DNA of 64,000 nt, from contig QEVJ01000024.1 in the NCBI GenBank assembly GCA_003576845.1, forward strand, positions 1-64,000, written 5' to 3'. Origin of the DNA: Planctomycetota bacterium (GTDB taxonomy: Bacteria; Planctomycetota; Planctomycetia; Pirellulales; PLA5). The notes beneath the pieces are model-generated. The model searched no databases. It was not told the origin of the DNA and saw nothing but the letters and a program-made list of their open reading frames with translations. Below, piece after piece: positions 1 to 64,000 of this stretch; position 1 is the stretch's first letter, and each line of letters starts with the position of its first letter. The translations under genes were made by a program, and so were the position numbers.

Positions 1-1374
1 CGCCGCCTTCACCGGCTCGACAAACGCCTTGCTCAGCGCCTCGCACTGCTCGACCGTCATCTCCCCGCGTTGCACCCACACCCGGTATTGCACCGTAAGC
101 GGTTTCCCTTCATCGAGTTCCGCCACGAAGTACGACCCAAACCGCCCATAATCTCGCTCGCTATACCGCGCCGGCTTCGGGTTTTTGGGATGATCGAGAT
201 AGACCACTGTGTACCGTTGCCCGTCGATCACGAACGACAGCGCGTTCCAAGGCAAGTTCTCGTGTCCCTTGTCCTGCGGCCAGTTGCGAAACTTCCCCGG
301 CTCCCCCTTCCCGTCCCGCCGCAAGTAATATGTCTCCTTCGCCGTCTTGTCTGGCACCTCCTGACTCGCCCGAAACTGAAACCCGGCATGTTGCGGATCG
401 CCATCGAGCTTGAGCGGCCCGACGGTGCTGGTGAGCTTCGACACGAAGTCGATCAGCGTGGATCGGGAGAGTTTTTCTCTGCCGCGAGGAGATTCGTATT
501 CTAAAGCCCAGTTGTGAACGGTGATTTCGCGCTCCTCCTTCGCAAATACCTTGCCGTCCTGTCCGTGCCAGTCGATCGCCAGACAATGCCGTGCCAGCAG
601 CGGCCCCGCTTCCTGAGACAGAACCTTCACGTGCCCCTGCCACTCGCCCTTGTTGCAATGCCAAACGTCGGCCTGCTGCTTGTCGCCGTAGCTGATCTTA
701 TTGAACCCATAAAACAGCCCGCGATGATGCGGAAACAACCCGCCCGGCCCCTTGGTCAATAATCGATCGCCCTCGGGATCGAACACGTGGTGATAAACCT
801 TAAACGTCTCGCCCCGCCGTTCCTTCGATGAGTTGTCCACGGCTTCGTACATATAGCGCAGCACCGGCCGATCCTCGAACCGCAACTCCGTCGATTTCCC
901 CGGCGTATCGTGCCACGAAGCGTCAGATTCCAGCTGCTGAAGAAACCCTTCCGGATCGCCGTTGGTCACCTTCTCCAAGAGCTTCGTCGACCCCAGCGTG
1001 CCGCGCATCTTCAGAGCCGGCCCACCCTCGTCTTGCACCGAATTGAGAACCACCAGTTCGCGAGCAACCATTCCTTCACGCCCCGCTGGCAAATTCGCCG
1101 CCAAACTTGGCGCGACAAGCTGGCCAAAACCCATTCGCTCTTCTTCATCGATCCCCACATCGCAATCGAAGAACACGAACTTCGTTTTCTCGAACTCTTT
1201 CGGGATCTGAACGATCGCTCGCGGGAAGTCGATCGGATGATTCGCCTTCGCGGCCTCAAACTTCACGACAATTTCGGCACATGAACCGGCGCGCGAAAAA
1301 GCAAACCCCAACGCCGCCGCGACACAAACCGCGACCCAAACGAATCGCCGATTCCCCAAGCAACATCCCATCAT
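1..1374 (-). CDS. DUF6807/PmoA-like secreted protein, 3' end beyond the window
   Basis: An open minus-strand frame runs without a stop from the window edge to an ATG at 1374, giving 458 codons; the C-terminus lies outside the window. Residues about 8-33 form a hydrophobic signal peptide ending near SRAGSCAE. The second half carries the signatures of the planctomycete PmoA-like family (DUF6807): RPVLRYMYEAVD, then KGPGGLFPHHRGLFYGFN, then a VWHCNKGEWQGH stretch. These proteins are called PmoA-like by annotation only. They are secreted, often sit near oxidoreductases or sugar-phosphate isomerases, and have no established biochemical role. Two adjacent ATG codons (1374 and 1371) could both be the start. 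The family call rests on motif recall, not on a search. Confidence 0.8.
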   Translation of the reverse strand, partial: MMGCCLGNRRFVWVAVCVAAALGFAFSRAGSCAEIVVKFEAAKANHPIDFPRAIVQIPKEFEKTKFVFFDCDVGIDEEERMGFGQLVAPSLAANLPAGREGMVARELVVLNSVQDEGGPALKMRGTLGSTKLLEKVTNGDPEGFLQQLESDASWHDTPGKSTELRFEDRPVLRYMYEAVDNSSKERRGETFKVYHHVFDPEGDRLLTKGPGGLFPHHRGLFYGFNKISYGDKQQADVWHCNKGEWQGHVKVLSQEAGPLLARHCLAIDWHGQDGKVFAKEEREITVHNWALEYESPRGREKLSRSTLIDFVSKLTSTVGPLKLDGDPQHAGFQFRASQEVPDKTAKETYYLRRDGKGEPGKFRNWPQDKGHENLPWNALSFVIDGQRYTVVYLDHPKNPKPARYSERDYGRFGSYFVAELDEGKPLTVQYRVWVQRGEMTVEQCEALSKAFVEPVKAA

Positions 1375-1570
1375 CGCATCACACTCGCCATTCGAAGTGG
1401 GGTGGGCTGTGCCCACCGAAATCTCCGAGCAGAAGCCCGCTCAAAACGCCAAGGCCCCGTCGCAGTCAAAACGATGAAACCGGGCGAACGCCATAGAAGC
1501 TCGGTATCCATCAAGTCTACAACGGCCCCACCAAACCAGTCACAACCTACCCGATCCACGACCAAAAAGC

Positions 1571-1604
1571 CACGAACTTTTTTACACCTACGAAAAAAAG
1601 TTCG
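1571..1604. terminator. Hairpin with A/T arms, possible bidirectional terminator
   Basis: The arm CGAACTTTTTT and its near-complement AAAAAAAGTTCG flank a short loop, between the start of the DUF6807 gene and the stop of the glycosyltransferase at 1672. A transcript from the minus strand would end in a U-rich arm. The rest of the 300-nt gap holds only a short GC palindrome at 1401-1417. Confidence 0.35.
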
Positions 1605-1671
1605 TCGCGCCGGGTCCACGGCTCACGCCCCACGCCCACGATCCACTACCGCGACGCCAGCATCACCCGCC

Positions 1672-4575
1672 CTACGCATTTGCAGCCGCGAGCCGCCGCA
1701 CGGCGCCGCCGCGGCCGTAATGTCTCTCACCGCCGCGAAGCCCACACACACCCATATAGGCCGCCGCCATTGCGGCCATGCCAAACTTCTCCGCCACGTG
1801 CCTTCGCGCCGCCGCCGCCAACCGCTCGCGCTGCGGCCGATCGCTCGCCAATTCGACGAGCGCCGCCGCGAGTCCATCGCAATCGCCCCGCGGCACGAGC
1901 CGGCCCGTAACCCCGTCAATAACTTGCTCCGCGACCCCGCCATAGTCCGTCGCCACGACGCACAGGCCGTGCGCCATCGCCTCGAGTGAAGCGTTCGGAC
2001 AGCCCGCCGGCTCCGAGATCATCGCGAACAAGTCGAGCTGCGGCAAAAACGCGCCCGCGTCGTCGAACTCGCCCACGAATTCGACGTTCAGCCCGCGGGC
2101 CAAAGCGCGAAGCTGCCCCGCATACTCCTCGCAGCCCGGCTCGACGCGACCGGCAATCCGCAGGACATACGGCGGCAGCCGGCGATGCGCGCGGCGCACC
2201 GCAGCGATCAACTCCTCGAGCTTCTTCTGCGGCGAAATCCGCGCCGACGTGCCGATCGCCAACCGGCCATCCGCGCTCATCGCGCACGCCTCGCGACGCT
2301 GCATCGCGGGCAGCGGCACGCCGTTCGGAATCACGCGGACCGGCGCGCCCAGCGCCGCCGCGGCCTCCGCTTCCGCCGCATACTTGACCACGACCGACCG
2401 CAGCCGCCGCCCATATTCGGTCGCCGTTCGATACGGCAACCCGGGGCGCGGCCGAGAAAAATAGCGTTCCAGCGATGTATAGAACATCTCGCCGGGACTG
2501 ACATCCACGACCGGCACATCGACGAGCGCGTCGGCCAGCAGCACCTTGTACTCGGCAATCAAATTCCAAAACAACACCGCTTCCGGCGGATCGGCGTCGA
2601 TCGTCTCCAGCAGCGTCCGCACCGCGTCGGCCGGATCGACCGTCCCCGCCGGCGGCGCCGCCAAGACATTGACGCCCGATTGCATCAACGCCGTTCGGCC
2701 CGCCGTCGGATACTCCGGCTGCTCCTCGACAACCGCCGCCCGCACCCGAATGCCTCGCTCCGCAATCGCCAGCAGCAACCGCCGGGCACTCGATTGTGCC
2801 CCGCCCGTCGAGAAATTGTTCGCCACGAGCAACAGCCCGCCCCGCCCGCCGCCGGAACCGAATCGCCGCACGCTGCGTTTTGCCCATCGCGATCGGGCGA
2901 TCGCCCGGTCGTACAACCACGCATAGCGCTCTGCCATGCGAAACCGCGAAAAACTCGACCGCCCCAGCGATGCGGCATGTGCGTCGCTACCCACGTCGGC
3001 GCCACGCTCCGCAATCGCGCCGAGCGCCGCGGCGAACTCCGCCGGATCGGCCGCCACGCCAACGAGCCGGCATCCGCGATATTCCGCAGCAATCTCCCGA
3101 GTGCCGCCGACGTCGGTCGCCACGATCGGCTTGCCGGCGGCATACGCTTCGAGGTGCGCGAGGCTCAGCCCTTCGTAGGCGCTCGTACACACCGCCGCGT
3201 CCGCCGCCGCCACCAGACACGGCACATCCGCGACAAGCCCGGCGAGTCGCACGTCCGCGACCAGTCCCAAGGTGCGCACGAACCGCTCGAATTCCGCAAC
3301 GCAATCCGCCGCGTCCGGCGCAAGCTGCTCGGTCTCGCCGGCCACGACCAGACGCACGCGCCGCCGAATTCCCCGCCGCGCGAACTCGCATTGCGCGGCA
3401 CGCAGCACGCCTGGCAGCATCGCCCATCGCTTCTGCGGCCGCGGGTTGGAAACCGCCAGCAATACGAAGTCGTCCGCCGCAAAACCCCACCGCCGCCGCA
3501 GCCGCGTCGCATCGCGCCGCCGGTCCGCGCGAAACGCTCCAAAGTCAATGCCATTCCAAGCCGTGCGCACCGCTAGCGGCAAACTGCCGCGCTCCAACTC
3601 GGCTTCCACCGCCTGAGCGCAAGCCACGACGAGCGACGCATCGCCCGCCGAAAGCGACTCCATGCCCGGCGGCCAACCGGCTCGCGAATTATGCACCGTT
3701 ACGACGACGGGCACGCCGCCTCGGGCAAGCGCCGCAACCTCCTCGCCCCGTAGCAGATGCGCATGAATCACGTCAACATGCCAATCCAACGCCGCGGCAC
3801 GTACCGCTTCGATCCGCTCGGCCCGGCCCGCAATCGTCGACACGTCCAACACATCCGCCGGGGCCGCGAACGAACCGCGCGTCGGTCTGCCGAGCGTCGC
3901 AATCCGGCTGCGAACGCCAAACCGCGGCGACTCGATCGCCAGATCGAGCGCGACGCGCTCCGCGCCGCCGCGTTGCAACGTCGTAATCACCTGGAGCACT
4001 CGCCGCCGCTCGTCGTCGGCAACGTCGAGACAGTCGCAATGCACCAGCCGATACGCCGCGGTCGGCAGGCCCTCCGCCGTTGCGTAGCCCGCGAGCAACG
4101 CCCGCTCGAGCGCCCGGTCGAAGGCGACGCCCCGCCGCATGATGCGGCCGACCGCGTGCGCCGCGCGCGGCTCCAGAAAAACGCTCGCCTTCCGCAGCTC
4201 CGCGGCGATCGGTTCGTGCGCCTGCAACTCGCCTCCGCCCGCTCGCAACAACCGATCCCACGCCCGCGCGTCGCCGTCGCCCATTGCCCCGGGCTGCGCC
4301 ACGATGCGGCCGAACGCGACGAGCGGGCGTCCCGAAGCGCTCGCCCGCGGAAACGCAATCGGCGGCACAGCACACGGCCAGGTTCCCGCCTGCAACAGCC
4401 ACGCCGGCCGATTCAGAGCGCAAAGCCGCGCCCCCAGTGCTTCCGGCGACTCACCCGTCGCGTCGACCGCATTCATGCCCAGCCCGCCCGCCGCCCGCGC
4501 GGTGCGCCCCGCGCGGTACCAATCGCCCCGCCGCAATGAGAACACGATCGCCAGCGGTTCGAAGTGGGAATGCAT
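1672..4575 (-). CDS. Two-module GT4-type glycosyltransferase (967 aa)
   Basis: Two GT-B glycosyltransferase modules are fused in one polypeptide. Module 1 starts near residue 193 with VLQVITTLQRGGAERVALDL, the typical GT4 N-terminal glycine-rich loop, and has the donor-site EGLSLAHLEAYAAGKPIVAT motif with the E-x7-E spacing. Module 2 starts near residue 578 with LLLVANNFSTGGAQSSARR and ends with ASLEAMAHGLCVVATDYGG. Residues 1-190 are not recognised. The fused form suggests two sequential transfers in polysaccharide or lipid-linked glycan assembly at the cytoplasmic membrane. The donor sugar cannot be told from sequence. The ATG at 4575 has no clear Shine-Dalgarno, so a later start is possible. 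The gene is minus strand, 47 nt downstream of the broken FGE-like gene. Confidence 0.82.
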   Translation of the reverse strand: MHSHFEPLAIVFSLRRGDWYRAGRTARAAGGLGMNAVDATGESPEALGARLCALNRPAWLLQAGTWPCAVPPIAFPRASASGRPLVAFGRIVAQPGAMGDGDARAWDRLLRAGGGELQAHEPIAAELRKASVFLEPRAAHAVGRIMRRGVAFDRALERALLAGYATAEGLPTAAYRLVHCDCLDVADDERRRVLQVITTLQRGGAERVALDLAIESPRFGVRSRIATLGRPTRGSFAAPADVLDVSTIAGRAERIEAVRAAALDWHVDVIHAHLLRGEEVAALARGGVPVVVTVHNSRAGWPPGMESLSAGDASLVVACAQAVEAELERGSLPLAVRTAWNGIDFGAFRADRRRDATRLRRRWGFAADDFVLLAVSNPRPQKRWAMLPGVLRAAQCEFARRGIRRRVRLVVAGETEQLAPDAADCVAEFERFVRTLGLVADVRLAGLVADVPCLVAAADAAVCTSAYEGLSLAHLEAYAAGKPIVATDVGGTREIAAEYRGCRLVGVAADPAEFAAALGAIAERGADVGSDAHAASLGRSSFSRFRMAERYAWLYDRAIARSRWAKRSVRRFGSGGGRGGLLLVANNFSTGGAQSSARRLLLAIAERGIRVRAAVVEEQPEYPTAGRTALMQSGVNVLAAPPAGTVDPADAVRTLLETIDADPPEAVLFWNLIAEYKVLLADALVDVPVVDVSPGEMFYTSLERYFSRPRPGLPYRTATEYGRRLRSVVVKYAAEAEAAAALGAPVRVIPNGVPLPAMQRREACAMSADGRLAIGTSARISPQKKLEELIAAVRRAHRRLPPYVLRIAGRVEPGCEEYAGQLRALARGLNVEFVGEFDDAGAFLPQLDLFAMISEPAGCPNASLEAMAHGLCVVATDYGGVAEQVIDGVTGRLVPRGDCDGLAAALVELASDRPQRERLAAAARRHVAEKFGMAAMAAAYMGVCGLRGGERHYGRGGAVRRLAAANA

Positions 4576-4622
4576 GACGCGGCGACGCTCGCGTTTTGGG
4601 CCAACGGAATCTGCGCAGGAAG

Positions 4623-6284
4623 TCAGTATGCCGACGGAAACCCTCGAAATGTCCCCGCATCCGTCGATCGCCGCGGCGGCTCCGGTTCGTTGTCGTCGAA
4701 CACGATCACCGGCGACCCAATATCGTCCACGGTCGTGCTGTCGCGCTGGTCCGGAAGCAATTCGCCTCCGGTCACCTTTCCCTGCGTGGGCAAGCCCTGC
4801 GTCGTAATCGTAATCGCACTCGGCGTGGAACCCGTATAAATGAACCGCGAAGTCTGTCCCGGCTCGGTCGTAAACCGCCCTTCGCGCGGCTGCCCTTCGG
4901 CAACGTAACGATACGCAACGACGACGCCCGGAACCGTCAGCCCGTCGATCCAGAATCCGTCGACGACCCGCGGCTGCAACGCGGCCGGCATCGCGCGCCG
5001 CGGAGTTTCATCGAAGCTTGGCGCGTCGGCAGCGAATCGCGATGGTTCTTCGGCGTCGCGCGAACGCGGAACCCCGCGATTGGCCAGCGCCGCGAATTCG
5101 TCGCCGCTCGCCGCGCCGCGGCTCATATAGATCAGCCACGCCAGGAACGCTCCCAACGCGCCGAGCGCGATGATCCCCAACACGGCCCACGCCGCGCCGC
5201 CAATTGCCGAACCGCTCTCGTCGGAGGCGTCGGAAGCGCTGTCGTGCTGCCGACCGAATCGGTCGTCGTTCTCGCCCGGCGGCTTGCGGTCGGATGCGCG
5301 GGAATCGCGCGTAGCGGGCGGCGGTTCTTCTTCGCCGCGCGGCAGCGGCGGCGGATTCACGTCGGAGCGCTCGGTCTCGGGTGGTCTCGCAGGCGGCTCA
5401 TCGACCGCCGCGCTCGCCAGCCGAAATCCGTTGTCCGCGTTCCGGCTTCCTTTGTCGTTGCGATACCGCGCGGCGCTGCGCGCCATCCGCGCCTCGCGAA
5501 GCCACGATCCGCCGCGAAGCACGCGCCGCGGCTTGTCCGAAAGGTCGGACCGCGTCTGAACGGGATCGGTTGCGTCGCCGGCCGCATACGGCGCGTACTA
5601 ATCGGCGCACCACTCGAAGACGTTGCCCGACATGTCGTAAAAACCCCAGGCGTTCGCCTTCAACCGACCGACCTGCCGCGTGCCATTGCCCGCGTTCGGC
5701 TTGCACCACGCGATCGCCGCCGCGGCGTCCGCGGCACTGCCCGAGTAATACGGCGTGGTCGTCCCCGCGCGACAGGCATACTCCCACTGCGCCTCGGACG
5801 GCAGCGAGAACTCGCGCCCCGTCGTATTCGACAACCAGCGGGCCATCGCCAGCGCATCGTCGAACGCGACGATCGTCACGGGATGATCGTCGGTTTGCTC
5901 GAAGCCGGGATTGCGCCACGTGTATTGCCGGGCCTGCACCAGTTTTTCCCCGTCAAAGCCAAACCCGCCGCTCGTGCCCTTTTCGCTTTCGGTGCGATAT
6001 CCCGTGGCGGCGACGAACCTCGCAAACTGCCCGCGCGTCACCGGAAACTTCGCCAAGTAGAAGTCGCGCGAGATCGTCACGTTGCGCCGCGGCGACTCGT
6101 CCGGGTTGCGCCCGGTCTCCGCGTCCGGCGAACCCTGCTCGAACGTGCCCGCCTTGACGAGGACAAAATCGATCGCGACGCCGCCGCCCAAGTCGACACG
6201 CAACTCCGGTTCGGCGCCGCAAACGCAAAGCGGCACGGCGACGGTGGCGAGAAACATCGCCGCAACCTGGCAGGATCTAGACAT
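4623..6284 (-). pseudogene. Formylglycine-generating-enzyme/SUMF1-like protein with C-terminal membrane anchor, interrupted by one in-frame TAG
   Basis: Reading from ATG 6284, a signal peptide (about residues 1-23) is followed by an FGE-sulfatase domain: [44 protein letters not shown] and [14 protein letters not shown] at 5598-5600 follows directly. The same frame then continues with YAPYAAGDATDP, RRVLRGGSWLREARMARS and NADNGFRLA, the expected C-terminal third of this domain. After that come a Pro/Glu-rich linker, one transmembrane segment (AWAVLGIIALGALGAFLAWL) and a roughly 150-residue C-terminal domain I do not recognise. The family consensus at the break is EWCxDWY, so the TAG most simply derives from a TGG Trp codon. 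FGE relatives oxidise sulfatase Cys/Ser or act in non-catalytic roles; this copy would make only a truncated product unless TAG is read through. Confidence 0.8.
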
Positions 6285-6555
6285 GCAAGTAATTCGCGAT
6301 TGGGTTGGATGTTTACGGACGCCCCGAGGTTGGACGCCAAACGCGCGAAGCTACCAAATCCAAATGCCATTTTCTACCGACCGCCGGGCCGCATACTGAC
6401 CGGCGTCGCGCGGGCATTGCGCCGCGTCGCCGCTTGACGCTCCGCGGTCTGCGGCCCTACGATGATATCCAACTCCGGCCGGCAACCGCTCCCGTTCGCA
6501 AGTCCTTTCCCTGTCTGCCCTTAGCCGCCGGCATTCTCTTCCGAAAGCCGCTCCC

Positions 6556-7902
6556 GTGGCCGCACCGCTCGAAAAAACCAAAGTCGGCATCGTCGGCATG
6601 GGCACCGTCGGCAGCGGCGTGGCGAAGCTGCTGCTCGATTACGGCGACCGCACTGCCCGCCATGCCGGCCGCACCCTCTGGCTCGAAAGCGTCGTCGTCC
6701 GCGACTTCGAAAAACCCCGCGGCGTCGAGCTTCCCAAGGGCGTGCTCACCGACGACCTGACCAAGATCACCAAGAACCCGGAGATCGTCGCCGTCGCCCA
6801 TCTGGTCGGCGGTCTCGAGCCGGCCCGCACGATCCTGCTCGACCTGCTCGAAAGCGGCAAAGACGTCATCACGGCCAACAAAGCCCTCCTGGCCGAGCAC
6901 GGGCCCGAGCTGTTCGACCGCGCCCGTGCGCTCGGGCGGTCGATCGCCTTCGAAGCGTCCGTCGCCGGCGGCATTCCGATCATCGCCAACATCAGCCAGT
7001 GCCTCTCGGCCAATCAGATCGAGTCGCTACTCGGCATTCTCAACGGCACGAGCAACTTCATCCTCACGCAGATGGAGGAACGCGACGCCGATTATGACGA
7101 GGCCGTCCGCGAAGCCCAGCGGCTTGGTTACGCCGAAGCCGATCCGACGTTCGACGTCGACGGCCGCGACGCAGCCCAAAAACTCGCGATCCTCGCCCAC
7201 CTCGCCTTCGGCGCCCGCGTCCATTGGAGCCAGATCCCGCGGCAAGGCATCGACACGCTCGACGTGATCGACTTGCGCTACGCCAAGCAACTCGGGTATC
7301 GGATCAAGCTGCTCGCCTCGGCCCAACTCGTGGAAGACGCGCTCGAACTGCACGTTTCGCCGACGCTCGTCAAAATCGGCACGCCGCTCGCCGAGGTTCG
7401 CGGAGCGTACAACGCCATCGCCGTCGTGGGCGATGCCGTCGGCCGCTTGTTCTTCCACGGTCTCGGCGCCGGGCAGATGCCGACGGCGTCCGCCGTCGTC
7501 GCCGATATGATCGACACCGTCGTCGGCCGCACGGGGATCACGTTCCGCACGCTCGAACTTTGGTCCAATCGCGAAGCCCGCGTCACGCAGCGCGACTACG
7601 ACAACGTGCTGGGCCGGTACTACATGCGGTTCCGCGTCGACGATCATCCCGGCGTGCTGGCCGAAGTCGCCGGCGCGCTCGGCCGCGCGAGCGTCTCGAT
7701 TGCGTCGGTCCTGCAACAGGAAACCGACCAACTCCGCCCCGGCGAGAACCACGTCGGCCCCCAATCCGCCGGCGAAAGCATCGTCGACCTCGTCATCATG
7801 ACCCACAAAGCGTCCGAAGGCGCCGCCCGCAGGGCAATGGAAGACATCTCCAAACTCCCAAGCGTCCGCCCCGGCAGCGTCCGCCTGAGAATCCGCGGCT
7901 AG
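6556..7902 (+). CDS. hom: Homoserine dehydrogenase
   Basis: Catalyses the NAD(P)H-dependent reduction of aspartate semialdehyde to homoserine, the branch point to threonine and methionine. Residues 8-20 (KVGIVGMGTVGSG) form the Rossmann dinucleotide loop. The family signature GILNGTSNFILTQM and the YAEADPTFDVDGRDAAQKLAIL active-site segment follow. The C-terminal ~80 residues (MRFRVDDHPGVLAEVAGALG) are an ACT domain for feedback control, usually by threonine. At 448 aa it has the normal length of the ACT-containing form. The start is GTG at 6556, matching the family N-terminus. The next gene downstream is a likely alternative homoserine kinase, so the two probably act in sequence. Confidence 0.95.
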   Translation: MAAPLEKTKVGIVGMGTVGSGVAKLLLDYGDRTARHAGRTLWLESVVVRDFEKPRGVELPKGVLTDDLTKITKNPEIVAVAHLVGGLEPARTILLDLLESGKDVITANKALLAEHGPELFDRARALGRSIAFEASVAGGIPIIANISQCLSANQIESLLGILNGTSNFILTQMEERDADYDEAVREAQRLGYAEADPTFDVDGRDAAQKLAILAHLAFGARVHWSQIPRQGIDTLDVIDLRYAKQLGYRIKLLASAQLVEDALELHVSPTLVKIGTPLAEVRGAYNAIAVVGDAVGRLFFHGLGAGQMPTASAVVADMIDTVVGRTGITFRTLELWSNREARVTQRDYDNVLGRYYMRFRVDDHPGVLAEVAGALGRASVSIASVLQQETDQLRPGENHVGPQSAGESIVDLVIMTHKASEGAARRAMEDISKLPSVRPGSVRLRIRG

Positions 7903-7980
7903 CATCGCCGCGCTCCAGTGAATTGGTTGAGCGCTCACATAACTCAATGCTTTGACGAAAAACAAGTCCGTACATTTTTT

Positions 7981-8183
7981 AACGCAGAGGCCGCTGAGGT
8001 TGCGCAAAGGCCGCAGAGAAAGCGGTATTGAGTTCTTGCAACGCCAGCGACCTTTGCCCTCAGTTCTTCATTCTTGATTCTTCCTTTTGCATTTCCTCTG
8101 TGTCTCCGTACCTCCGTGTTTCAATAACGAAAACGAAATCGTATTCTCTGCGACCTCAGCGCAACCTCCGCGGCCTCTGCGTT
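7981..8183. repeat. Long imperfect inverted repeat in the hom-kinase gap
   Basis: A ~40-nt arm at 7981-8020 (beginning AACGCAGAGGCCGCTGAGG) recurs in reverse complement at 8144-8183 (ending GGCCTCTGCGTT). The roughly 120 nt between them carry a CTCTGTGTCTCCGTACCTCC stretch that itself looks like a fragment of another dispersed repeat. This fills most of the 352-nt gap between hom and the next gene. No gene was seen in it. Confidence 0.7.
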
Positions 8184-8254
8184 GAGAAACGGACCGGCTC
8201 ACCACCAGAACAAAGCCAAGCGTCGCCAACAGGGAACAACGTCAGGCGAGAAGC

Positions 8255-9463
8255 ATGAAATACGCCATCATCATTCCCGACGGTTGCGCCGACGAGCCGC
8301 AGGACTCGCTGGGCGGCAAGACGCCGCTGGAAGCGGCCGCGATTCCGGCGATGGACGAGATCGCACGGCTGGGGGTCGTCGGCCGCGCGAATCACGTGCC
8401 TGCGTCGCTCCCGCCCGGCTCCGATGTCGCCAATCTCAGCCTGCTCGGCTACAACCCGCTCGAACATTTTACCGGCCGCGCCCCGCTCGAAGCCGCCGCC
8501 CAAGGCATCGAACTCGGCCCTGACGATTGGGCAATCCGGTGCAATCTCGTCACCGTCGAAAACCAATCGATGCGCGACTTCACGGCCGGGCACATCTCGA
8601 CCGACGAAGCCCGCGAACTCCTTGCGACGGCTCAAGAAAAGCTCGGCAGCGACGTGCTCCAGTTCGTCCCCGGGGTGAGCTATCGCAATTTGCTCCTCTA
8701 CCGCGGCGCGAAATCGAAAGCCCCGTTCTCAACCGACACCCGCGCCACGCCGCCGCACGATCTCACCGACAAGTCCGTGCTCGACGACTATCCCCGCGGT
8801 CCCGGCAGCGCGCTCTTGAACAAGTTGATGAGCGACAGCGTCGCCCTGTTCGCAGATCATCCCGTCAACGTCCGCCGCCGCGCGCAAGACAAGCTGCCGG
8901 CCACGAACGTCTGGCTCTGGGGGCTGGGTCGCACTCCCAAACTTGCACCGTTTCGCGAAATCTACGGACTCGGCGGCGCGATGATCACCGCCGTCGATCT
9001 GCTTCGCGGTCTCGCCGCGCTCATCGGGTGGAAGCGGATCGAAGTTCCGGGCGCGACCGGCTACACCGACACCGACTACGCCGCCAAGGGCCGGTACGCC
9101 GTCGAGGCCCTCAAGGAAAACGACATCGTCTGCGTCCACGTTGAAGCGACCGACGAAGCCTCGCACGAAGGCGACGCCGCGGCCAAGATCAAGGCTCTCG
9201 AAGAAATCGACCGCCACATCGTCGCACCCGTCCATGCCGCCCTCAAGCAACTCGGCGACTACCGTATCCTCGTCACGCCCGACCACCCCACGCCGCTCCG
9301 CACGAAAACCCACAGCCACGGCGCGGTGCCGCTTGCCATCGCCGGCAAGGGCATCGCGCCCGACGAATTCACCACCTACGACGACCGGACGGCGTCGCGG
9401 TCGAAGCTGGCATTCGACGAAGGCTGGCGGATGATGCGGTATTTCGTCGGAAAGCAGTCTTGA
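8255..9463 (+). CDS. iPGM-superfamily protein, probable alternative homoserine kinase
   Basis: The protein (402 aa) belongs to the archaeal-type cofactor-independent phosphoglycerate mutase family: MKYAIIIPDGCADEP at the N-terminus, PPGSDVANLSLLGYNP with the metal-bound catalytic Ser region, and C-terminal VTPDHPTPLRTKTHSHGAVP metal ligands. The best-known annotation for bacterial members next to threonine genes is 'proposed homoserine kinase' (TIGR02535), inferred from genomes lacking thrB. Here it lies 352 nt downstream of hom, on the same strand, which fits that role: homoserine + ATP to O-phosphohomoserine. A true phosphoglycerate mutase function is the alternative. The ATG at 8255 matches the conserved MKYAI start. 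Confidence 0.85.
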   Translation: MKYAIIIPDGCADEPQDSLGGKTPLEAAAIPAMDEIARLGVVGRANHVPASLPPGSDVANLSLLGYNPLEHFTGRAPLEAAAQGIELGPDDWAIRCNLVTVENQSMRDFTAGHISTDEARELLATAQEKLGSDVLQFVPGVSYRNLLLYRGAKSKAPFSTDTRATPPHDLTDKSVLDDYPRGPGSALLNKLMSDSVALFADHPVNVRRRAQDKLPATNVWLWGLGRTPKLAPFREIYGLGGAMITAVDLLRGLAALIGWKRIEVPGATGYTDTDYAAKGRYAVEALKENDIVCVHVEATDEASHEGDAAAKIKALEEIDRHIVAPVHAALKQLGDYRILVTPDHPTPLRTKTHSHGAVPLAIAGKGIAPDEFTTYDDRTASRSKLAFDEGWRMMRYFVGKQS

Positions 9464-9479
9464 TCGACTGAACCATGCC

Positions 9480-9550
9480 TGTAGGAGGCAAATCCTTTCG
9501 CCGGTAGAACCGCGAACCGACGATGTCGGCGAGAGGATTCGCCTCCTACA
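9480..9550. repeat. GTAG-type REP doublet (GTAGGAGGC family)
   Basis: TGTAGGAGGCAAATCC at 9480-9495 and its near reverse complement at 9527-9550 (ending CGCCTCCTACA) flank a 23-nt spacer, just upstream of thiO. The outer ends read GTAG ... CTAC, the arrangement of bacterial REP doublets. With 14 nt between it and the thiO ATG it may affect translation or serve as a terminator of the upstream gene. Confidence 0.7.
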
Positions 9551-9564
9551 GCGACCGTTGAACC

Positions 9565-10677
9565 ATGAACGATTGCCTCATTATCGGCGGCGGCGCGATC
9601 GGCCTTTCGATCGCTTACGAGCTGGCGCGGCGCGGGCGGCGCGTCGCCTTGATCGACCGTTCGGAGCTCGGACGCGAGGCGTCGTGGGCAGGCGCCGGTA
9701 TGCTCCCACCGGCGAATCCACGCACCGCGCGGACTGCCCACGACCAACTTCAGGCGCTTGGCGGCGAATTGCACGCCCGTTGGGCAGAAGAACTGCGCGC
9801 GCTGACCGGCATCGACGCGGGCTATCGCCGCTGCGGCGGAATCGAGCTGGCCCGAACGCAGCCCGACGCCGATGCGCTCTCCCGACAAGCGGCCGAGTGG
9901 CAAGCGCAGGCGATCGCTTGCGAACCTCTCGATGCAGCCGACCTCGCCCGGCTCGAACCGGCGCTGTGCCCCGCCGCCGACGCTCCAATCTTGGCAGCCT
10001 ATCGCCTTCGAGATCAGGCGCAGATTCGCAACCCGCGATATTTGAAGGCCCTCGTCGCCGCATGCCACCGCCTGGGCGTGGAAGTCCATGCGGGCGTCGA
10101 ATGTACCGCCCTCCAAATCAGCGGAAATCGCGTCGCCGGCGCGACGACCAACGACGGCACGCTGTTCGCCGCTTCCTATTGCATCGCGTCCGGTGCATGG
10201 AGCGGCGGGCTGCTGCGCCCATTTGGCGTGCGGGTTGGCGTGAAACCGGTTCGCGGACAGATCGTCTTGTTTCGCGCCGCCGCACCGCCGCTCAGCCATG
10301 TCGTGTGCGAAGGCGCTCGCTACCTTGTCCCACGCGACGACGGAAGGCTACTCGTCGGCTCGACGATGGAGGACGTCGGCTTCGATACCCGCAATACGAC
10401 CACTGCCGTGCAAGGATTGATTGATTTTGCGAAGTCGCTCGTGCCCAGTCTTGCCAATGCCACGGTTGAACGGACCTGGGCCGGCCTCCGCCCCGGCACG
10501 ACCGACGGTCTGCCGCTCATCGGACCTGTCCCCGGAATGACGAACGCCTTTTGCGCCGCGGGGCACTTGCGCGGCGGGCTGCTGCTCGCGCCGGCCACCG
10601 CCGTGGTCGTGGGCCAGATGATCTGCGGCGAAACGCCAACCATCGATGTCTCCGCAATGCGGCTCGATCGAGACTGA
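9565..10677 (+). CDS. thiO: Glycine oxidase-type FAD-dependent amine oxidase
   Basis: FAD-dependent oxidase that makes iminoglycine from glycine for the thiazole half of thiamine. Residues 3-33 hold the Rossmann FAD motif (CLIIGGGAIGLSIAYELARRG, then a conserved acidic residue in ALIDRSE). REASWAGAGMLPP is the second FAD/active-site signature typical of ThiO and DAO-family proteins. The C-terminus has ERTWAGLRPGTTDGLPLIGP, the family's third motif. Length (370 aa) matches. No other thiamine genes are visible next to it; D-amino-acid oxidase-like specificity is the alternative. Confidence 0.88.
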   Translation: MNDCLIIGGGAIGLSIAYELARRGRRVALIDRSELGREASWAGAGMLPPANPRTARTAHDQLQALGGELHARWAEELRALTGIDAGYRRCGGIELARTQPDADALSRQAAEWQAQAIACEPLDAADLARLEPALCPAADAPILAAYRLRDQAQIRNPRYLKALVAACHRLGVEVHAGVECTALQISGNRVAGATTNDGTLFAASYCIASGAWSGGLLRPFGVRVGVKPVRGQIVLFRAAAPPLSHVVCEGARYLVPRDDGRLLVGSTMEDVGFDTRNTTTAVQGLIDFAKSLVPSLANATVERTWAGLRPGTTDGLPLIGPVPGMTNAFCAAGHLRGGLLLAPATAVVVGQMICGETPTIDVSAMRLDRD

Positions 10678-10709
10678 CGGCAAGCCCCGTCGCCCAAAGG
10701 TATCATCAT

Positions 10710-10785
10710 CCGCCGAGACGCGGAGACGCGGCGGCCGTTTCGAGCGTTTCTCGCGGCGTTTCTCCGCGCCTCGGCGTCTCGGCGG
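10710..10785. repeat. Inverted repeat doublet (CCGCCGAGACGCGG family)
   Basis: CCGCCGAGACGCGGAGACGC (10710-10729) recurs in imperfect reverse complement at 10756-10785, which ends CGGCGTCTCGGCGG. It lies in the 242-nt gap between thiO and proB; the doublet layout resembles the other REP-like elements in this window, but without GTAG ends. Confidence 0.55.
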
Positions 10786-10919
10786 TTCGTTCTCACCATT
10801 GATTGCGGCCAATAGGGCATTTTGCGCTGAAAGCGCGCGATCCTTTTCGCCCCCTTGCGCTGTCGATATTCTTACGATCAACGCTCGTCACGCACCGCTC
10901 ATCACCCTGCACTTCCCGC

Positions 10920-12062
10920 ATGTCCGCTCTCCTTCGCCAGGAAGTCGCACTGCTCTCCGACACCGTCGTGGTCAAGGTCGGCACGCGCGTGCTCACCGAC
11001 GATGCCGGCCGGCTCTCTGAAGTGCGCATCGCGGCGCTGACGGGCGATCTGTGCAGCGTGGCCGAGAAACGCCGCGTCGTGCTGGTCAGCTCCGGCGCCG
11101 TGGCGGCGGGCATGGGACGCTTGGGACTCGACAAGCGGCCGACCGACCTTGCCCACCTCCAAGCCGTCGCCGCCGTCGGCCAATCGCGGCTCGTCGAAAC
11201 CTACGAACGTGCCCTCCGCACCCACGGCCGCCACGCCGCCCAAATCCTGCTCACGGCCGAAGACGTCAACGACCGCACGCGGTACCTCAACGTCCGTAAC
11301 ACGATCCTGACACTGCTCGAACTTCGCGCCCTGCCCATCATCAACGAGAACGACACCGTCAGCGTCTCGGAACTGCTCACCACGTTCGGCGACAACGACC
11401 ACCTCGCGGCGATCGTCTGCAACTTGATCCGCGCGCCGCTCCTCGTGATTTTGTCCGACGTCGCGGGCTTGTACGATGCCCATCCGTCAACACCGGGAGC
11501 GAAGATCATCGCGTCGGTGACGCGGATCGACGACGTGGCGTCCGCGGTGCAGGACGGCCCATCGCATCTGTCCAAGGGCGGGATGGCGAGCAAGCTCCGC
11601 GCTGCCCGACTCGTCACGGCGGCCGGCGGCAGCACGATCGTCGCCAGCGGCCGCGAGCCGAACGTGCTTTCTCGGCTCATGGCGGCCGAAGAACTCGGCA
11701 CGCTGTTCCTGGCCCAAGGCAAAACCGTCACGCCCTGGAAGCGCTGGATCGGCATGACCGTCCGCCCGCGCGGCAAGCTGCTGATCGACGCCGGCGCGCG
11801 AACGGCCGTCGAGAGAACGGGCCGCAGCCTGCTCGCCATCGGCGTGATCGCGGTCGAAGGCGATTTCGTCAAGGGCGACGCCGTCGCCATCTGCGGACCG
11901 GACGGCGCGGAATTCGCCCGCGGGCTGTCGAACTACGCTGCCGACGATGTCCGGCGAATCAAGGGCCTCCGATCGCAGCAAATCGCCGATGCCCTCGGCC
12001 ACTGTCCCTACGAAGAAGTCGTCCATCGCGACAACCTCGCCGTCGTCAGCGACGTCCGCTAA
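10920..12062 (+). CDS. proB: Glutamate 5-kinase with PUA domain
   Basis: First step of proline synthesis: glutamate + ATP to glutamyl 5-phosphate. The amino-acid kinase domain shows VVVKVGTRVLTDD (phosphate loop), VVLVSSGAVAAGMGRLG, and INENDTVSV with FGDNDHLAA (substrate and ATP site). The C-terminal ~80 residues (IDAGARTAVERTGRSLL to GLSNYAADDVRRIKG) form a PUA domain, as in E. coli ProB. I chose the ATG at 10920 (MSALLRQEV) because it gives the usual N-terminus; the frame is open 39 codons further upstream but crosses non-conserved sequence. No proA is adjacent. Confidence 0.94.
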   Translation: MSALLRQEVALLSDTVVVKVGTRVLTDDAGRLSEVRIAALTGDLCSVAEKRRVVLVSSGAVAAGMGRLGLDKRPTDLAHLQAVAAVGQSRLVETYERALRTHGRHAAQILLTAEDVNDRTRYLNVRNTILTLLELRALPIINENDTVSVSELLTTFGDNDHLAAIVCNLIRAPLLVILSDVAGLYDAHPSTPGAKIIASVTRIDDVASAVQDGPSHLSKGGMASKLRAARLVTAAGGSTIVASGREPNVLSRLMAAEELGTLFLAQGKTVTPWKRWIGMTVRPRGKLLIDAGARTAVERTGRSLLAIGVIAVEGDFVKGDAVAICGPDGAEFARGLSNYAADDVRRIKGLRSQQIADALGHCPYEEVVHRDNLAVVSDVR

Positions 12063-12217
12063 TGGAACCGAATTCGCGCTGTGGACCTCGCTCCGGCGAT
12101 GCGGTCGATTCGATTCTTCGCAACCGTTTAGTCGACTCAAGTACACCGCGGATTACCCAGCGCGGCCCCAGGCCGCACTGGGTTTGACCAAGCATTGCCC
12201 ATGCAGGGGACTCGCCG

Positions 12218-12697
12218 ATGAACGTGCGTATCTTCGCGATGTCGCCCGACGATCTTCCCGAGGCGCTCGAGCTTTGGCGGCGGACGGCGGGCATTGGCCT
12301 CAACGAATCGGATACGCTGCCCCGGCTCGCCAACTACTTGCAGCGGAATCCCGGGTTGAGCCGCGTCGCCCGCGCGGACACGAGCGGCGACGCACGTGCT
12401 GTTTTGATGGGCGCGGTGCTGTGCGGATACGATGGGCGGCGCGGTTATCTGCACCATCTGGCCGTGGACGAAAACTACCGCCGCCGCGGCATCGGCCGAG
12501 CGCTCGTGGCGGAATGCCTCGCCGCATTGGCGCGGCTCGATATCACGCGGTGCAACATTTTCCTGTTCTCGGACAACGCCGAAGGGGAGGCATTCTGGAT
12601 TTCCGGCGGCTGGCGGCGGCGGGGCGAATTATGCTTGTTACAGCGGGAAACGTTGCCCACGCTCGGCGATTCGACTAGGCTGGACGGTGCTTGTTAA
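12218..12697 (+). CDS. GNAT-family N-acetyltransferase
   Basis: A 159-aa single-domain GNAT. The acetyl-CoA pyrophosphate loop is in HLAVDENYRRRGIGRALVAEC (R/Q-x-x-G-x-G/A pattern RRRGIG). ARLDITRCNIFLFSDNAEGEAFWISGGW matches the family's C-terminal motif. Such proteins acetylate amines ranging from ribosomal N-termini to small molecules; this sequence does not reveal the substrate. It stands alone between proB and the PSCyt1 gene, followed directly by a repeat doublet. Confidence 0.85.
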   Translation: MNVRIFAMSPDDLPEALELWRRTAGIGLNESDTLPRLANYLQRNPGLSRVARADTSGDARAVLMGAVLCGYDGRRGYLHHLAVDENYRRRGIGRALVAECLAALARLDITRCNIFLFSDNAEGEAFWISGGWRRRGELCLLQRETLPTLGDSTRLDGAC

Positions 12698-12800
12698 GGG
12701 TGGCACGGGTGGCTCGTCCACCCGTGGGAAGTGCCGATGCACTCGCGCGTTGGCGGGTAAATCTGTCGTTTCGCACCGGAGGGCAAGCCACCCGTGCCGC
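12698..12800. repeat. Inverted repeat doublet (GGGTGGCACGGGTGGC family)
   Basis: The stop codon of the GNAT gene is followed at once by GGGTGGCACGGGTGGCTCG, itself part-palindromic with TCCACCCGTGG. Its reverse complement GCCACCCGTGCCGCC occurs at 12786-12800. It probably lies in the 3' UTR of the GNAT gene. Confidence 0.6.
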
Positions 12801-12857
12801 CGGTCGCTTCGCGCAGGCCCCCGCCTCGATACGTTCCTGTGACTCCGTCCTCGCCGG

Positions 12858-15800
12858 ATGCCTTCGATGAATGGCAAGCGAACTTGGCGTTTCGGCCCGC
12901 CCGTTGGCGGCGCCGCCGCGATTCTATTTGGTCTGCTCGCGTCGATGCCGCCCCTTGCGGCCAGCGACGAAGCACCGCAAACCGCGAAGGCCGACGACAA
13001 ACCGGCCAGCGTCGACTTCGCCAAGCAGATTCAGCCGTTGCTCGCCGCCAAGTGTTACGAGTGCCACGGCGAGAAGAAGCAAGAAGGCGGCTTGCGGCTC
13101 GATGTCCGATCCGCGGCGATGCGGGGCGGCGAGCTTGGCCCGGCGATCGTGCCCGAAAAGGCGGCCGAGAGCCTGCTCATCAAGGCGGTGACCGGCACGA
13201 GCGACGACATCACGCAGATGCCGGCGGAAGGCGACGCGTTGTCGGCCGAAGAGATCAAGCTCTTGCGCGATTGGATCGACCAGGGAGCGACCTGGCCGGA
13301 AACGGAGAGCGCGGCAAAGAAGGACAATCGCGACCATTGGGCGTTCAAAGCGCCGGCGCGGCCGAACGTGCCGGAAGTGAAGCGCCGCGACTGGGCGCGG
13401 AACGACATCGACCGGTTCGTGCTAGAGCGGCTCGAAAAAGAAGGACTTGCGCCCGCGCCGGAAGCGGACAAGGCCACGCTGCTGCGGCGATTGAGCTTGG
13501 ACTTGATTGGCCTGCCGCCGACGATCGCCGAACTCGATGCGTTTCTCGCCGACACGAGCGCCGACGCCTACGAGAAACAAGTCGAGCGGTTGCTCAAGTC
13601 GCCGCATTACGGCGAGCGGTGGGGCCGGCATTGGCTCGACGCCGCTCGCTATGCCGACAGCGACGGATTCGAGAAGGACAAGTCGCGGTTCGTCTGGTTC
13701 TATCGCGATTGGGTCATAAACGCCTTCAACAAGGACATGCCTTATGACCAGTTCATCGTCGAGCAGCTCGCCGGCGAACAATTGCCCAATGCCACGCAAG
13801 ACCAGCGCGTCGCCACGGGCTTTCTGCGGAATTCGATGATCAACGAAGAAGGCGGCATCGATCCCGAGCAGTTTCGCATGGAGGCGATGTTCGACCGCAT
13901 GGACTGCATCGGCAAGAGCATCCTCGGGCTGACGATTCAATGCTGCCAGTGCCATTCGCACAAGTTCGACCCGATCACGCAGGAAGAGTATTACCGCGTG
14001 TTCGCGTTCTTGAACAACGACCACGAGTCGCAACCGGTCGTGTTTACGAGCGAAGAGCTGATGCAGCGCGACCGGCTTGCGCGGCAGATCGGCCAAATCG
14101 AACAAAGCCTAGTCGCCGCCAAGCAGGTCGCCTGGGAAACGCTCGCGCCGGCCGAGTACGCCGAAGTCGGCGGCGGGGCCAAGCTCAAGCTGATGGACGA
14201 CCAGTCGATGCTCTGCGGCGGATATGCGCCGACGAAGTGCACCTATCGCGTCTCCGGCCCGACGAAGCTCAAGCGCGTCACGGCGGTGCGGCTCGAACTG
14301 CTCAACGACCCGAACTTGCCCTGCAGCGGTCCGGGACGGTCGTTCAAGGGCACGTGCGCGCTGACGGAGCTGCGCGTCGAAAGTGCTCCGACAGACAAGC
14401 AAGATGAGCGCAAAGGAGTGAAGATTGCGAAAACCTTCGCGGATTTTTCGCAGGCCGAGTCGCCGCTCGAACCGAACTTCGACGATCGTTCCGGCAAGAA
14501 GCGGATCGTCGGCCCGGTGAGTTTTGCGGTCGACGGCAAGGACGAAACGGCGTGGGCAATCGACGCCGGGCCGGGTCGCCGCAACCAGCCGCGCGAAGCC
14601 GTGTTCGTGTTCGAGAAACCGGTCGAATTCGACGCCGGCGTGGCGATTACCGTGCATCTGGCCCAAAATCACGGCGGCTGGAACAGCGACGATCATCAGA
14701 ACAACCTGCTGGGGCGGTTTCGCGTGTCGGTAACGGCGGCCGACGTGAACGGCGATCCCACGCTTACGCCGCGGATGCGCGAAATCTTCGCCGTGCCGCC
14801 CGAAAAGCGTTCGCCGGCACAAGTCGACGCGCTATTCGGCTATTTCCGCGCGACCGTCGCCGACTGGAAAGCCGAGAACGACAAGATCGAGTCGCTCTGG
14901 TCGCAGTGGCCCGCCGGGCAAACGACGTTCACGTTCGCCGCTCGCGAAACGCCGCGTGAGACGAGCGTCCTGCGGCGCGGCGACTTCTTGAAACCGGTCA
15001 AACCGGTCACGGCCGGCGTGCCCGCGATTTTGCATCCGCTTCCCGCCGATGCGCCGCCGACGCGGCTGACGTTTGCCCGTTGGCTGGTCGATCGCCAGAG
15101 TCCCACGACGGCCCGCGTGTTCGTCAACCGGATGTGGCAAAGCTATTTCGCCACGGGGATCGTAGCGACGAGCGAGGATTTCGGCGTGCAGAGCGAGCCG
15201 CCGTCGCATCCCGAATTGCTCGATTGGCTCGCCGTCGAATTCATGGACCGCGGTTGGCGTATCAAGGACGTGCACCGAATGATCGTGAACTCCGCGACAT
15301 ATCGGCAATCGTCGCGGGTGACGCCGGAGTTACTCGAACGCGATCCGGCGAATCGGCTGCTCGCTCGCGGCTCGCGGCTGCGGGTCGAGGGCGAGATCGT
15401 TCGCGACATTGCGCTCTCGACGAGCGGGCTATTGAATCCGAAGATGGGTGGGCCGAGTGTGTTCGCCCCGGCGCCGGAGTTTTTGTTCCAGCCGCCGGCG
15501 AGCTACGCGCCGTTTCCCTGGAACACGGCGACGGGAGCGGAGCGGTATCGCCGGGCCGTCTATACGTTCCGCCGCCGCTCGACGCCCTATCCGGCGCTCA
15601 CCAATTTCGACGTTCCCAACGCCGATTTCTCGTGCGTCCGTCGCTCGCGGTCGAACACGCCGCTTCAGGCGCTCACCACGCTCAACGAGGAAGTGTTCGT
15701 CGATTGTGCCCGGGCCCTCGCGGGACGCGTTCTGCGCGAAGGCGGCCGCACGGACGAAGAGCGGATCCGGTACGCGTTCCGGTTGGTCGTGAGCCGCGAG

Positions 15801-16013
15801 CCGGCGGCGAAGGAAGCCGAAGTCGTCATGAAGCTGCTCGCAAAGCAACGCCAGCGGATTGCGGATGGTTGGGTGAACCCGTGGGAAGTGGCAACGGGCG
15901 CCGCCGCCAAACCGGAGAACCTGCCCACGGGCGCCACGCCGGCCGATCTCGCGGCATATACCGTAGCGGCCCGGGCGATGTTGAATCTGGATGAGACGAT
16001 TACGCGGGAATGA
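12858..16013 (+). CDS. PSCyt1-DUF1549-DUF1553 secreted cytochrome-like protein
   Basis: A 1051-aa exported protein with a signal peptide (about residues 16-36). A planctomycete cytochrome C domain follows, with one haem site CYECH in KQIQPLLAAKCYECHGEKK. Next is DUF1549, recognisable by RRLSLDLIGLPPT, YGERWGRHWLDAARYADSDG and QCCQCHSHKFDPITQEEYY (a second CxxCH-like motif). DUF1553 closes it, with FARWLVDRQSPTTARVFVNR and VRRSRSNTPLQALTTLNEEV. The enzyme activity of this family is unknown; members are highly duplicated in planctomycetes and usually paired with a DUF1501 gene. Here the DUF1501 partner follows only after two inserted genes. The start ATG at 12858 precedes the signal peptide directly. 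Confidence 0.93.
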   Translation: MPSMNGKRTWRFGPPVGGAAAILFGLLASMPPLAASDEAPQTAKADDKPASVDFAKQIQPLLAAKCYECHGEKKQEGGLRLDVRSAAMRGGELGPAIVPEKAAESLLIKAVTGTSDDITQMPAEGDALSAEEIKLLRDWIDQGATWPETESAAKKDNRDHWAFKAPARPNVPEVKRRDWARNDIDRFVLERLEKEGLAPAPEADKATLLRRLSLDLIGLPPTIAELDAFLADTSADAYEKQVERLLKSPHYGERWGRHWLDAARYADSDGFEKDKSRFVWFYRDWVINAFNKDMPYDQFIVEQLAGEQLPNATQDQRVATGFLRNSMINEEGGIDPEQFRMEAMFDRMDCIGKSILGLTIQCCQCHSHKFDPITQEEYYRVFAFLNNDHESQPVVFTSEELMQRDRLARQIGQIEQSLVAAKQVAWETLAPAEYAEVGGGAKLKLMDDQSMLCGGYAPTKCTYRVSGPTKLKRVTAVRLELLNDPNLPCSGPGRSFKGTCALTELRVESAPTDKQDERKGVKIAKTFADFSQAESPLEPNFDDRSGKKRIVGPVSFAVDGKDETAWAIDAGPGRRNQPREAVFVFEKPVEFDAGVAITVHLAQNHGGWNSDDHQNNLLGRFRVSVTAADVNGDPTLTPRMREIFAVPPEKRSPAQVDALFGYFRATVADWKAENDKIESLWSQWPAGQTTFTFAARETPRETSVLRRGDFLKPVKPVTAGVPAILHPLPADAPPTRLTFARWLVDRQSPTTARVFVNRMWQSYFATGIVATSEDFGVQSEPPSHPELLDWLAVEFMDRGWRIKDVHRMIVNSATYRQSSRVTPELLERDPANRLLARGSRLRVEGEIVRDIALSTSGLLNPKMGGPSVFAPAPEFLFQPPASYAPFPWNTATGAERYRRAVYTFRRRSTPYPALTNFDVPNADFSCVRRSRSNTPLQALTTLNEEVFVDCARALAGRVLREGGRTDEERIRYAFRLVVSREPAAKEAEVVMKLLAKQRQRIADGWVNPWEVATGAAAKPENLPTGATPADLAAYTVAARAMLNLDETITRE

Positions 16014-16017
16014 CGCT

Positions 16018-16941
16018 GTGGCGATTGGATTTAAGGAGACATCGGAATTCTTCGAATCGCTCGTGCATCGCCTGCGGGAGCGGGGTGTCACATGCGCGAT
16101 CACGAGCGGCATGGCCTGTGTGGCGTTGGGCCTGGCGACGCAAACGAAAGACTGTGATGTGCTTTGCGATCCCAGTTCTGCGAGAACGTTTCTAAAGGTG
16201 CTTTGCGGTTCGACGTTTCAAGGCGTACATTGCGCTTATCGCGGGCGCACCACTCCGCCATGCGACGCGCGATGGTTGCGCGGCGGCTGGACAAGTCACT
16301 TCGAATGGAGCACTCCCAACGGAAAACTTCAGCTCGATGCTTTTGGGGTCCCCCCTCGTGGCAGTCAATCGTGGCAAAAGACGGTTGCGGGCGACTATGT
16401 CGGAATGGCATCGCTAGCAGAAATGAAGCAAACAGACCGCGACAAAGACTGGCCGTTCGTTACGGGAATCGGCGCGAAGATGATCGAGGCGGGAGACGCT
16501 CGCGGATGGTTGTACCTATTCGATTCCGAGTTGATTCGGCGTCTTGCCTCACGGTTTCCTTTGCCTGAGACAATTGTGCGACAGCGCCCAGTACTTTCGT
16601 TGATTTCCGCAAATCGAGACCTTTTTTTTGATGCCCTGCTCGCGGAACGAGAATTCTGGCAGGAACTGAACCGCGAGCGACTATCGGTCTATTCCGCGGC
16701 TCGGCGGCCTTTTGTTCGCGAACTTCGCAAGCTTAGGCCGTCTGGCGCGATGGACGTAATGGCCGATCATAGGTTGCGTGTCGCCTGCGCACGGGATCAC
16801 CTGCCGCAGCGCCCAATCCGCGATTTTGGAGTGGAGCGTATAATTGAGGACGCTCGGAAAAACGTCGCACGAAGGTATCATCCGGAGTTACTCCAGTGGC
16901 TGCCAAACGTAAGACCGGCATTCGGCGAACTAAGCAACTGA
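16018..16941 (+). CDS. Nucleotidyltransferase-like protein, MNT/AbiEii type
   Basis: The frame opens 5 nt after the PSCyt1 stop with a GTG at 16018 (an ATG at 15991 would overlap that gene by 23 nt). About 307 residues. The N-terminal CAITSGMACVALGLATQTKDCDVLCD resembles the core of minimal nucleotidyltransferases, where a G-[GS] turn is followed by a D-x-D metal pair, as in AbiEii/DUF6036-type proteins. The C-terminal half is not recognised. Codon use looks less GC-rich than the flanking genes, hinting at acquisition. Role unknown; such domains occur in toxin-antitoxin modules, and a small ORF overlaps its end, but that ORF is not a recognisable partner. Confidence 0.6.
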   Translation: MAIGFKETSEFFESLVHRLRERGVTCAITSGMACVALGLATQTKDCDVLCDPSSARTFLKVLCGSTFQGVHCAYRGRTTPPCDARWLRGGWTSHFEWSTPNGKLQLDAFGVPPRGSQSWQKTVAGDYVGMASLAEMKQTDRDKDWPFVTGIGAKMIEAGDARGWLYLFDSELIRRLASRFPLPETIVRQRPVLSLISANRDLFFDALLAEREFWQELNRERLSVYSAARRPFVRELRKLRPSGAMDVMADHRLRVACARDHLPQRPIRDFGVERIIEDARKNVARRYHPELLQWLPNVRPAFGELSN

Positions 16942-17155
16942 CGCAAGCGAAGTCAACCGGTGTGCCGCGGTCCGAAGCCGACCGTGCGTTCGTGCGCCGT
17001 GTGCTGAATGAGTTTCTGGAGCGCGAACTCGGAGAGGAAATGGCGCGTGTGTGTCGATTGCCGCACAAGGAGCGTTTCGAGTACATCGATGATATGATCG
17101 ATTACGCAGAAAGTAAGGGCGCGAAGTTCGACAGGCCGGCGACGGGAGTTACGAT

Positions 17156-17159
<4 letters not shown>
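16896..17159 (+). CDS. Small protein of unknown function (87 aa)
   Basis: A short basic-then-acidic ORF that overlaps the end of the nucleotidyltransferase-like gene by 46 nt and the start of the DUF1501 gene by 4 nt (ATGA). The translational coupling at both ends argues that it is real. The N-terminus is Lys/Arg-rich ([13 protein letters not shown]); the rest is predicted helical ([20 protein letters not shown]). I recognise no domain. Confidence 0.6.
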
Positions 17160-18586
<1,427 letters not shown>

Positions 18587-18615
18587 GCTTTCCCGTGATT
18601 TGCTCGGTCGGTTTT

Positions 18616-18646
18616 GGTGGTCCTCACTTCATTCGACCCACCCTAC
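18616..18646. repeat. GTAG-type REP half (GTAGGGTGGGTC family)
   Basis: GGTGGTCCTCACTTCATTCG followed by ACCCACCCTAC is palindromic: GTAGGGTGGGT on the other strand pairs with its own 3' part. It lies 30 nt after the DUF1501 stop and may serve as part of its 3' UTR. Sister copies are at 19096-19125 and 23712-23793. Confidence 0.65.
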
Positions 18647-18724
18647 GGGGAAATCACGTCCCCTGGCTTAATTTTGTGCCTGCGGAGCGACGTGGGATTT
18701 GGTAGAATGAGGGGCGAAGGACGG

Positions 18725-18944
18725 GAATTAATCCGCACAACCCCGTGTTTTTCTAAGGATGGCTGCGGATTAATTCTGGGCTGCGCAAAACTCCGAATTG
18801 ACTTGGCCGCTTCGTTATCTCGTTTTTGTTCCAGGCTGCATGGAAACGCGGTTTTTTTCGGCATTGTTTGCGCGTTGGCTGAGCCGAGCGGAACAAAATG
18901 GGGACAACGAAAACCGTAGATAGTCCGAGTTTTGCGCGGCCCAG
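18725..18944. mobile_element. Candidate miniature inverted-repeat element
   Basis: Two nested inverted repeats: GAATTAATCCGCA (18725-18737) with its perfect complement at 18764-18776, and a 20-nt arm at 18776-18795 (CTGGGCTGCGCAAAACTCCG) with its complement at 18925-18944, 2 mismatches. The A/T-rich interior has no ORF. Could be a MITE or a structured transcript; no target-site duplication was identified. Confidence 0.4.
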
Positions 18945-19095
18945 ATTATTTCGCTCCTGAGAGGGGTTCGATTGACGCGGACTTTCGGCACGGCTGAAAT
19001 TGGTTGTGCGCTCGCCGGTCAATTGGAGTCGGGGCAGTAGTGGGTGCATGCGGATCGAGCGGCGCCGGCACTTCCGGGCATGAGCGTCGATCCTT

Positions 19096-19125
19096 GGTGG
19101 GCCTCATTTCGTTCGACCCACCCTT
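19096..19125. repeat. GTAG-type REP half (GTAGGGTGGGTC family)
   Basis: GGTGGGCCTCATTTCGTTCG followed by ACCCACCCTTC, the same palindrome as at 18616 in better-preserved form. It lies about 55 nt upstream of the PSP1 gene. Confidence 0.65.
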
Positions 19126-19179
19126 CGGTTTCCGTTCGGGCATCCGTGTTTCGTTCGTTCGTCAAACGCTGTCGGCATT

Positions 19180-20217
19180 ATGCCCAAGTACGTCGTTCGC
19201 CACGGATCGATGCGCACGCTGGGCATTTTCGCCCCGCGCGGCAACGAGGCGTTCGTTCGCGGGACGCGGGTGATTGCCCGGACGACCCGCGGGCTGGAGA
19301 CGGGCGAGGTGCTGTGCGAGGCTACGCCGGAAGCGATCGAGCAGCTTCAAGACCCGGACAACGGACAAATCCTGCGGTCGATGAGCGCGGACGACGAGAA
19401 GGAATTCTTCCGCATCGCCGGACGGCGGCAAGCGGATTACGACCTGTGCGACGCACAAATTCGGCAATCCGGCTTGCCCATGAAGCTGATCGACGTTGAG
19501 CGGATTTTCGGGGGCGAGCGGATCATCGTATTCTATTTGGCGGAGAATCGGGTCGACTTCCGCGACCTGGTCAAATCGCTCGCCGGCGAGTTTCAGACGC
19601 GGATCGAGATGCGGCAGATCGGCGTTCGCGACGAGGCGAAGCTGCTGGCCGATTATGGCGATTGCGGCAAGCCGGTGTGCTGCAACACGCATCTTTCGGA
19701 GATGCCGCCGGTGTCGATGAAGATGGCCAAGCTGCAAAAGGCCACGCTCGACCCGAACAAGATCAGCGGGCGGTGCGGGCGGCTCAAGTGCTGCCTGCGG
19801 TACGAATACGACACGTACGAAGAGTATCAGCAGCAATTGCCGCCGATCGGCGCCGACGTGGTGACGAGCAAGGGTCGGGCGCGGGTATTGGCGCATGAAA
19901 TTCTCGCCCGGCAGGTGCTGGTGAGCATGGAAGACAACCGGCGGATCTTGATCGACGCCGCGGAGGTGCTGACGGTGCTGCCGCGGGCCGGTCGCGGTGG
20001 TCGCAGCGAGGGCGAAGGCACTCAATCGGAGCGGGAGCCGCGCTCGCAAGGGCGACCGCGTGGACGCGAGCGCGATTCGCGGCGAGAAAGCGGCGGCGAG
20101 GCAAACGCGGGTCAAACGGGCAACGAGCCAGACCAAAACGATCCAGAGATCGGCGGCGAGTCTGGCGACGATCCGCTCGACGCCGGTGACGCCGCACGCG
20201 GCCCGCGCGAAGCGTAA
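19180..20217 (+). CDS. PSP1 domain protein, RicT/YaaT family
   Basis: A 345-aa PSP1-domain protein. VIARTTRGLETGEVL and MKLIDVERIFGGERIIVFYLAENRVDFRDLV are the domain signature. The conserved Cys cluster is seen at DYGDCGKPVCCNTHL and SGRCGRLKCCLRYEYDTYEEY. In Bacillus the homologue (RicT) forms an Fe-S-containing complex affecting mRNA processing and sporulation; the planctomycete role is unknown. The last ~85 residues are a low-complexity Arg/Glu/Gly tail, absent in Bacillus. The next gene starts 30 nt downstream on the same strand, so a two-gene operon is likely. Confidence 0.9.
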   Translation: MPKYVVRHGSMRTLGIFAPRGNEAFVRGTRVIARTTRGLETGEVLCEATPEAIEQLQDPDNGQILRSMSADDEKEFFRIAGRRQADYDLCDAQIRQSGLPMKLIDVERIFGGERIIVFYLAENRVDFRDLVKSLAGEFQTRIEMRQIGVRDEAKLLADYGDCGKPVCCNTHLSEMPPVSMKMAKLQKATLDPNKISGRCGRLKCCLRYEYDTYEEYQQQLPPIGADVVTSKGRARVLAHEILARQVLVSMEDNRRILIDAAEVLTVLPRAGRGGRSEGEGTQSEREPRSQGRPRGRERDSRRESGGEANAGQTGNEPDQNDPEIGGESGDDPLDAGDAARGPREA

Positions 20218-20247
20218 TCTCTGCCAATTGCACCGGTGTTGACTGCC

Positions 20248-20658
20248 ATGAACGAATTGTCCGAAACCATCGCCCGGCTGGTTCGCGAAGATCCGCGGTA
20301 TCGGGCGGAGGCGTACTACTTCGTGTTCGAGTCGCTCGGCTATGCGCAACGGGCGTTGGGGATGGGCGGCGGCAAGCGGGCGAGCCGGTCGCGCGAGGAA
20401 GCCGACCGGCATTTGACGGGGCAGCAGCTTTGCGAGGCGATCCGGCAATACGCCCTGGACCAATTCGGCTACATGGCCAAGTGCGTGCTCAATAGCTGGG
20501 GCGTGCGGACGACCGGCGATTTCGGAGAGATCGTCTTCAACCTCATTCGGGTGGAACAAATGCGCAAGACCCCCCAAGACAAACGGGAAGACTTCGACGA
20601 CAATTTCGACTTCGACGAGGCGTTCCTGGCGGGGTATCGGATTTCGCTGCCGGATTGA
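20248..20658 (+). CDS. Minf_1886 family protein
   Basis: A 136-aa protein matching the Planctomycetes/Verrucomicrobia conserved family named after Minf_1886. Signatures: ILVREDPRYRAEAYYFVF-like start (here LVREDPRYRAEAYYFVFESL), HLTGQQLCEAIRQYALDQFG, and WGVRTTGDFGEIVFNLI with RKTPQDKREDF. Function unknown. The ATG at 20248 was chosen as it gives the family N-terminus. It follows the PSP1 gene closely. Confidence 0.9.
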   Translation: MNELSETIARLVREDPRYRAEAYYFVFESLGYAQRALGMGGGKRASRSREEADRHLTGQQLCEAIRQYALDQFGYMAKCVLNSWGVRTTGDFGEIVFNLIRVEQMRKTPQDKREDFDDNFDFDEAFLAGYRISLPD

Positions 20659-20817
20659 CGGCTTGTGAACCGCAAAGGGGCAAGGGCGCAAAGGATGCAG
20701 GCAAGGGGGTCAGGTCCAAGCGAAGCCTCGGCGGCGCGTGAGTTTGGAACGGGGAGTGCGCTCGATATCGCGGGCGCCGCGGTTGAATGACGGATTTTTT
20801 CGGGGCATTCGGTGGCT

Positions 20818-21003
20818 ATGAACGAAAAGGGCAACGGGATTGGCAATCGGCGTGCGACGGGGTCGGCGGGAGAGTCGCGGCCGGCGACGGCGCCGCGAAG
20901 GCGCCCTTTGTTTTTGCTCGTTGCCGCCGTGCTGTTGGTCGCCTGGCTGGTTTTCATGGCCGCGATGGCCTTTATGAGTAGCAAAGGAGCTTCCGTTCCA
21001 TGA
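20818..21003 (+). CDS. Small single-pass membrane protein upstream of groES
   Basis: About 61 residues: a polar, Arg-rich N-terminus and one transmembrane helix (PLFLLVAAVLLVAWLVFMAA). Its stop overlaps the groES start by 4 nt (ATGA), so the two are probably translationally coupled. An alternative GTG start lies 6 nt upstream. No family recognised. Confidence 0.6.
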   Translation: MNEKGNGIGNRRATGSAGESRPATAPRRRPLFLLVAAVLLVAWLVFMAAMAFMSSKGASVP

Positions 21004-21287
21004 GAGTGGTTCCCATCGGCGACCGGGTGGTCATCAAGCGGCTCTCGGCGGAGGAAACGACGGCGGGCGGGATTTTCCTGCCGGATGTTTCGCGCCAGAA
21101 GCCGCGTCAGGGCCGCGTCTTGTCGGTCGGCGACGGGCGGTTGTTGGCCGACGGCACACGGGCGACGCACCAGGTCCGCGAAGGGGACCGGGTATTGTTC
21201 GGCACGTATGCCGGGACCGAAGTCGAGATCAACGGCGAGGAACTGCTGCTGATGAGCGAAGAGGATATTCTGGCGATCGTGGAGTAG
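21000..21287 (+). CDS. groES: Co-chaperonin GroES
   Basis: A 95-aa GroES: PIGDRVVIKRLSAEETTAGGIFLPD is the N-terminal barrel with the mobile loop, and VLFGTYAGTEVEINGEELLLMSEEDILAIVE the C-terminal half. It caps GroEL and helps fold cytoplasmic proteins. No groEL follows; the next gene is a secreted protein, so this is a stand-alone copy. It sits in an unusual unit with a small membrane protein. Confidence 0.93.
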   Translation: MRVVPIGDRVVIKRLSAEETTAGGIFLPDVSRQKPRQGRVLSVGDGRLLADGTRATHQVREGDRVLFGTYAGTEVEINGEELLLMSEEDILAIVE

Positions 21288-21526
21288 CAGGCGGGGACAA
21301 TTTGCCGGTTTTCTTGCCGTGGCTGGCGAAAAGTTGGCCGGACGCGGCGGCTTGCTCTCCGGGCGGTGGTAGCGTTCTATAGGTACGGGAGGTCGGCTCG
21401 ACGCGCTCGATCATTGTCGGCCGTTTACGGGACGACTTCCGCGCCGCAGGGCAATAAAAAGACCGTCGCCGGCCGAATTTCACGCTATCGACAACGCACG
21501 AACCGTCCCATCTTGGAGACATTGCA

Positions 21527-22663
21527 ATGCACGTTCGCTTCCTCGGAGCCGCCGCGATCGTTCTGACGCTTTCCGTGATGACGGCGCCGTCCGCGTCGGC
21601 ACAGGATGCACAAGCGGCCAAAGTGTCCGTCGATGTCCATAAGCTCGACGCGACGGTCGCCAAGGCGGTCGACTTTCTTAAGTCCAAGGGCCAGGCCGAG
21701 AACGGCAGCTTCAGCGAGCAAGCCGGGCCGGCAGTAACGGCGCTCGTGGCGACCGCCATGATGCGGAGCGGCGTCAAGCCGACGGATGAGTCCGTGGCGA
21801 AAGCGCTCAAGTATCTCGATGGCTTCGTCCAGAAGGACGGCGGCGTCTACAAGGGCGAGAACTACCGCAATTACGAAACGTGCCTGGCCGTGATGTGCTT
21901 CGTCGAAGCGAACGCGGACGGGCGGTACACGGAGAAGATCAAGAACGCCGAAAAGTTCCTCCGCGGGATTCAGTGGGACAAGGGCGAGGGCCTTGAAGAT
22001 TCCGACCCGCGGGTCGGCGGCCAGGGTTACGGCAGTCACAAGCGGCCCGACTTGTCGAACACGCAGATGTATCTCGACGCGCTCAAGTCGATCGGGGCCG
22101 GCGAAGACGATCCGGCCGTGCAGCAGGCGCTGAAGTTCGTCAGCCAGTGCCAGAATCTCGAAAGCGAGCACAACACGGGCACGTTCGCGGTCAAAAATCC
22201 CGACGGTGGGTTCGTCTATACGCCGGCGGCGGGCGGCGATAGTCAAGCCGGGTCGCTATCCAACGGCGGCTTGCGGAGCTATGCGTCGATGACGTATGCG
22301 GGCCTCAAGAGCATGATCTACGCGGGCGTGAAAGAGGATGACCAGCGCGTGAAGGCGGCGATCGCGTGGATCAAGAAGAATTACGATCTCAAGACGAACC
22401 CGGGAATGGGACCGTCGGGCTTGTATTACTACTACAACACGTTCGCCAAGGCGCTCGAGGCGCTGGGCCAGGACGAAATCGAAGATGCCAGTGGCAGGAA
22501 GCACAACTGGCGGCAAGAACTGATCGACGTGCTTGCGCAACAGCAAAAGCCGGATGGCTCGTGGATCAACGAAAACGCCCGCTGGCTCGAAGGCGATCCG
22601 AACCTGGTGACGGGGTATGCCCTCTTGGCGCTGTCGCACTGTCGGCCGCAAGCGAAGAAGTAG
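21527..22663 (+). CDS. Secreted prenyltransferase/squalene-cyclase-repeat protein
   Basis: A signal peptide (AAAIVLTLSVMTAPSASAQ) precedes several alpha/alpha-barrel repeats of the terpene cyclase/prenyltransferase type. Repeats are seen at AVDFLKSKGQAENGSFSEQAG, ALKYLDGFVQKDGGVYKG, ALKFVSQCQNL and QQQKPDGSWINENARWLEGDPNLVTGYALLAL. No DxDD catalytic motif is present, so it is not a cyclase of the Shc type. It is a common planctomycete periplasmic family of unknown role. A repeat doublet follows its stop. Confidence 0.82.
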   Translation: MHVRFLGAAAIVLTLSVMTAPSASAQDAQAAKVSVDVHKLDATVAKAVDFLKSKGQAENGSFSEQAGPAVTALVATAMMRSGVKPTDESVAKALKYLDGFVQKDGGVYKGENYRNYETCLAVMCFVEANADGRYTEKIKNAEKFLRGIQWDKGEGLEDSDPRVGGQGYGSHKRPDLSNTQMYLDALKSIGAGEDDPAVQQALKFVSQCQNLESEHNTGTFAVKNPDGGFVYTPAAGGDSQAGSLSNGGLRSYASMTYAGLKSMIYAGVKEDDQRVKAAIAWIKKNYDLKTNPGMGPSGLYYYYNTFAKALEALGQDEIEDASGRKHNWRQELIDVLAQQQKPDGSWINENARWLEGDPNLVTGYALLALSHCRPQAKK

Positions 22664-22698
22664 CCACGCGGCGTGTACGGGCACATGCACTTAGATTC

Positions 22699-22840
22699 AC
22701 TTAGCCCCCGGTGAATACACCGGGGGCAATCGACGTCAGCTTGGCAACGAAACGCAAGCGTGGCGCCGCGGCCACGGCAGTACTTTTAGCGACACGACGG
22801 CCAAGCGCATTGCCCCCGGCGTATTCACCGGGGGCTAAAT
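22699..22840. repeat. REPIN-like doublet, family A, copy 1
   Basis: Left palindrome at 22704-22727 with arms GCCCCCGGTG / CACCGGGGGC and loop AATA; right, inverted copy at 22812-22835 with one arm mismatch (GGCG for GGTG). The inner spacer is 84 nt, the shortest of the six doublets. The outer flank is TTA on the left and TAAAT on the right. Degenerate extra right-end fragments follow at 22849-22870. It lies between the 3' ends of convergent genes. Confidence 0.9.
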
Positions 22841-22867
22841 GACACGCAGGGCTAAATCGCGCGGGGG

Positions 22868-23569
22868 CTAGACGATTACCGACGTGAGGGCTTGGAAGTC
22901 GGGATCGTTGCGCAAGGCGTCGAAATCGGGCTCGCGGTCGATCAGGTCGCGGTAATGCCCATCCATCGCCAGGGCCTTCGAGAGGTTCTCGAGCGCGTTG
23001 CCTTTATTGCCCGCGATGGACCAATAGCAGGCGAGGTTGTAGAACACGATCGCCTCGTCCGGCTCGGCCGCTTGCGCGTTCTGAAGCGCTTCGATCGCCA
23101 GATCGATCCGGCCGATGCGCTTGTAGCACCAGCCGAGGGCCAGGTGCGTCGCCAGGCTGTCGCGATCGAGGGCGGCCGCTTCTTCCAGCGGGCCGATGGC
23201 GTCCGCGAAACGCTCCATCACGCGGAATGCCTGCCCCCGAAGGAACAACACAGCGGCGCGATCGGCGATGTTGTCAGGCAGGCGGGCGAGCGTCGCCAAG
23301 GCACGCTCGGCAACGCGGTCGCGAACGTCGGTTCGCAACGGCCAGTCATCGGCGAGCGACGTGACCAAATCCAGATAGCCCTCGGCCTCGCGAACGATCT
23401 GCCGAATCTGTTGCCGTCGGATTCGATCGTTGTGGGCCATGGCCAGACTCACACGGATGGCTCGCGCGACCGTCGCGCTCGATCTGGTCGGCGGCATCTC
23501 GCCGTTGAGCGCACTCGCCGAACCGCTTTGGTCCATTGTATACAGCCAATCGTCCGTTCCCAAATGCAT
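22868..23569 (-). CDS. TPR-containing protein
   Basis: Residues about 85-195 hold at least two tetratricopeptide units: LARLPDNIADRAAVLFLRGQ, ADAIGPLEEAAALDRDSLAT, IDLAIEALQNAQAAEPDEAI and NALENLSKALAMDGHYRDLI. TPRs form protein-binding scaffolds; partners are unknown. I placed the start at the ATG at 23569 (MHLGTDDW). The frame is open much further upstream, but there it only mirrors the HDOD gene and a repeat. A start at 23440 (MAHNDRI) is possible. Confidence 0.72.
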   Translation of the reverse strand: MHLGTDDWLYTMDQSGSASALNGEMPPTRSSATVARAIRVSLAMAHNDRIRRQQIRQIVREAEGYLDLVTSLADDWPLRTDVRDRVAERALATLARLPDNIADRAAVLFLRGQAFRVMERFADAIGPLEEAAALDRDSLATHLALGWCYKRIGRIDLAIEALQNAQAAEPDEAIVFYNLACYWSIAGNKGNALENLSKALAMDGHYRDLIDREPDFDALRNDPDFQALTSVIV

Positions 23570-23711
23570 TGTCTCAATCGAACGCGGGACGGCAAGACCT
23601 GCGCGCGTCGGACGCAGAAAAACGTCGCCGGAATTCACAAAAAAACCGCTCGAAACGCCGAACGCGCAAACTCTGCCGAACTCTGGCGGAGAATCCCTCT
23701 CCCTCGCGAGT

Positions 23712-23793
23712 GTAGGGTGGGTCGTGCGAAGCGTTGCCCGCTGCAAAATCCTCGCGCATCGGTGGGCCTCGCGATCGCTCGATCCACCCTTCG
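23712..23793. repeat. GTAG-type REP doublet (GTAGGGTGGGTC family)
   Basis: GTAGGGTGGGTCGTGCGAAG at 23713-23732 is followed by an inverted partner at 23761-23793 (GGTGGGCCTCGCG ... CCACCCTTCG). It lies between the TPR and HDOD genes, in a 329-nt gap with no ORF. It is the same family as the halves at 18616 and 19096. Confidence 0.65.
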
Positions 23794-23898
23794 TTGACCT
23801 TTGGCAAACAAAAAAACGAAACCAGCCCCAGCACACGGGACCGGCTTCGTTCGCATCGTTGCTCGCCAAAGCGCGGCCCGCGCGGCCGCGCGGGCGCT

Positions 23899-24819
23899 TT
23901 ACGCGGTCGCGGCAGCGGTGGCCTCTTGGGCCGCCTCCACGAGCGAGCGCGCCGGCACGGCCAATTTCAACACCGGGGCAAACTCCTTGAACTGCACGTC
24001 GGTCTCGTCCAACAGCTTCGTCACCGGCGTCTTGGACGGATCGACCAGTTGGGCGTAGGCCGCCTCGAACTGTGGAAATTCGTGCCAGTCGCCGTCGGAC
24101 GACGCCGGCAACAGCGCCGAAACCGCCACCGCCTTCTGCGACGGCGTGCCGTTGTTCGCTTGCAGCGCGTCGAGATCGCTGTGGAACTCGATCAGATCGA
24201 CGAACGCGTCGGGCAGGTTCCACGTGCGGCATAGCTGCGCCGCCGCTTCGCCGTGGGTCCAGCCGAAGCGATCGCGTTCGAGTTGCGAGAGCCGCGTCTT
24301 CGTATGGTTGCGCTCTTCGAGCAGCTTGAGATAGTCGGCCGAAAGCTCCTTCGCCAACAGCGGCACGGCCATGTCTTGCAGCAGCGCGCCGGCGAACAGG
24401 TCTTCCGCCTCTTTCATGCCCATCGCCTTGCCGAGCGCGCGGGCAAACAACCCGCGGCGGACCGAATCTTGCCACAGGGCCTTCAAGTCGAACGGGCCGC
24501 ATTTCGGATTCGGCATCAGGCTGAACACGGCGCTCCACAGCGCGAAGTTCTTGATCGTCCGGATGCCGACCAGCGAGATTGCTTGCTTGACGTTGTCGAT
24601 CTCGCGGGCGAAGCCGAAGTACGACGAGTTGACGAACTTCAGCACCTGGCCCGTGAGACCGGGATCGACTTCGATGGGCACGGCGAACTCGGCGGGGCCG
24701 TTGTCGGGGTTTTGCGACAGCTCCAAGAGGCGAATTGCGCTTTGCGGGAGCGCGGGGAGCTGTGCTCCCGTCAGGAGTTTTTGCAGGTTGATGGCGCGGG
24801 TGGTTTCAACGTTCGTCAT
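23899..24819 (-). CDS. HDOD domain protein
   Basis: About 306 residues, nearly all one HDOD domain: KLLTGAQLPALPQSAIRLLEL, DPGLTGQVLKFVNSSYFGFAREIDNVKQAISLVG and the inner helix AGALLQDMAVPLLAKEL. HDOD proteins are signal-output modules related to HD phosphohydrolases but lacking their full catalytic residues. The start at 24819 (MTNVETTRAI) is preceded by GGGGGGCGAA on the coding strand, a plausible ribosome site. An upstream in-frame extension of 51 residues looks non-coding. Confidence 0.85.
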   Translation of the reverse strand: MTNVETTRAINLQKLLTGAQLPALPQSAIRLLELSQNPDNGPAEFAVPIEVDPGLTGQVLKFVNSSYFGFAREIDNVKQAISLVGIRTIKNFALWSAVFSLMPNPKCGPFDLKALWQDSVRRGLFARALGKAMGMKEAEDLFAGALLQDMAVPLLAKELSADYLKLLEERNHTKTRLSQLERDRFGWTHGEAAAQLCRTWNLPDAFVDLIEFHSDLDALQANNGTPSQKAVAVSALLPASSDGDWHEFPQFEAAYAQLVDPSKTPVTKLLDETDVQFKEFAPVLKLAVPARSLVEAAQEATAAATA

Positions 24820-25227
24820 GGCGCGTTCGCCCCCCGTTGAGGAGTCGCAAGTGCGTGGTGAGATTCGCCGCTCGACTACGCGGCGGTGCGGTCGGGCAAC
24901 GGCGCCTTCGATCCCGCACATTGAAACCGTAGGTCGCAAATCGCCCGAGAGCAAACGACTTTTCTGGGTCACAAGCGGGGGCGCACGAGCAGGTTTTCAA
25001 GTGGCCGTCTGAGAATTGTCTGCGGAGAGGGCGCTGCATTTCGGCAGCGCTTCGCCGATTGCCGCGTGGCGTTTGGACAACACTGCCGATGGCGAACGGT
25101 TGACGCACATCGCATCGGGAAGCGGTTTTGACCCCGATTTGCCGCAATAATCGGCACGTTCGCGTCGCGGACGCACGGATTGGCGCTTCGCGCAACGGGG
25201 GCGCGGTCGTTGCCCTTATGGCGAAGC

Positions 25228-25554
25228 GTGGAAAACACGCAACTTCGCTCGACTGCCGCGGCACTGCTATTGGGAAGCGTGCTCGGCTGCGCCTACACGG
25301 CGACGCAAGCGCTCGATGACCGTAGCGAGACCTCGGCCCCGCTCATCTCACCCACGGAACCGGCCCGCCAAATCGCCCCGCTCGCCGTTCCACCCCGCGA
25401 GAACTACGGCGCGCCGTTCGTCGAATCCCGGATTCACCCGGTCGCCGTGGCCGCGGCGATATTACTGTTCTCGCTCTTCGGGCTGTCGGCCTTTGAGTCG
25501 GCCAAGGTCCCGAACACGCTGGCATGCGTGTCCGGACGCACCGAACACAGTTGA
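25228..25554 (+). CDS. Possible small lipoprotein or membrane protein
   Basis: A weak candidate. From the GTG at 25228 the frame gives STAAALLLGSVLGCAYTATQ, which has the shape of a lipoprotein signal (LGSVLGC). A second hydrophobic stretch (VAVAAAILLFSLFGLSAF) lies near the C-terminus. No family is recognised. It fills the divergent gap between the HDOD gene and the PGBD-CHAP gene; longer starts reach 25180. Confidence 0.4.
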   Translation: MENTQLRSTAAALLLGSVLGCAYTATQALDDRSETSAPLISPTEPARQIAPLAVPPRENYGAPFVESRIHPVAVAAAILLFSLFGLSAFESAKVPNTLACVSGRTEHS

Positions 25555-25564
25555 GTGATTCGCG

Positions 25565-26245
25565 CTACGGCGCCCAACGCATGGCCTTGAGCCGCCATTT
25601 CCCTTTGCCGAAGTTCGAAATCTTGACAGAGTCGCTCTGATTGCCGCCAAGGAGCACGTATGCGTTGGGCGTCTCTTCGACCAGGAAGCCGACGTGGTTG
25701 CCGGACCGCGAAAGACTGCTATTGGCGGCGGCGGCGTTGTAGATCACGCACACTGCGCCGGGCTGAGGAGCGGTTTGCTTGCCCCACGTTACAAAACTCG
25801 CGGCGGCGGCCGAGTTGGTGCCCATTACACCCGCTTGCTTAAGGCACCAGTTCACGAACGACGCGCACCATGCCGTTTCATCGGTGGTTGCCTTGAGCGA
25901 CGTCGCCCCATGATACTCGATGACCCGCGGATTGTGCGCCGCGCCGGCGGTCTCCCGAACCCCGATCTCGCGGCGGGCAATCTGCATCCAGGCCGGCTCG
26001 CCGACCGGCTTCGCGGGTGAGGTTGGGCCTCCACCGGCCTGCAACTTCGCCCAAGTATTGGGGCCGACGATCCCATCGACGCCGAGACGCTGTTGCGTCT
26101 GGAACATCCGCACGGCGTTCTCGGTGCGCGGCCCGAAGTCGCCGTCGGCGGTCAAATTAGGACAAGGCACGACTTTCTGGTTCAACAGCTTTTGAAGCTG
26201 AACGACATCCGGGCCGCGACTACCGCGACGAAGCGTGGCTGGCAT
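25565..26245 (-). CDS. Peptidoglycan-binding plus CHAP-like (TIGR02594) hydrolase
   Basis: 226 aa. Residues about 1-70 are a peptidoglycan-binding domain (RGSRGPDVVQLQKLLNQ, ADGDFGPRTENAVRMFQ). The C-terminal part is the TIGR02594 cysteine-peptidase-like domain: AWCASFVNWCLKQAGVMGTN with the catalytic-type Cys, and GNHVGFLVEE with the His. Such proteins cleave peptide crosslinks in phage endolysins or autolysins. No signal peptide is visible, which fits an endolysin-like export by another route. A paralogue without the binding domain is at 57106-57831. Confidence 0.82.
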   Translation of the reverse strand: MPATLRRGSRGPDVVQLQKLLNQKVVPCPNLTADGDFGPRTENAVRMFQTQQRLGVDGIVGPNTWAKLQAGGGPTSPAKPVGEPAWMQIARREIGVRETAGAAHNPRVIEYHGATSLKATTDETAWCASFVNWCLKQAGVMGTNSAAAASFVTWGKQTAPQPGAVCVIYNAAAANSSLSRSGNHVGFLVEETPNAYVLLGGNQSDSVKISNFGKGKWRLKAMRWAP

Positions 26246-26307
26246 AGCCTTTCCCCATTTCGATTAAGGCCCAATTCAGGAGGAGCAATGTGGGACGGTT
26301 CTTCGGC

Positions 26308-27306
26308 TTACCCTTCCGAAAACGCCGAATCGAACGCCCGCCCGCTCGGCGCGAAGTCGATCCGCTTGACGAAGTCGGCCGCTTCGCGGGCGCCGTGATC
26401 GCGGTCCATGCCGCAGTCTTCCCATTCGACCGACAGCGGGCCTTTGTAACCCGCCACGTTGAGCGCCCGGATAATCTCCTCGAAGTTGACGGCGCCGCGG
26501 CCCGGCGAGCGGAAGTCCCACCCGCGGCGCGGATCGCCGAAGTTGATGTGGCTGGCCAAAATGCCGCTCTTGCCGTTAAGCGTCGTGATCGCGTCCTTGA
26601 CGTGGACGTGGTAGATGCGGTCCGGGAACGCGCGGATGAACTCGACCGGATCGACGCCTTGCCATAGCAGGTGGCTCGGGTCGAAGTTGAAGCCGAACGT
26701 CTCGCGGTTGCCGAGCGCATCGAGCGCCCGCTGGGCCGTATATATGTCGAAGGCGATTTCGGTCGGGTGCACTTCGAGCGCGAACCGCACGCCGCATTCG
26801 TCGAACACGTCGAGAATCGGGTGGAACCGCTCGGCGAATTGCTTGAAACCCGCCGCGATCATCGACTCGGGGACCGGCGGGAAGGAATATAGCAGATGCC
26901 AGATGCTCGACCCGGTAAACCCGTTCACGACTTCGACGCCGAGTTTTTGCGCGGCCCGGGCGGTGTTCTTGAGTTCCTCGGCGGCCCGCTTGTTGACGCC
27001 ATCCGGTTTGCCGTCGCCCCAAACATAAGGCGGGAGGATCGACTTGTGCCGCTCGTCGATGATGTCGCACACCGCCTGGCCGACGAGGTGGGCGCTGATT
27101 GCCTTGCATTGCAGGTCGTACTTTTCGAGCGTCGCCCGTTTCGCCGCGCAATAACCCGGGTCGGCGAGCGCCTTGTCGACCTCGAAGTGATCGCCCCAGC
27201 ACGCCAACTCGATGCCCTGATAGCCGAAATCCCGCGTCTTGCGAGCCATGTCTTCGAGCTTGAGGTCGGCCCACTGTCCGGTAAACAAGGTAACGAGGCG
27301 TGACAT
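26308..27306 (-). CDS. Sugar phosphate isomerase/epimerase (xylose-isomerase-like TIM barrel)
   Basis: About 332 residues. The N-terminus [34 protein letters not shown] and [23 protein letters not shown] are typical of the AP_endonuc_2 family, with metal ligands such as E (FALEVHPTE), D/H (FDPSH) and H (YHVHVKD). These enzymes isomerise or epimerise sugars and cyclitols. The substrate is not evident. The ATG at 27306 (MSRLVT) was chosen; the upstream in-frame extension is in repeat DNA. Confidence 0.88.
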
Positions 27307-27396
27307 GGCGGCTCCGTGAGGTCGTTGAGAATCTGCGAATCGGTAGCGAGCGGAACCTTCGCATTTTCGCAACTTTTCGGCGGCGTGCAACACCCT

Positions 27397-27538
27397 GGCA
27401 GGCCGGAGGCGTGAGGCTGTAGGCCGGAGGAATTGGCCGCGTTCCTTGCTTCCATGAAAGCGTGCGCACTGTGCAAGATGCGCGGACGATGTCGGCGCAC
27501 GATCCCTCATACCTCCGGCCTCACGCCTCCGGCCTGCC
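27397..27538. repeat. Inverted repeat doublet (GGCAGGCCGGAGGCG family)
   Basis: GGCAGGCCGGAGGCGTGAGG (27397-27416) has its perfect reverse complement at 27519-27538. A fragment GTAGGCCGGAGG follows at 27420. The gap between the isomerase gene and the giant protein (27307-27622) holds nothing else recognisable. Confidence 0.65.
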
Positions 27539-27622
27539 AAAAAAGCACGCCGCGGAGAGAACCCGTCGTTCCCTCCGCGGCGCTCTGTGTAGCCGCGCTG
27601 GCCGAGCGAGCGGCCGGCGAGT

Positions 27623-30600
27623 TTATCCGAGCGGACCACCCAGCAATTCCGCTCGGGTCGCCGACCGCACGAGGCTGCGGCTGCGCGGCCGAATTCCGAC
27701 AATACCCTCTTCGCCTATTCCGGCCGGAAGTGATCGAACCGCGGTCAGGCGCGCGGAAGAACCGCGTTCCCCGCGCGTCGCGTCGGCGAAGGCTCGATCG
27801 ACCGCGGCGCCACGTGCGGCATCCGCGCGGCCCGCTGCGCGCGTGGTTATCGTTCGGCTCCGCGCGCTGGCGGCAGTCACGATCGCGTCGGCAGCCGCTG
27901 GGCTGGGCACGGAGGCCGAAAGGTGATTCCGCACGCCGATCGCGTCGGCAAAGTTGACGACGCCGCTGCCGTCGATGTCGTGAAACGGCGAATAGCCCGC
28001 GTCGGCCGTCGTGCGAAAGCCCGCGGCGACGTTCGCGGCGACGTCGGCCAGATCGACGGCGGCGTCGCGATCGGCGTCGCCGGGCAGCACGCGAAACTCG
28101 AACGCGAAGTCGCCCCCGGCCGCGCCGTTGCCCGATGGAAAGCTGCTCGCGCCGGTCGTCCATTCGCCGTCGAGCAACGCCCCGCCCGGGGTCGCGGCCA
28201 AATCGCCGAGCGTGAACGTGTAGCGATCGGCGGCGAGCGTGGCCCCGCCGGCAAGATTCCAGATCGCGAACAGCGTTCCCGCCGGACCAACGGACGTGAT
28301 CGGCTCGGCGAGCGGCACATCGCCCACCGACGCGCCGACGAGGCTTGCGGCGGTGAGCGTCGCGGGGTCGACGTGCTCGCTGAAGTTGAGCGCGATCGAC
28401 GTGAGGTTCGACCACGGCAGCGTGGCGAGCTGGTCGCCGCCCGCGCTTGCGTCGGGAATCGCGTAACCGCCGCTACCCAAATCGCTCGCGTCGAGATAAC
28501 CGCGGAACGCCGTCGACCACGCCGAGCCTTGCACTTCGACGCTCGTCACGCGCGGCGCCGTCGCGGAACCGGTCGATTCGATCGACACGTCGGCGGGCGC
28601 GGAGAGGAGCTTGGCCGAGAGGTCCAGGTCGAAGCTCATGTCCGAGCTGTTGGCGGCTGCTTGATGGACTTCGACGGCGATCACGTTGCGCCCGTTGACC
28701 AATAGCGACGCCGGCACGTTGAACGCCACCGGCGTGGATTCGTCGGCCCCACCGATCGTATTCGGCCCAGCTAGCGTGTTGAACAGCGCTCCCGCCGGCA
28801 AATTGTCGCGGCCGACCTCCGTGCCGTTGACGTACACGGCAATCCCGTCGTCTCGAATCGCCCGGGCGACGACTTCCGCGAGCGCGGCCGTGTTATCGAC
28901 GTAGAACTCCCGGCGGAAATAGGTCGTGACGTACTTGTTCGACCCCGACGTGCCATAGCCGACGAGCATCGTTTCGTCGCCGTCGCCGTAGCCCAGCTCG
29001 CCCACGCCGGTCGCCCAGGCCGAATCGTCGAATGCCGCGGCTTGCCAGGCCGTGCCTTGATCCGTGCCGTTGTCCAGGAACGTCCATCGCGAGCCGAACG
29101 GCACGAACGTGGTGTCTTGCACGGCGCGATAGCTGAATGAGTCGCTGCCGGCGACGAGCGGCGTGTACGTGAATCCGCCATCCGCAGACAGCGAGAGCGT
29201 GCCCAAGGATGGCTCCGAATAAACGATGGCCGAGAGCGGGTCGTTTTCGAGGTCGCCGTCGTTGGCGAGCACGCCCGCGGCCGCGTCGACGACGAGTGGC
29301 GTGCCGACGCTGGCGTTGTACGGACCGTCGGCAACCGGCGACGGAGCGTCGTCGACCGGATCGACGACGAGCGTCACCGTTTCCGGCGGCGTGGTCGGCG
29401 TCGCGCGATACGTGAAACTGTCCGGGCCGTTGTAATTCGCGGCGGGCGAATAAGTGAATCCGCCGGCCGCATTGAGCGACAGCGTGCCGTGAACTGGCTG
29501 CGTCACAACGCTGGCCGAGAGCGCCCCGCCGGCATTGTTACGATCGTTGGCGAGCACGCTCAGATTCCCGCGCCGGGCCGCGAGTTCCAAGTCGAAACTG
29601 ACATCGGAACTGCTCGCCGACGCTTGATGCACCTCGACGGCGACGACGTTCGTGCCGACAACGAGCATATCGGCGGGCGCGATAAACTCGATGAACGTGG
29701 CCCCGTCGTCGGACGCCGTGGCGGAAGCCGGCGTGTCGAACGCGGCGCCGGCAGCGAGATTGTCGCGCACGACCTCGACGCCGTTGACGTAGACCGCCGC
29801 CCCGTCGTCGCGGCGCAGGCGAATGACCAACTCGTGGATGTCGTCGACCTGATCGAGGACGAGCCTGCGACGGAAATACGACGTGATGAAGTTGTCGTTC
29901 AGATCCGTCGGAGTGTCCGCGCACCCGTCGGCCGGATTGGGATCGCAGATGATAACCGTCCCTTCGCCGCCATCGCCGTAGCCGAACTCGGCCTCGACGG
30001 GGCCTTTCCAGCCCGTTTCTGCAAAGCCTAACTCGCGCCAAGCCGTACCCTGATTGCTGCCGTCGTCGATGTACCGCCACAGCGAACCGCGGGGGAGGAG
30101 CGTTTCGGTCCGCGGCACCGCCGCGGACGAGACGACCAGTGGCGTGTCTTCGCGCGTGTGGTACGTGTCGGGTTGGGTTTCGACGGGGGGAACGGTCGTG
30201 ATCGTCGCCGTGGCGATGTTAGATTGATCCGGCGGCGGCGAAGCCTGGCCGGTGGCACGCACCGATCCCGCCAGCGTCAAATCGAGGAAGTTCCCGTCGC
30301 CCAGGTCGAACGTCCCCACGAAATTGACGGGAAAGGCCAGCGTGATCGTCGAAGCGGTCTGGCTGAGCGTACCCTGAATATCCGTAATCACGCCGTCGGC
30401 GTCGAAGATTTGTGGATTCGGCGGAATCGTGAAACTGCCGCAGAGCAGTCCGTTACACGACAGGTCCGCCTGGCCGGCAACGCGCAGGTTGTTGTTCGTC
30501 TGCACGAAGCTTCCCGCACCCACCGCAGCCGGTTCGCCGGGTTGTTCCATGCTGACCGTAATCGTGTTCGCAGGCGACGACGCGGTGAGCACGGCGCCGA

Positions 30601-31189
30601 GCAACCCGCCGAAGCTGAACTCGAACGTCAAGGGATCGATGAGCAGCAGGTCCATGTCCTGGACGTGTGCGGTCGTAAAGGGCGAGGTCGTGGGCGTGAG
30701 TTTGGTTGTCACCGTGCCCGAAACGCGCGTCGAATCGCTGTCAGTGCGATTTCCGAGCGTCGTGCGAAGCGTCGCGGTGGCGTTGACGCTCGACTGGGCC
30801 GGATCGACGGCGAACACGATCGACGGATCGGCCACCGCGCGGTAACTAAACGTGTCCGTTCCGGTGAACCCGGGGTTCGGCAAATAGGTAAACCCACCGT
30901 CCGCGGCGAGGTTCAGAATGCCGTGATCGACATTGTCGACGAGCGACGTGCGAATCGCGTCCCCGTCCGGATCGCTGTCGTTCGCCAGCACTCCGGCGGC
31001 GGGGACGTTCAGCATCGCGTTGCTGATCGCCGTGTATGAATCGTCGACGGCGACCGGCGCGGCGAGCACTAGCCGTCCTTCGAGCGACTCGATCCGCAGG
31101 CCCTTACGGCTCGTGCGGCGGGCGCAAGATGCGTTCGTCGGGGTGGTGGCTCGGGAAGCGTCGATGCGGCGCAGGGGCTGCCAAATCAT
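27623..31189 (-). CDS. Giant surface protein with cadherin-like Ig repeats and dockerin-like tail
   Basis: About 1188 residues. Near residue 33 lies [13 protein letters not shown], the short N-terminal motif typical of large secreted planctomycete proteins. Repeats of the '[11 protein letters not shown] ... [21 protein letters not shown]' type follow (at about residues 60, 570, 660), characteristic of cadherin-like/VCBS tandem domains. Two segments with [22 protein letters not shown] resemble laminin-G-like or esterase-linked beta domains. Toward the end [17 protein letters not shown] and [22 protein letters not shown] are a dockerin-like pair with two EF-hand-like DxDxDG loops. A ~100-residue Ala/Arg-rich tail follows. 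The ATG at 31189 has AAGGA 8 nt upstream. Role: adhesion or cell-surface structure, inferred. Confidence 0.85.
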
Positions 31190-31311
31190 GAAGGATGTCC
31201 TTGCCGGTTCGCGTGAGTTCGTCAACGGTGGAGCCACAATCGGGCCAACCTATTAAAGCCAGAACTGCGGCATTTAGCAAGTTTTTCACTCGCTTCGCGA
31301 TCGGCGGCGCC

Positions 31312-31385
31312 GTAGCGAAAGTCGCAAGCCTTCCGACGTCCGACGAATGCCCGGAATCTCGGAAGTCTTGCGACTTCCGCTTCGG
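31312..31385. repeat. GTAG-type REP doublet (GTAGCGGAAGTC family)
   Basis: GTAGCGAAAGTCGCAAGCC at 31312-31330 and an inverted partner at 31358-31385 (CTTGCGACTTCCGCTTC). It lies in the divergent promoter region between the giant protein and the TraB gene. A second copy of the family is at 57998-58071. Confidence 0.65.
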
Positions 31386-31500
31386 CGAAAAACCACGGTT
31401 TGGTTGAGCGGGTATTCCCGAAGGCGTATACTTCTGGCGTCGCGGCAATTGACGCATGATCGACCGATGATTCTCCTCGAAAAACCGTAATATCTGAACG

Positions 31501-32592
31501 ATGTGCGAATACAAATCATCCCCACGGCGAATCCTATGGGCGTTATTGATCGCCGTCGGCGCGATCCTTGGTCATTCACCGGTCGCCCTCGGCAAACCGC
31601 CGGTGCTTGAAAAAGCACCGCCCAAGGCCGAACCGTCTACCACCAGGCCCGGCGATAAGCGCGTTGTTCCTAACACGCCGCAGCGACGCGATGTCGCTGT
31701 GCAGGCGGAAGCGGGCGGAGAGACAAAGACGTCCGCAACGAAAACGCCCGAGCAAATCGCCGCGGAAAAGAAGGCGGCGAAGAAGGCGGCCGAGAAGTTC
31801 CTGCGCATCGTCCGCGACGCCGCAGGCGAGCCGCAGTCGATGCAAACCTCGATCGTCAGCTACAGGCCCAAGGGCGACGACCGCAAGGGTCTGGTCGTCG
31901 ATCTCGTCGGCGCGGTCCACGTCGGCGACGGCGCGTACTACGACAAGCTCAACAAGGCGTTCAAGGAATACGACGTCGTGCTCTACGAGCTGGTCGCACC
32001 GGAAGGCACCAAGATTCCCAAGGGCGGGCGGACCGAGGGCGGCGGTCATCCCGTCGGCGCGATTCAAAAGGCACTCAAGGACATCCTCGATCTCGAGTTC
32101 CAACTCGAAAAAGTCGACTACACGAAAGACAACTTCGTCCACGCCGACATGTCGCCGGAAGAGTTCGCCAAGACGATGGAAGAGCGCGGCGAGAGCTTTT
32201 TGCAGATGTTCTTCAAGATGATGGGCGCGTCGATCGCCCAGCAAGCGGGCAAGAAAGGCGGCTCCTCCGACGCCGAAATTCTCTTCGCCCTGTTCTCGCC
32301 GGACCGGGCGTTCAAGCTCAAGCGGGTCATGGCCCAACAGTTCGAGGACCTGGGCGGAACGATGAGCATGCTTGAAGGCCCGAAAGGCTCGACCATCATC
32401 GGCGAACGCAACCGCAAGGCATTCGAGGTGCTCAAAAAAGAAATCGCCGCCGGCAAGAAGAAGATCGCCGTTTTCTACGGCGCAGGCCACCTCCCGGACA
32501 TGGAAAAACGCCTCACCGCCGACTTCGAGCTGCAGCCCGGCGAAGTGAAGTGGATCGAAGCTTGGGACTTGCGGCAAAAGTCGCGCCGCTGA
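31501..32592 (+). CDS. TraB/GumN family protein, exported
   Basis: 363 aa. A signal peptide (ILWALLIAVGAILGHSPVALG) is followed by a Lys/Ala-rich linker, then the TraB domain: LVGAVHVGDGAYYDKLNKAF with the conserved GxxH, VVLYELVAPEG and the C-terminal KKKIAVFYGAGHLPDMEKRL with a second GxxH. The two GxxH motifs and the Glu are the presumed metal site of this metalloprotease-related family (Tiki-like). Its substrate is unknown. It stands alone, followed by a family A palindrome. Confidence 0.82.
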   Translation: MCEYKSSPRRILWALLIAVGAILGHSPVALGKPPVLEKAPPKAEPSTTRPGDKRVVPNTPQRRDVAVQAEAGGETKTSATKTPEQIAAEKKAAKKAAEKFLRIVRDAAGEPQSMQTSIVSYRPKGDDRKGLVVDLVGAVHVGDGAYYDKLNKAFKEYDVVLYELVAPEGTKIPKGGRTEGGGHPVGAIQKALKDILDLEFQLEKVDYTKDNFVHADMSPEEFAKTMEERGESFLQMFFKMMGASIAQQAGKKGGSSDAEILFALFSPDRAFKLKRVMAQQFEDLGGTMSMLEGPKGSTIIGERNRKAFEVLKKEIAAGKKKIAVFYGAGHLPDMEKRLTADFELQPGEVKWIEAWDLRQKSRR

Positions 32593-32612
32593 CCCATTTC
32601 GCCGCCGGCAAT

Positions 32613-32644
32613 ATTTAGCCCCCGGTGAATACACCGGGGGCAAT
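32613..32644. repeat. REP-like palindrome, family A, copy 2 (single half)
   Basis: Only the left half occurs: ATTTA, then the palindrome at 32618-32641, then AAT. No right half is present before the aminotransferase gene, whose stop codon lies 8 nt away. This is the one singlet of the seven loci and may have lost its right half when sequence was deleted. Confidence 0.88.
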
Positions 32645-32649
32645 GTGCG

Positions 32650-33780
32650 TCAAGTTCGAATCGCACCCGACGCAATTCGCATTGCCCGCGCCACACGTTC
32701 CATCGCCGTGGCATCGTCGAGCAGCACCGGATGATGCAGCACGACCGTCGCTGCGGCGGCGCGCTCGCTGTGTTCTAGCGTGGTCGCATGGCGACAACGT
32801 TGCTCGCTACGGGTGGCGAAACCGCGAAAGCCGGCGTCGACGGCGACGCCTTCCCGCTGGACGGCGGCGACGAATCGTTCGCGCGCGGCGTGCATCGCTT
32901 CGTGGCCGGTTGACGCGGCGATGCGCCAGGCGACCTTGTAGAACGCCGGTTCGTCCGGCGGCGCGGCGAAGCGAACGGGCGAGAGTTCGGCGACATCGGA
33001 AAGCAGCGTCAACAGCCGCGACACGCGCTCGCGCCGCGTCGCATTCCGCGCGTCGAGCTTTGCCAACTGCGGCAAGAGCACGGCCGCCTGCAACTCGGAT
33101 AGGGCGAATGCATCGTTGCCGCGTTCGGCGAAGACTTTGATCCGTTGGTGGACCTCGGCCGAGCGTGTGAGGACCGCCCCGCCGCGACCGGCGGTGAGCA
33201 ATTTGCTGCCGCCGAAACTCAGCACGCCGGCGTCGCCCCAAGTTCCTGCCCGGCGACCGTCGATCATCGCTCCCGGAGCCTGGCACGCATCCTCGACGAC
33301 CGCGATTCCACGTCCCGCGGCAATTTCCATGAGCCGCCGCATCGGGACCAGTCCGCCGTGCAAGTGCGACACGATAACCGCCCGAGTCTCGCTCGCGATC
33401 GCCGCTTCGAGCCGCTCGACGTCGAAGCACCACGTCGCCGGGTCGATATCCACGAGCGCGGGCCGCGCCCCGACGGCTTCGATCGCCCGAAAGTTGCCGG
33501 GGAAGTCGTAGCCCGCGAGCAACACCTCATCGTCCGCGCCGATCTTCAAACCGCGGAGGGCCAGTTCCACGGCGATCGTGCCGCTGCAACAGAGCGTAAC
33601 GTGCTCGACGCGGTGATACTCGGCCAGCGCGCCGATGAGCCGCTCGCAATTCGGACCTCGATAGCGTCCCCAACTTCCGTCGGCATACGCCGCTTCGAGT
33701 GCCGCGCGCACGTCCTCATCGGCCACCGGCCAGGTCGGCGGGCCGTCGGGAAACGCGGGTTCGTGCGGCTCGTTGCTCAC
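32650..33780 (-). CDS. DegT/DnrJ/EryC1-family PLP aminotransferase
   Basis: 376 aa. The PLP-binding Lys is in SFGGSKLLTAGRGGAVLTR; VVEDACQAPGAMIDGR carries the cofactor-binding Asp and HLHGGLVPM is the preceding strand. Members of this fold aminate keto-sugar nucleotides (or act as dehydratases) for surface polysaccharide or antibiotic sugars. Its neighbours, a sulfotransferase and an acyltransferase, support a glycan-modifying role. It is bounded on both sides by family A repeats at very short range (8 nt after the stop, 13 nt before the start). Confidence 0.87.
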   Translation of the reverse strand: MSNEPHEPAFPDGPPTWPVADEDVRAALEAAYADGSWGRYRGPNCERLIGALAEYHRVEHVTLCCSGTIAVELALRGLKIGADDEVLLAGYDFPGNFRAIEAVGARPALVDIDPATWCFDVERLEAAIASETRAVIVSHLHGGLVPMRRLMEIAAGRGIAVVEDACQAPGAMIDGRRAGTWGDAGVLSFGGSKLLTAGRGGAVLTRSAEVHQRIKVFAERGNDAFALSELQAAVLLPQLAKLDARNATRRERVSRLLTLLSDVAELSPVRFAAPPDEPAFYKVAWRIAASTGHEAMHAARERFVAAVQREGVAVDAGFRGFATRSEQRCRHATTLEHSERAAAATVVLHHPVLLDDATAMERVARAMRIASGAIRT

Positions 33781-33793
33781 ACGACAATCTTAC

Positions 33794-33949
33794 ATTTAGC
33801 CCCCGGTGAATACACCGGGGGCATTGGACGCGACGCTCGAAGAAACGGCGAGCATTGGCGAGCGAACCCACCGGGGGTGCGTCGTGCATCGCGACGTGGT
33901 TTCGCGCGGTCGAGCATTTTGCCCCCGGTGTATTCACCGGGGGCTAAAT
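33794..33949. repeat. REPIN-like doublet, family A, copy 3
   Basis: Left palindrome 33799-33822, right inverted copy 33921-33944, 98-nt inner spacer. The left outer flank is ATTTA and the right TAAAT. The spacer contains a stray CCACCGGGGGTG near 33869, a fragment of another half. A degenerate extra end (GGGGGCCAAAT) follows the right half. Confidence 0.9.
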
Positions 33950-33972
33950 AACGGTGGGGGCCAAATCGGAGC

Positions 33973-34784
33973 TCACGCAGCCGTTGCCGCCCGACCCGCG
34001 TACCAATCGAGCACTTCCGCGAACTTCGCATCGAGCCACGCGATCGTCTCGGGGCGCAGTTTGCGGGCATGGTCGCCGGGCTGAACTTGCCGGACGTGGG
34101 CCGACGGATTTTCGCGCTTCACGGCGAAATCGCGGGCCGAAATCAGCCGCCGCCGTTGCCTCGCCGAAAGGTCCACCCCGAGATACCCGAGCAGCGCGTC
34201 GAGCCACGCATCGGGCGTCGTGACGAGTTGCTCGTACGTCGTCAAATGCGGTCGTATCGGGCGGCGAGGCGAAAATAGGCCCGATAGCGCGGCAAGAACA
34301 CGTCGGCCTCGCGGCGGACGTATTCGTTGATGTCGACGTGCTGCGCCGCGTCGCGGAGGGCGAGAAACGAGTCTCGCCCGTGCCCTTGCGGTGTCGCGTG
34401 GCTGAACGCCGTCGAGAAATAGAGCGACGTGAGCACGTCGCGCGGGTCGCGGAGCACGACGAGGATCTTATACCCGGTCAAGTCCGGCCACTCGCGCCGC
34501 ATTCCGAATGCATCGTCGAGCGAGCGGAACGGGCCGTAAAAGTATCCGTGCGGACGAACCGCGAACGGCTGTGGTTCCGCCGAGTCGAAAAAGTGCCCGT
34601 CCATATCGAGCGGCGCCAGCCCGATCGCTTCCGCCAGCGCGTGCAGTTTCGTCCGCAGGTAGACCGAGGCGCACTTGTGGAGCGTGAAATGCAGCGTACT
34701 GGGGCGGTCGCTTGCCGGCGGAAGTTGCCCGGCCAGATACCGGGCCTCGCGGGAGGCGGTTCGGCGACGTTTCCACAAGTGCAT
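33973..34784 (-). pseudogene. Sulfotransferase, interrupted by a single-nucleotide frameshift
   Basis: From the ATG at 34784, preceded by AAGGGAGG at good distance, the frame shows TLHFTLHKCASVYLRTKL with the 5'-PSB loop region and YKILVVLRDPRDVLTSLYFS with the 3'-PB site (RDPRD). It ends at a TGA (34242-34244) after AARYDRI. The neighbouring frame continues the family's next segment without a gap: LTTYEQLVTTPDAWLDALLGYLGV, then a normal C-terminus ending at 33973. Adding one T to the TTT run at 34244-34246 would restore one reading frame of about 271 residues. It would transfer sulfate from PAPS to a glycan or other hydroxyl. Either a recent mutation, a sequencing error in the T run, or a slippage site. 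Confidence 0.75.
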
Positions 34785-35020
34785 GGCTGCCTCCCTTCGA
34801 CGCATGTTGAGCAAGCGACTTGACTTCGCCCGCGGTTCGCGACTCGAACGCAGACTCGTCGTCGAACTCGATAGATGTCTCCGCCGTGATAAACCGACAC
34901 GTTCCGGAACGTTGCCGGGAACGATCGGCCCGAGAGTTTTGTCGGCCCCAACGACCCGAGCGGCAAATGTATTCCCGAATGCCGGAAAGGCTTGCCCACC
35001 CGACCTAAACTGACGGCAGC

Positions 35021-35191
35021 ATTTAGCCCCCGGTGAATACACCGGGGGCAGAACACTCGACGCACGATCACAACGTCCCTGCTCGCAAAAGCGCCGGCGG
35101 CGTGAGTCGTCGTCGCGAGTCGCTCGGCGAGCCGTGGCGCGACTTCGAGCGCCGCGACGATTGCCCCCGGTGTATTCACCGGGGGCTAAAT
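35021..35191. repeat. REPIN-like doublet, family A, copy 4
   Basis: Left palindrome 35026-35049 and right inverted copy 35163-35186, with the longest inner spacer (113 nt). The inner left flank is AGA instead of AAT. The right end TAAAT supplies an ATG at 35190-35192, in frame with the next gene, though the ATG at 35214 is more likely the true start. Confidence 0.9.
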
Positions 35192-35213
35192 GTGGGCTAC
35201 GTTGTTGAGCTAT

Positions 35214-36458
35214 ATGATCGACGCTGCGAACCGTTTGACCGCCGAAGCTGTGCCCGCGCCGCGGCGGCTCGTTTCGCTCGATGCTTATCGCGGCGCGACG
35301 ATGCTGCTCATGGCCAGCGAGATCATGCACGTCCCCGCGACGCTCAAGAAGCTCGACAGCTATTCTCAAAGTCCAACGCTGCAATCGGTCGTCCATCAGC
35401 TCGACCACCTTGCGTGGGCGGGATGCACGTTATGGGACATGATCCAGCCGTCGTTCATGTTCATGGTCGGCGTCGCGCTGCCGTTTTCGCTCGCCAGTCG
35501 CCTGGCTCGCGGGCATGTCTTCTCGCGGATGCTCGTTCATGCGCTGTGGCGGAGCGTCCTCCTCGTCGCGCTCGGCATCTTTCTCCGCTCGGTCGGCCGG
35601 CCGATGACGAATTTCACGTTCGAGGATGTACTTACGCAGATCGGCCTGGGCTATCCGTTCTTGTTCCTGCTCGGTTTCGCGCGGCCACGATGGCAATGGA
35701 CCGCCGCGGCGCTGATCCTCGTGGCATATTGGGCGGCGTTTGCGCTTTATCCCGAGCCGGGACCGGAATTCAACTATCCCGCGGTCGGCGTCCCGGCAAA
35801 CTGGCCGGAGCACTACGGCGGCTTCGCGTCTCACTGGAACAAGAACAGTAACTACGCGGCCTACGCCGACCAGTGGTTTCTGAATCTGTTTCCGCGGGAA
35901 AAACCGTTCCAATTCAACCGCGGCGGCTACTTGACGCTCAACTTCGTGCCTTCGCTCGCCACGATGATCTTCGGGCTGCTGGCCGGCGGGTTGCTGCGGT
36001 CACGGCGAACGGTGCGGGAGAAGGCCGCGATCCTCGTCGTCGCCGGTTTGACGGGCCTTGCCGTCGGTTGGACGCTCGATTGGCTCGGCGTTTGCCCGAT
36101 GGTCAAGCGGATCTGGACGCCGTCGTGGGCCATCTACAGCAGCGGTTGGGCAGCAATCGCGCTTGCGGCTTTCTTTGCGATCATCGATTGGGCCGGATTT
36201 CGCCGCTGGGCCTTCCCGCTCGTCGTGGTGGGCATGAACTCGATCGCCATGTACGTGCTCGTTCACCTTTCGTTCGGGTTCGTCAGCGGCAGCTTGACGA
36301 CGCACCTGAACTACGTTTCCGAGTCCTGGTTTGGACGGCCGCTATTCGAGGTTTTCGGCCAACCCTATCCGCCGATTGTCGAAGGCGCAATGGTGCTTGC
36401 TATCTTCTGGCTCATCAGCTTGTGGCTGTATCGCCGCGGCGCGTTCCTCAGAATTTAG
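35214..36458 (+). CDS. HGSNAT-like/DUF5009 membrane acyltransferase
   Basis: About 414 residues with 9-10 transmembrane segments. The N-terminal RLVSLDAYRGATMLLM is the signature of the heparan-alpha-glucosaminide N-acetyltransferase-like family; the conserved His-containing region includes SVVHQLDHLAWAGCTLWDMIQPSFMFMVGVAL. Eukaryotic members acetylate terminal glucosamine of glycans; bacterial ones are presumed to acetylate surface glycans. The TAG stop codon (36456-36458) lies in the left flank of the next family A repeat (ATT TAG), so the repeat provides the gene's terminus. Start: ATG 35214; an upstream ATG at 35190 lies in a repeat. Confidence 0.82.
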   Translation: MIDAANRLTAEAVPAPRRLVSLDAYRGATMLLMASEIMHVPATLKKLDSYSQSPTLQSVVHQLDHLAWAGCTLWDMIQPSFMFMVGVALPFSLASRLARGHVFSRMLVHALWRSVLLVALGIFLRSVGRPMTNFTFEDVLTQIGLGYPFLFLLGFARPRWQWTAAALILVAYWAAFALYPEPGPEFNYPAVGVPANWPEHYGGFASHWNKNSNYAAYADQWFLNLFPREKPFQFNRGGYLTLNFVPSLATMIFGLLAGGLLRSRRTVREKAAILVVAGLTGLAVGWTLDWLGVCPMVKRIWTPSWAIYSSGWAAIALAAFFAIIDWAGFRRWAFPLVVVGMNSIAMYVLVHLSFGFVSGSLTTHLNYVSESWFGRPLFEVFGQPYPPIVEGAMVLAIFWLISLWLYRRGAFLRI

Positions 36459-36613
36459 CCCCCGGTGATTACACCGGGGGCAATGCGCTCGGCCACACAC
36501 CGGCGCTATGCAGTGTGGGGTGGCGCCTTTTCGTCGCGGGCTTCGCGCGATGGCGTCACGGGTTTTCGTTGCGTCGGGCCGATTGCCCCCGGTGTATTCA
36601 CCGGGGGGTAAAT
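36453..36613. repeat. REPIN-like doublet, family A, copy 5
   Basis: Left palindrome 36458-36481, with loop ATTA rather than AATA; right inverted copy 36585-36608, last base changed. Inner spacer 103 nt. Its left end overlaps the stop codon of the acyltransferase gene. A degenerate third end (GGGGGCGAAAT) follows the right half. Confidence 0.9.
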
Positions 36614-36818
36614 AAGCCGCCGGGGGCGAAATGACGGCAAAGTCACTGCGGTCCGTATGACCGTTGCAACCGGCCCGGCAAGTTGCAAAAAAGCAACAAA
36701 CCGGGGCGACTGGCTAACCTGGCGACTTCGGCGAGACGATAACGACGGATAGGTTTACACGACCGACGTTGTGGTCGATCGCATGGTAGGCGCATAAACC
36801 AGGTAAGGAGTTCTCCCC
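36614..36818. other. Leader region of the Cys-rich protein gene
   Basis: Contains a small hairpin (GTTGC-AAAAAA-GCAAC near 36685) and a clear Shine-Dalgarno (AAGGAG) 7-8 nt before the ATG. No promoter could be pinned down. Confidence 0.4.
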
Positions 36819-37313
36819 ATGGTACGACGGTTCCTTCTACCCGCCTTTGCGGTGGCCGCAGTGTTGTTGTTGGCCGCCAACTCGGCAGAGGCCAAGTTGT
36901 TCAACAAGGCCAGCCGCGCTCCCGGCAACGCTTGCGAGGCGTATGCCGGCGACGCCCCCGCGCCGGATTGCGGCTGCGGCGGCGCGTCGAGCTGTTGCGA
37001 CGACTGCTGTGCTCCGAAGTGCGGACACCGGCTCCGCGACTTGTTCCATCGCTGCTGCGATGCGTGCAAGCCAGCCTGCTGCGAACCGGCCTGCTGCGAG
37101 CCGGCTCCGTGCTGCAAGCCGCGCCGCTGCTGCAAGCCGAAGTGCTGCGAGCCGGTGTGCTGCGATCCTTGCAACGATTGCTGCTGCCGCCCGACCCCGA
37201 TTCGCGATTTGTTGGCCGGCCTGCGTGACGCGCTCCATTCGTGCTGCTGCGATTCTTGCTGCGATGACTGCGGCTGCGGCGCCCCGGCCGCTAGCTGCGG
37301 GTGTGGCCACTAA
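36819..37313 (+). CDS. Secreted Cys-rich protein (36 Cys in 164 residues)
   Basis: A signal peptide (LLPAFAVAAVLLLAANSAEA) is followed by a chain of CC and CCC clusters: SSCCDDCC, PACCEPACCEPAPCC, PRRCCKPKCC, NDCCCRPTP and SCCCDSCCDDCGCG. I count 36 cysteines. There is one stretch with a helix-like sequence (IRDLLAGLRDALHS). Pattern resembles metal-binding or disulfide-crosslinked wall proteins; planctomycetes are known for Cys-rich envelope proteins. No enzymatic domain. The start is well supported by AAGGAG. The gene has its own terminator (37382-37414). Confidence 0.85.
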   Translation: MVRRFLLPAFAVAAVLLLAANSAEAKLFNKASRAPGNACEAYAGDAPAPDCGCGGASSCCDDCCAPKCGHRLRDLFHRCCDACKPACCEPACCEPAPCCKPRRCCKPKCCEPVCCDPCNDCCCRPTPIRDLLAGLRDALHSCCCDSCCDDCGCGAPAASCGCGH

Positions 37314-37381
37314 GCAGTAACGAATTGCTGCCGAATGTCGAGTGCGACTGAAGCGCCCCAGTAAAATTCGATGCCCGTCCC

Positions 37382-37414
37382 CAGCGGCCTCCCTCGTGGA
37401 GGCCGCTGTTGTTT
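37382..37414 (+). terminator. Intrinsic terminator after the Cys-rich gene
   Basis: CAGCGGCCTCC and GGAGGCCGCTG form an 11-bp stem with a CTCGT loop, followed by TTGTTT. Position and strength fit an intrinsic terminator for the plus strand. Confidence 0.75.
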
Positions 37415-37467
37415 CATGCGCAGGCAACGCGATAATGGGCACGGACTGGCGCTACGAGATTTTTCCT

Positions 37468-37839
37468 ATGCCCAAATTCACCAGCCACATCTTCGTCTGC
37501 TGCAACCAGCGGGACCCCGGACACCCGCGCGGATGCTGCGATCCCGAAGGCGCCGAGGCCCTCCGTGAAGCCTTCAAGGCCGAACTCAAACGCCGCGGCC
37601 TCGGTCCGCTCGTCAGGGCCAACGCCTCAGGGTGTCTCGACCAGTGCGAACTCGGTCCGACCGTCGTGATTTACCCTCAGGAAGTGTGGTACGGCAACGT
37701 CCAAATCGCCGACGTGCCGAGAATCGTCGAGGAAACCATCATCGCCGGGCGCGTGGTTTGTGATCTTGCCATCGACGACGAAAAGCTGAATAACTGTAAA
37801 GGGAAGGAGGCGCAACGGGGCGTCGATACGACGGAGTAA
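37468..37839 (+). CDS. (2Fe-2S) ferredoxin, thioredoxin-like fold
   Basis: About 123 residues. MPKFTSHIFVCCNQRDPGHPRGCCDPEGAEAL and ASGCLDQCELGPTVVIYPQEVWYGNV hold the four cluster cysteines of the thioredoxin-like 2Fe-2S family (Cys around positions 11-12, 23-24, then C-x3-C). It carries electrons to unidentified partners. The start ATG at 37468 was chosen; an alternative lies at 37435. It is followed by the SelW-type gene after 3 nt, so the two form a redox operon. Confidence 0.88.
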   Translation: MPKFTSHIFVCCNQRDPGHPRGCCDPEGAEALREAFKAELKRRGLGPLVRANASGCLDQCELGPTVVIYPQEVWYGNVQIADVPRIVEETIIAGRVVCDLAIDDEKLNNCKGKEAQRGVDTTE

Positions 37840-37842
37840 GCC

Positions 37843-38088
37843 ATGAAAATCCACATTCGCTACTGCTCGATGTGAAACTACGAACCGCAGGCCGTCAGTT
37901 TGGCGAGCCGGCTGTTGTCGGAATTGAAGAAGAAGATTGCCGGTTTGGAACTCGAACCCTCCGGTGGCGGTTGCTTCGAAGTGACCGTCGACGGGAAGCT
38001 GATTTACTCGAAGCTCGAAACGGGCGAATTCCCCGACGAGGATGAGATTCTGGCCAGGGTCAGCGGCAAGGCGGTCGTCCGGCATTAG
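37843..38088 (+). CDS. Rdx/SelW-type selenoprotein with in-frame TGA
   Basis: The ATG at 37843 follows GGAG that overlaps the ferredoxin stop. The frame reads MKIHIRYCSM, then TGA at 37873-37875, then NYEPQAVSLASRLLSELKKK ... EPSGGGCFEVTVDGKLIYSK ... FPDEDEI to a TAG at 38086-38088: 81 codons before the stop. This is the Rdx family (SelW/SelT/SelH-like), in which the motif is CxxU or CxxC. The TGA falls exactly at the U/C position, so selenocysteine is the simplest reading. A weak stem (37888-37894 with 37909-37914, bulged G) starts 12 nt after the TGA and could be part of a bacterial SECIS, but it is not convincing alone. A TGC-to-TGA mutation is the alternative. Confidence 0.78.
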
Positions 38089-38121
38089 CCCCGCGATTGT
38101 TTTGCGAACCACAGGCAACGG

Positions 38122-38799
38122 ATGGAGCCGATGCGCGCGAGTCTCAATGGATGGAATGCCGTTTCGGTAGCCCGCTCAGCGATCTGGGCGGTGGTGGCGT
38201 GTGTCGTTGTCGGGTGCGGAACGAACGACCCCTCGGACAAGTCGCCGCCCGCCGCAATCGCCGCACGTCCGACGGCGCCCGTGAGCAAGACCTCGCCCAC
38301 AGTCGCGCTTGCCCAGGGGCGAATGACCGTCAACGGCAAGCCGGTAAAGCTGCCCGGGATTATCGAAGCCTGGGAAGCCGCGCTGGGACCGGCGTCGCGC
38401 CGGGAAGTACTCGCCGCGACCGAGACCGAGCCGTTCGTAAACGTCCACATCTGGGACGCCGCCGGCATCGTCGCGGTCGAGCGACCGGACCTCGCCCAGG
38501 TCACCAAAGTGTCGTTCGTCTTCGTGCCGGAAACAGCGCTAGCCGTGAACGCCGCGAATCGCGAATTGACGCCGCAGTCGGCGTTTTCGGGTGCGCTTTC
38601 GATCGACGGCATCGCCTTCGATGCGTCCACGACACCCGCCTGGCTCAATGGCTCCATTGCCGAAAAGTTCGGCGGCGCGAAATTCGAGCCGCTCAAGCGG
38701 TTTCCGCATAGTTGGAACATTGCCTATGCGGTGTGGACGGTCACGGCGCTCACCGACGTGAAGGGCGAGCAACTCGTTGAAGTCGCCATCGGCGAATGA
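38122..38799 (+). CDS. Putative lipoprotein, DUF7738-like
   Basis: 225 aa. A lipobox-type signal IWAVVACVVVGCGTND places the mature N-terminus at Cys near residue 32. The body contains VNGKPVKLPGIIEAWEAALGP and HIWDAAGIVAVERP, suggesting a compact beta-rich domain. No enzyme motifs. It lies between the selenoprotein and kdsB. Confidence 0.72.
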   Translation: MEPMRASLNGWNAVSVARSAIWAVVACVVVGCGTNDPSDKSPPAAIAARPTAPVSKTSPTVALAQGRMTVNGKPVKLPGIIEAWEAALGPASRREVLAATETEPFVNVHIWDAAGIVAVERPDLAQVTKVSFVFVPETALAVNAANRELTPQSAFSGALSIDGIAFDASTTPAWLNGSIAEKFGGAKFEPLKRFPHSWNIAYAVWTVTALTDVKGEQLVEVAIGE

Positions 38800-38805
38800 C
38801 GAACG

Positions 38806-39603
38806 TCACCCCGCCGCCCGCGTCGCGCGCCGGGTGCGTTCGACGAACTCACGATAGTCTTCCGGCGTGTCGATGCCGATCGAAGGCTCGTTGACGGTCG
38901 AAACGAGAATCGTGTTTCCCGTTTCGAGAACGCGAAGCTGTTCGAGGTTCTCGAGTTGTTCGAGCGGCGACCGCGGAAGCTTCGCCAGATTCGACAAGAA
39001 CTCGCGACGATAAGCGTACAATCCTAGGTGCTGAAAAAACCGCGGCGATTCGTCGGCGAGCAACTCGTCGCGCCACTCGCGGGCGTGCGGAATCGCGGCG
39101 CGGCTGAAGTACAGCGCTCGCCCAGCCGAATCGAACACGACTTTCACACACGCCGGATCATCGAGCTTCTTGCGATCGCGGATCGGCGTGGCCAGCGTGG
39201 CCATGACGGCGGTCGGGTCCGCTTCGAGCAGTGCGATCACTTCGTCGATGGCCGCGCCGCTGAGTTCCGGCTCGTCGCCTTGGACGTTGACGACGATTTC
39301 GATGTCGACGAGATCGAGGGCGACTTCCGCCACGCGGTCCGTCCCCGAGGCGAGATTCGCGCTCGTCAATACGGCCTTGCCGCCGAACGAGCGGACGGCG
39401 CGGGCGATCTCGTCGCTGTCGGTCGCAACGCACAACCCGAACGGCCGCGTCGCGCGCCGGGCGGCTTCGTAGGTGTGCTGGATCAGCGGCTTGCCGGTCT
39501 CGGCAAGCAGCAACTTGCGCGGGAGGCGCGTGGATGCAAGCCTCGCGGGAATGACGACATAGCTGGGAAGCCGAAGCTTCAGGCCGGGAGCAGCCGTGCT
39601 CAT
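38806..39603 (-). CDS. kdsB: 3-deoxy-manno-octulosonate cytidylyltransferase
   Basis: 265 aa. VVIPARLASTRLPRKLLLAETGKPLIQHTYEAA is the CMP-Kdo synthetase nucleotide-binding motif; IEIVVNVQGDEPELSG has the metal-binding Asp; ESPRFFQHLGLYAYRREFL and EQLENLEQLRVLE complete the family. It activates Kdo with CTP for lipopolysaccharide core. Implies an LPS-type outer membrane. Convergent with the upstream lipoprotein; only 6 nt separate them. Confidence 0.93.
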   Translation of the reverse strand: MSTAAPGLKLRLPSYVVIPARLASTRLPRKLLLAETGKPLIQHTYEAARRATRPFGLCVATDSDEIARAVRSFGGKAVLTSANLASGTDRVAEVALDLVDIEIVVNVQGDEPELSGAAIDEVIALLEADPTAVMATLATPIRDRKKLDDPACVKVVFDSAGRALYFSRAAIPHAREWRDELLADESPRFFQHLGLYAYRREFLSNLAKLPRSPLEQLENLEQLRVLETGNTILVSTVNEPSIGIDTPEDYREFVERTRRATRAAG

Positions 39604-39897
39604 GGTCGGTGCCTTGAGGATGTGCCGCCGCGGGTGGCCGCGCGGGGTTGCGTGTGGGGAGTGGACAGTGGACGGTGCAAAGAGCGCGGAAATTCGCGAG
39701 CGCCTATTTTGGTTCGGGATTCATAGCGATTCGCAAGCCTTTTGGCGAGAGCAATTGAGCCGTGCGGCGTGATAGCAGTGCTTGCATTGTCGAGCGTCGA
39801 GCGGCGTCGCGGACTTGTCTCGCGCCGCGGCATCGCTTAGGCTGCCCCATGCTCAAGAGTCACGAGGACTTGCGCGCAGGATGCCCTTGGACAAGCG

Positions 39898-42096
39898 ATG
39901 GATGCCATGTCGAGCCACTTGATTCGGGTTGTTCCGGACGACGGTTTGGACGTCGTTACGCCCGACGAGGACGCCGTCCACGGCGCTACGGCCCGCCGCT
40001 TTTCCGCGCCGCTGCGGCGGGCGATCTTGCGGACGCGAAATTGGCTGCTCGAACGCCAGCACGCCGACGGTTATTGGGAAGGCGAGCTCGAAGGCGACTC
40101 GATTCTGCAAACCGAGTACCTGTTGTTGCTCGCGTTCCTCGGCCGCGAGAAGTCGGCGGTCGCCGCACGGGTTGCCGAGCGGCTCGTCGAGACCCAGTGC
40201 GCCACCGGCGGCTGGGGCCAATATCCCGGCGCGGGCATCGACATCAGCGCGAGCGTGAAAGCGTATTTCGCGCTCAAGCTTACCGGACACGCGCCGCACC
40301 TCGATTACATGCAGCGGGCACGAGCGGCGATCCTCCGCCACGGCGGGGCGGACGCGGTCAACAGCTTTACGCGTTACTACCTCGCCCTCTTGGGCCAGGT
40401 TCCCTACGAACTCTGCCCCGCCGTCCCGCCGGAGGCGATGCTTCTGCCGACGTGGGCGCCGGTGAACATCTACCGGATTAGCGCCTGGTCGCGGACGATT
40501 TTCGTGCCGCTGTCGATCGTCTGGGCGACGCGGCCCGTGCGAAAGCTTGACGCCGGCCAGGGAATTCGCGAGTTGTTCCTGTGCGAACCGAAAGATTGGC
40601 GCCCGCTCGCGTGTCCCGGCAAGAAGTCGACCGGCAAGTTGAGTTGGGCCGGCTTCTTTCGCGGTGTCGATCGCGCGATCAAGGCGTGCGAACGCGTCGG
40701 CTTCACGCCGCTGCGCCGCCGGTCCGTGGAAGCCGCGCGGCGGTGGATGCTCGATCGCTGCGAAGGCTCAGACGGGCTCGGCGCGATCTTTCCGCCGATC
40801 ATTTGGGTGGCCATCGCGCTCAAGGGGCTCGGATACGCCGACGAGAGTCCCGAAGTGCAATACAACCTCGACCAGCTCGACGCGCTGATGCTCAAAGGCG
40901 AAACGAGTACGCGGCTCCAGCCCTGCAAATCGCCCATTTGGGACACGGCGATCGCGATGCGGGCGCTCTCCGAAAGCGGCGTCGACGCGGCGAGTGATGC
41001 CATCTGGTCGGCTACCGAATGGCTGCTGTCGAAGGAAGCGACGATCGAGGGCGATTGGGCGAAAACCGTTCGCGCCGAGCCCGGCGGCTGGTATTTCGAG
41101 CACGCCAACGCGTTCTATCCCGACGTCGACGACACGGCGATGGTGCTCATGGCGCTCAATCCGCCGCCCGCCGCGGAGGGCGGCGATATGCCTGACGACG
41201 TATTGCCGCCGGGGCTTTCGGTCGTTGACGCGGGCAGAACGCGCGACCTGGGCGCGGCGCGGCAGCGTGCCGCGCTCGTCGATCGCGTTGCCGCGGCAAC
41301 AGAGCGCGGCCTGGCGTGGACGCTCGCGATGCAGAACCGCGACGGCGGTTGGGGCGCGTTCGATCGCGACAACGACATGCAGGTACTCTGCGAAGTGCCG
41401 TTCGCCGACCACAACGCAATGATCGACCCCAGTTCGCCCGACTTGACCGGTCGCGTGCTCGAAGCGCTCGGACGTTTGGGCAAGCGCGTAGGTGATCCCG
41501 CGGTCGATCGGGCGCTCGCGTACGTCCGCCGAACGCAAGAGCCGGACGGCAGTTGGTATGGCCGCTGGGGCGTGAACTACATCTACGGCACCTGGCAAAC
41601 GCTCGTCGGACTCGCGGCGGTCGGCGTGCCGCAGGACGATCCGGCGATGGTCGCGGGCGCGAATTGGCTTCTGACGTGCCAGCAGCCGAGCGGCGGCTGG
41701 GGCGAGTCGCCGGATAGCTACGCCGACCGCTCGCGGCGCGGCATCGGTCCGCCGACCGCGTCGCAAACGGCGTGGGCGGTGATGGGCCTGCTCGCGGCCG
41801 GACTCCACCAGCATCCGGCCACTGCCCGCGGCGTGCGGTTCCTGCTCGCACAGCAGAACGACGACGGCGCCTGGGACGAAACGGAGTTCACCGGCACGGG
41901 CTTTCCGCTCGTGTTCTATTTGCGTTATCACCTCTACCCGATCTACTTCCCGCTCCAAGCCCTAGCCCGCTGGGCAAAAGCCATCGGCGCCGACCTTCGC
42001 CAGGGCGACGATGCGGCGTGTGCCTTCGACGAGGACAGTGCATCCGGCGTCGCAACCGCGCCGCAACCGCTAACGATCTTTGCAGACTGTGACTAA
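39898..42096 (+). CDS. shc: Squalene-hopene cyclase
   Basis: 732 aa, normal length for bacterial Shc. The catalytic DxDD motif is in [16 protein letters not shown], the QW repeats include [50 protein letters not shown] and [14 protein letters not shown]. It cyclises squalene to hopene/diplopterol at the membrane. It is followed 41 nt later by hpnH, so the two form the hopanoid unit. An alternative start at 39907 (MSSHLIRVV) is possible. hpnC/D/E (squalene synthesis) are not in this window. Confidence 0.95.
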
Positions 42097-42108
42097 TCGA
42101 TCATATTT

Positions 42109-42137
42109 CCCCAGCCCCCAGCCCCCAACCCCCGTTC
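42109..42137 (+). repeat. C-rich leader directly upstream of hpnH
   Basis: Tandem CCCCAG/CCCCCAG units end 3 nt before the ATG. It belongs to the class of C-rich leaders that also abut nagB, the M50 protease and the last GT4, but its repeat unit differs (CCCCAG, not CCCTGAC). No Shine-Dalgarno is present. Confidence 0.55.
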
Positions 42138-43262
42138 ATGGGCGTTCCCTTCTCGCAAATGGCGACCGTCGCCCGCTACGTGCTCGCACAAAAGCTGCGC
42201 GGCCGAGAGCGGTATCCGATCGTCTTGATGCTCGAACCGCTGCTGCGCTGCAATCTGTCTTGCGCGGGCTGCGGCAAGATCCAGCATCCGGCCGAGATTC
42301 TGCGGCGACAGCTTACGCCCGAGCAGTGCTTTCGCGCGGTCGACGAATGCGGCGCGCCGATCGTGTCGATTCCCGGCGGCGAGCCGCTGTTGCATCCCGA
42401 CATCGTGCCGATCGTCGAGGGCCTGGTCGCGCGGCGGAAGTACGTGTATCTGTGCACGAACGCGATCAAGCTCGAAGAGTCGCTGCCGCGGTTTCGGCCG
42501 TCGAAGTACCTGACGTTTTCGGTCCATCTCGACGGTCCGCGCGAAGAGCACGATCGCGCCGTTTGCCGCCCCGGAATCTACGACATCGCGGTGGCGGCCA
42601 TCCGCGCGGCGGTCGCGAGCGGCTTTCGTGTGACGACGAACACGACGCTCTACGACGGCGTCGATGCGGAGCGGATTCGCGAAATGTTCGACACGCTCGC
42701 GGAGCTGGGCGTCGAAGGCATGATGCTCTCGCCGGGTTACAGCTATGCGAAAGCCCCGGACCAGGACCACTTTCTCAAACGGCAGAAGACGCAAAGCCTG
42801 TTCCGGCGGATTCTGGGCAATCCTCGCCGCGACTGGAAGTTCAACCAATCGCCGCTGTTCTTGGAGTTCTTGCAAGGCCGCTTTCCGCTCGAATGCACGC
42901 CCTGGGGCAATCCGACGTACAACGTCTTCGGTTGGCAGAAGCCGTGCTACCTGCTCGATGAGGGCTACGTCGACTCGTTCGCCGAGTTGCTCGCCGCCAC
43001 CGAGTGGCAGCGTTACGGCCAAGCCAGCGGCAACCCGCGATGCGCCGATTGCATGGTCCACTCGGGCTACGAGCCGACGGCGGTCGACGCGACGTTCTCT
43101 TCGCTGCGGGGCCTGCTGACCACCGCGCGGCTCATGGTGTTCGGACCGCGTCGCGCCGCCGCAGAAGAACTTATCGGCGCGAACACGCCCGCCGAATCGC
43201 CGATCGCCGTCGATTTGCCGGTTGTGCCGCTGCAATTGCAGTTCGAGAACAAGGCATCGTAG
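42138..43262 (+). CDS. hpnH: Adenosyl-hopene transferase (radical SAM)
   Basis: 374 aa. The radical SAM cysteine triad is in [31 protein letters not shown] is the GGE motif and [17 protein letters not shown] the substrate-proximal strand. HpnH adds an adenosyl group to diploptene, the first step to extended hopanoids (bacteriohopanepolyols). Its position right after shc confirms a hopanoid biosynthesis role. The C-terminal ~130 residues match the family's extra domain. Confidence 0.94.
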
Positions 43263-43380
43263 GTGGCATTGGCGGCGCTCTCCACGGAACATGGCCATTC
43301 CGCGAGTGCCGTGATAAACTACGCGTTCGAGACGGCATCGGCCCGGCCGCGAGCGATGCAGCTTACGTGCGAGGACGGCG

Positions 43381-43680
43381 ATGGAGATTCCCATACTTGT
43401 TGAACCGCTCCCCGAACGCGGGTTCCGCGCCGTCATGGGAGAGCCGCTGCATCTCGAAACCGAGGCATCGACGCGCGAAGAGGCCGTCGCAAAGCTGCGC
43501 GAACTCGTCGACCAGCGCATTGCGGCAGGCGCGCAGGTCGTCGCTCTGCCGATCGAGCCAGACAAACATCCTCTCGCCCGGTTCGTGGGCATGCTTAAGG
43601 ACGATCCGCTCGTTGAACCATGGAAACAGGCAATGCAGGAGTATCGCGACGCACACGATGACGAGGCGACCGATTCATGA
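43381..43680 (+). CDS. Antitoxin of a PIN-type toxin-antitoxin pair
   Basis: 99 aa. The first ~55 residues (IPILVEPLPERGFRAVMGEP ... ASTREEAVAKLRELVDQRI) resemble HicB-like partial RNase H folds used as antitoxins. Its stop overlaps the following PIN gene by 4 nt. Neutralises the partner by binding; probably autoregulates the operon. Confidence 0.7.
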   Translation: MEIPILVEPLPERGFRAVMGEPLHLETEASTREEAVAKLRELVDQRIAAGAQVVALPIEPDKHPLARFVGMLKDDPLVEPWKQAMQEYRDAHDDEATDS

Positions 43681-44102
43681 CGCTGGTGATCTTGGACACC
43701 GATACGTTGGTGCTGTTCCAAGAAGGACGCGAGGAAGTGTGTCGGCGCGTCTTGGCTCATGGCATGGAGGCGCTGGCCGTCACCGTGATAACCGTCGAGG
43801 AACAGTTGTCCGGTTGGTATACGCTGCTTCGCCGTGCAAAAGATAGTCAGCGAATCTCACGTGCCTATCAGCGCCTGGCGGATTCCGTCACGTTCCTCGG
43901 TCAATTTCGGATCCTGTCGTTCACCGAAGCGGCGATTGTGAGATTCGAAGCGCTCAAAGCAAGAAAGCTGGGCGTGAAATCGATGGACCTTCGTATCGCC
44001 GCGATTGCGCTCGAATTCGGCGGCACGCTCGTAACGCGCAACACCCGCGACTTTATTCGAATAGCGGGATTGGCCGTCGAGGATTGGGCCGATTCGAAAT
44101 GA
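43677..44102 (+). CDS. PIN-domain ribonuclease toxin, VapC-like
   Basis: 141 aa. The acidic PIN residues appear at VILDTDTLVLF (D7, D9), VITVEEQLSG (E), and GVKSMDLRIAAIALEFGGTLVTRNTRDF (D, D). These bind Mg2+ for RNA cleavage. ATGA overlap with the antitoxin supports a co-translated TA module. The antitoxin is not of the usual VapB type, so the pairing is by position. Confidence 0.82.
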   Translation: MTLVILDTDTLVLFQEGREEVCRRVLAHGMEALAVTVITVEEQLSGWYTLLRRAKDSQRISRAYQRLADSVTFLGQFRILSFTEAAIVRFEALKARKLGVKSMDLRIAAIALEFGGTLVTRNTRDFIRIAGLAVEDWADSK

Positions 44103-44214
44103 TCGCGAGACCGACACGTTCAATGAAGACCGGTCTGTCGATAATGGCCCGCGATTCGGGGAACGAGACCGATGGCCGTCGGACAGCGAAATGCCGTCGC
44201 TACATCGCGGCCGA

Positions 44215-45450
44215 TCACTCCCGCGGCCGGATCAGTAGCACGAGCACGATCGACGCCACGGCCAGCGAGGCGAACGTGCCGAAGATGGCGTTGAGCGGCA
44301 CGTTTCGATCGCGTAATACGCCGAAACCCCAATCGGCCAGTCCTCCGCAACTGATGCTCACGAAATTCATGATGCCGTAGCCCGTCGCCCGCAACTCGGG
44401 CCGGACGATCTGCGAGAGGATCGGCATGTTGTTGCAGTCGAACAGGCCCCAGCCCAGGCCGAAGAGGATCAGAAACGCGACGGCGACCGCAAGCGTGCCC
44501 GCGTTGCCGACGCCGAAGATGGCGGGCACGATGAGGGCCATGCCCAGGGCGCTCGTATAAATGCGGCCGCGACGGGTCGACTGCATCCACCGGTCTGCGA
44601 GCCAGCCGCCGGCAATCGCGCCCACGATCGCGGCGACTTGCCAGTAGAGCGTCGCGGCCACGCCCGCCTGACCCTGGCCAATGTCGAATTCTTTCTTGAG
44701 AATGGCCGGCATCCAATCGCGCACGACCCAACCGGCCATTGCGGGCAACGTGAAATAGAGCACGAGCAACGCGAACGAGCGATTGACGACCAACTCGCGC
44801 CCGGCGCCCAAGGGCGATTGCCGCGCCGCCGCGTCCTCAGAAGTCGTGCACCCCACGTCGCGAAGTAGCGCCACGAGCGGCACCGCATACACCATTCCGA
44901 ACGTGCCGCAAGCCGTGAACGCGAATCGCCAACCGAGATACGGATCGGCCGCGACATAGCCGCCGAATCCGCCCGCGATGACGCCGCAGTAGATCGCCAT
45001 CTGATGGCAGCCGACGGCCCGCGACCGCGTGCGGCCGGTGTGATAATCGGTAATGAGCGCCAGCGCCGCGGGAATGTAGAACGCCTCGCTAATTCCCATC
45101 AGGGAGCGTGCCCACAACAGTTCGTCGTACGTCTCGACGTGCCCGGTCCACCACGTGACTAGCGACCAGACGGACAGGCTGCCGCAGATCGTCAAACGGC
45201 GGCTGAAGCGATCGGCAATGTAACCCCCGACGAGGCTGAAGACGGCATACACCCACTTGAACTGCCCGAGCATGAAGCCCCAAAGTTCCTCGCGATTCTC
45301 CGCCTGTCCGAGGCTCGGAATCGACTCCATGACCGACGACTGCATCGACGCGAGCATCTGCCGGTCGAGATAGTTGAGCAGCGCGACTGGCATCAAGAGA
45401 GCGACGACGAGCCAGGCGCGGCGGGCGGAATTCGAGGCGACAGGCGGCAT
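44215..45450 (-). CDS. Major facilitator superfamily transporter
   Basis: About 411 residues, 12 predicted transmembrane helices. NYLDRQMLASM at TM1 and YIADRFSRR, with GGWLADRWMQ in the second half, match the MFS loop 2-3 motif; the NYLDR start is typical of the anion:cation (organic acid/hexuronate) symporter group. The substrate is unknown. The nagB gene lies directly upstream on the same strand (67 nt), so amino-sugar uptake is a reasonable guess. The ATG at 45450 was chosen over one at 45486. Confidence 0.85.
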   Translation of the reverse strand: MPPVASNSARRAWLVVALLMPVALLNYLDRQMLASMQSSVMESIPSLGQAENREELWGFMLGQFKWVYAVFSLVGGYIADRFSRRLTICGSLSVWSLVTWWTGHVETYDELLWARSLMGISEAFYIPAALALITDYHTGRTRSRAVGCHQMAIYCGVIAGGFGGYVAADPYLGWRFAFTACGTFGMVYAVPLVALLRDVGCTTSEDAAARQSPLGAGRELVVNRSFALLVLYFTLPAMAGWVVRDWMPAILKKEFDIGQGQAGVAATLYWQVAAIVGAIAGGWLADRWMQSTRRGRIYTSALGMALIVPAIFGVGNAGTLAVAVAFLILFGLGWGLFDCNNMPILSQIVRPELRATGYGIMNFVSISCGGLADWGFGVLRDRNVPLNAIFGTFASLAVASIVLVLLIRPRE

Positions 45451-45517
45451 GGCCGCATTATCGCCAGTCGAACGCCAATCCAACACCCGCGATAGTACGC
45501 CAAGATTTTTCGCCGAC

Positions 45518-46321
45518 CTACACCGATCGTCGCCACGTCGTCGAATAGGGCGCGCCGGGTCCTTTGGCCTGAATCCACTCGTAGTATTCGATCATCTTGA
45601 GATCGCCGGCTGCTTCGCGATCGAGAAAGTATGTCGTGTCGGCGTGCAACTGCAACGCGCTCGCCGTACATAGGCTCGTCACCGGACCTTCGATCGCCGC
45701 AGCGATGGCGGGGGCCTTCTTCTTCCCGTTCGCGACGAGCGCAATCCGCCGAGCTTCGAGTATCGTCCCCACGCCCATCGTGATCGCGTAGACCGGCACG
45801 TCCTCGGGCTTGTCGAAGAACCGGGCGTTGTCTTCGATCGTCTGTCTCGCGAGCGTCTTGATCCGCGTCCGCGAGCCGAGCGAACTCCCCGGCTCGTTGA
45901 ACGCGATGTGCCCGTCCACGCCGATGCCGAGAATTTGCAAGTCGATGCCGCCGCACTCCTTGATCCGCTGCTCGTACCACCGGCAAAACGCCTCGTAATT
46001 GTCGGTCGTGCCCGAGGGGATGTAGATATTCTGCGCGGGCACGTTGATGTGCTCGAACAGATGCTCCTGCATGAAGCGATGATAGCTCTGCTGATGATTG
46101 CGGCCGAGTCCGACGTATTCGTCGAGGTTGAACGTCGTGACTTGCGAGAAGTCGAGGCCTTCCTCGCGGTGCAAGCGAATTAACTCGCGATAAATCCCAA
46201 TCGGCGTCGAACCGGTCGCCAGGCCCAGCACGGCATTCGGCTTGGCGTTGAGCATCTTCGCCACCATCCGAGCGGCGGCGCGGCAGAGGTCTTCGTACGT
46301 GTCTTTTAGGATGATTTCCAT
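45518..46321 (-). CDS. nagB: Glucosamine-6-phosphate deaminase
   Basis: About 267 residues. LGLATGSTPIGIYREL (phosphate loop), NLDEYVGLGRNHQQSY (catalytic Asp/Glu region) and LGIGVDGHIAFNEPGS (ring-opening His) are the NagB signatures; SALQLHADTTYFLDREAA closes it. It converts GlcN6P to Fru6P + ammonia. The ATG at 46321 is preceded by a C-rich repeat, not a Shine-Dalgarno; the in-frame extension to 46387 is repeat sequence. Confidence 0.93.
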   Translation of the reverse strand: MEIILKDTYEDLCRAAARMVAKMLNAKPNAVLGLATGSTPIGIYRELIRLHREEGLDFSQVTTFNLDEYVGLGRNHQQSYHRFMQEHLFEHINVPAQNIYIPSGTTDNYEAFCRWYEQRIKECGGIDLQILGIGVDGHIAFNEPGSSLGSRTRIKTLARQTIEDNARFFDKPEDVPVYAITMGVGTILEARRIALVANGKKKAPAIAAAIEGPVTSLCTASALQLHADTTYFLDREAAGDLKMIEYYEWIQAKGPGAPYSTTWRRSV

Positions 46322-46378
46322 GGAGCAGGGGTCAGGGGTCAGGGATCGGGGGTCAGGGAAGGATTCGGGATTCGGGGA
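46322..46378 (-). repeat. C-rich leader repeat upstream of nagB
   Basis: On the coding strand repeated CCCTGACC units end in CCCCTGCTCC and touch the ATG directly. The M50 protease gene has CCCCCGCTCC in the same place. The distal part carries CCCCGAATCCCGAATCC, also seen inverted at 60763-60790. Confidence 0.65.
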
Positions 46379-46459
46379 CGCACACACGCGCGCTGCGATA
46401 CTGTGGCTGCGGGGTGCGTGCGCAGCCCCACCACTGCGCCACGCATCCGGCCGCGCATG

Positions 46460-47719
46460 TTATTCCACAACAATCGGCACGCGTTCGATGTCGGCCCAGC
46501 CGGATTTCTTGAACGGGCGGGGCATGGGTTGCGCGTTGCCCTTTTCGTCGATGGCGCGGCTGCGGAGTGTGAATTCGCCGGCCGGCAGACCCGGCAGCAG
46601 CGTCGCCCAATGGACTTTGAACAGCCGCAGCGGCCACGTGCGCGGCTGGCCCGTCGCGTCGTCGAAGCCGAGCGTGCCCGCGGGAATCTTCTTATCGGGA
46701 AGATCGCCGCCCCACGATTTCGGCGGCGGCAGTATGTCGGCGTCCTTCCAGGGTGCGGTCGTGTACTTGCGGTCGCTCGCCGGATGCGGGTCGGCTTTGG
46801 ATTCCAACCACACCTGCACCTTCGACAACCCGCCGATGCCGACTTGCGCATAACCCGTGACGGGAATCGCCGCGCCGGCCTTCACTTTCCGCGGAACCGA
46901 CAGCGTCGCCGCGAACGTCTTGAGCGGGCTGTCGACGTCGTTGTTCTGCTCGCCGTAGGTGTCGTTGGCCGCGGCGATATTTGAGAGGTAAATGTGCGAG
47001 AGCCACTTGATCGACTTGAAGCCGTAAGCCTCCGGCACGACGATCCGCACCGGCCCGCCGCGCTCGCTCGACAGCCACTCGCCATTGAGTTTGTAGCAGA
47101 CGATGACCGGCGGCAGATCGAACGGATCTTCCGGCACGCGGCCGACGGGGAGCGAACTCTTGAACATCTGCTTCGGGTCGTCGTTGTGATAGCCGTAATA
47201 GAACACGCGGCGGAGGTTTTCGCGCGGCTCGGTGAGCCAAAGAATCTCGCGTAGCGGCACACCTTCCCAAATGCCGGCGCCAAGCGGACAGCCGATGTTA
47301 AGGCACGTCATCACCTTGGCGAACCGGACGGAATGCTTCTCGGCCAGTTTTAATATGCCGGCGAAGTCGAGCGCCGTGTTGTCGGCTTTGGTCATCGGCT
47401 TACGCAACCTTGCCGGCTTCTCGGGGTCGGCCAACACTTCGAGCTGCCAGGTGTCGCGCGTCAGTCCGACTTCCGTTTTCTTCTCGGCGGGCAGCGAATG
47501 CGGCAGCGGCTCGCCGCGCGAGACGTCCTGAAACTTGTTTTGAGCGGTGAGAATCGTTTCGAGCTTCTCGATGGCTTCGGCCAATTCCGGCGCAACGTCC
47601 GCGCCGCGAACCGAGCGTGGCCAACACGCCAGGGCAACTGCGGAACCAGCGCCCAGTCTTAGGAAGTAGCGCCGAGTGAGGTCGCGATGCTGATCGAGAA
47701 ATGACGAGTAGTTTCGCAT
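46460..47719 (-). CDS. Molybdopterin-dependent oxidoreductase, sulfite-oxidase type, Tat-exported
   Basis: 419 aa. TRRYFLRLGAGSAVALACW is a twin-arginine signal. The Moco-binding region shows VMTCLNIGCPLGAGIWEGVPLREILWL, and SERGGPVRIVVPEAYGFKSIKWLSHI is the family's substrate/Moco motif. A C-terminal Mo-co dimerisation-like domain (VPRKVKAGAAIPVTGYAQVG) follows. It acts in the periplasm on sulfite or a protein/small-molecule substrate; the in vivo one is unknown. No haem domain is attached. Divergent from the Gfo/Idh gene. Confidence 0.85.
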   Translation of the reverse strand: MRNYSSFLDQHRDLTRRYFLRLGAGSAVALACWPRSVRGADVAPELAEAIEKLETILTAQNKFQDVSRGEPLPHSLPAEKKTEVGLTRDTWQLEVLADPEKPARLRKPMTKADNTALDFAGILKLAEKHSVRFAKVMTCLNIGCPLGAGIWEGVPLREILWLTEPRENLRRVFYYGYHNDDPKQMFKSSLPVGRVPEDPFDLPPVIVCYKLNGEWLSSERGGPVRIVVPEAYGFKSIKWLSHIYLSNIAAANDTYGEQNNDVDSPLKTFAATLSVPRKVKAGAAIPVTGYAQVGIGGLSKVQVWLESKADPHPASDRKYTTAPWKDADILPPPKSWGGDLPDKKIPAGTLGFDDATGQPRTWPLRLFKVHWATLLPGLPAGEFTLRSRAIDEKGNAQPMPRPFKKSGWADIERVPIVVE

Positions 47720-47890
47720 TCACGGACTCGCACGAAGTGGTTCGCAAGACGGCGGCCGATGCCGTGAATTGCCGGTCCCTTGGAGGCTAGTTATCATATC
47801 ATTTCTCGCAAATGCCATCGAACGCGAGGCAAATCCCGCTTCCCGTTCTCCGTTCATCACTTCTCCCGCCACAGCACGAAGGATCCCGCC

Positions 47891-49183
47891 ATGCCCGCCG
47901 ACGTTTCCCGCCGCTCATTCTTAGGCACAACTGCCTCCACCGCCGCCGCTTCGGCCGTCGCCACCGCCGCGACGACTTGGACCGCCAAGAGTTACGCCCA
48001 AATCAAGGGCGCGAACGACCGGATCGGCGTCGGGCTGATCGGCGCGGGCGTCATCGGCAATGCCCACATGGACGTGTTCAACAACTTGAAGGAAAAGAAC
48101 AACCTGCTGCCGGTCGCCGTGGCCGACTGCTGGAAGACGCGGGCCGACGCCGGACAAGCGAAGGTCAAGGCCGAGCATTCGCTGACCGACTATCGCAAGC
48201 TGCTCGACATGAAGGAGATCGACTACGTCACCGTCGCCGTGCCCGAGCATTGGCACTGGACGATGACGATCGATGCGATGGACGCGGGCAAGGCGGTGTA
48301 TTGCGAAAAGCCGATGACGCACTCGATTCCCGAGGCACAAGCGGTGATGAAGAAGCAGAAGGAGACCGGTCGCCCGCTGCAAATCGGCGTCCAGGCGATG
48401 TCGGACGACAGCTACATCACGGCCCGCGACGCGATTCGCAAGGGCGTTATCGGGCAAGTGATCCAAGCCCAGATCGAATACGTCCGCCGCTACGACGCGA
48501 AGGCCGGCCCGTGGCGCGAGCCGCAGGACGTCGCCAAGCACCAGAGCAAGCCGGCCGACCTCGACTGGGACGCCTGGCTCGGCTCGGCGAAGAAGATCGA
48601 CTGGAATCCGCACCATTATTTCGAGTGGCGCTGCTACTCGGCATACTCCGGCGGCATTTGCACGGACCTGTTCATTCACCGCATCACGCGGATCATGCGG
48701 GCGTGCGACTTGCTGTACCCGCGGCGCGTGGTCGGCATGGGCGGCATCTGGCAATGGCCCGACGGCCGCGATCTGCCGGACAACATCGAGATGATCTGCG
48801 AATATCCGCGCGGCATGACGGTGTACGTGCTGGGCACGATGAGCAACCGCGTGGGCATCGACCACCTGATCCGCGGCTATCGGGCGACGCTCTACTTCAC
48901 GCCGACGGGCTGGGTCGCCAAGGACAAGGACGGCAAGGTGCTCGCCGAGCACAGGAAAACCGGTGGCGAAGATCAAAACCTGCACCACACGAACCTGCAC
49001 AACCACCTCCGCAACGGGGAACCGCTCAACTGCCCCGTCGAGCTCGGTATGGCCGGCGTCGTGGCGGTGAACATGGCGAACGAAAGCTGGCGCACCAGCC
49101 AGATGATGGGCTGGGACCGGGAGAAAGAGAAGATGGTACCGGCGGATACGGTCAAGCAGAGCCACGAGCCGGAGAAGGCGTGA
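47891..49183 (+). CDS. Gfo/Idh/MocA-family oxidoreductase, Tat-exported
   Basis: 430 aa. SRRSFLGTTASTAAASAVAT is a twin-arginine signal. GVGLIGAGVIGNAHMDVF is the Rossmann NAD(P) motif; AVYCEKPMTHS is the conserved EKP; HRITRIMRACDLLYPRRVVG resembles the substrate-domain H-x-x-D region. Such exported enzymes carry bound cofactor and act on sugars or cyclitols in the periplasm. The ATG at 47891 was chosen; the frame is open upstream (47780) but lacks a signal-like start. A family A doublet begins 18 nt after the stop. Confidence 0.9.
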   Translation: MPADVSRRSFLGTTASTAAASAVATAATTWTAKSYAQIKGANDRIGVGLIGAGVIGNAHMDVFNNLKEKNNLLPVAVADCWKTRADAGQAKVKAEHSLTDYRKLLDMKEIDYVTVAVPEHWHWTMTIDAMDAGKAVYCEKPMTHSIPEAQAVMKKQKETGRPLQIGVQAMSDDSYITARDAIRKGVIGQVIQAQIEYVRRYDAKAGPWREPQDVAKHQSKPADLDWDAWLGSAKKIDWNPHHYFEWRCYSAYSGGICTDLFIHRITRIMRACDLLYPRRVVGMGGIWQWPDGRDLPDNIEMICEYPRGMTVYVLGTMSNRVGIDHLIRGYRATLYFTPTGWVAKDKDGKVLAEHRKTGGEDQNLHHTNLHNHLRNGEPLNCPVELGMAGVVAVNMANESWRTSQMMGWDREKEKMVPADTVKQSHEPEKA

Positions 49184-49201
49184 GCGGCGCTTTCGCGTGG
49201 C

Positions 49202-49357
49202 ATTTAGCCCCCGGTGAATACACCGGGGGCAATGTGCTTGCCATCGCATAATTGCATAACGCCGCCGATCGACGGGTCCGATGTGAGCGTAATGTGCAGA
49301 GTGCGCGTGGTCGCGTAGACACTTTATTGCCCCCGGTGTATTCACCGGGGGCTAAAT
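49202..49357. repeat. REPIN-like doublet, family A, copy 6
   Basis: Left palindrome 49207-49230, right inverted copy 49329-49352, inner spacer 98 nt; ends ATTTA and TAAAT. After the right half comes a degenerate third end (GAGGCTAAATGAGG) that reaches to the transposase start region. It flanks the RAYT-like gene on its upstream side. Confidence 0.92.
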
Positions 49358-49384
49358 GGAGGCCAGAGGCTAAATGAGGATGCC

Positions 49385-49873
49385 ATGAACCGGACGCTTG
49401 CCATCCTGTTCACGATGACGACTTACGGGAGGTGGCTGCGAGGGGATCGGCGGAATTGGGTCGACGACGGCGTGACCATGCCACCGGATCCGATTCTTGA
49501 AAAGAACGACCAACAGCGGTTGGAGCATGATCCGTACTTGTTTCGCGACGATGATTGGTGGACGATCGGGAATTGGATTGGACGCTCGCTCATCGAACGT
49601 AAGCAATTGCGGATTGGAGCCCTTACGGTTCAGGCATGGCACGTCCATTTCGTTGTCGCGGCGTCGGTACATCCGGTCAGCGACATCGCCAAATGCGCCA
49701 AGGATGCGGTCCGCTGGGGATTGAGGATCAAGCGGCCGATTTGGACCGAAGGTTACGACAAGCGGTATTGCTTCGACGAGGATGCCGTTTTCGCGCGCGT
49801 GCAATACGTCGAGCGCCACAACACGGAACGCGGCCGCCCGGCAAAGCCGTGGGATTTCATCGAAGTGTGGTAA
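49385..49873 (+). CDS. RAYT-like Y1 (IS200/REP-associated) transposase
   Basis: 162 aa. Features of the Y1/HUH transposase fold: an N-terminal TTYGRWLRGDRRNWVDDG, the wording of one REP-associated tyrosine transposase branch; the HUH pair in WHVHFVVAAS (His86, His88); and a C-terminal helix with the candidate catalytic Tyr141 in QYVERHNTERG. It is a single-domain protein, as are RAYTs and IS200 TnpA. The gene lies between two family A doublets (28 nt after the first, 7 nt before the second), exactly the RAYT-with-flanking-REPs arrangement. RAYTs nick and rejoin single-stranded REP DNA; they mobilise REPs but not themselves. Confidence 0.8.
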   Translation: MNRTLAILFTMTTYGRWLRGDRRNWVDDGVTMPPDPILEKNDQQRLEHDPYLFRDDDWWTIGNWIGRSLIERKQLRIGALTVQAWHVHFVVAASVHPVSDIAKCAKDAVRWGLRIKRPIWTEGYDKRYCFDEDAVFARVQYVERHNTERGRPAKPWDFIEVW

Positions 49874-49879
49874 CCGAAT

Positions 49880-50038
49880 ATTTAGCCCCCGGTGAATACA
49901 CCGGGGGCAATGCGGTCGACGCTACGAGTGCGCGGTCCACTGCAATCAACGTTTTGCCGCGACTCGAACGACTGGCGATGTCGCGCATTTTCACGAGAGA
50001 GAGTCTATTGCCCCCGGTGTATTCACCGGGGGCTAAAT
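49880..50038. repeat. REPIN-like doublet, family A, copy 7
   Basis: Left palindrome 49885-49908, right inverted copy 50010-50033, inner spacer 101 nt; ends ATTTA and TAAAT. Both halves are perfect. It lies between the transposase stop and the M32 carboxypeptidase start (13 nt upstream of its ATG). Confidence 0.92.
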
Positions 50039-50050
50039 GAGGTTCTTTTC

Positions 50051-51559
50051 ATGGCACAAGCATTGGAATCACTCTGCCAACACACCCGCGAGACCGCTTT
50101 GCTCAATTCGGCCATCGAGACGCTGGCTTGGGACGAGCGGACGATGCTGCCGGAGCGGGGTGGGGCTTATCGGGCCGAGCAGATGACTTATCTTGCCGGC
50201 CTCGTGCATCGGCGGCGGACCGATCCGCGCGTCGGCGAGTGGCTTGCGGAATTGGCGACGAGCGACCTGGCCGCCGATCTGCACAGCGACGCCGGGGCGA
50301 CGATTCGCAATCTGCGCCGCGAGTACGACAAGCAGCGAAAGCTGCCGCAGAAGCTGGTCGAGGCCCTTACCCGCGCGACCGTGCTCGGGCAGCAATCGTG
50401 GGTCGCAGCGCGCAAGGCCGATCGATTCGCCGACTTCGCGCCGCAATTGGCCGAGATCATCAAGCTGTCGCGAGAAAAAGCGGATGCGCTCGGCTACCAG
50501 CAGGCCCGTTACGACGCGCTCCTCGACGAGTACGAGCCGCACGCCGTGACGAGCGAAGTCGCCCGAGTTCTCGCCGGACTCCGCAAGGAGCTTGTGCCGC
50601 TCGTCGAAGGGATCGTCGGCGGCTCCAGGAAGCCCGAGCTGTCGATCCTCAAGCGGCACTTTCCGAAGACGGCGCAAGAGAAGTTCGGCACGGAGGCGGC
50701 GGCGCGGATTGGCTTCGACTTTTCGCGTGGGCGGCTCGACGTGACGAGCCATCCGTTTTGCACGACGCTCGGCCCGGACGATTGCCGGATCACGACGCGA
50801 TACGACGAGCGATTCTTTCCGTCGGCGTTTTTTGGCATCTTGCACGAAGCTGGCCACGGCATTTACGAGCAGGGTTTGCGCGGCGATTGGTTCGGTCTGC
50901 CGCCGGGCGAAGCGATTTCGCTGGGCATTCACGAGTCTCAGTCGCGGCTGTGGGAGAACCTCGTCGGCCGCGGCTTGCCGTTCTGGCGGCATTTCTATCC
51001 ACAAGCCCAAGCGGCGTTTCCGCAGGCGCTCGGCGACGTGCCGCTCGATGCGTTTCACTTCGCGATTAACAATGTCGAGCCGTCGCTCATTCGCGTCGAA
51101 GCGGACGAAGCGACGTACAACCTGCATATTCTCGTGCGGTTCGAGCTGGAGCAGGCCCTGATCAATGATGACCTGTCGATCGGCGATTTGCCCGGGGCGT
51201 GGAACGAGAAGTATCAGTCCTATCTCGGCATCAAGCCGCCGGCCGACGCGGTCGGCGTGATGCAAGACATTCACTGGAGCGCGGGGCTGGTCGGTTACTT
51301 CCCAACGTATTCGCTTGGCAATCTGTACGCCGCCCAGTTCTTCGAGCTTGCCGACAAGGAAATCGGCCCGCTGGACGAGCAATTCGCCGGCGGCGAGTTT
51401 CGGCCGCTCCGCGAGTGGCTGCGCGAGAAGATCCATCGCCACGGCAAGTGCTACACCGCCGCGGAACTGGTGAAGAACGCGACGGGTAAGCCGTTGTCGC
51501 ATGACGCGCTGATGACCCGATTGCGGGGTACGCTCGGCGGGCTTTATGGCGTGGGCTGA
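50051..51559 (+). CDS. M32-family carboxypeptidase
   Basis: About 502 residues. GILHEAGHGIYEQGL is the HExxH zinc motif of thermostable carboxypeptidase Taq-type M32 enzymes. IHESQSRLWENLVGRG supplies the third ligand Glu region; RIEADEATYNLH-type and LVGYFPTYSLGNLYAAQFF complete the family (here VEADEATYNLHILVRFELE). It removes C-terminal residues except Pro. ATG 50051 was chosen because the in-frame upstream part is repeat DNA. Cytoplasmic, no signal. Confidence 0.93.
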   Translation: MAQALESLCQHTRETALLNSAIETLAWDERTMLPERGGAYRAEQMTYLAGLVHRRRTDPRVGEWLAELATSDLAADLHSDAGATIRNLRREYDKQRKLPQKLVEALTRATVLGQQSWVAARKADRFADFAPQLAEIIKLSREKADALGYQQARYDALLDEYEPHAVTSEVARVLAGLRKELVPLVEGIVGGSRKPELSILKRHFPKTAQEKFGTEAAARIGFDFSRGRLDVTSHPFCTTLGPDDCRITTRYDERFFPSAFFGILHEAGHGIYEQGLRGDWFGLPPGEAISLGIHESQSRLWENLVGRGLPFWRHFYPQAQAAFPQALGDVPLDAFHFAINNVEPSLIRVEADEATYNLHILVRFELEQALINDDLSIGDLPGAWNEKYQSYLGIKPPADAVGVMQDIHWSAGLVGYFPTYSLGNLYAAQFFELADKEIGPLDEQFAGGEFRPLREWLREKIHRHGKCYTAAELVKNATGKPLSHDALMTRLRGTLGGLYGVG

Positions 51560-51701
51560 TTTCGCGCTGGCTTTCGCCGCGCGGCGGGGGTACGATGAGC
51601 GGTGGCCAAAGGTCGCCCGCGCAGACGGAATTGCGGGGGCGAACGCCCGCCCGGCGGCCGGAACCCGTCGATAGTTCTTCCTAATTCAGAAGAGGTGTAC
51701 G

Positions 51702-52754
51702 ATGTCTCGCATGTGCGGTTGGTGCTGCGCGCTTTGTGCTGCGGCCGTCCTTTCCATTGCGTCGAATGCGACGCGGTTCGCCCATGCCGACGAGAAGTCC
51801 GCGGCCGCCGCGGATGAGGTCGGCGAACAGAGAATCAGCGTCGCGGGCCTGGTCCCGACAACGGCCGCGGCGAGCGAGCTCGAAGAATTGTGCGTTGGCC
51901 TGGTCGAGCCGTCGTCGTGGGAACAGGCCGGAGGCACGGGCAAGATCAAGGCGGGGCGGGCATCCATCACCGTGACGAACACCAAGATGGCGCGCGACGG
52001 CGTTCGGACCCTCATCGCCGCACTCGGCAAACTACCGGCGCTCGACGCGAAGTCGGCCGGGGCGCCGCCGAAGCCGCCGCGCTTCGACATCGTTCCCAGC
52101 AAGGAATCAAAACGAGCTTCGACGGCGAACAACGCCGACGCGGGACAAGCGACCCTGGTTGTCTATAACGTAGCCGATCTGGTGTGGGACGGCGAAAAGG
52201 CGCCGCCGCATTTCGACACGATCGTGATGCTGATCGAGACTTGCGCGACGCCGGAAGTTTGGCCCCATAGCGGTGGCGGCAGCGAACTGAAAACGTTTGG
52301 TCCGCGCGGCGCGCTCGTGGTCCGCGCCACACCCGATACGCTTTCCGCCATCGACGGGCTGCTCGCCGCGGTTCGTAATCTTCCGCCAATTGCCGGCGCC
52401 GGAGGCAAGATCGAGCCGGTCGGGACGACCGTGCTGGCCGGTAAGCTGGGCACCAAAGGCGATTGCGATGCACGGCTTTACCACGTTGGCGATTTGGTTA
52501 CCGTTCCCGGCGGCACGATGAATCTCAACGCCGCCATTCAGCGGATCATGGACAATGCCTCGCCCGACTCCTGGCAGCGGAACGGCGGCGACGGCTCGCT
52601 CCGCAAGCTGGCGGACCGCGGCGGCTTGCTCATCATCAATACGCCAAAGGCCCACGGCACGGTCGAGGCGGAACTGGCGAAGATACGGGCGGAGATCGCG
52701 GCCGCGGGAACGGTGAAGCCGCCCAAGCCGACGCCCCGGCCGGTCCGCAAATAG
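51702..52754 (+). CDS. Secreted protein with three STN/secretin-like repeats
   Basis: 350 aa. Signal peptide (CCALCAAAVLSIASNATRFAHA). Three similar ~50-residue units: LVEPSSWEQAGGTGKIKAGR, TPEVWPHSGGGSELKTFGPRG and SPDSWQRNGGDGSLRKLADRG, each followed by a strand and a TxxxxxxVxxLLAxLR-like helix. Similar repeats occur in planctomycete proteins with general-secretion-like folds. Function unknown. Precedes the outer-membrane protein gene by 295 nt. Confidence 0.78.
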   Translation: MSRMCGWCCALCAAAVLSIASNATRFAHADEKSAAAADEVGEQRISVAGLVPTTAAASELEELCVGLVEPSSWEQAGGTGKIKAGRASITVTNTKMARDGVRTLIAALGKLPALDAKSAGAPPKPPRFDIVPSKESKRASTANNADAGQATLVVYNVADLVWDGEKAPPHFDTIVMLIETCATPEVWPHSGGGSELKTFGPRGALVVRATPDTLSAIDGLLAAVRNLPPIAGAGGKIEPVGTTVLAGKLGTKGDCDARLYHVGDLVTVPGGTMNLNAAIQRIMDNASPDSWQRNGGDGSLRKLADRGGLLIINTPKAHGTVEAELAKIRAEIAAAGTVKPPKPTPRPVRK

Positions 52755-53049
52755 CCGATTGCCCCAAAACGCGGCGGCTTGTGGGCGCGATTGCGTCGCC
52801 AGCACGTTCGCAACCGCGAGAGAAAACCGCAACCTTCGCGTTACTCCCTCGCGCGTGCGGGAACAAGTTTAACGGTGCGCGCCGACTTTGCCGAAGATAC
52901 GGATAGTTCGGGTTGTACCCAATGTGCCGGCGCGCAGGGATTTGCCGCAGCCGACAGTCAAAACCGGTCACGACGCGCCGGCTTCTCGGGTCCGCCCCGC
53001 AACGATCCCGCATCTCGTTCGATCCAGATCATCTCAGGGGGTTAATTCT

Positions 53050-54474
53050 ATGAAAGTCTCTCTGCGCTGGGCGACCGCAGTCGCCTTGGCGTGGGGCGCG
53101 TGTTCCTTTGCGCCCGACGCAGTTCACGCTCAACGACGGTCCACGCCTCGCGGCGGCATCCTCGTCGACGCCGCGGCGATGGTAGCGAGCCAACAGCCGA
53201 CCGAAGCAACGGCCGGCGACCTGCAACCGCAAGCGGCGCCGTTCGTCGAAGAGCCGCCAGCGAGCCCGAGCGACGTCGAGGGCCTGACCGAACCGCCGCT
53301 GCGGCCCGATATCGCCGAGCGCTCGGCCGAAACGATTCGCGAAGAGGCGCTCGCCGAGATTCCGAGTGTGTCACAAACGGCATCGCCGTTCTTGCAGTTC
53401 GGCCAGTTCAACTTCGGTTACTCGTGGCAGTACGCCGACACGGATCACATCTACGACGGCACCGAGCGGCAATTCGCCGCCGAGGCCGCCGCTCAGGTGC
53501 GGGCGATCAACGGGACGCACACCGCGACCTTCGAGATGGGCCTCTGCGAGCGCACGACGCTCGTATACGAGCTGCCGTTCCAATACAACAGTCGCCGCCA
53601 GCAAGCCGGCCCGATCAGCGGCGGGCGAATCAACGGCTACTTCGTCACCGACACGGGCGACGTGGCCGACAGCCGCGTCTATCTGCGCAAGTGGCTCTAC
53701 GACGAAGGCGAATACGTGCCGTTTTTCAATCGGCCCGGCAACGTCTCGCTGGCCGCCGGTGTGAAGTTGCCAACCGGCCGCGACGACAAGTCCACGTTCT
53801 TCAACGGCGGCGACGGCGGCCGCGATTACTTCCACGACTTCTCCGTACAAACCGGCACCGGCAGCACCGACATCGTCCTTGCGGGCGCCATGTATCTCGA
53901 CATGGGCAAGTTCGTGCCCTATGCCGGGTTCAACTGGCTGATTACGCCCGCCGACAACACGGGCGTGCTCGCGTTCCATCCGCAGATTGCCGATCCTAAC
54001 ACGACGGTGGTCAACTCCGTGCCGGACGCGATCACATGGACCGTCGGTTTCCGCTACGACCTTGGCCGGGCGATTGCCGAGCACTGGTTCGGCGGCGGGT
54101 CGTGCTGCGGTTCGTGCAACGATTGCGTCGATTGTGCCGGTTGCGGCGAATTGCCGCGGCGACAGGCGTGGAGCCCGTGCTGTGAAGATCGGTGTGGACC
54201 GGCCCGCGACGCGATGTGGACGATCGACCGGCTGCGGGCGTCGTTCGCCGTTCAGGGCAGCCACACGCCGGAAAACGACATCTTCGGCCACTCGACGGGC
54301 TTCCGCCGGGCGTTCGACGCGATCTTCCTCGAACCGGGCATTTCCTATGACTTGGGGTCGAATTGCACGATCTTTGCGTCCGTGCCGCTGGCCGTTTATC
54401 GCGATCTATACACGAACGCCGGCACGTTCCCAGATACGCAGTTTAACTTCGGAATGAGCTTCAACGTGCGGTAA
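53050..54474 (+). CDS. Outer-membrane beta-barrel protein with Cys-rich insert
   Basis: 474 aa. Signal peptide (LRWATAVALAWGACSFAPDAVHA), a Pro/Glu-rich linker, then many alternating beta strands (FLQFGQFNFGYSWQYADTDH, NVSLAAGVKLPTGRDDKS, TDIVLAGAMYLDMGKFVPYAG), ending in a terminal strand TQFNFGMSFNVR. This looks like the MetA-pathway/phenol-degradation type transporter barrels. Between strands lies a ~45-residue Cys-rich loop (SCCGSCNDCVDCAGCGE ... SPCCEDRCG; 9 Cys). The ATG at 53050 has AGGGGG upstream. Confidence 0.82.
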   Translation: MKVSLRWATAVALAWGACSFAPDAVHAQRRSTPRGGILVDAAAMVASQQPTEATAGDLQPQAAPFVEEPPASPSDVEGLTEPPLRPDIAERSAETIREEALAEIPSVSQTASPFLQFGQFNFGYSWQYADTDHIYDGTERQFAAEAAAQVRAINGTHTATFEMGLCERTTLVYELPFQYNSRRQQAGPISGGRINGYFVTDTGDVADSRVYLRKWLYDEGEYVPFFNRPGNVSLAAGVKLPTGRDDKSTFFNGGDGGRDYFHDFSVQTGTGSTDIVLAGAMYLDMGKFVPYAGFNWLITPADNTGVLAFHPQIADPNTTVVNSVPDAITWTVGFRYDLGRAIAEHWFGGGSCCGSCNDCVDCAGCGELPRRQAWSPCCEDRCGPARDAMWTIDRLRASFAVQGSHTPENDIFGHSTGFRRAFDAIFLEPGISYDLGSNCTIFASVPLAVYRDLYTNAGTFPDTQFNFGMSFNVR

Positions 54475-54528
54475 GCCCCGCTTGAATCGGGCTGTCTGGG
54501 AAAATCCGGAATTTTTTTGACGGGAGTG

Positions 54529-54556
54529 TTGACGGCCTTTTTTTCGGAACTAAAGT
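54529..54556 (+). promoter_or_regulatory. Candidate sigma-70-like promoter
   Basis: TTGACG (54529-54534) and TAAAGT (54551-54556), separated by 16 nt, upstream of a strong terminator at 54611. By consensus only. Confidence 0.35.
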
Positions 54557-54610
54557 GGACTTGTTCGTGCGGCGGTGTACCGCAGCCCGACATTTCGGTG
54601 GGTTATGGCA

Positions 54611-54652
54611 GCCCCCGACGCTCAGCGATGCTGTGCGCCGGGGGCTTTTTTT
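54611..54652 (+). terminator. Strong intrinsic terminator
   Basis: GCCCCCG near 54611 and CGCCGGGGGC form a GC-rich stem followed by seven T residues. It separates the outer-membrane gene (stop 54474) from the next gene (54714). Confidence 0.82.
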
Positions 54653-54713
54653 GCGCCCTTTGCCCATCGGAACAAGTGATCGAATTCGCCCACCCTTTCC
54701 CGAGAAATACGCC

Positions 54714-55187
54714 ATGAACCGCTTGCTTCGCTTATCGTTTGCCGCGTTGGTCGCCGGCGCCGCAGTTCTCGTCGTGGTCGATTCCGCTTCGGCCCAGGGT
54801 TGCTGTAAGGCCGGCATTTGCAAGATTCCGCAAATCCCATCGAGCGCGACGAACAACGCGATGCTCGATTCAATGCTCAATGCCCGCGATAGCGCGGTTG
54901 CCGCGCGGCCGGTGAGCCAGAATCCGGCATCGGCTTCGGCCGCCGCGACGACCGAGATCAGCCTGGTCAATCCGGCGAATTCGCAGGCCAAAATCGAATA
55001 CATCCTCGACGGCAAGGCCTACGCCCTCGAACCGGGCATGACGCTCACGATGAAGGCCGCTGCCGCTCGGAAGATCGAGTTCTCTCGCGACGGCAACGGC
55101 ACGAAGGCCGCTTATAAAGTGTCGCGCGGTGTGTACGAGTTTGCCGCGACCGCCAAGGGCTGGGAGCTTTACCGTACGCAGCCGTAA
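54714..55187 (+). CDS. Secreted protein of unknown function
   Basis: 157 aa. Signal peptide (FAALVAGAAVLVVVDSASA) followed by QGCCKAGICKIP with three cysteines and a ~70-residue C-terminal domain (EISLVNPANSQAKIEYILDG ... YEFAATAKGWELYR), likely beta-rich. No family recognised. Its own unit after the terminator at 54611. Confidence 0.75.
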   Translation: MNRLLRLSFAALVAGAAVLVVVDSASAQGCCKAGICKIPQIPSSATNNAMLDSMLNARDSAVAARPVSQNPASASAAATTEISLVNPANSQAKIEYILDGKAYALEPGMTLTMKAAAARKIEFSRDGNGTKAAYKVSRGVYEFAATAKGWELYRTQP

Positions 55188-55520
55188 CGTCCTAGGCACT
55201 AAAGACGACCGAAAAACGCGGGAGGCGAATCCCGTTCGCCTCTCGCACGTTTGCAAGCTGTTTACAACCGAATCCGCATCGCCGCCCGCAACCGCCGATT
55301 CAATCTCTTACCCGTCCATAGAACTGCCGAGGTCTTTTGCTAGTGAAGTCACTCTAAGCCGCCAACCTTTCTCACGGCGGCAGATCACGGCAATCGCGGT
55401 TCTCGTCCTCGGACACGTCACGAAGCCCGTTCGACCCGGCCGATAGCGCAGTCCTCCTGCGCGCGTCGCGGCAGGTAATCACGTCCTTCGCGTTCGCCGA
55501 ACCGCGCCGTGGGCAATACG

Positions 55521-55601
55521 GTAGGTCAGGCACCACCGTGCCTGACGCGGAGTTCGTTCGATTGCGCGGAGCGCCGTCAGGCACGGGAGTGCCTGACCTA
55601 C
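55521..55601. repeat. GTAG-type REP doublet (GTAGGTCAGGCAC family)
   Basis: Left half GTAG-GTCAGGCAC-CACC-GTGCCTGAC (55521-55546), right half inverted with loop GGGA and ending CTAC (55576-55601). Each half is a perfect 9-bp hairpin. It sits 50 nt upstream of the haloperoxidase-like gene. The rest of the 463-nt gap (55188-55650) has no other feature. Confidence 0.85.
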
Positions 55602-55650
55602 GCGCAGAATACCCACTTTTGGTCTTTCAACCGTCCTGGAGAAACTTGCA

Positions 55651-56976
55651 ATGAAGAGACATCTACTGACGTTCGTTGCCGCTTTGGCGGCGATGGCCGG
55701 CGTCGCGCGTGCGGACGTCGTAACGGACTGGAATACGGAGCTACTCAACAGCATCAAAGCCGGCAATGTAAACCCGCCGATGGCGACGCGCGGCATGGCG
55801 ATGGTTCACACGGCGATTTACGATGCGGTGAACTCGATCGACGATACGCACCAGCCGTATAACATCAACCTAAACGTCGCGGCGACGACCAGCCGCGAAG
55901 CGGCCGCGGCTCAGGCCGCCCGCGACGTACTTGTGCACCTGTACCCAGCCCGCACGGCGATCTTCGACGCGGCGCTGAGCACCCATCTCAGCGCAATCCC
56001 GGACGGCGCCGACAAGACCGCCGGTATCGGCCTCGGCAGCAGTGTCGCGGCGAGCATCATCGCTCTGCGGACCGGCGATCATTCGACCGACGTGGTACCG
56101 TACTCGCCGACACCGGGCGTCGGCAATTGGCAGCCGACCCCGCCTGCCAACGCCGCGGCGCTGTTGCCCAATTGGCCAACGGTCACGCCGTGGGCGATGA
56201 CGAGCGGTTCGCAGTTTCGCAATCCCAACGGCCCGCCGGACGTAAACAGCCCCGCCTACACAACGGCGTACAACGAAGCGAAGGATCTCGGTTCTGCGAC
56301 GAGTGCCACGCGCACCGCCGACCAATCGCAGATCGCGCAATTCTGGGCGGACGGCGGCGGCACGTCGACTCCGCCGGGACATTGGAACCGCATCGCCCAA
56401 GACGTCGCCGCGGCGCAGGGCAACACGCTCAGCGAAAACGCGCGAATGTTCGCGTTGTTGAATATCGCCGCCGCCGACGCGGCGATCTCCTGCTGGGACA
56501 ACAAATACGCCTATGAAGATTGGCGTCCCGTGACGGCCATTCGCGCCGGGGACACGGACGGCAACGGCGACACCGCCGGGGACGCGGCCTGGAGTTCCTT
56601 CATTCCGACGCCGCCGTTTCCCTCGTATACCAGCGGCCACAGCACGTTCAGCGGCGCCGCGGCCGAAATCCTTGCCGGTTTCTTTGGAACCGATAACATC
56701 GCCTTTACGAGCTCGGCCGAAGGTTTCGTCATTCCGGATCGGTCGTTCACCAGCTTTTCACAAGCTTCGAACGAAGCGATGAACAGCCGGCTCTATGGCG
56801 GTATCCACTGGCGATACGACAACGAAGACGGGCTCGCCGGCGGCATTGCCCTGGCTCAATACGTCCTCGCGACGCAACTTCAGCCGGTTCCGGAACCGTC
56901 GACGATCGCGCTGGTCGGCATGGCGGCGTTGGGACTCGGCTGGCGGGTGCGCCGCCGTCTGGCCAATCGCGGCTAA
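55651..56976 (+). CDS. PEP-CTERM vanadium-haloperoxidase/PAP2-type protein
   Basis: 441 aa. Signal peptide (FVAALAAMAGVARA). YEDWRPVTAIRAG and FPSYTSGHSTFSGAAAEILAG hold the family's phosphate/vanadate-binding region with the SGH motif; YGGIHWRYDNEDG holds the second active-site His. The C-terminus PVPEPSTIALVGMAALGLGWRVRRR is a PEP-CTERM sorting signal (PEP, TM helix, Arg cluster). Such proteins are anchored through the exosortase route. Halide oxidation or phosphatase activity cannot be told apart here. No exosortase gene is in the window. A terminator follows at 57021. Confidence 0.88.
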   Translation: MKRHLLTFVAALAAMAGVARADVVTDWNTELLNSIKAGNVNPPMATRGMAMVHTAIYDAVNSIDDTHQPYNINLNVAATTSREAAAAQAARDVLVHLYPARTAIFDAALSTHLSAIPDGADKTAGIGLGSSVAASIIALRTGDHSTDVVPYSPTPGVGNWQPTPPANAAALLPNWPTVTPWAMTSGSQFRNPNGPPDVNSPAYTTAYNEAKDLGSATSATRTADQSQIAQFWADGGGTSTPPGHWNRIAQDVAAAQGNTLSENARMFALLNIAAADAAISCWDNKYAYEDWRPVTAIRAGDTDGNGDTAGDAAWSSFIPTPPFPSYTSGHSTFSGAAAEILAGFFGTDNIAFTSSAEGFVIPDRSFTSFSQASNEAMNSRLYGGIHWRYDNEDGLAGGIALAQYVLATQLQPVPEPSTIALVGMAALGLGWRVRRRLANRG

Positions 56977-57020
56977 CGGCGCGCCCGCCCGCCGTTCGCA
57001 GTAAAGGGATCCTACCCCCG

Positions 57021-57062
57021 CCTCTTGGCTCTCGGCAGGATGAGAGGGCCAAGAGGCTTTTC
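57021..57062 (+). terminator. Intrinsic terminator after the haloperoxidase gene
   Basis: CCTCTTGGC (57021-57029) and GCCAAGAGG (57048-57056) form a 9-bp stem with an 18-nt loop, followed by CTTTTCG. Confidence 0.7.
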
Positions 57063-57105
57063 GTTATGATCGTCGAGGGATGCACGGTACGCAACGCGAC
57101 TCGCA

Positions 57106-57831
57106 TTACGTATTCGGGGGCCAGCGGTAATGCCGAACCGACCCTTGCGGTAGGCGCTTCGAGGAGACTTGATTCGCGCCGCCTCCTTGGAGCCCGCTCT
57201 GGTTGCCGCCGAGCATCTTGAACTCGCCGTCCACCTCGTCGACGAACGCGACGTGGTTGATCTTCGCGCCGGTCCAACTGAACACGGCGATCGCACCGGA
57301 TTGCGGACCGGAAAGCTTCGTGCCCCAGTTCGCCCAACTCGACGCGAGGGCGTTATTCGTGCCCAAGATGCCCGTCTGCCGCAGACACCAGTTCACGAAG
57401 CACGAGCACCACTCGACGCCCTCTTCGCCTTCGCGGGCGACGTACTTCCGCTGGTTCTCGGTTTCCAGAATGTTCGTGGTGGTGTAGATGTACTCCATGA
57501 TTCGCGGGTTGTGCGTTCGGCCTGGGATTTCCTTTTGGCCGAGTTCCTTGCGGGCGATTTCGATCCACTTCGGCGCGACATTGAGCGAGTTGTAGAGGTC
57601 GAACGCCGCCTTATCGCTCGGCGGCGACGAACCGACTTGCTTGATCCAGAGCGCGAACTTGGCCTGGTTCTTGATGACGGTCCGCAGGATCGCCATCCAC
57701 TGGGCGGCGAGCGCCGATTCCCCCGCGGCGATCTTCCGCGTCACGCCGGTCTTTTGGGCGAAGATGGTGTTGACCAATGTGTTCACGGCGGGCTTATCGG
57801 CCTCCGAAACGCCGGCGTAGGGATTGCTCAT
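57106..57831 (-). CDS. CHAP-like (TIGR02594) hydrolase, paralogue of 25565-26245
   Basis: 241 aa. The N-terminal ~95 residues are helical and unrecognised. The C-terminal domain matches the other copy: KWIEIARKELGQKEIPGRTHNPRIMEY, EWCSCFVNWCLRQTGILGTN with the Cys, INHVAFVDE with the His, and LGGNQSG. It lacks the peptidoglycan-binding domain found in the paralogue. No signal peptide. Probably cuts peptide crosslinks in the wall of a target cell or phage-related lysis. Confidence 0.8.
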   Translation of the reverse strand: MSNPYAGVSEADKPAVNTLVNTIFAQKTGVTRKIAAGESALAAQWMAILRTVIKNQAKFALWIKQVGSSPPSDKAAFDLYNSLNVAPKWIEIARKELGQKEIPGRTHNPRIMEYIYTTTNILETENQRKYVAREGEEGVEWCSCFVNWCLRQTGILGTNNALASSWANWGTKLSGPQSGAIAVFSWTGAKINHVAFVDEVDGEFKMLGGNQSGLQGGGANQVSSKRLPQGSVRHYRWPPNT

Positions 57832-57997
57832 GGCTGGGTCTCCTGTTCATATCGCTTGAGGTTGTATCCGGGTCGGCGGACATACCGGATCGCCGATGGG
57901 AAACGCTTGCTGTGCAGTGACGAAACGATCACCGCTATGGTCAAGAGCGAAAAAGCGAGTGGCGATGTTACTGCCACCTACCGAAAAACCGCGTCCC

Positions 57998-58071
57998 GTA
58001 GCGGAAGTCGCAACGACTTCCGACGCGCATGCAAAGGCGGAGAATCCCGGCGGTCTTGCAACCTCCGCTAC
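57998..58071. repeat. GTAG-type REP doublet (GTAGCGGAAGTC family)
   Basis: GTAGCGGAAGTCGCAACGAC at 57998-58017 and an inverted partner at 58052-58071 ending CCTCCGCTAC. Same family as 31312-31385. Outer ends are GTAG and CTAC. Confidence 0.7.
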
Positions 58072-58111
58072 GGCGAGCAGATCGCCGTAAAGCCTTGGGT
58101 AGAAAAAATTT

Positions 58112-58145
58112 AGGGCCGCTGGCGGACGAAACCGCCAGCGGCCCT
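58112..58145 (-). terminator. Intrinsic terminator (minus strand)
   Basis: AGGGCCGCTGGCGG pairs with CCGCCAGCGGCCCT across a 6-nt loop. On the minus strand it is followed by AAATTTTTTC, so it would end transcripts of the small Lys/Ala gene at 58227-58319. Confidence 0.8.
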
Positions 58146-58226
58146 ATTCTCGTCGAAGCAACCAATGGCCCCTAGTGAAAAGCGCGGGTGCGATTCACCG
58201 GGGGACGCTCGTCAAGCAAAGACAGC

Positions 58227-58319
58227 CTACTTCTTCTTGGCGGCCTTCTTGGCGGCCTTCTTGGCACCCTTCTTCGCGCCCTTCTTGGCTGCTTTCTTGG
58301 CGGCTTTCTTCTTGGCCAC
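58227..58319 (-). CDS. 30-residue Lys/Ala peptide, histone-tail-like
   Basis: From GTG at 58319 to TAG at 58227: MAKKKAAKKAAKKG, then AKK/AAKK repeats ending in KKK. Sixteen of 30 residues are Lys. GGAGGG lies 7 nt upstream, an in-frame TGA is only six codons upstream, so the start is well bounded. A strong terminator follows 80 nt downstream. The sequence equals the Lys/Ala tails of bacterial histone-H1-like and AlgP-like DNA-binding proteins, here without any globular domain. A DNA or RNA condensing peptide is a fair guess. Confidence 0.6.
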   Translation of the reverse strand: MAKKKAAKKAAKKGAKKGAKKAAKKAAKKK

Positions 58320-58968
58320 TGTTCGTCCCTCCGTTCAAAGGTAACAGGCAGGCTTCCAGTCCGCTGCGTCGATGTTGCCACTCGGCTACATCACCAATCG
58401 GTTACGAGCGGTTCCTGCCGTAAATGCCGAAGTCACTTCCTGTCGTCTTCGTTTCGCGTTCGAATCTCTCGATTCGCCCCTTCAATCGTTGGCTTGAAGG
58501 CTTACCGCAACTCCGTCGATCGATCGTTGCGGCTCTTGCGAAAGTCCCTTTTCGAGTCGTGCGAATGCTCTTGAGATTCCTTGAACGAACTCCGTTTCGC
58601 TTCGCATCAACTCGTTCTTTGGCACCATCATGCCACTTGTGCAACGTTCGTCAAGAGCATTCTTACCAACTTTCTAGCGGAATGCAAAAAAAATTTCAAG
58701 CGTTGCGACGCGCGCGAAGCACATTTTTTCTCGGCCGACGACGATGCGAGGCGCGGCGAGCACGCGCTCGCGCGATGCATTCCTCGCTCTCGACGCGAGC
58801 GCACACGAACGCGGACCGCGGCCTCGCGCGTCGTGCATCGCGACGAAAAGCGAAGCACCATCGTTTCCGAAACGCGGCGCGAATGCACGGCCCTCGACGT
58901 CGTTTCGGCGTGAGGGCGCGCGTGCGACGACTCTCGCCCGAGGCCGCGCCGCCGATAGGCACGCACCG
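58320..58968. other. 649-nt region without a recognisable protein gene
   Basis: All frames give only low-complexity Arg/Ser/Ala-rich products. Part 58700-58960 is dense in CGCG, GCGAGC and CGAAGC words that can self-pair. It carries the upstream region of the minus-strand Lys/Ala peptide and perhaps an RNA gene. Confidence 0.4.
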
Positions 58969-59781
58969 TCAATAGAGCCACACGGTCGACCCGTCGCGGA
59001 GTGCGCCTGCCGGCTGCCGCCGCGATCGCTCGATGCCGAAAAAGGCGCGTTTTTCCGGAGAAAACAGGCCCAACTGTATCCAGCGGCGCAACGAACCGCG
59101 GGCCAGCGCCGCGCCGCGGTCGCCCACGTTCCACGCGCTCAAGACCGCGTTCCACGCTCTGGCGAATTCGCGACGCCGGATGTGTATCGGATCGAGACCG
59201 TACCACGCCGCGTCGTGCGCGACGACCGTCGCGCCACGTTCGCGCGCCGCGCGGCGCACCGCGTCGTTGATCTCGATTGCGCGTCGCCTGGCTTCGTCGA
59301 GCGCGAGTCGACAGCGCGGAAAGATGACACTGCGGAGGATCGCAAACCGTCGCGGCCCGAGTCGTTCGATGCTCGCAAGCGGAAGTTCCGTGACGACGAC
59401 GCGGCGAGCGACACTTTGGCACCGCTCCAAAATTTTTTCGACCCAGCGACAAATTTTTTCCGGTGGAACCTCATACATGAGGTCGTTGCCGATGTCGGTC
59501 AGGAGCGCGAACGATGCATCGGGACGCGGTCGATCGTCGAGCGCCCGCCACAATCCGGCGTCGAGCAAACTACACAACCCGCGGCCGAGCACGCGCGTGT
59601 ACAAGCCGAGCGACCGACCGTGTCCGAAGGCGGCATAGAGTTCGATCGGTCCGCCCAAGGCGAGTTGCGCGGTTTCGACGATCGTCGAAATGCCGCGCGT
59701 CACGTTGCTCGCGCCGAGGACGACCACCCGCGGGCGGTTCGCGGTCGTTTCGGGCGGTCGTTTCGCGGCCACGGACGTCAT
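58969..59781 (-). CDS. SGNH/GDSL-hydrolase-like protein
   Basis: 270 aa. VVVLGASNVTRGISTIVETA resembles block I of SGNH hydrolases with a GASN replacing GDS; LLTDIGNDLMYEVPPEKICR has a GN-type block III. TVVAHDAAWYGLDPIHIRR fits block V with the D-x-x-H. It would be an esterase or acyl-transfer enzyme; the Ser position (S12-S15 region) agrees. The ATG at 59781 (MTSVAAKR) was chosen; upstream in-frame sequence mirrors the M50 gene. 64 nt separate it from the M50 gene upstream on the same strand. Confidence 0.72.
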   Translation of the reverse strand: MTSVAAKRPPETTANRPRVVVLGASNVTRGISTIVETAQLALGGPIELYAAFGHGRSLGLYTRVLGRGLCSLLDAGLWRALDDRPRPDASFALLTDIGNDLMYEVPPEKICRWVEKILERCQSVARRVVVTELPLASIERLGPRRFAILRSVIFPRCRLALDEARRRAIEINDAVRRAARERGATVVAHDAAWYGLDPIHIRRREFARAWNAVLSAWNVGDRGAALARGSLRRWIQLGLFSPEKRAFFGIERSRRQPAGALRDGSTVWLY

Positions 59782-59845
59782 TTCGTGAGAAAATAGAGAA
59801 TCTGGGCAGGGGTCTGGCTGGCGGATCCGCGCGGCGCTTGGGCCG

Positions 59846-60670
59846 TTACCAGCCGCGGCTCGAATGGTAGTCGTCGTCCCAACCGCGGCTCTGATCGTAG
59901 GCCTTGAGCGTCTGGTAGCTCGAATAGGCCAACAGAGCGAACATCGCGGCCATGAAGAACCCATCGCCTTGCCGCCAGACAAGCACGCCCGCGGCAACAA
60001 CGGCCCCCGTGGCGATGGACAACACGAGCGACCGTCGCACGCCGCGGCGGCTGTCGTGCATGGAAAGCAGTTCGCGAGCAATCTGCCCGCCGTCGAGCGG
60101 ATACACGGGAAGCAGGTTGACGAGGCCCCAGTAGACGTTGAGATACAGCATGAAGTCGACGAGGCGGTCGATTCGATCGTTCGAAATCCAGTCGCCGCGG
60201 CCGATGACGAAGCTCACGTGCTCGCCCAGGTAGAATTCAACCTTGTTCCCGGTGGCGAACAAACCGGCGACAATCGCGGCGGCCAGGACGAATCCAGCCA
60301 ACGGCCCCGCGAAAGCGATCATTACCTGCGGCCAGCCGTCTCGATTGCCGTCATCGTGTCCGTCGGGTCGCCATTGACGCCCCCAATCCTTGGCGTACGC
60401 ATCGCGGTCGGCGATGGCCAAGCCACCGAACGAATAGAGCACGATGCGCGCCCGCATCCCGAACTTCTGAAATGCCAACACGTGCCCAAATTCATGGATC
60501 AGGATTGAAATGAATGTGCAAAGGATCCAAACGACCAGTAGCTGACCATCGCGAATCGGCATGCCCAGGAGGAGACCGACGATCCAAAAGAACGGATGCA
60601 CGCGCACGGGCACGCCGAACAAGCGGAAGTGGAGTTCACCGGGGCTGTGACCAGGTTCGGCGAGAAACAT
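59846..60670 (-). CDS. M50 (site-2) family membrane metalloprotease
   Basis: 274 aa. ISILIHEFGHVLAFQKFG carries the HExxH zinc motif (about residue 59) in a transmembrane helix; NLLPVYPLDGGQIARELL holds the third ligand (the usual NPDG-type Asp). At least five hydrophobic segments. Cleaves membrane proteins within the bilayer. The ATG at 60670 is directly preceded by a C-rich repeat on the coding strand instead of a Shine-Dalgarno. The loop IAFAGPLAGFVLA lies in between. Confidence 0.88.
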   Translation of the reverse strand: MFLAEPGHSPGELHFRLFGVPVRVHPFFWIVGLLLGMPIRDGQLLVVWILCTFISILIHEFGHVLAFQKFGMRARIVLYSFGGLAIADRDAYAKDWGRQWRPDGHDDGNRDGWPQVMIAFAGPLAGFVLAAAIVAGLFATGNKVEFYLGEHVSFVIGRGDWISNDRIDRLVDFMLYLNVYWGLVNLLPVYPLDGGQIARELLSMHDSRRGVRRSLVLSIATGAVVAAGVLVWRQGDGFFMAAMFALLAYSSYQTLKAYDQSRGWDDDYHSSRGW

Positions 60671-60796
60671 GGAGCGGGGGTCGGGTGTCAGGTTTCGAGA
60701 ATGAGGTCGGGCGGGTCCGGACGCTCCTATGTATCTTACGATATCGAGCACGGTTCCGGTTCCCCAGCCCCGAATCCTGAATCCCGAATCCTGACC
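60671..60796. repeat. C-rich leader and its inverted partner
   Basis: Coding-strand CCCGACCCCCGCTCC abuts the M50 ATG (60671-60690). At 60757-60796 an inverted block holds CCCCGAATCCTGAATCC, as in the nagB leader but on the other strand, right after the rfbA stop. The two frame about 65 nt. Confidence 0.6.
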
Positions 60797-60797
60797 C

Positions 60798-61676
60798 CTA
60801 TTCTTCCGCGATCTCAGCCAGGTATCGGCCGTACTCGTTCTTGATCTCGGCAGCGAGTTGCCGCAGGTCCTCGGCAGTGATGAATCCTTTGCGGAAGGCG
60901 ACCTCTTCGGGACAGCAGATTTTGAGTCCTTGGCGTTGTTCGATGGTCTCGACGAAATTGGCCGCTTGGAGCATCGCCGCGTGCGTGCCCGTGTCGAGCC
61001 AGGCGAAACCGCGACCGAGACATTCGACGCGAAGCTGCCCGCGTTCGAGATAGGCCCGATTGACGTCGGTAATCTCCAATTCACCGCGGGCGGAAGGCTT
61101 CAATGCGGCGGCGCTATCGAGTGCCGCGTTGTCGTAGAAGTACATGCCCGGCACGGCGTACCGCGACTTGGGCGCCTTGGGCTTTTCGACGAGCGACACC
61201 GCGTTGCCGGCCGAGTCGAACTCGACCACGCCGTACCGCTCGGGGTCCTTGACGGCACAGGCGAAGATCGTCGCGCCGGTTTCCTGTGCGGCCGCTTGCA
61301 CGAGCGTCTCTTGTAGCCCGTGGCCGAACAGGATGTTGTCGCCCAGGGCCAATGCCACGCGGTCGCCGCCGACGAACTCTCGGCCGATGACGAGGGCTTG
61401 GGCCAAACCCTCGGGCCGCGGCTGGACGGCGTAGCGGATCGACACGCCCAGCCGCGAGCCATCGCCCAAAAGTTGAGTAAATCGCGGCGTATCGTTGGGC
61501 GTCGAAATGACGAGGATGTCGCGAATGCCGGCGAGCAGGAGCGTCGACAGCGGATAGTAAACCAGCGGCTTGTCGTAGACCGGCAGCAACTGTTTGCTAA
61601 CGGCGAGCGTAGCCGGATACATCCGCGACCCACTGCCGCCGGCGAGGAGAATGCCTTTGATGTTCGAGTTGCCCAT
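60798..61676 (-). CDS. rfbA: Glucose-1-phosphate thymidylyltransferase
   Basis: 292 aa. [36 protein letters not shown] is the nucleotidyltransferase signature with the GGxGxR loop and the catalytic Lys; [13 protein letters not shown] holds the metal Asp; [21 protein letters not shown] and [30 protein letters not shown] complete the family. Makes dTDP-glucose for rhamnose and other surface sugars. The ATG at 61676 (MGNSNIKG) was chosen. rfbB/C/D are not in the window. Confidence 0.94.
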
Positions 61677-61720
61677 GGCGCTACAACTGCAAACGGCAAC
61701 GGCTAACTCACTTTTCTCGA

Positions 61721-61975
61721 TCACAATTGCTGCACATCTACGCTAAATCCTTCGGCGTCGTCCTCAAGTCTCGGCAGCCCGGCAAGCATCGCGTTCAAAT
61801 CGCCAACCTTGATCGCCGATTGCGGGACGGCGGGCAGTAACCGTGCAACCACGGCAGTTCCCACGACAATCTCGAAACCAACTCCTTCCTCGCGCACGCG
61901 GTGAAGCAAGCGCGGAAACTCGCGCTCGGCATCCGCGAAGGCAATTCGTTGCATGACCGTAAACCTGAGAAACAC
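61721..61975 (-). CDS. Phd/YefM-like antitoxin, orphan
   Basis: 84 aa. [36 protein letters not shown] fits the prevent-host-death/YefM domain, with the usual xxxLxxxxxxVxxxGxxxxIxxxxxxVAxLxP pattern. No toxin follows; the next genes are rfbA and a lipoprotein. A later start at 61954 ([10 protein letters not shown]) is possible. Confidence 0.68.
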
Positions 61976-62001
61976 AATGCGCCCGCGTTCCTGTTAGCCA
62001 A

Positions 62002-62475
62002 CTACGACCGCGAACTGCTTTGTGATCGTATCAAGGCTGGAAGTACCTTTTCGCGCCACGCCTTCGTCTCGTCCAAGCGACTCATCCCTGCGGCAGCCAA
62101 CTCTTCGAGTTCAGCCGAACTAAGGTCGACTCGGACTCGAGTGCCGGCGGAGATCAAAAAGAATCCGTTCAATTCGTCTTTGGGGACGCGCTCGCCATTG
62201 ATCCAAAGTTCGTCAAGGTGCGGAGCAAGCCACGCCACGTCTTCCGACCGCGCCTGCTTGCTCGTTGAAACAACCTTGAACGACGGGATAGCCACAAAAC
62301 CGTATGCCAGGGCGTCGGAATCAGGCTCGAAAAGCAATGCGACCGGATAGCCATTTATGATGTCGCTAGCGGTCTTCGGGTTCTTTGACTCGCCGCAGCC
62401 CAAAATCGCTCCGCAAATTCCGAGCGCCAAAACCAGTCGCGTACCCACGCTATATTCTGATGCACCGTGAGTCAT
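62002..62475 (-). CDS. Putative lipoprotein
   Basis: 157 aa. RLVLALGICGAILGCGESKNP is a lipoprotein signal with lipobox ILGC. The rest contains SDIINGYPVALLFEPDSDA and LWINGERVPKDELNGFFLI; no domain recognised. The ATG at 62475 gives this signal; the open frame upstream to 62616 is unlikely. Confidence 0.72.
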   Translation of the reverse strand: MTHGASEYSVGTRLVLALGICGAILGCGESKNPKTASDIINGYPVALLFEPDSDALAYGFVAIPSFKVVSTSKQARSEDVAWLAPHLDELWINGERVPKDELNGFFLISAGTRVRVDLSSAELEELAAAGMSRLDETKAWREKVLPALIRSQSSSRS

Positions 62476-62735
62476 GTCCGCCAAATCAGAAAGTACTGCT
62501 CGCAAAAACCGACCTTGCTTATCCGACTCGCGATACGCGAACAACCCCACCGAGCCCACTACGCGAGTGATTTTATCCGCAGCCTTGCCCAGAAAAATGG
62601 GGATCGTGCAGACCAATTCCCTTCGGCTCTAACCACATTTTACCACAATGCCCGTGCCCGCTGAAGCAAGAAGTTGACGCGCTCGGAGCATCGCCGAAAA
62701 AAGCCGCGACAGAAGAACTCGGAAAAATTGCCGGT

Positions 62736-63953
62736 TCAATCTCCGCCGTGCCAACATTTTCGGACTGGCTCGAATTCGTCGATCATTCCCACAATCTCCC
62801 GCACGAAATCGTCGGGCCGGAACCGCGTCGCTCGCGCTCGTCCGCGGTCGACGAGCGTTGTCCGCAGCGCGGCGTCGCTGTGGACGCGGAATATCGCATC
62901 GGCAATCGCCGCGTGGTCGCGCGGGTCGACTCGTAGGGCAGCGTCGCCGAGTTGTTCTTCTGAGCCGCTGACGTCCGACGCAACGACCGGGCAGCCGGCG
63001 GCGAATGATTCGAGCGGCGGTAGATTTTCGGGGCCGAAATAGGTGACATACGTCGTCGCTAGGGCGTTGCGGTAGAAGACCACGAGCTCGTGCTGCGAAA
63101 CGAACCCGGGAAAGCGGACTCGGTCGGTGATGCCCAAGCGAGCGGTCGCTTGTTCGACGAAGCTGCGATTGCCTTTGTCGGACCCGACGAGCACCACGTC
63201 GACCTTCAAGCCGTGCCGCGACTCCAAGAGCCGCACCGCTTCGAGCAAGCCGATGTGGTTTTTGTGCGGCCAGAACTGTGCGGGATAGAACACGTAGGGC
63301 CGGCGGATATCGTAGCGGGCGAGCACCGCGTCGTCGTCGCCTTGCGGCGGCTCGAAGGCAAACTCCGGCGTCGGATGCGGCAAGATTTGCATCCGCTCGC
63401 CGGGCACGCCGTAGAACCGCTCGATCTCGCGCTTGCCGACTTCCGTGCCCGTGACGATGTACGTCGCCCGGCGCAGCACCTGGGCATAATGCCGCTCGCG
63501 GAGGTCCCACTCGGCGTTGAGGCTCACCTCGGGAAAGTACGGCTGCAACCGATGCTGCAAGTCCCACACGACCGTGATGAACGGAATCTCCATCGTCACG
63601 ACGCTCGGCGTGGGATACCAGAGCATGTCCATGCCGCAGGAGAGCAGGAACCGCTCGCGCCAGCCGACTTTTTTTGCTCGGCGAAGTTCGCGCCGGCCCG
63701 ATTTGGTCAAGAAGCGGTAGGTCTTGCGGGCGGCGTTGCGGAGACGTTCGACGAACCTGCGTTGTCGCGGAATCTCGATCAGCCGCAAGTGCCTCGCTTC
63801 CGGCGGGAGCGGGATCGCGTGCGGCGAAATGATATGAAACGTATGCCGCACGTCGCCGCCGAGCCGGCACAGCGCGGCGAACACTTCCCGCTCGAACGTA
63901 TACCCGCCCCCGGTTTCCGGCGTCATTTCGGAGAGGAGGACGCCAACGTTCAT
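62736..63953 (-). CDS. GT4-family glycosyltransferase
   Basis: 405 aa. LSEMTPETGGGYTFEREVFAAL is the N-terminal GT-B loop, FYPAQFWPHKNHIGLLEAV the donor strand (with the HKN turn), and GPENLPPLESFAAGCPVVASDVSGSEEQLG the E-x7-E donor-site motif. It adds a sugar to a lipid carrier or to a growing polysaccharide. It ends at a stop 260 nt upstream of the lipoprotein; the rest of the gap is featureless. The ATG at 63953 is preceded by a C-rich repeat. Confidence 0.88.
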   Translation of the reverse strand: MNVGVLLSEMTPETGGGYTFEREVFAALCRLGGDVRHTFHIISPHAIPLPPEARHLRLIEIPRQRRFVERLRNAARKTYRFLTKSGRRELRRAKKVGWRERFLLSCGMDMLWYPTPSVVTMEIPFITVVWDLQHRLQPYFPEVSLNAEWDLRERHYAQVLRRATYIVTGTEVGKREIERFYGVPGERMQILPHPTPEFAFEPPQGDDDAVLARYDIRRPYVFYPAQFWPHKNHIGLLEAVRLLESRHGLKVDVVLVGSDKGNRSFVEQATARLGITDRVRFPGFVSQHELVVFYRNALATTYVTYFGPENLPPLESFAAGCPVVASDVSGSEEQLGDAALRVDPRDHAAIADAIFRVHSDAALRTTLVDRGRARATRFRPDDFVREIVGMIDEFEPVRKCWHGGD

Positions 63954-63992
63954 CGGGGGTCAGGGGTCGGGGTCAGGGGTCGGGAAAAAGTG
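63954..63992 (-). repeat. C-rich leader repeat upstream of the GT4 gene
   Basis: Coding strand: CCCGACCCCTGACCCCGACC and CCCTGACCCCCG directly before the ATG. Same class as the nagB and M50 leaders. Confidence 0.65.
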
Positions 63993-64000
63993 GGCAGTGG

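Follow-up and report, generated by a model that had tools for sequence, protein, structure and literature searches.

The 64,000-nt window analysed here (the whole stretch of Planctomycetota DNA, one part of a contig) contains a 162-aa reading frame set between two inverted pairs of REP-like palindromes, with further copies of the same palindromes spread upstream of it. This arrangement raises the question of whether gene and repeats form one system and, if so, to which family of REP-type transposases the system belongs and by what word its hairpins are marked. The original prediction had described the frame, with a His pair (H86 and H88 in WHVHF) and a candidate catalytic Tyr (Y141 in QYVERHN), and re-reading of the DNA bears this description out. 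It had also placed doublets of a single repeat family on both sides, correctly, but at distances of 28 and 7 nt; these are coordinate differences, the true spacing being 27 nt between the upstream doublet and the start codon and 6 nt between the stop codon and the downstream doublet. The features of the window are as follows.

22699-22840: doublet, same REP family
32613-32644, plus strand: lone REP, same family; every other copy in the window belongs to a doublet
33794-33949: doublet, same REP family
35021-35191: doublet, same REP family
36453-36613: doublet, same REP family
49202-49233, plus strand: REP unit 1 (ATTTAG followed by a 10-bp stem, a 4-nt loop, and an inner AAT)
49326-49357, minus strand: REP unit 2, inverted; forms with unit 1 the upstream, REPIN-like doublet (92-nt spacer)
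49385-49873, plus strand: Y1/HUH REP-type transposase gene, 162 aa, from reading frame and motifs; class-3-like, clade A "YDKR" (see below)
49742-49771, plus strand: codons for W120-TEGYDKRYC, aligned with W94-R104 of E. coli TnpAREP, where that protein contacts its guide; putative role here
49880-49911, plus strand: REP unit 3, 6 nt past the transposase stop
50007-50038, minus strand: REP unit 4, inverted; forms with unit 3 the downstream doublet (95-nt spacer)

The four units around the gene are identical, perfect copies of ATTTAGCCCCCGGTGAATACACCGGGGGCAAT (0 mismatches). They make up two inverted pairs (49202-49357 and 49880-50038), both facing outward, and gene and doublets together fill the stretch from the stop, at 49183, of a GFO/IDH/MocA oxidoreductase gene to the gene for an M32 carboxypeptidase, whose ATG (50051) lies 12 nt beyond the end of unit 4. 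The transposase gene is present in a single copy in its own genome, as it is in nearly all carriers.

The repeat is not confined to this locus. Thirteen copies with up to three mismatches were found in the window, against none in 100 shuffled versions, and the 7.05-Mb genome (289 contigs) holds 97 copies of the 28-nt core at the same tolerance, the reversed control giving 0. These genome-wide counts combine pattern searches with about 60 fetched sites, the latter being the source of the genome-wide foot statistics. Folded as single-stranded DNA, one REP unit yields -14.9 kcal/mol (z -5.9) and one doublet -58.7 kcal/mol (z -9.9). In an alignment of 74 copies, conservation begins sharply at position -5 (a C occupies -6 in 73% of them), continues to +26 and fades gradually inward; the conserved outer word in this genome is (C)ATTTA, with the stem G directly after it. 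All 10 non-redundant doublets face outward. Outside the window most copies are singlets. A search for decayed partners of these singlets had a bimodal outcome, either a good partner or none, and most singlets outside the window lack a decayed partner. Singlets and doublets are conserved to the same degree, with mean pairwise identities of 0.946 and 0.950, respectively, among copies of the same loop type (0.931 and 0.918 overall). The doublet spacers (about 90-110 nt) are mostly unrelated to one another, scoring mostly at chance level in a spacer-homology test.

These properties can be set against those of REPINs, whose published description regards singlets as remnants of decay (Bertels and Rainey, 2011; PMC3116915). 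The doublets described here resemble REPINs (PMC3116915) in being made of two inverted REPs with outward feet and a less conserved spacer, and in their strong single-stranded hairpin. Unlike REPINs, most copies here are singlets, and doublets are not the more conserved form. Equal conservation of singlets and doublets, together with unrelated spacers, does not fit a simple model in which the REPIN is the mobile unit.

Several other observations concern the distribution and surroundings of the repeats. Twelve of the 13 copies in the window are doublet members; among 64 copies sampled from the rest of the genome, 5 are (Fisher P 2e-9). Intact doublets cluster near the transposase gene (22699-50038 of the window), with local spread and preferential conversion as candidate causes. 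Two loop variants, AATA and AACA, share the copies of this genome about equally, with a single known cognate gene between them. Of 33 AACA copies, 30 are singlets. In the segment 35186-36484, a reading frame (35190-36458) takes its ATG from the CTAAATG of one REP and its stop, TAG, from the ATTTAG of the REP that follows. Similarly, in one relative (L095) the transposase's own stop codon is supplied by the downstream REP.

The protein itself could be placed only through profile and fold comparison. Searched alone, it gave no significant match in Pfam, in NCBIfam or among the sequences of PDB chains; in particular, the NCBIfam search returned no match to NF047646, and the YIxxNP motif is absent, with YVERHN instead. 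A Glyoxalase match (E 0.06) in the single-sequence search was weak and was judged to be due to chance. To find homologs, tblastn was run on 392 genomes of the phylum and 397 of the order, and a named genome collection was scanned once. The sampling is centred on Planctomycetota, and the genomes are largely MAGs. The close group, at 47% identity or more, is referred to here as clade A. Six of 19 aligned clade A members reached PF01797 at E 0.1 or better (2.9e-7 at best), and the clade A profile matched solved IS200/IS605 transposases (2fyx, E 0.003; 2xm3/2xqc, E 0.005). Hence, the profile search proposed as a check by the original prediction came out negative for the protein of the window taken alone and positive for its family.

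An AlphaFold2 model based on the aligned clade A sequences (pLDDT 85.8, pTM 0.79) has its elements in the Y1 order: beta 6-12, alpha 55-73, beta 77-82, beta 86-92, alpha 98-113, beta 125-129 and alpha 132-148. When the model was compared with the whole PDB by Foldseek, the top match was 4er8, the E. coli RAYT on its REP hairpin (E 2e-5, probability 1.00), and the next 28 were IS200/IS605-type chains, all of the top 29 being Y1 transposases. Poor modelling of the N-terminal third (residues 13-50) keeps the superposition loose, at a TM of about 0.5. The model thus has the fold on which the original prediction depended, with a RAYT-REP complex as the closest structure. The predicted metal-binding pair H86/H88 sits on strand 86-92 and Y141 in helix 132-148. 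Both His residues and W120 are invariant in the 19 aligned homologs, and Y141 nearly so. A Gln or Asn ligand is expected about four residues past the Tyr; clade A has His at Y+4 and Asn at Y+5, the latter (N146) occupying the position of the Gln of class 3. The gene evolves under purifying selection, dN/dS being about 0.17 between the two copies of one genome (G373, see below) and about 0.12 between a second pair of genes (L102 and L103).

Clade A is characterized by the motifs TTYGTWLRGD, an HxH pair, KCAKD, IWTxGYDKR[FY]CF (with YDKR nearly invariant) and YVERHN. Its distant homologs (25-40% identity) bear NHVH, W[TA] and Y----Q, the signature of class 3 TnpA_Y1 (PMC6006769). Alignment of clade A with class 3 by hhalign, the latter represented by planctomycete class-3-type proteins that we picked by motif, gave a probability of 100 and an E value of 9e-42 over 146 columns. 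In a maximum-likelihood tree, the 25 clade A rows and three aberrant rows form one group (support 99/91) that excludes 29 Y----Q rows as well as the class 1 and class 2 proteins. Clade A shares with class 3 a homology over the full length, including the N-terminal TTYGTWLxGD block, a distribution centred on Planctomycetes, and hairpins with a non-GTAG foot that flank the genes and are also dispersed over the genome. It differs from class 3, as defined by Y----Q and the foot CnGA (Quentin et al., 2018; PMC6006769), in having YVERHN (Y----N) and the foot TTAG (NTTA in the CnGA register), as well as WHVH in place of NHVH and YDKR[FY]CF in place of GGSxRxL after the conserved Trp. With the classical RAYT or TnpAREP (class 2, E. 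coli rayT) the locus has in common the HUH-Y1 core, the doublets flanking the gene, the combination of one gene with many dispersed cognate REPs, and the best structural match; in contrast, its foot is TTAG rather than GT[AG]G, YIxxNP is missing and there is no match at the sequence level. As clade A has neither the Y----Q and CnGA of class 3 nor the GT[AG]G of class 2, we term it a new class-3-like subgroup. Judged by sequence, then, the transposase is related to class 3 TnpA_Y1 but divergent, falling outside the published definition of that class, and is not a classical (GTAG) RAYT. The original prediction of a RAYT/REP pair with a different tetranucleotide holds for a Y1/HUH REP-type transposase, for cognate flanking repeats and for a foot other than GTAG; it does not hold for a RAYT in the class 2 sense, the nearest relatives being class 3. 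Since CnGA feet have already been reported in class 3 (PMC6006769), a non-GTAG word is in itself not new.

Clade A genes were found in 11 of the 397 genomes of the order. Two of the genes examined (L071 and L074) carry an in-frame stop, indicating gene decay in some genomes. Three intact relatives from one genus, nested in clade A (L075, L076 and L077), have lost the first His of the HxH pair (YVH or YLH) and have no flanking hairpins; they keep Y----N and the C-terminus and are likely repurposed or non-catalytic. One further clade A gene (L105) comes from a MAG labelled Vicinamibacteraceae (Acidobacteriota), either by cross-phylum transfer or from a misbinned contig.

Does the repeat go with the gene? 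At 27 non-redundant clade A loci, 82 strong hairpins lie within 300 nt of the gene (16.0 kb in total), 77 of them TTAG/CTAA-footed, versus 9 (4 so footed) at 600 nt or more (54.7 kb). Clustering at clade A genes is thus about 65-fold, across genomes whose stems differ. TTAG-footed hairpins occur on both sides of 23 of the 27 clade A genes and of 3 of 41 other class-3-like genes. From genome to genome stem and loop vary and TTAG stays, the exceptions within clade A including L105 (ATAG) and L010, whose outer words are partly not TTAG. A gene of this family found elsewhere without palindromes would have counted against the original prediction; the relatives keep flanking palindromes, of the same architecture and different sequence. 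The exact REP of the window (up to one mismatch) is present in 8 of the 397 genomes of the order, and exceeds 20 copies only in two clade A carriers, the genome under study (G000, 83 copies) and G455 (50); another carrier, G746, has 3. In five genomes of the order, 1-13 copies were found and no clade A gene was detected; these copies are possibly relics or reflect assembly gaps. The one other genome of the same genus that was compared also lacks the gene and has 0 copies of the window's REP; the genes that flank the locus are 75-85% identical there and lie on different contigs. Finally, among three near-identical MAGs, the downstream doublet is missing in L094 and present in L095 and L096. L094 and L095 differ at a junction with a TCATTT direct repeat, and the right flank of L096 is slightly different. 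This shows present/absent turnover of a REPIN, compatible with insertion or deletion.

A complete chromosome (G373) was found to carry two 94%-identical clade A copies (L189 and L190), each flanked by REPs; 6 of its 7 TTAG-footed REP sites (up to one mismatch) are at these two genes. The duplication extends about 440 nt beyond the REPs upstream and ends at the gene end on the other side. It was considered as evidence for transposition of gene plus REPs and was not taken as such, since its limits are not those of the REPs.

The original prediction had given TTTA as the outer word. As the local form, and as a word other than GTAG, this stands; across relatives, however, the outermost T varies (CTTAG and ATTAG are also seen), and the conserved word is TTAG, which shares its last three bases with GTAG. 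The same AG recurs more widely. Among 204 hairpins beside class-3-like genes, AG precedes a stem CC on exactly one side in 165 and on both in 16, with about 12% expected by chance. With the foot side chosen by AG, a choice that does not bias the two preceding bases (NN), the foot is TTAG in 61 of 62 scored clade A cases, ATAG in 7 of 7 in the YVRRHN group and AAAG in 12 of 12 in the YIERHN group; the Y----Q group has a mixture, mainly AGAG, AAAG, CGAG, TCAG, CCAG and ACAG. The published class 3 foot CnGA, read one base inward, becomes nGAG and fits the same NNAG rule. In the group that is sister to clade A, the foot co-varies with the residues following the conserved Trp: GYDKR goes with TTAG (L011), GYHF or GFHF with GTAG (two genes), GYC with TCAG (three genes), and GYW with ATAG or TTAG. 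The mutual information between group and NN is 1.44 bits (64 genes), above all of 2000 shuffles (0.84 at most), which ignore kinship. The segment W120-F130 aligns with W94-R104 of E. coli TnpAREP, the region that contacts the GTAG guide (PMC6006769). Tentatively, and at somewhat less than even odds, class-3-like REP transposases might be viewed as a series with the foot NNAG, with a constant AG and an NN that depends on lineage and is read by the post-Trp segment, amounting to a readable, perhaps swappable, specificity code. Nearly all feet in this wider family do read NNAG: TTAG with YDKR, ATAG with YVRRHN, AAAG with YIERHN, TCAG with GYC, GTAG with GYHF/GFHF, and NGAG, NCAG or NAAG with Y----Q. 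A search of the open-licence literature, which leaves subscription papers and preprints aside, turned up no report of TTAG-footed REPs.

The same genome also houses a classical class 2 RAYT (L002, G000:C26:6994-7329), with YIEHNP, bracketed by GTAGGAGGCGAATCCTTTCGCC. The 21-nt core of its REP has 192 sites (up to two mismatches), and the copies inspected carry GTAG; many of these sites are paired in inverted orientation at a short distance of about 45 nt. One genome thus holds two REP systems that differ in their guides, TTAG and GTAG.

Other explanations of the locus deserve consideration. The gene could belong to a small insertion sequence, autonomous and of the IS200/IS605 type, with the palindromes as its ends and the dispersed copies as its MITE-like derivatives. 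The fold also matches insertion sequence transposases, the gene is patchy (the 11 carriers in the order, plus the Acidobacteriota-filed MAG), and G373 has its two REP-flanked gene copies and almost no other REPs. Like IS608 and ISDra2, the system combines the Y1 fold with the logic of a single-stranded hairpin and, presumably, a tetranucleotide guide. These elements have distinct left and right ends, however, whereas the gene described here has a complete, symmetrical outward doublet on each side; it is single-copy in its own genome and nearly all carriers, and the limits of the G373 duplication are not those of an element. We consider this explanation improbable. It is also unlikely, if a little less so, that the gene codes for a domesticated nuclease that processes REPs for some host purpose (in DNA or RNA), the spread of the repeats being historical. 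Such a role would agree with the purifying selection on the gene and with the equal conservation of singlets and doublets, and the intact frames of L075-L077, without the first His and all hairpins, suggest that repurposing does happen in the family. Against it, the same-genus genome without gene or REPs argues that there is no essential host role, and the sharp outer boundaries of the repeat and the REPIN variably present in near-identical MAGs suggest recent activity.

That the hairpins are ordinary terminators or RNA elements, standing next to the gene by coincidence, has a negligible probability. They are stable and intergenic, as terminators would be, but a T-run is absent, and the strict TTAG foot is on one side only; on these grounds the terminator reading was rejected. 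Nor would it account for doublets that all point outward, for clustering at clade A genes despite differing stems, or for the absence of the repeat from the same-genus genome.

We conclude, with a probability of about 0.88, that the locus is a REPtron, in which a HUH/Y1 single-strand transposase, present in one copy, is accompanied by a REP hairpin family of its own, and that it belongs to a class-3-like lineage with the foot TTAG. What is observed is the fold (in the model), the motifs, the copies throughout the genome, the association of gene and REP, and the conservation of the foot. DNA binding, cleavage, mobility and a guide-reading segment would follow by analogy with E. coli TnpAREP and with IS608/ISDra2. 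The 32-nt unit would fold wherever the DNA is single-stranded, as, for instance, on the template of the lagging strand; with a metal held by H86/H88 and a ligand from the Tyr helix, Y141 would attack a nearby site picked via the TTAG guide, and transfer of the cut strand elsewhere would spread singlets and doublets. The invariant AG may serve a step common to the family, namely the choice of the cleavage site, while identity may be given by the two variable bases of the foot together with the residues that follow W120, which are YDKR in clade A. GTAG enzymes commonly cleave at the dinucleotide CT (PMC8266576), which is complementary to AG; cutting at CT is therefore predicted to be common to the NNAG family, with NN conferring identity. 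The sharp outer boundaries and the present/absent REPIN in near-identical MAGs point to recent activity.

Planctomycetota contain REP systems that searches limited to GT[AG]G overlook, and TTAG and GTAG systems can share one genome. REP-type transposases are thought to pick their hairpin partly via a four-base guide word. To our knowledge, nearly all of those studied use GTAG, making it hard to infer which amino acids read which base. In clade A and its cousins the guide word changes in nature (TTAG, ATAG, AAAG, TCAG, GTAG, NGAG), with the last AG constant and one short protein segment changing alongside. This natural series makes guide recognition directly testable through segment swaps.
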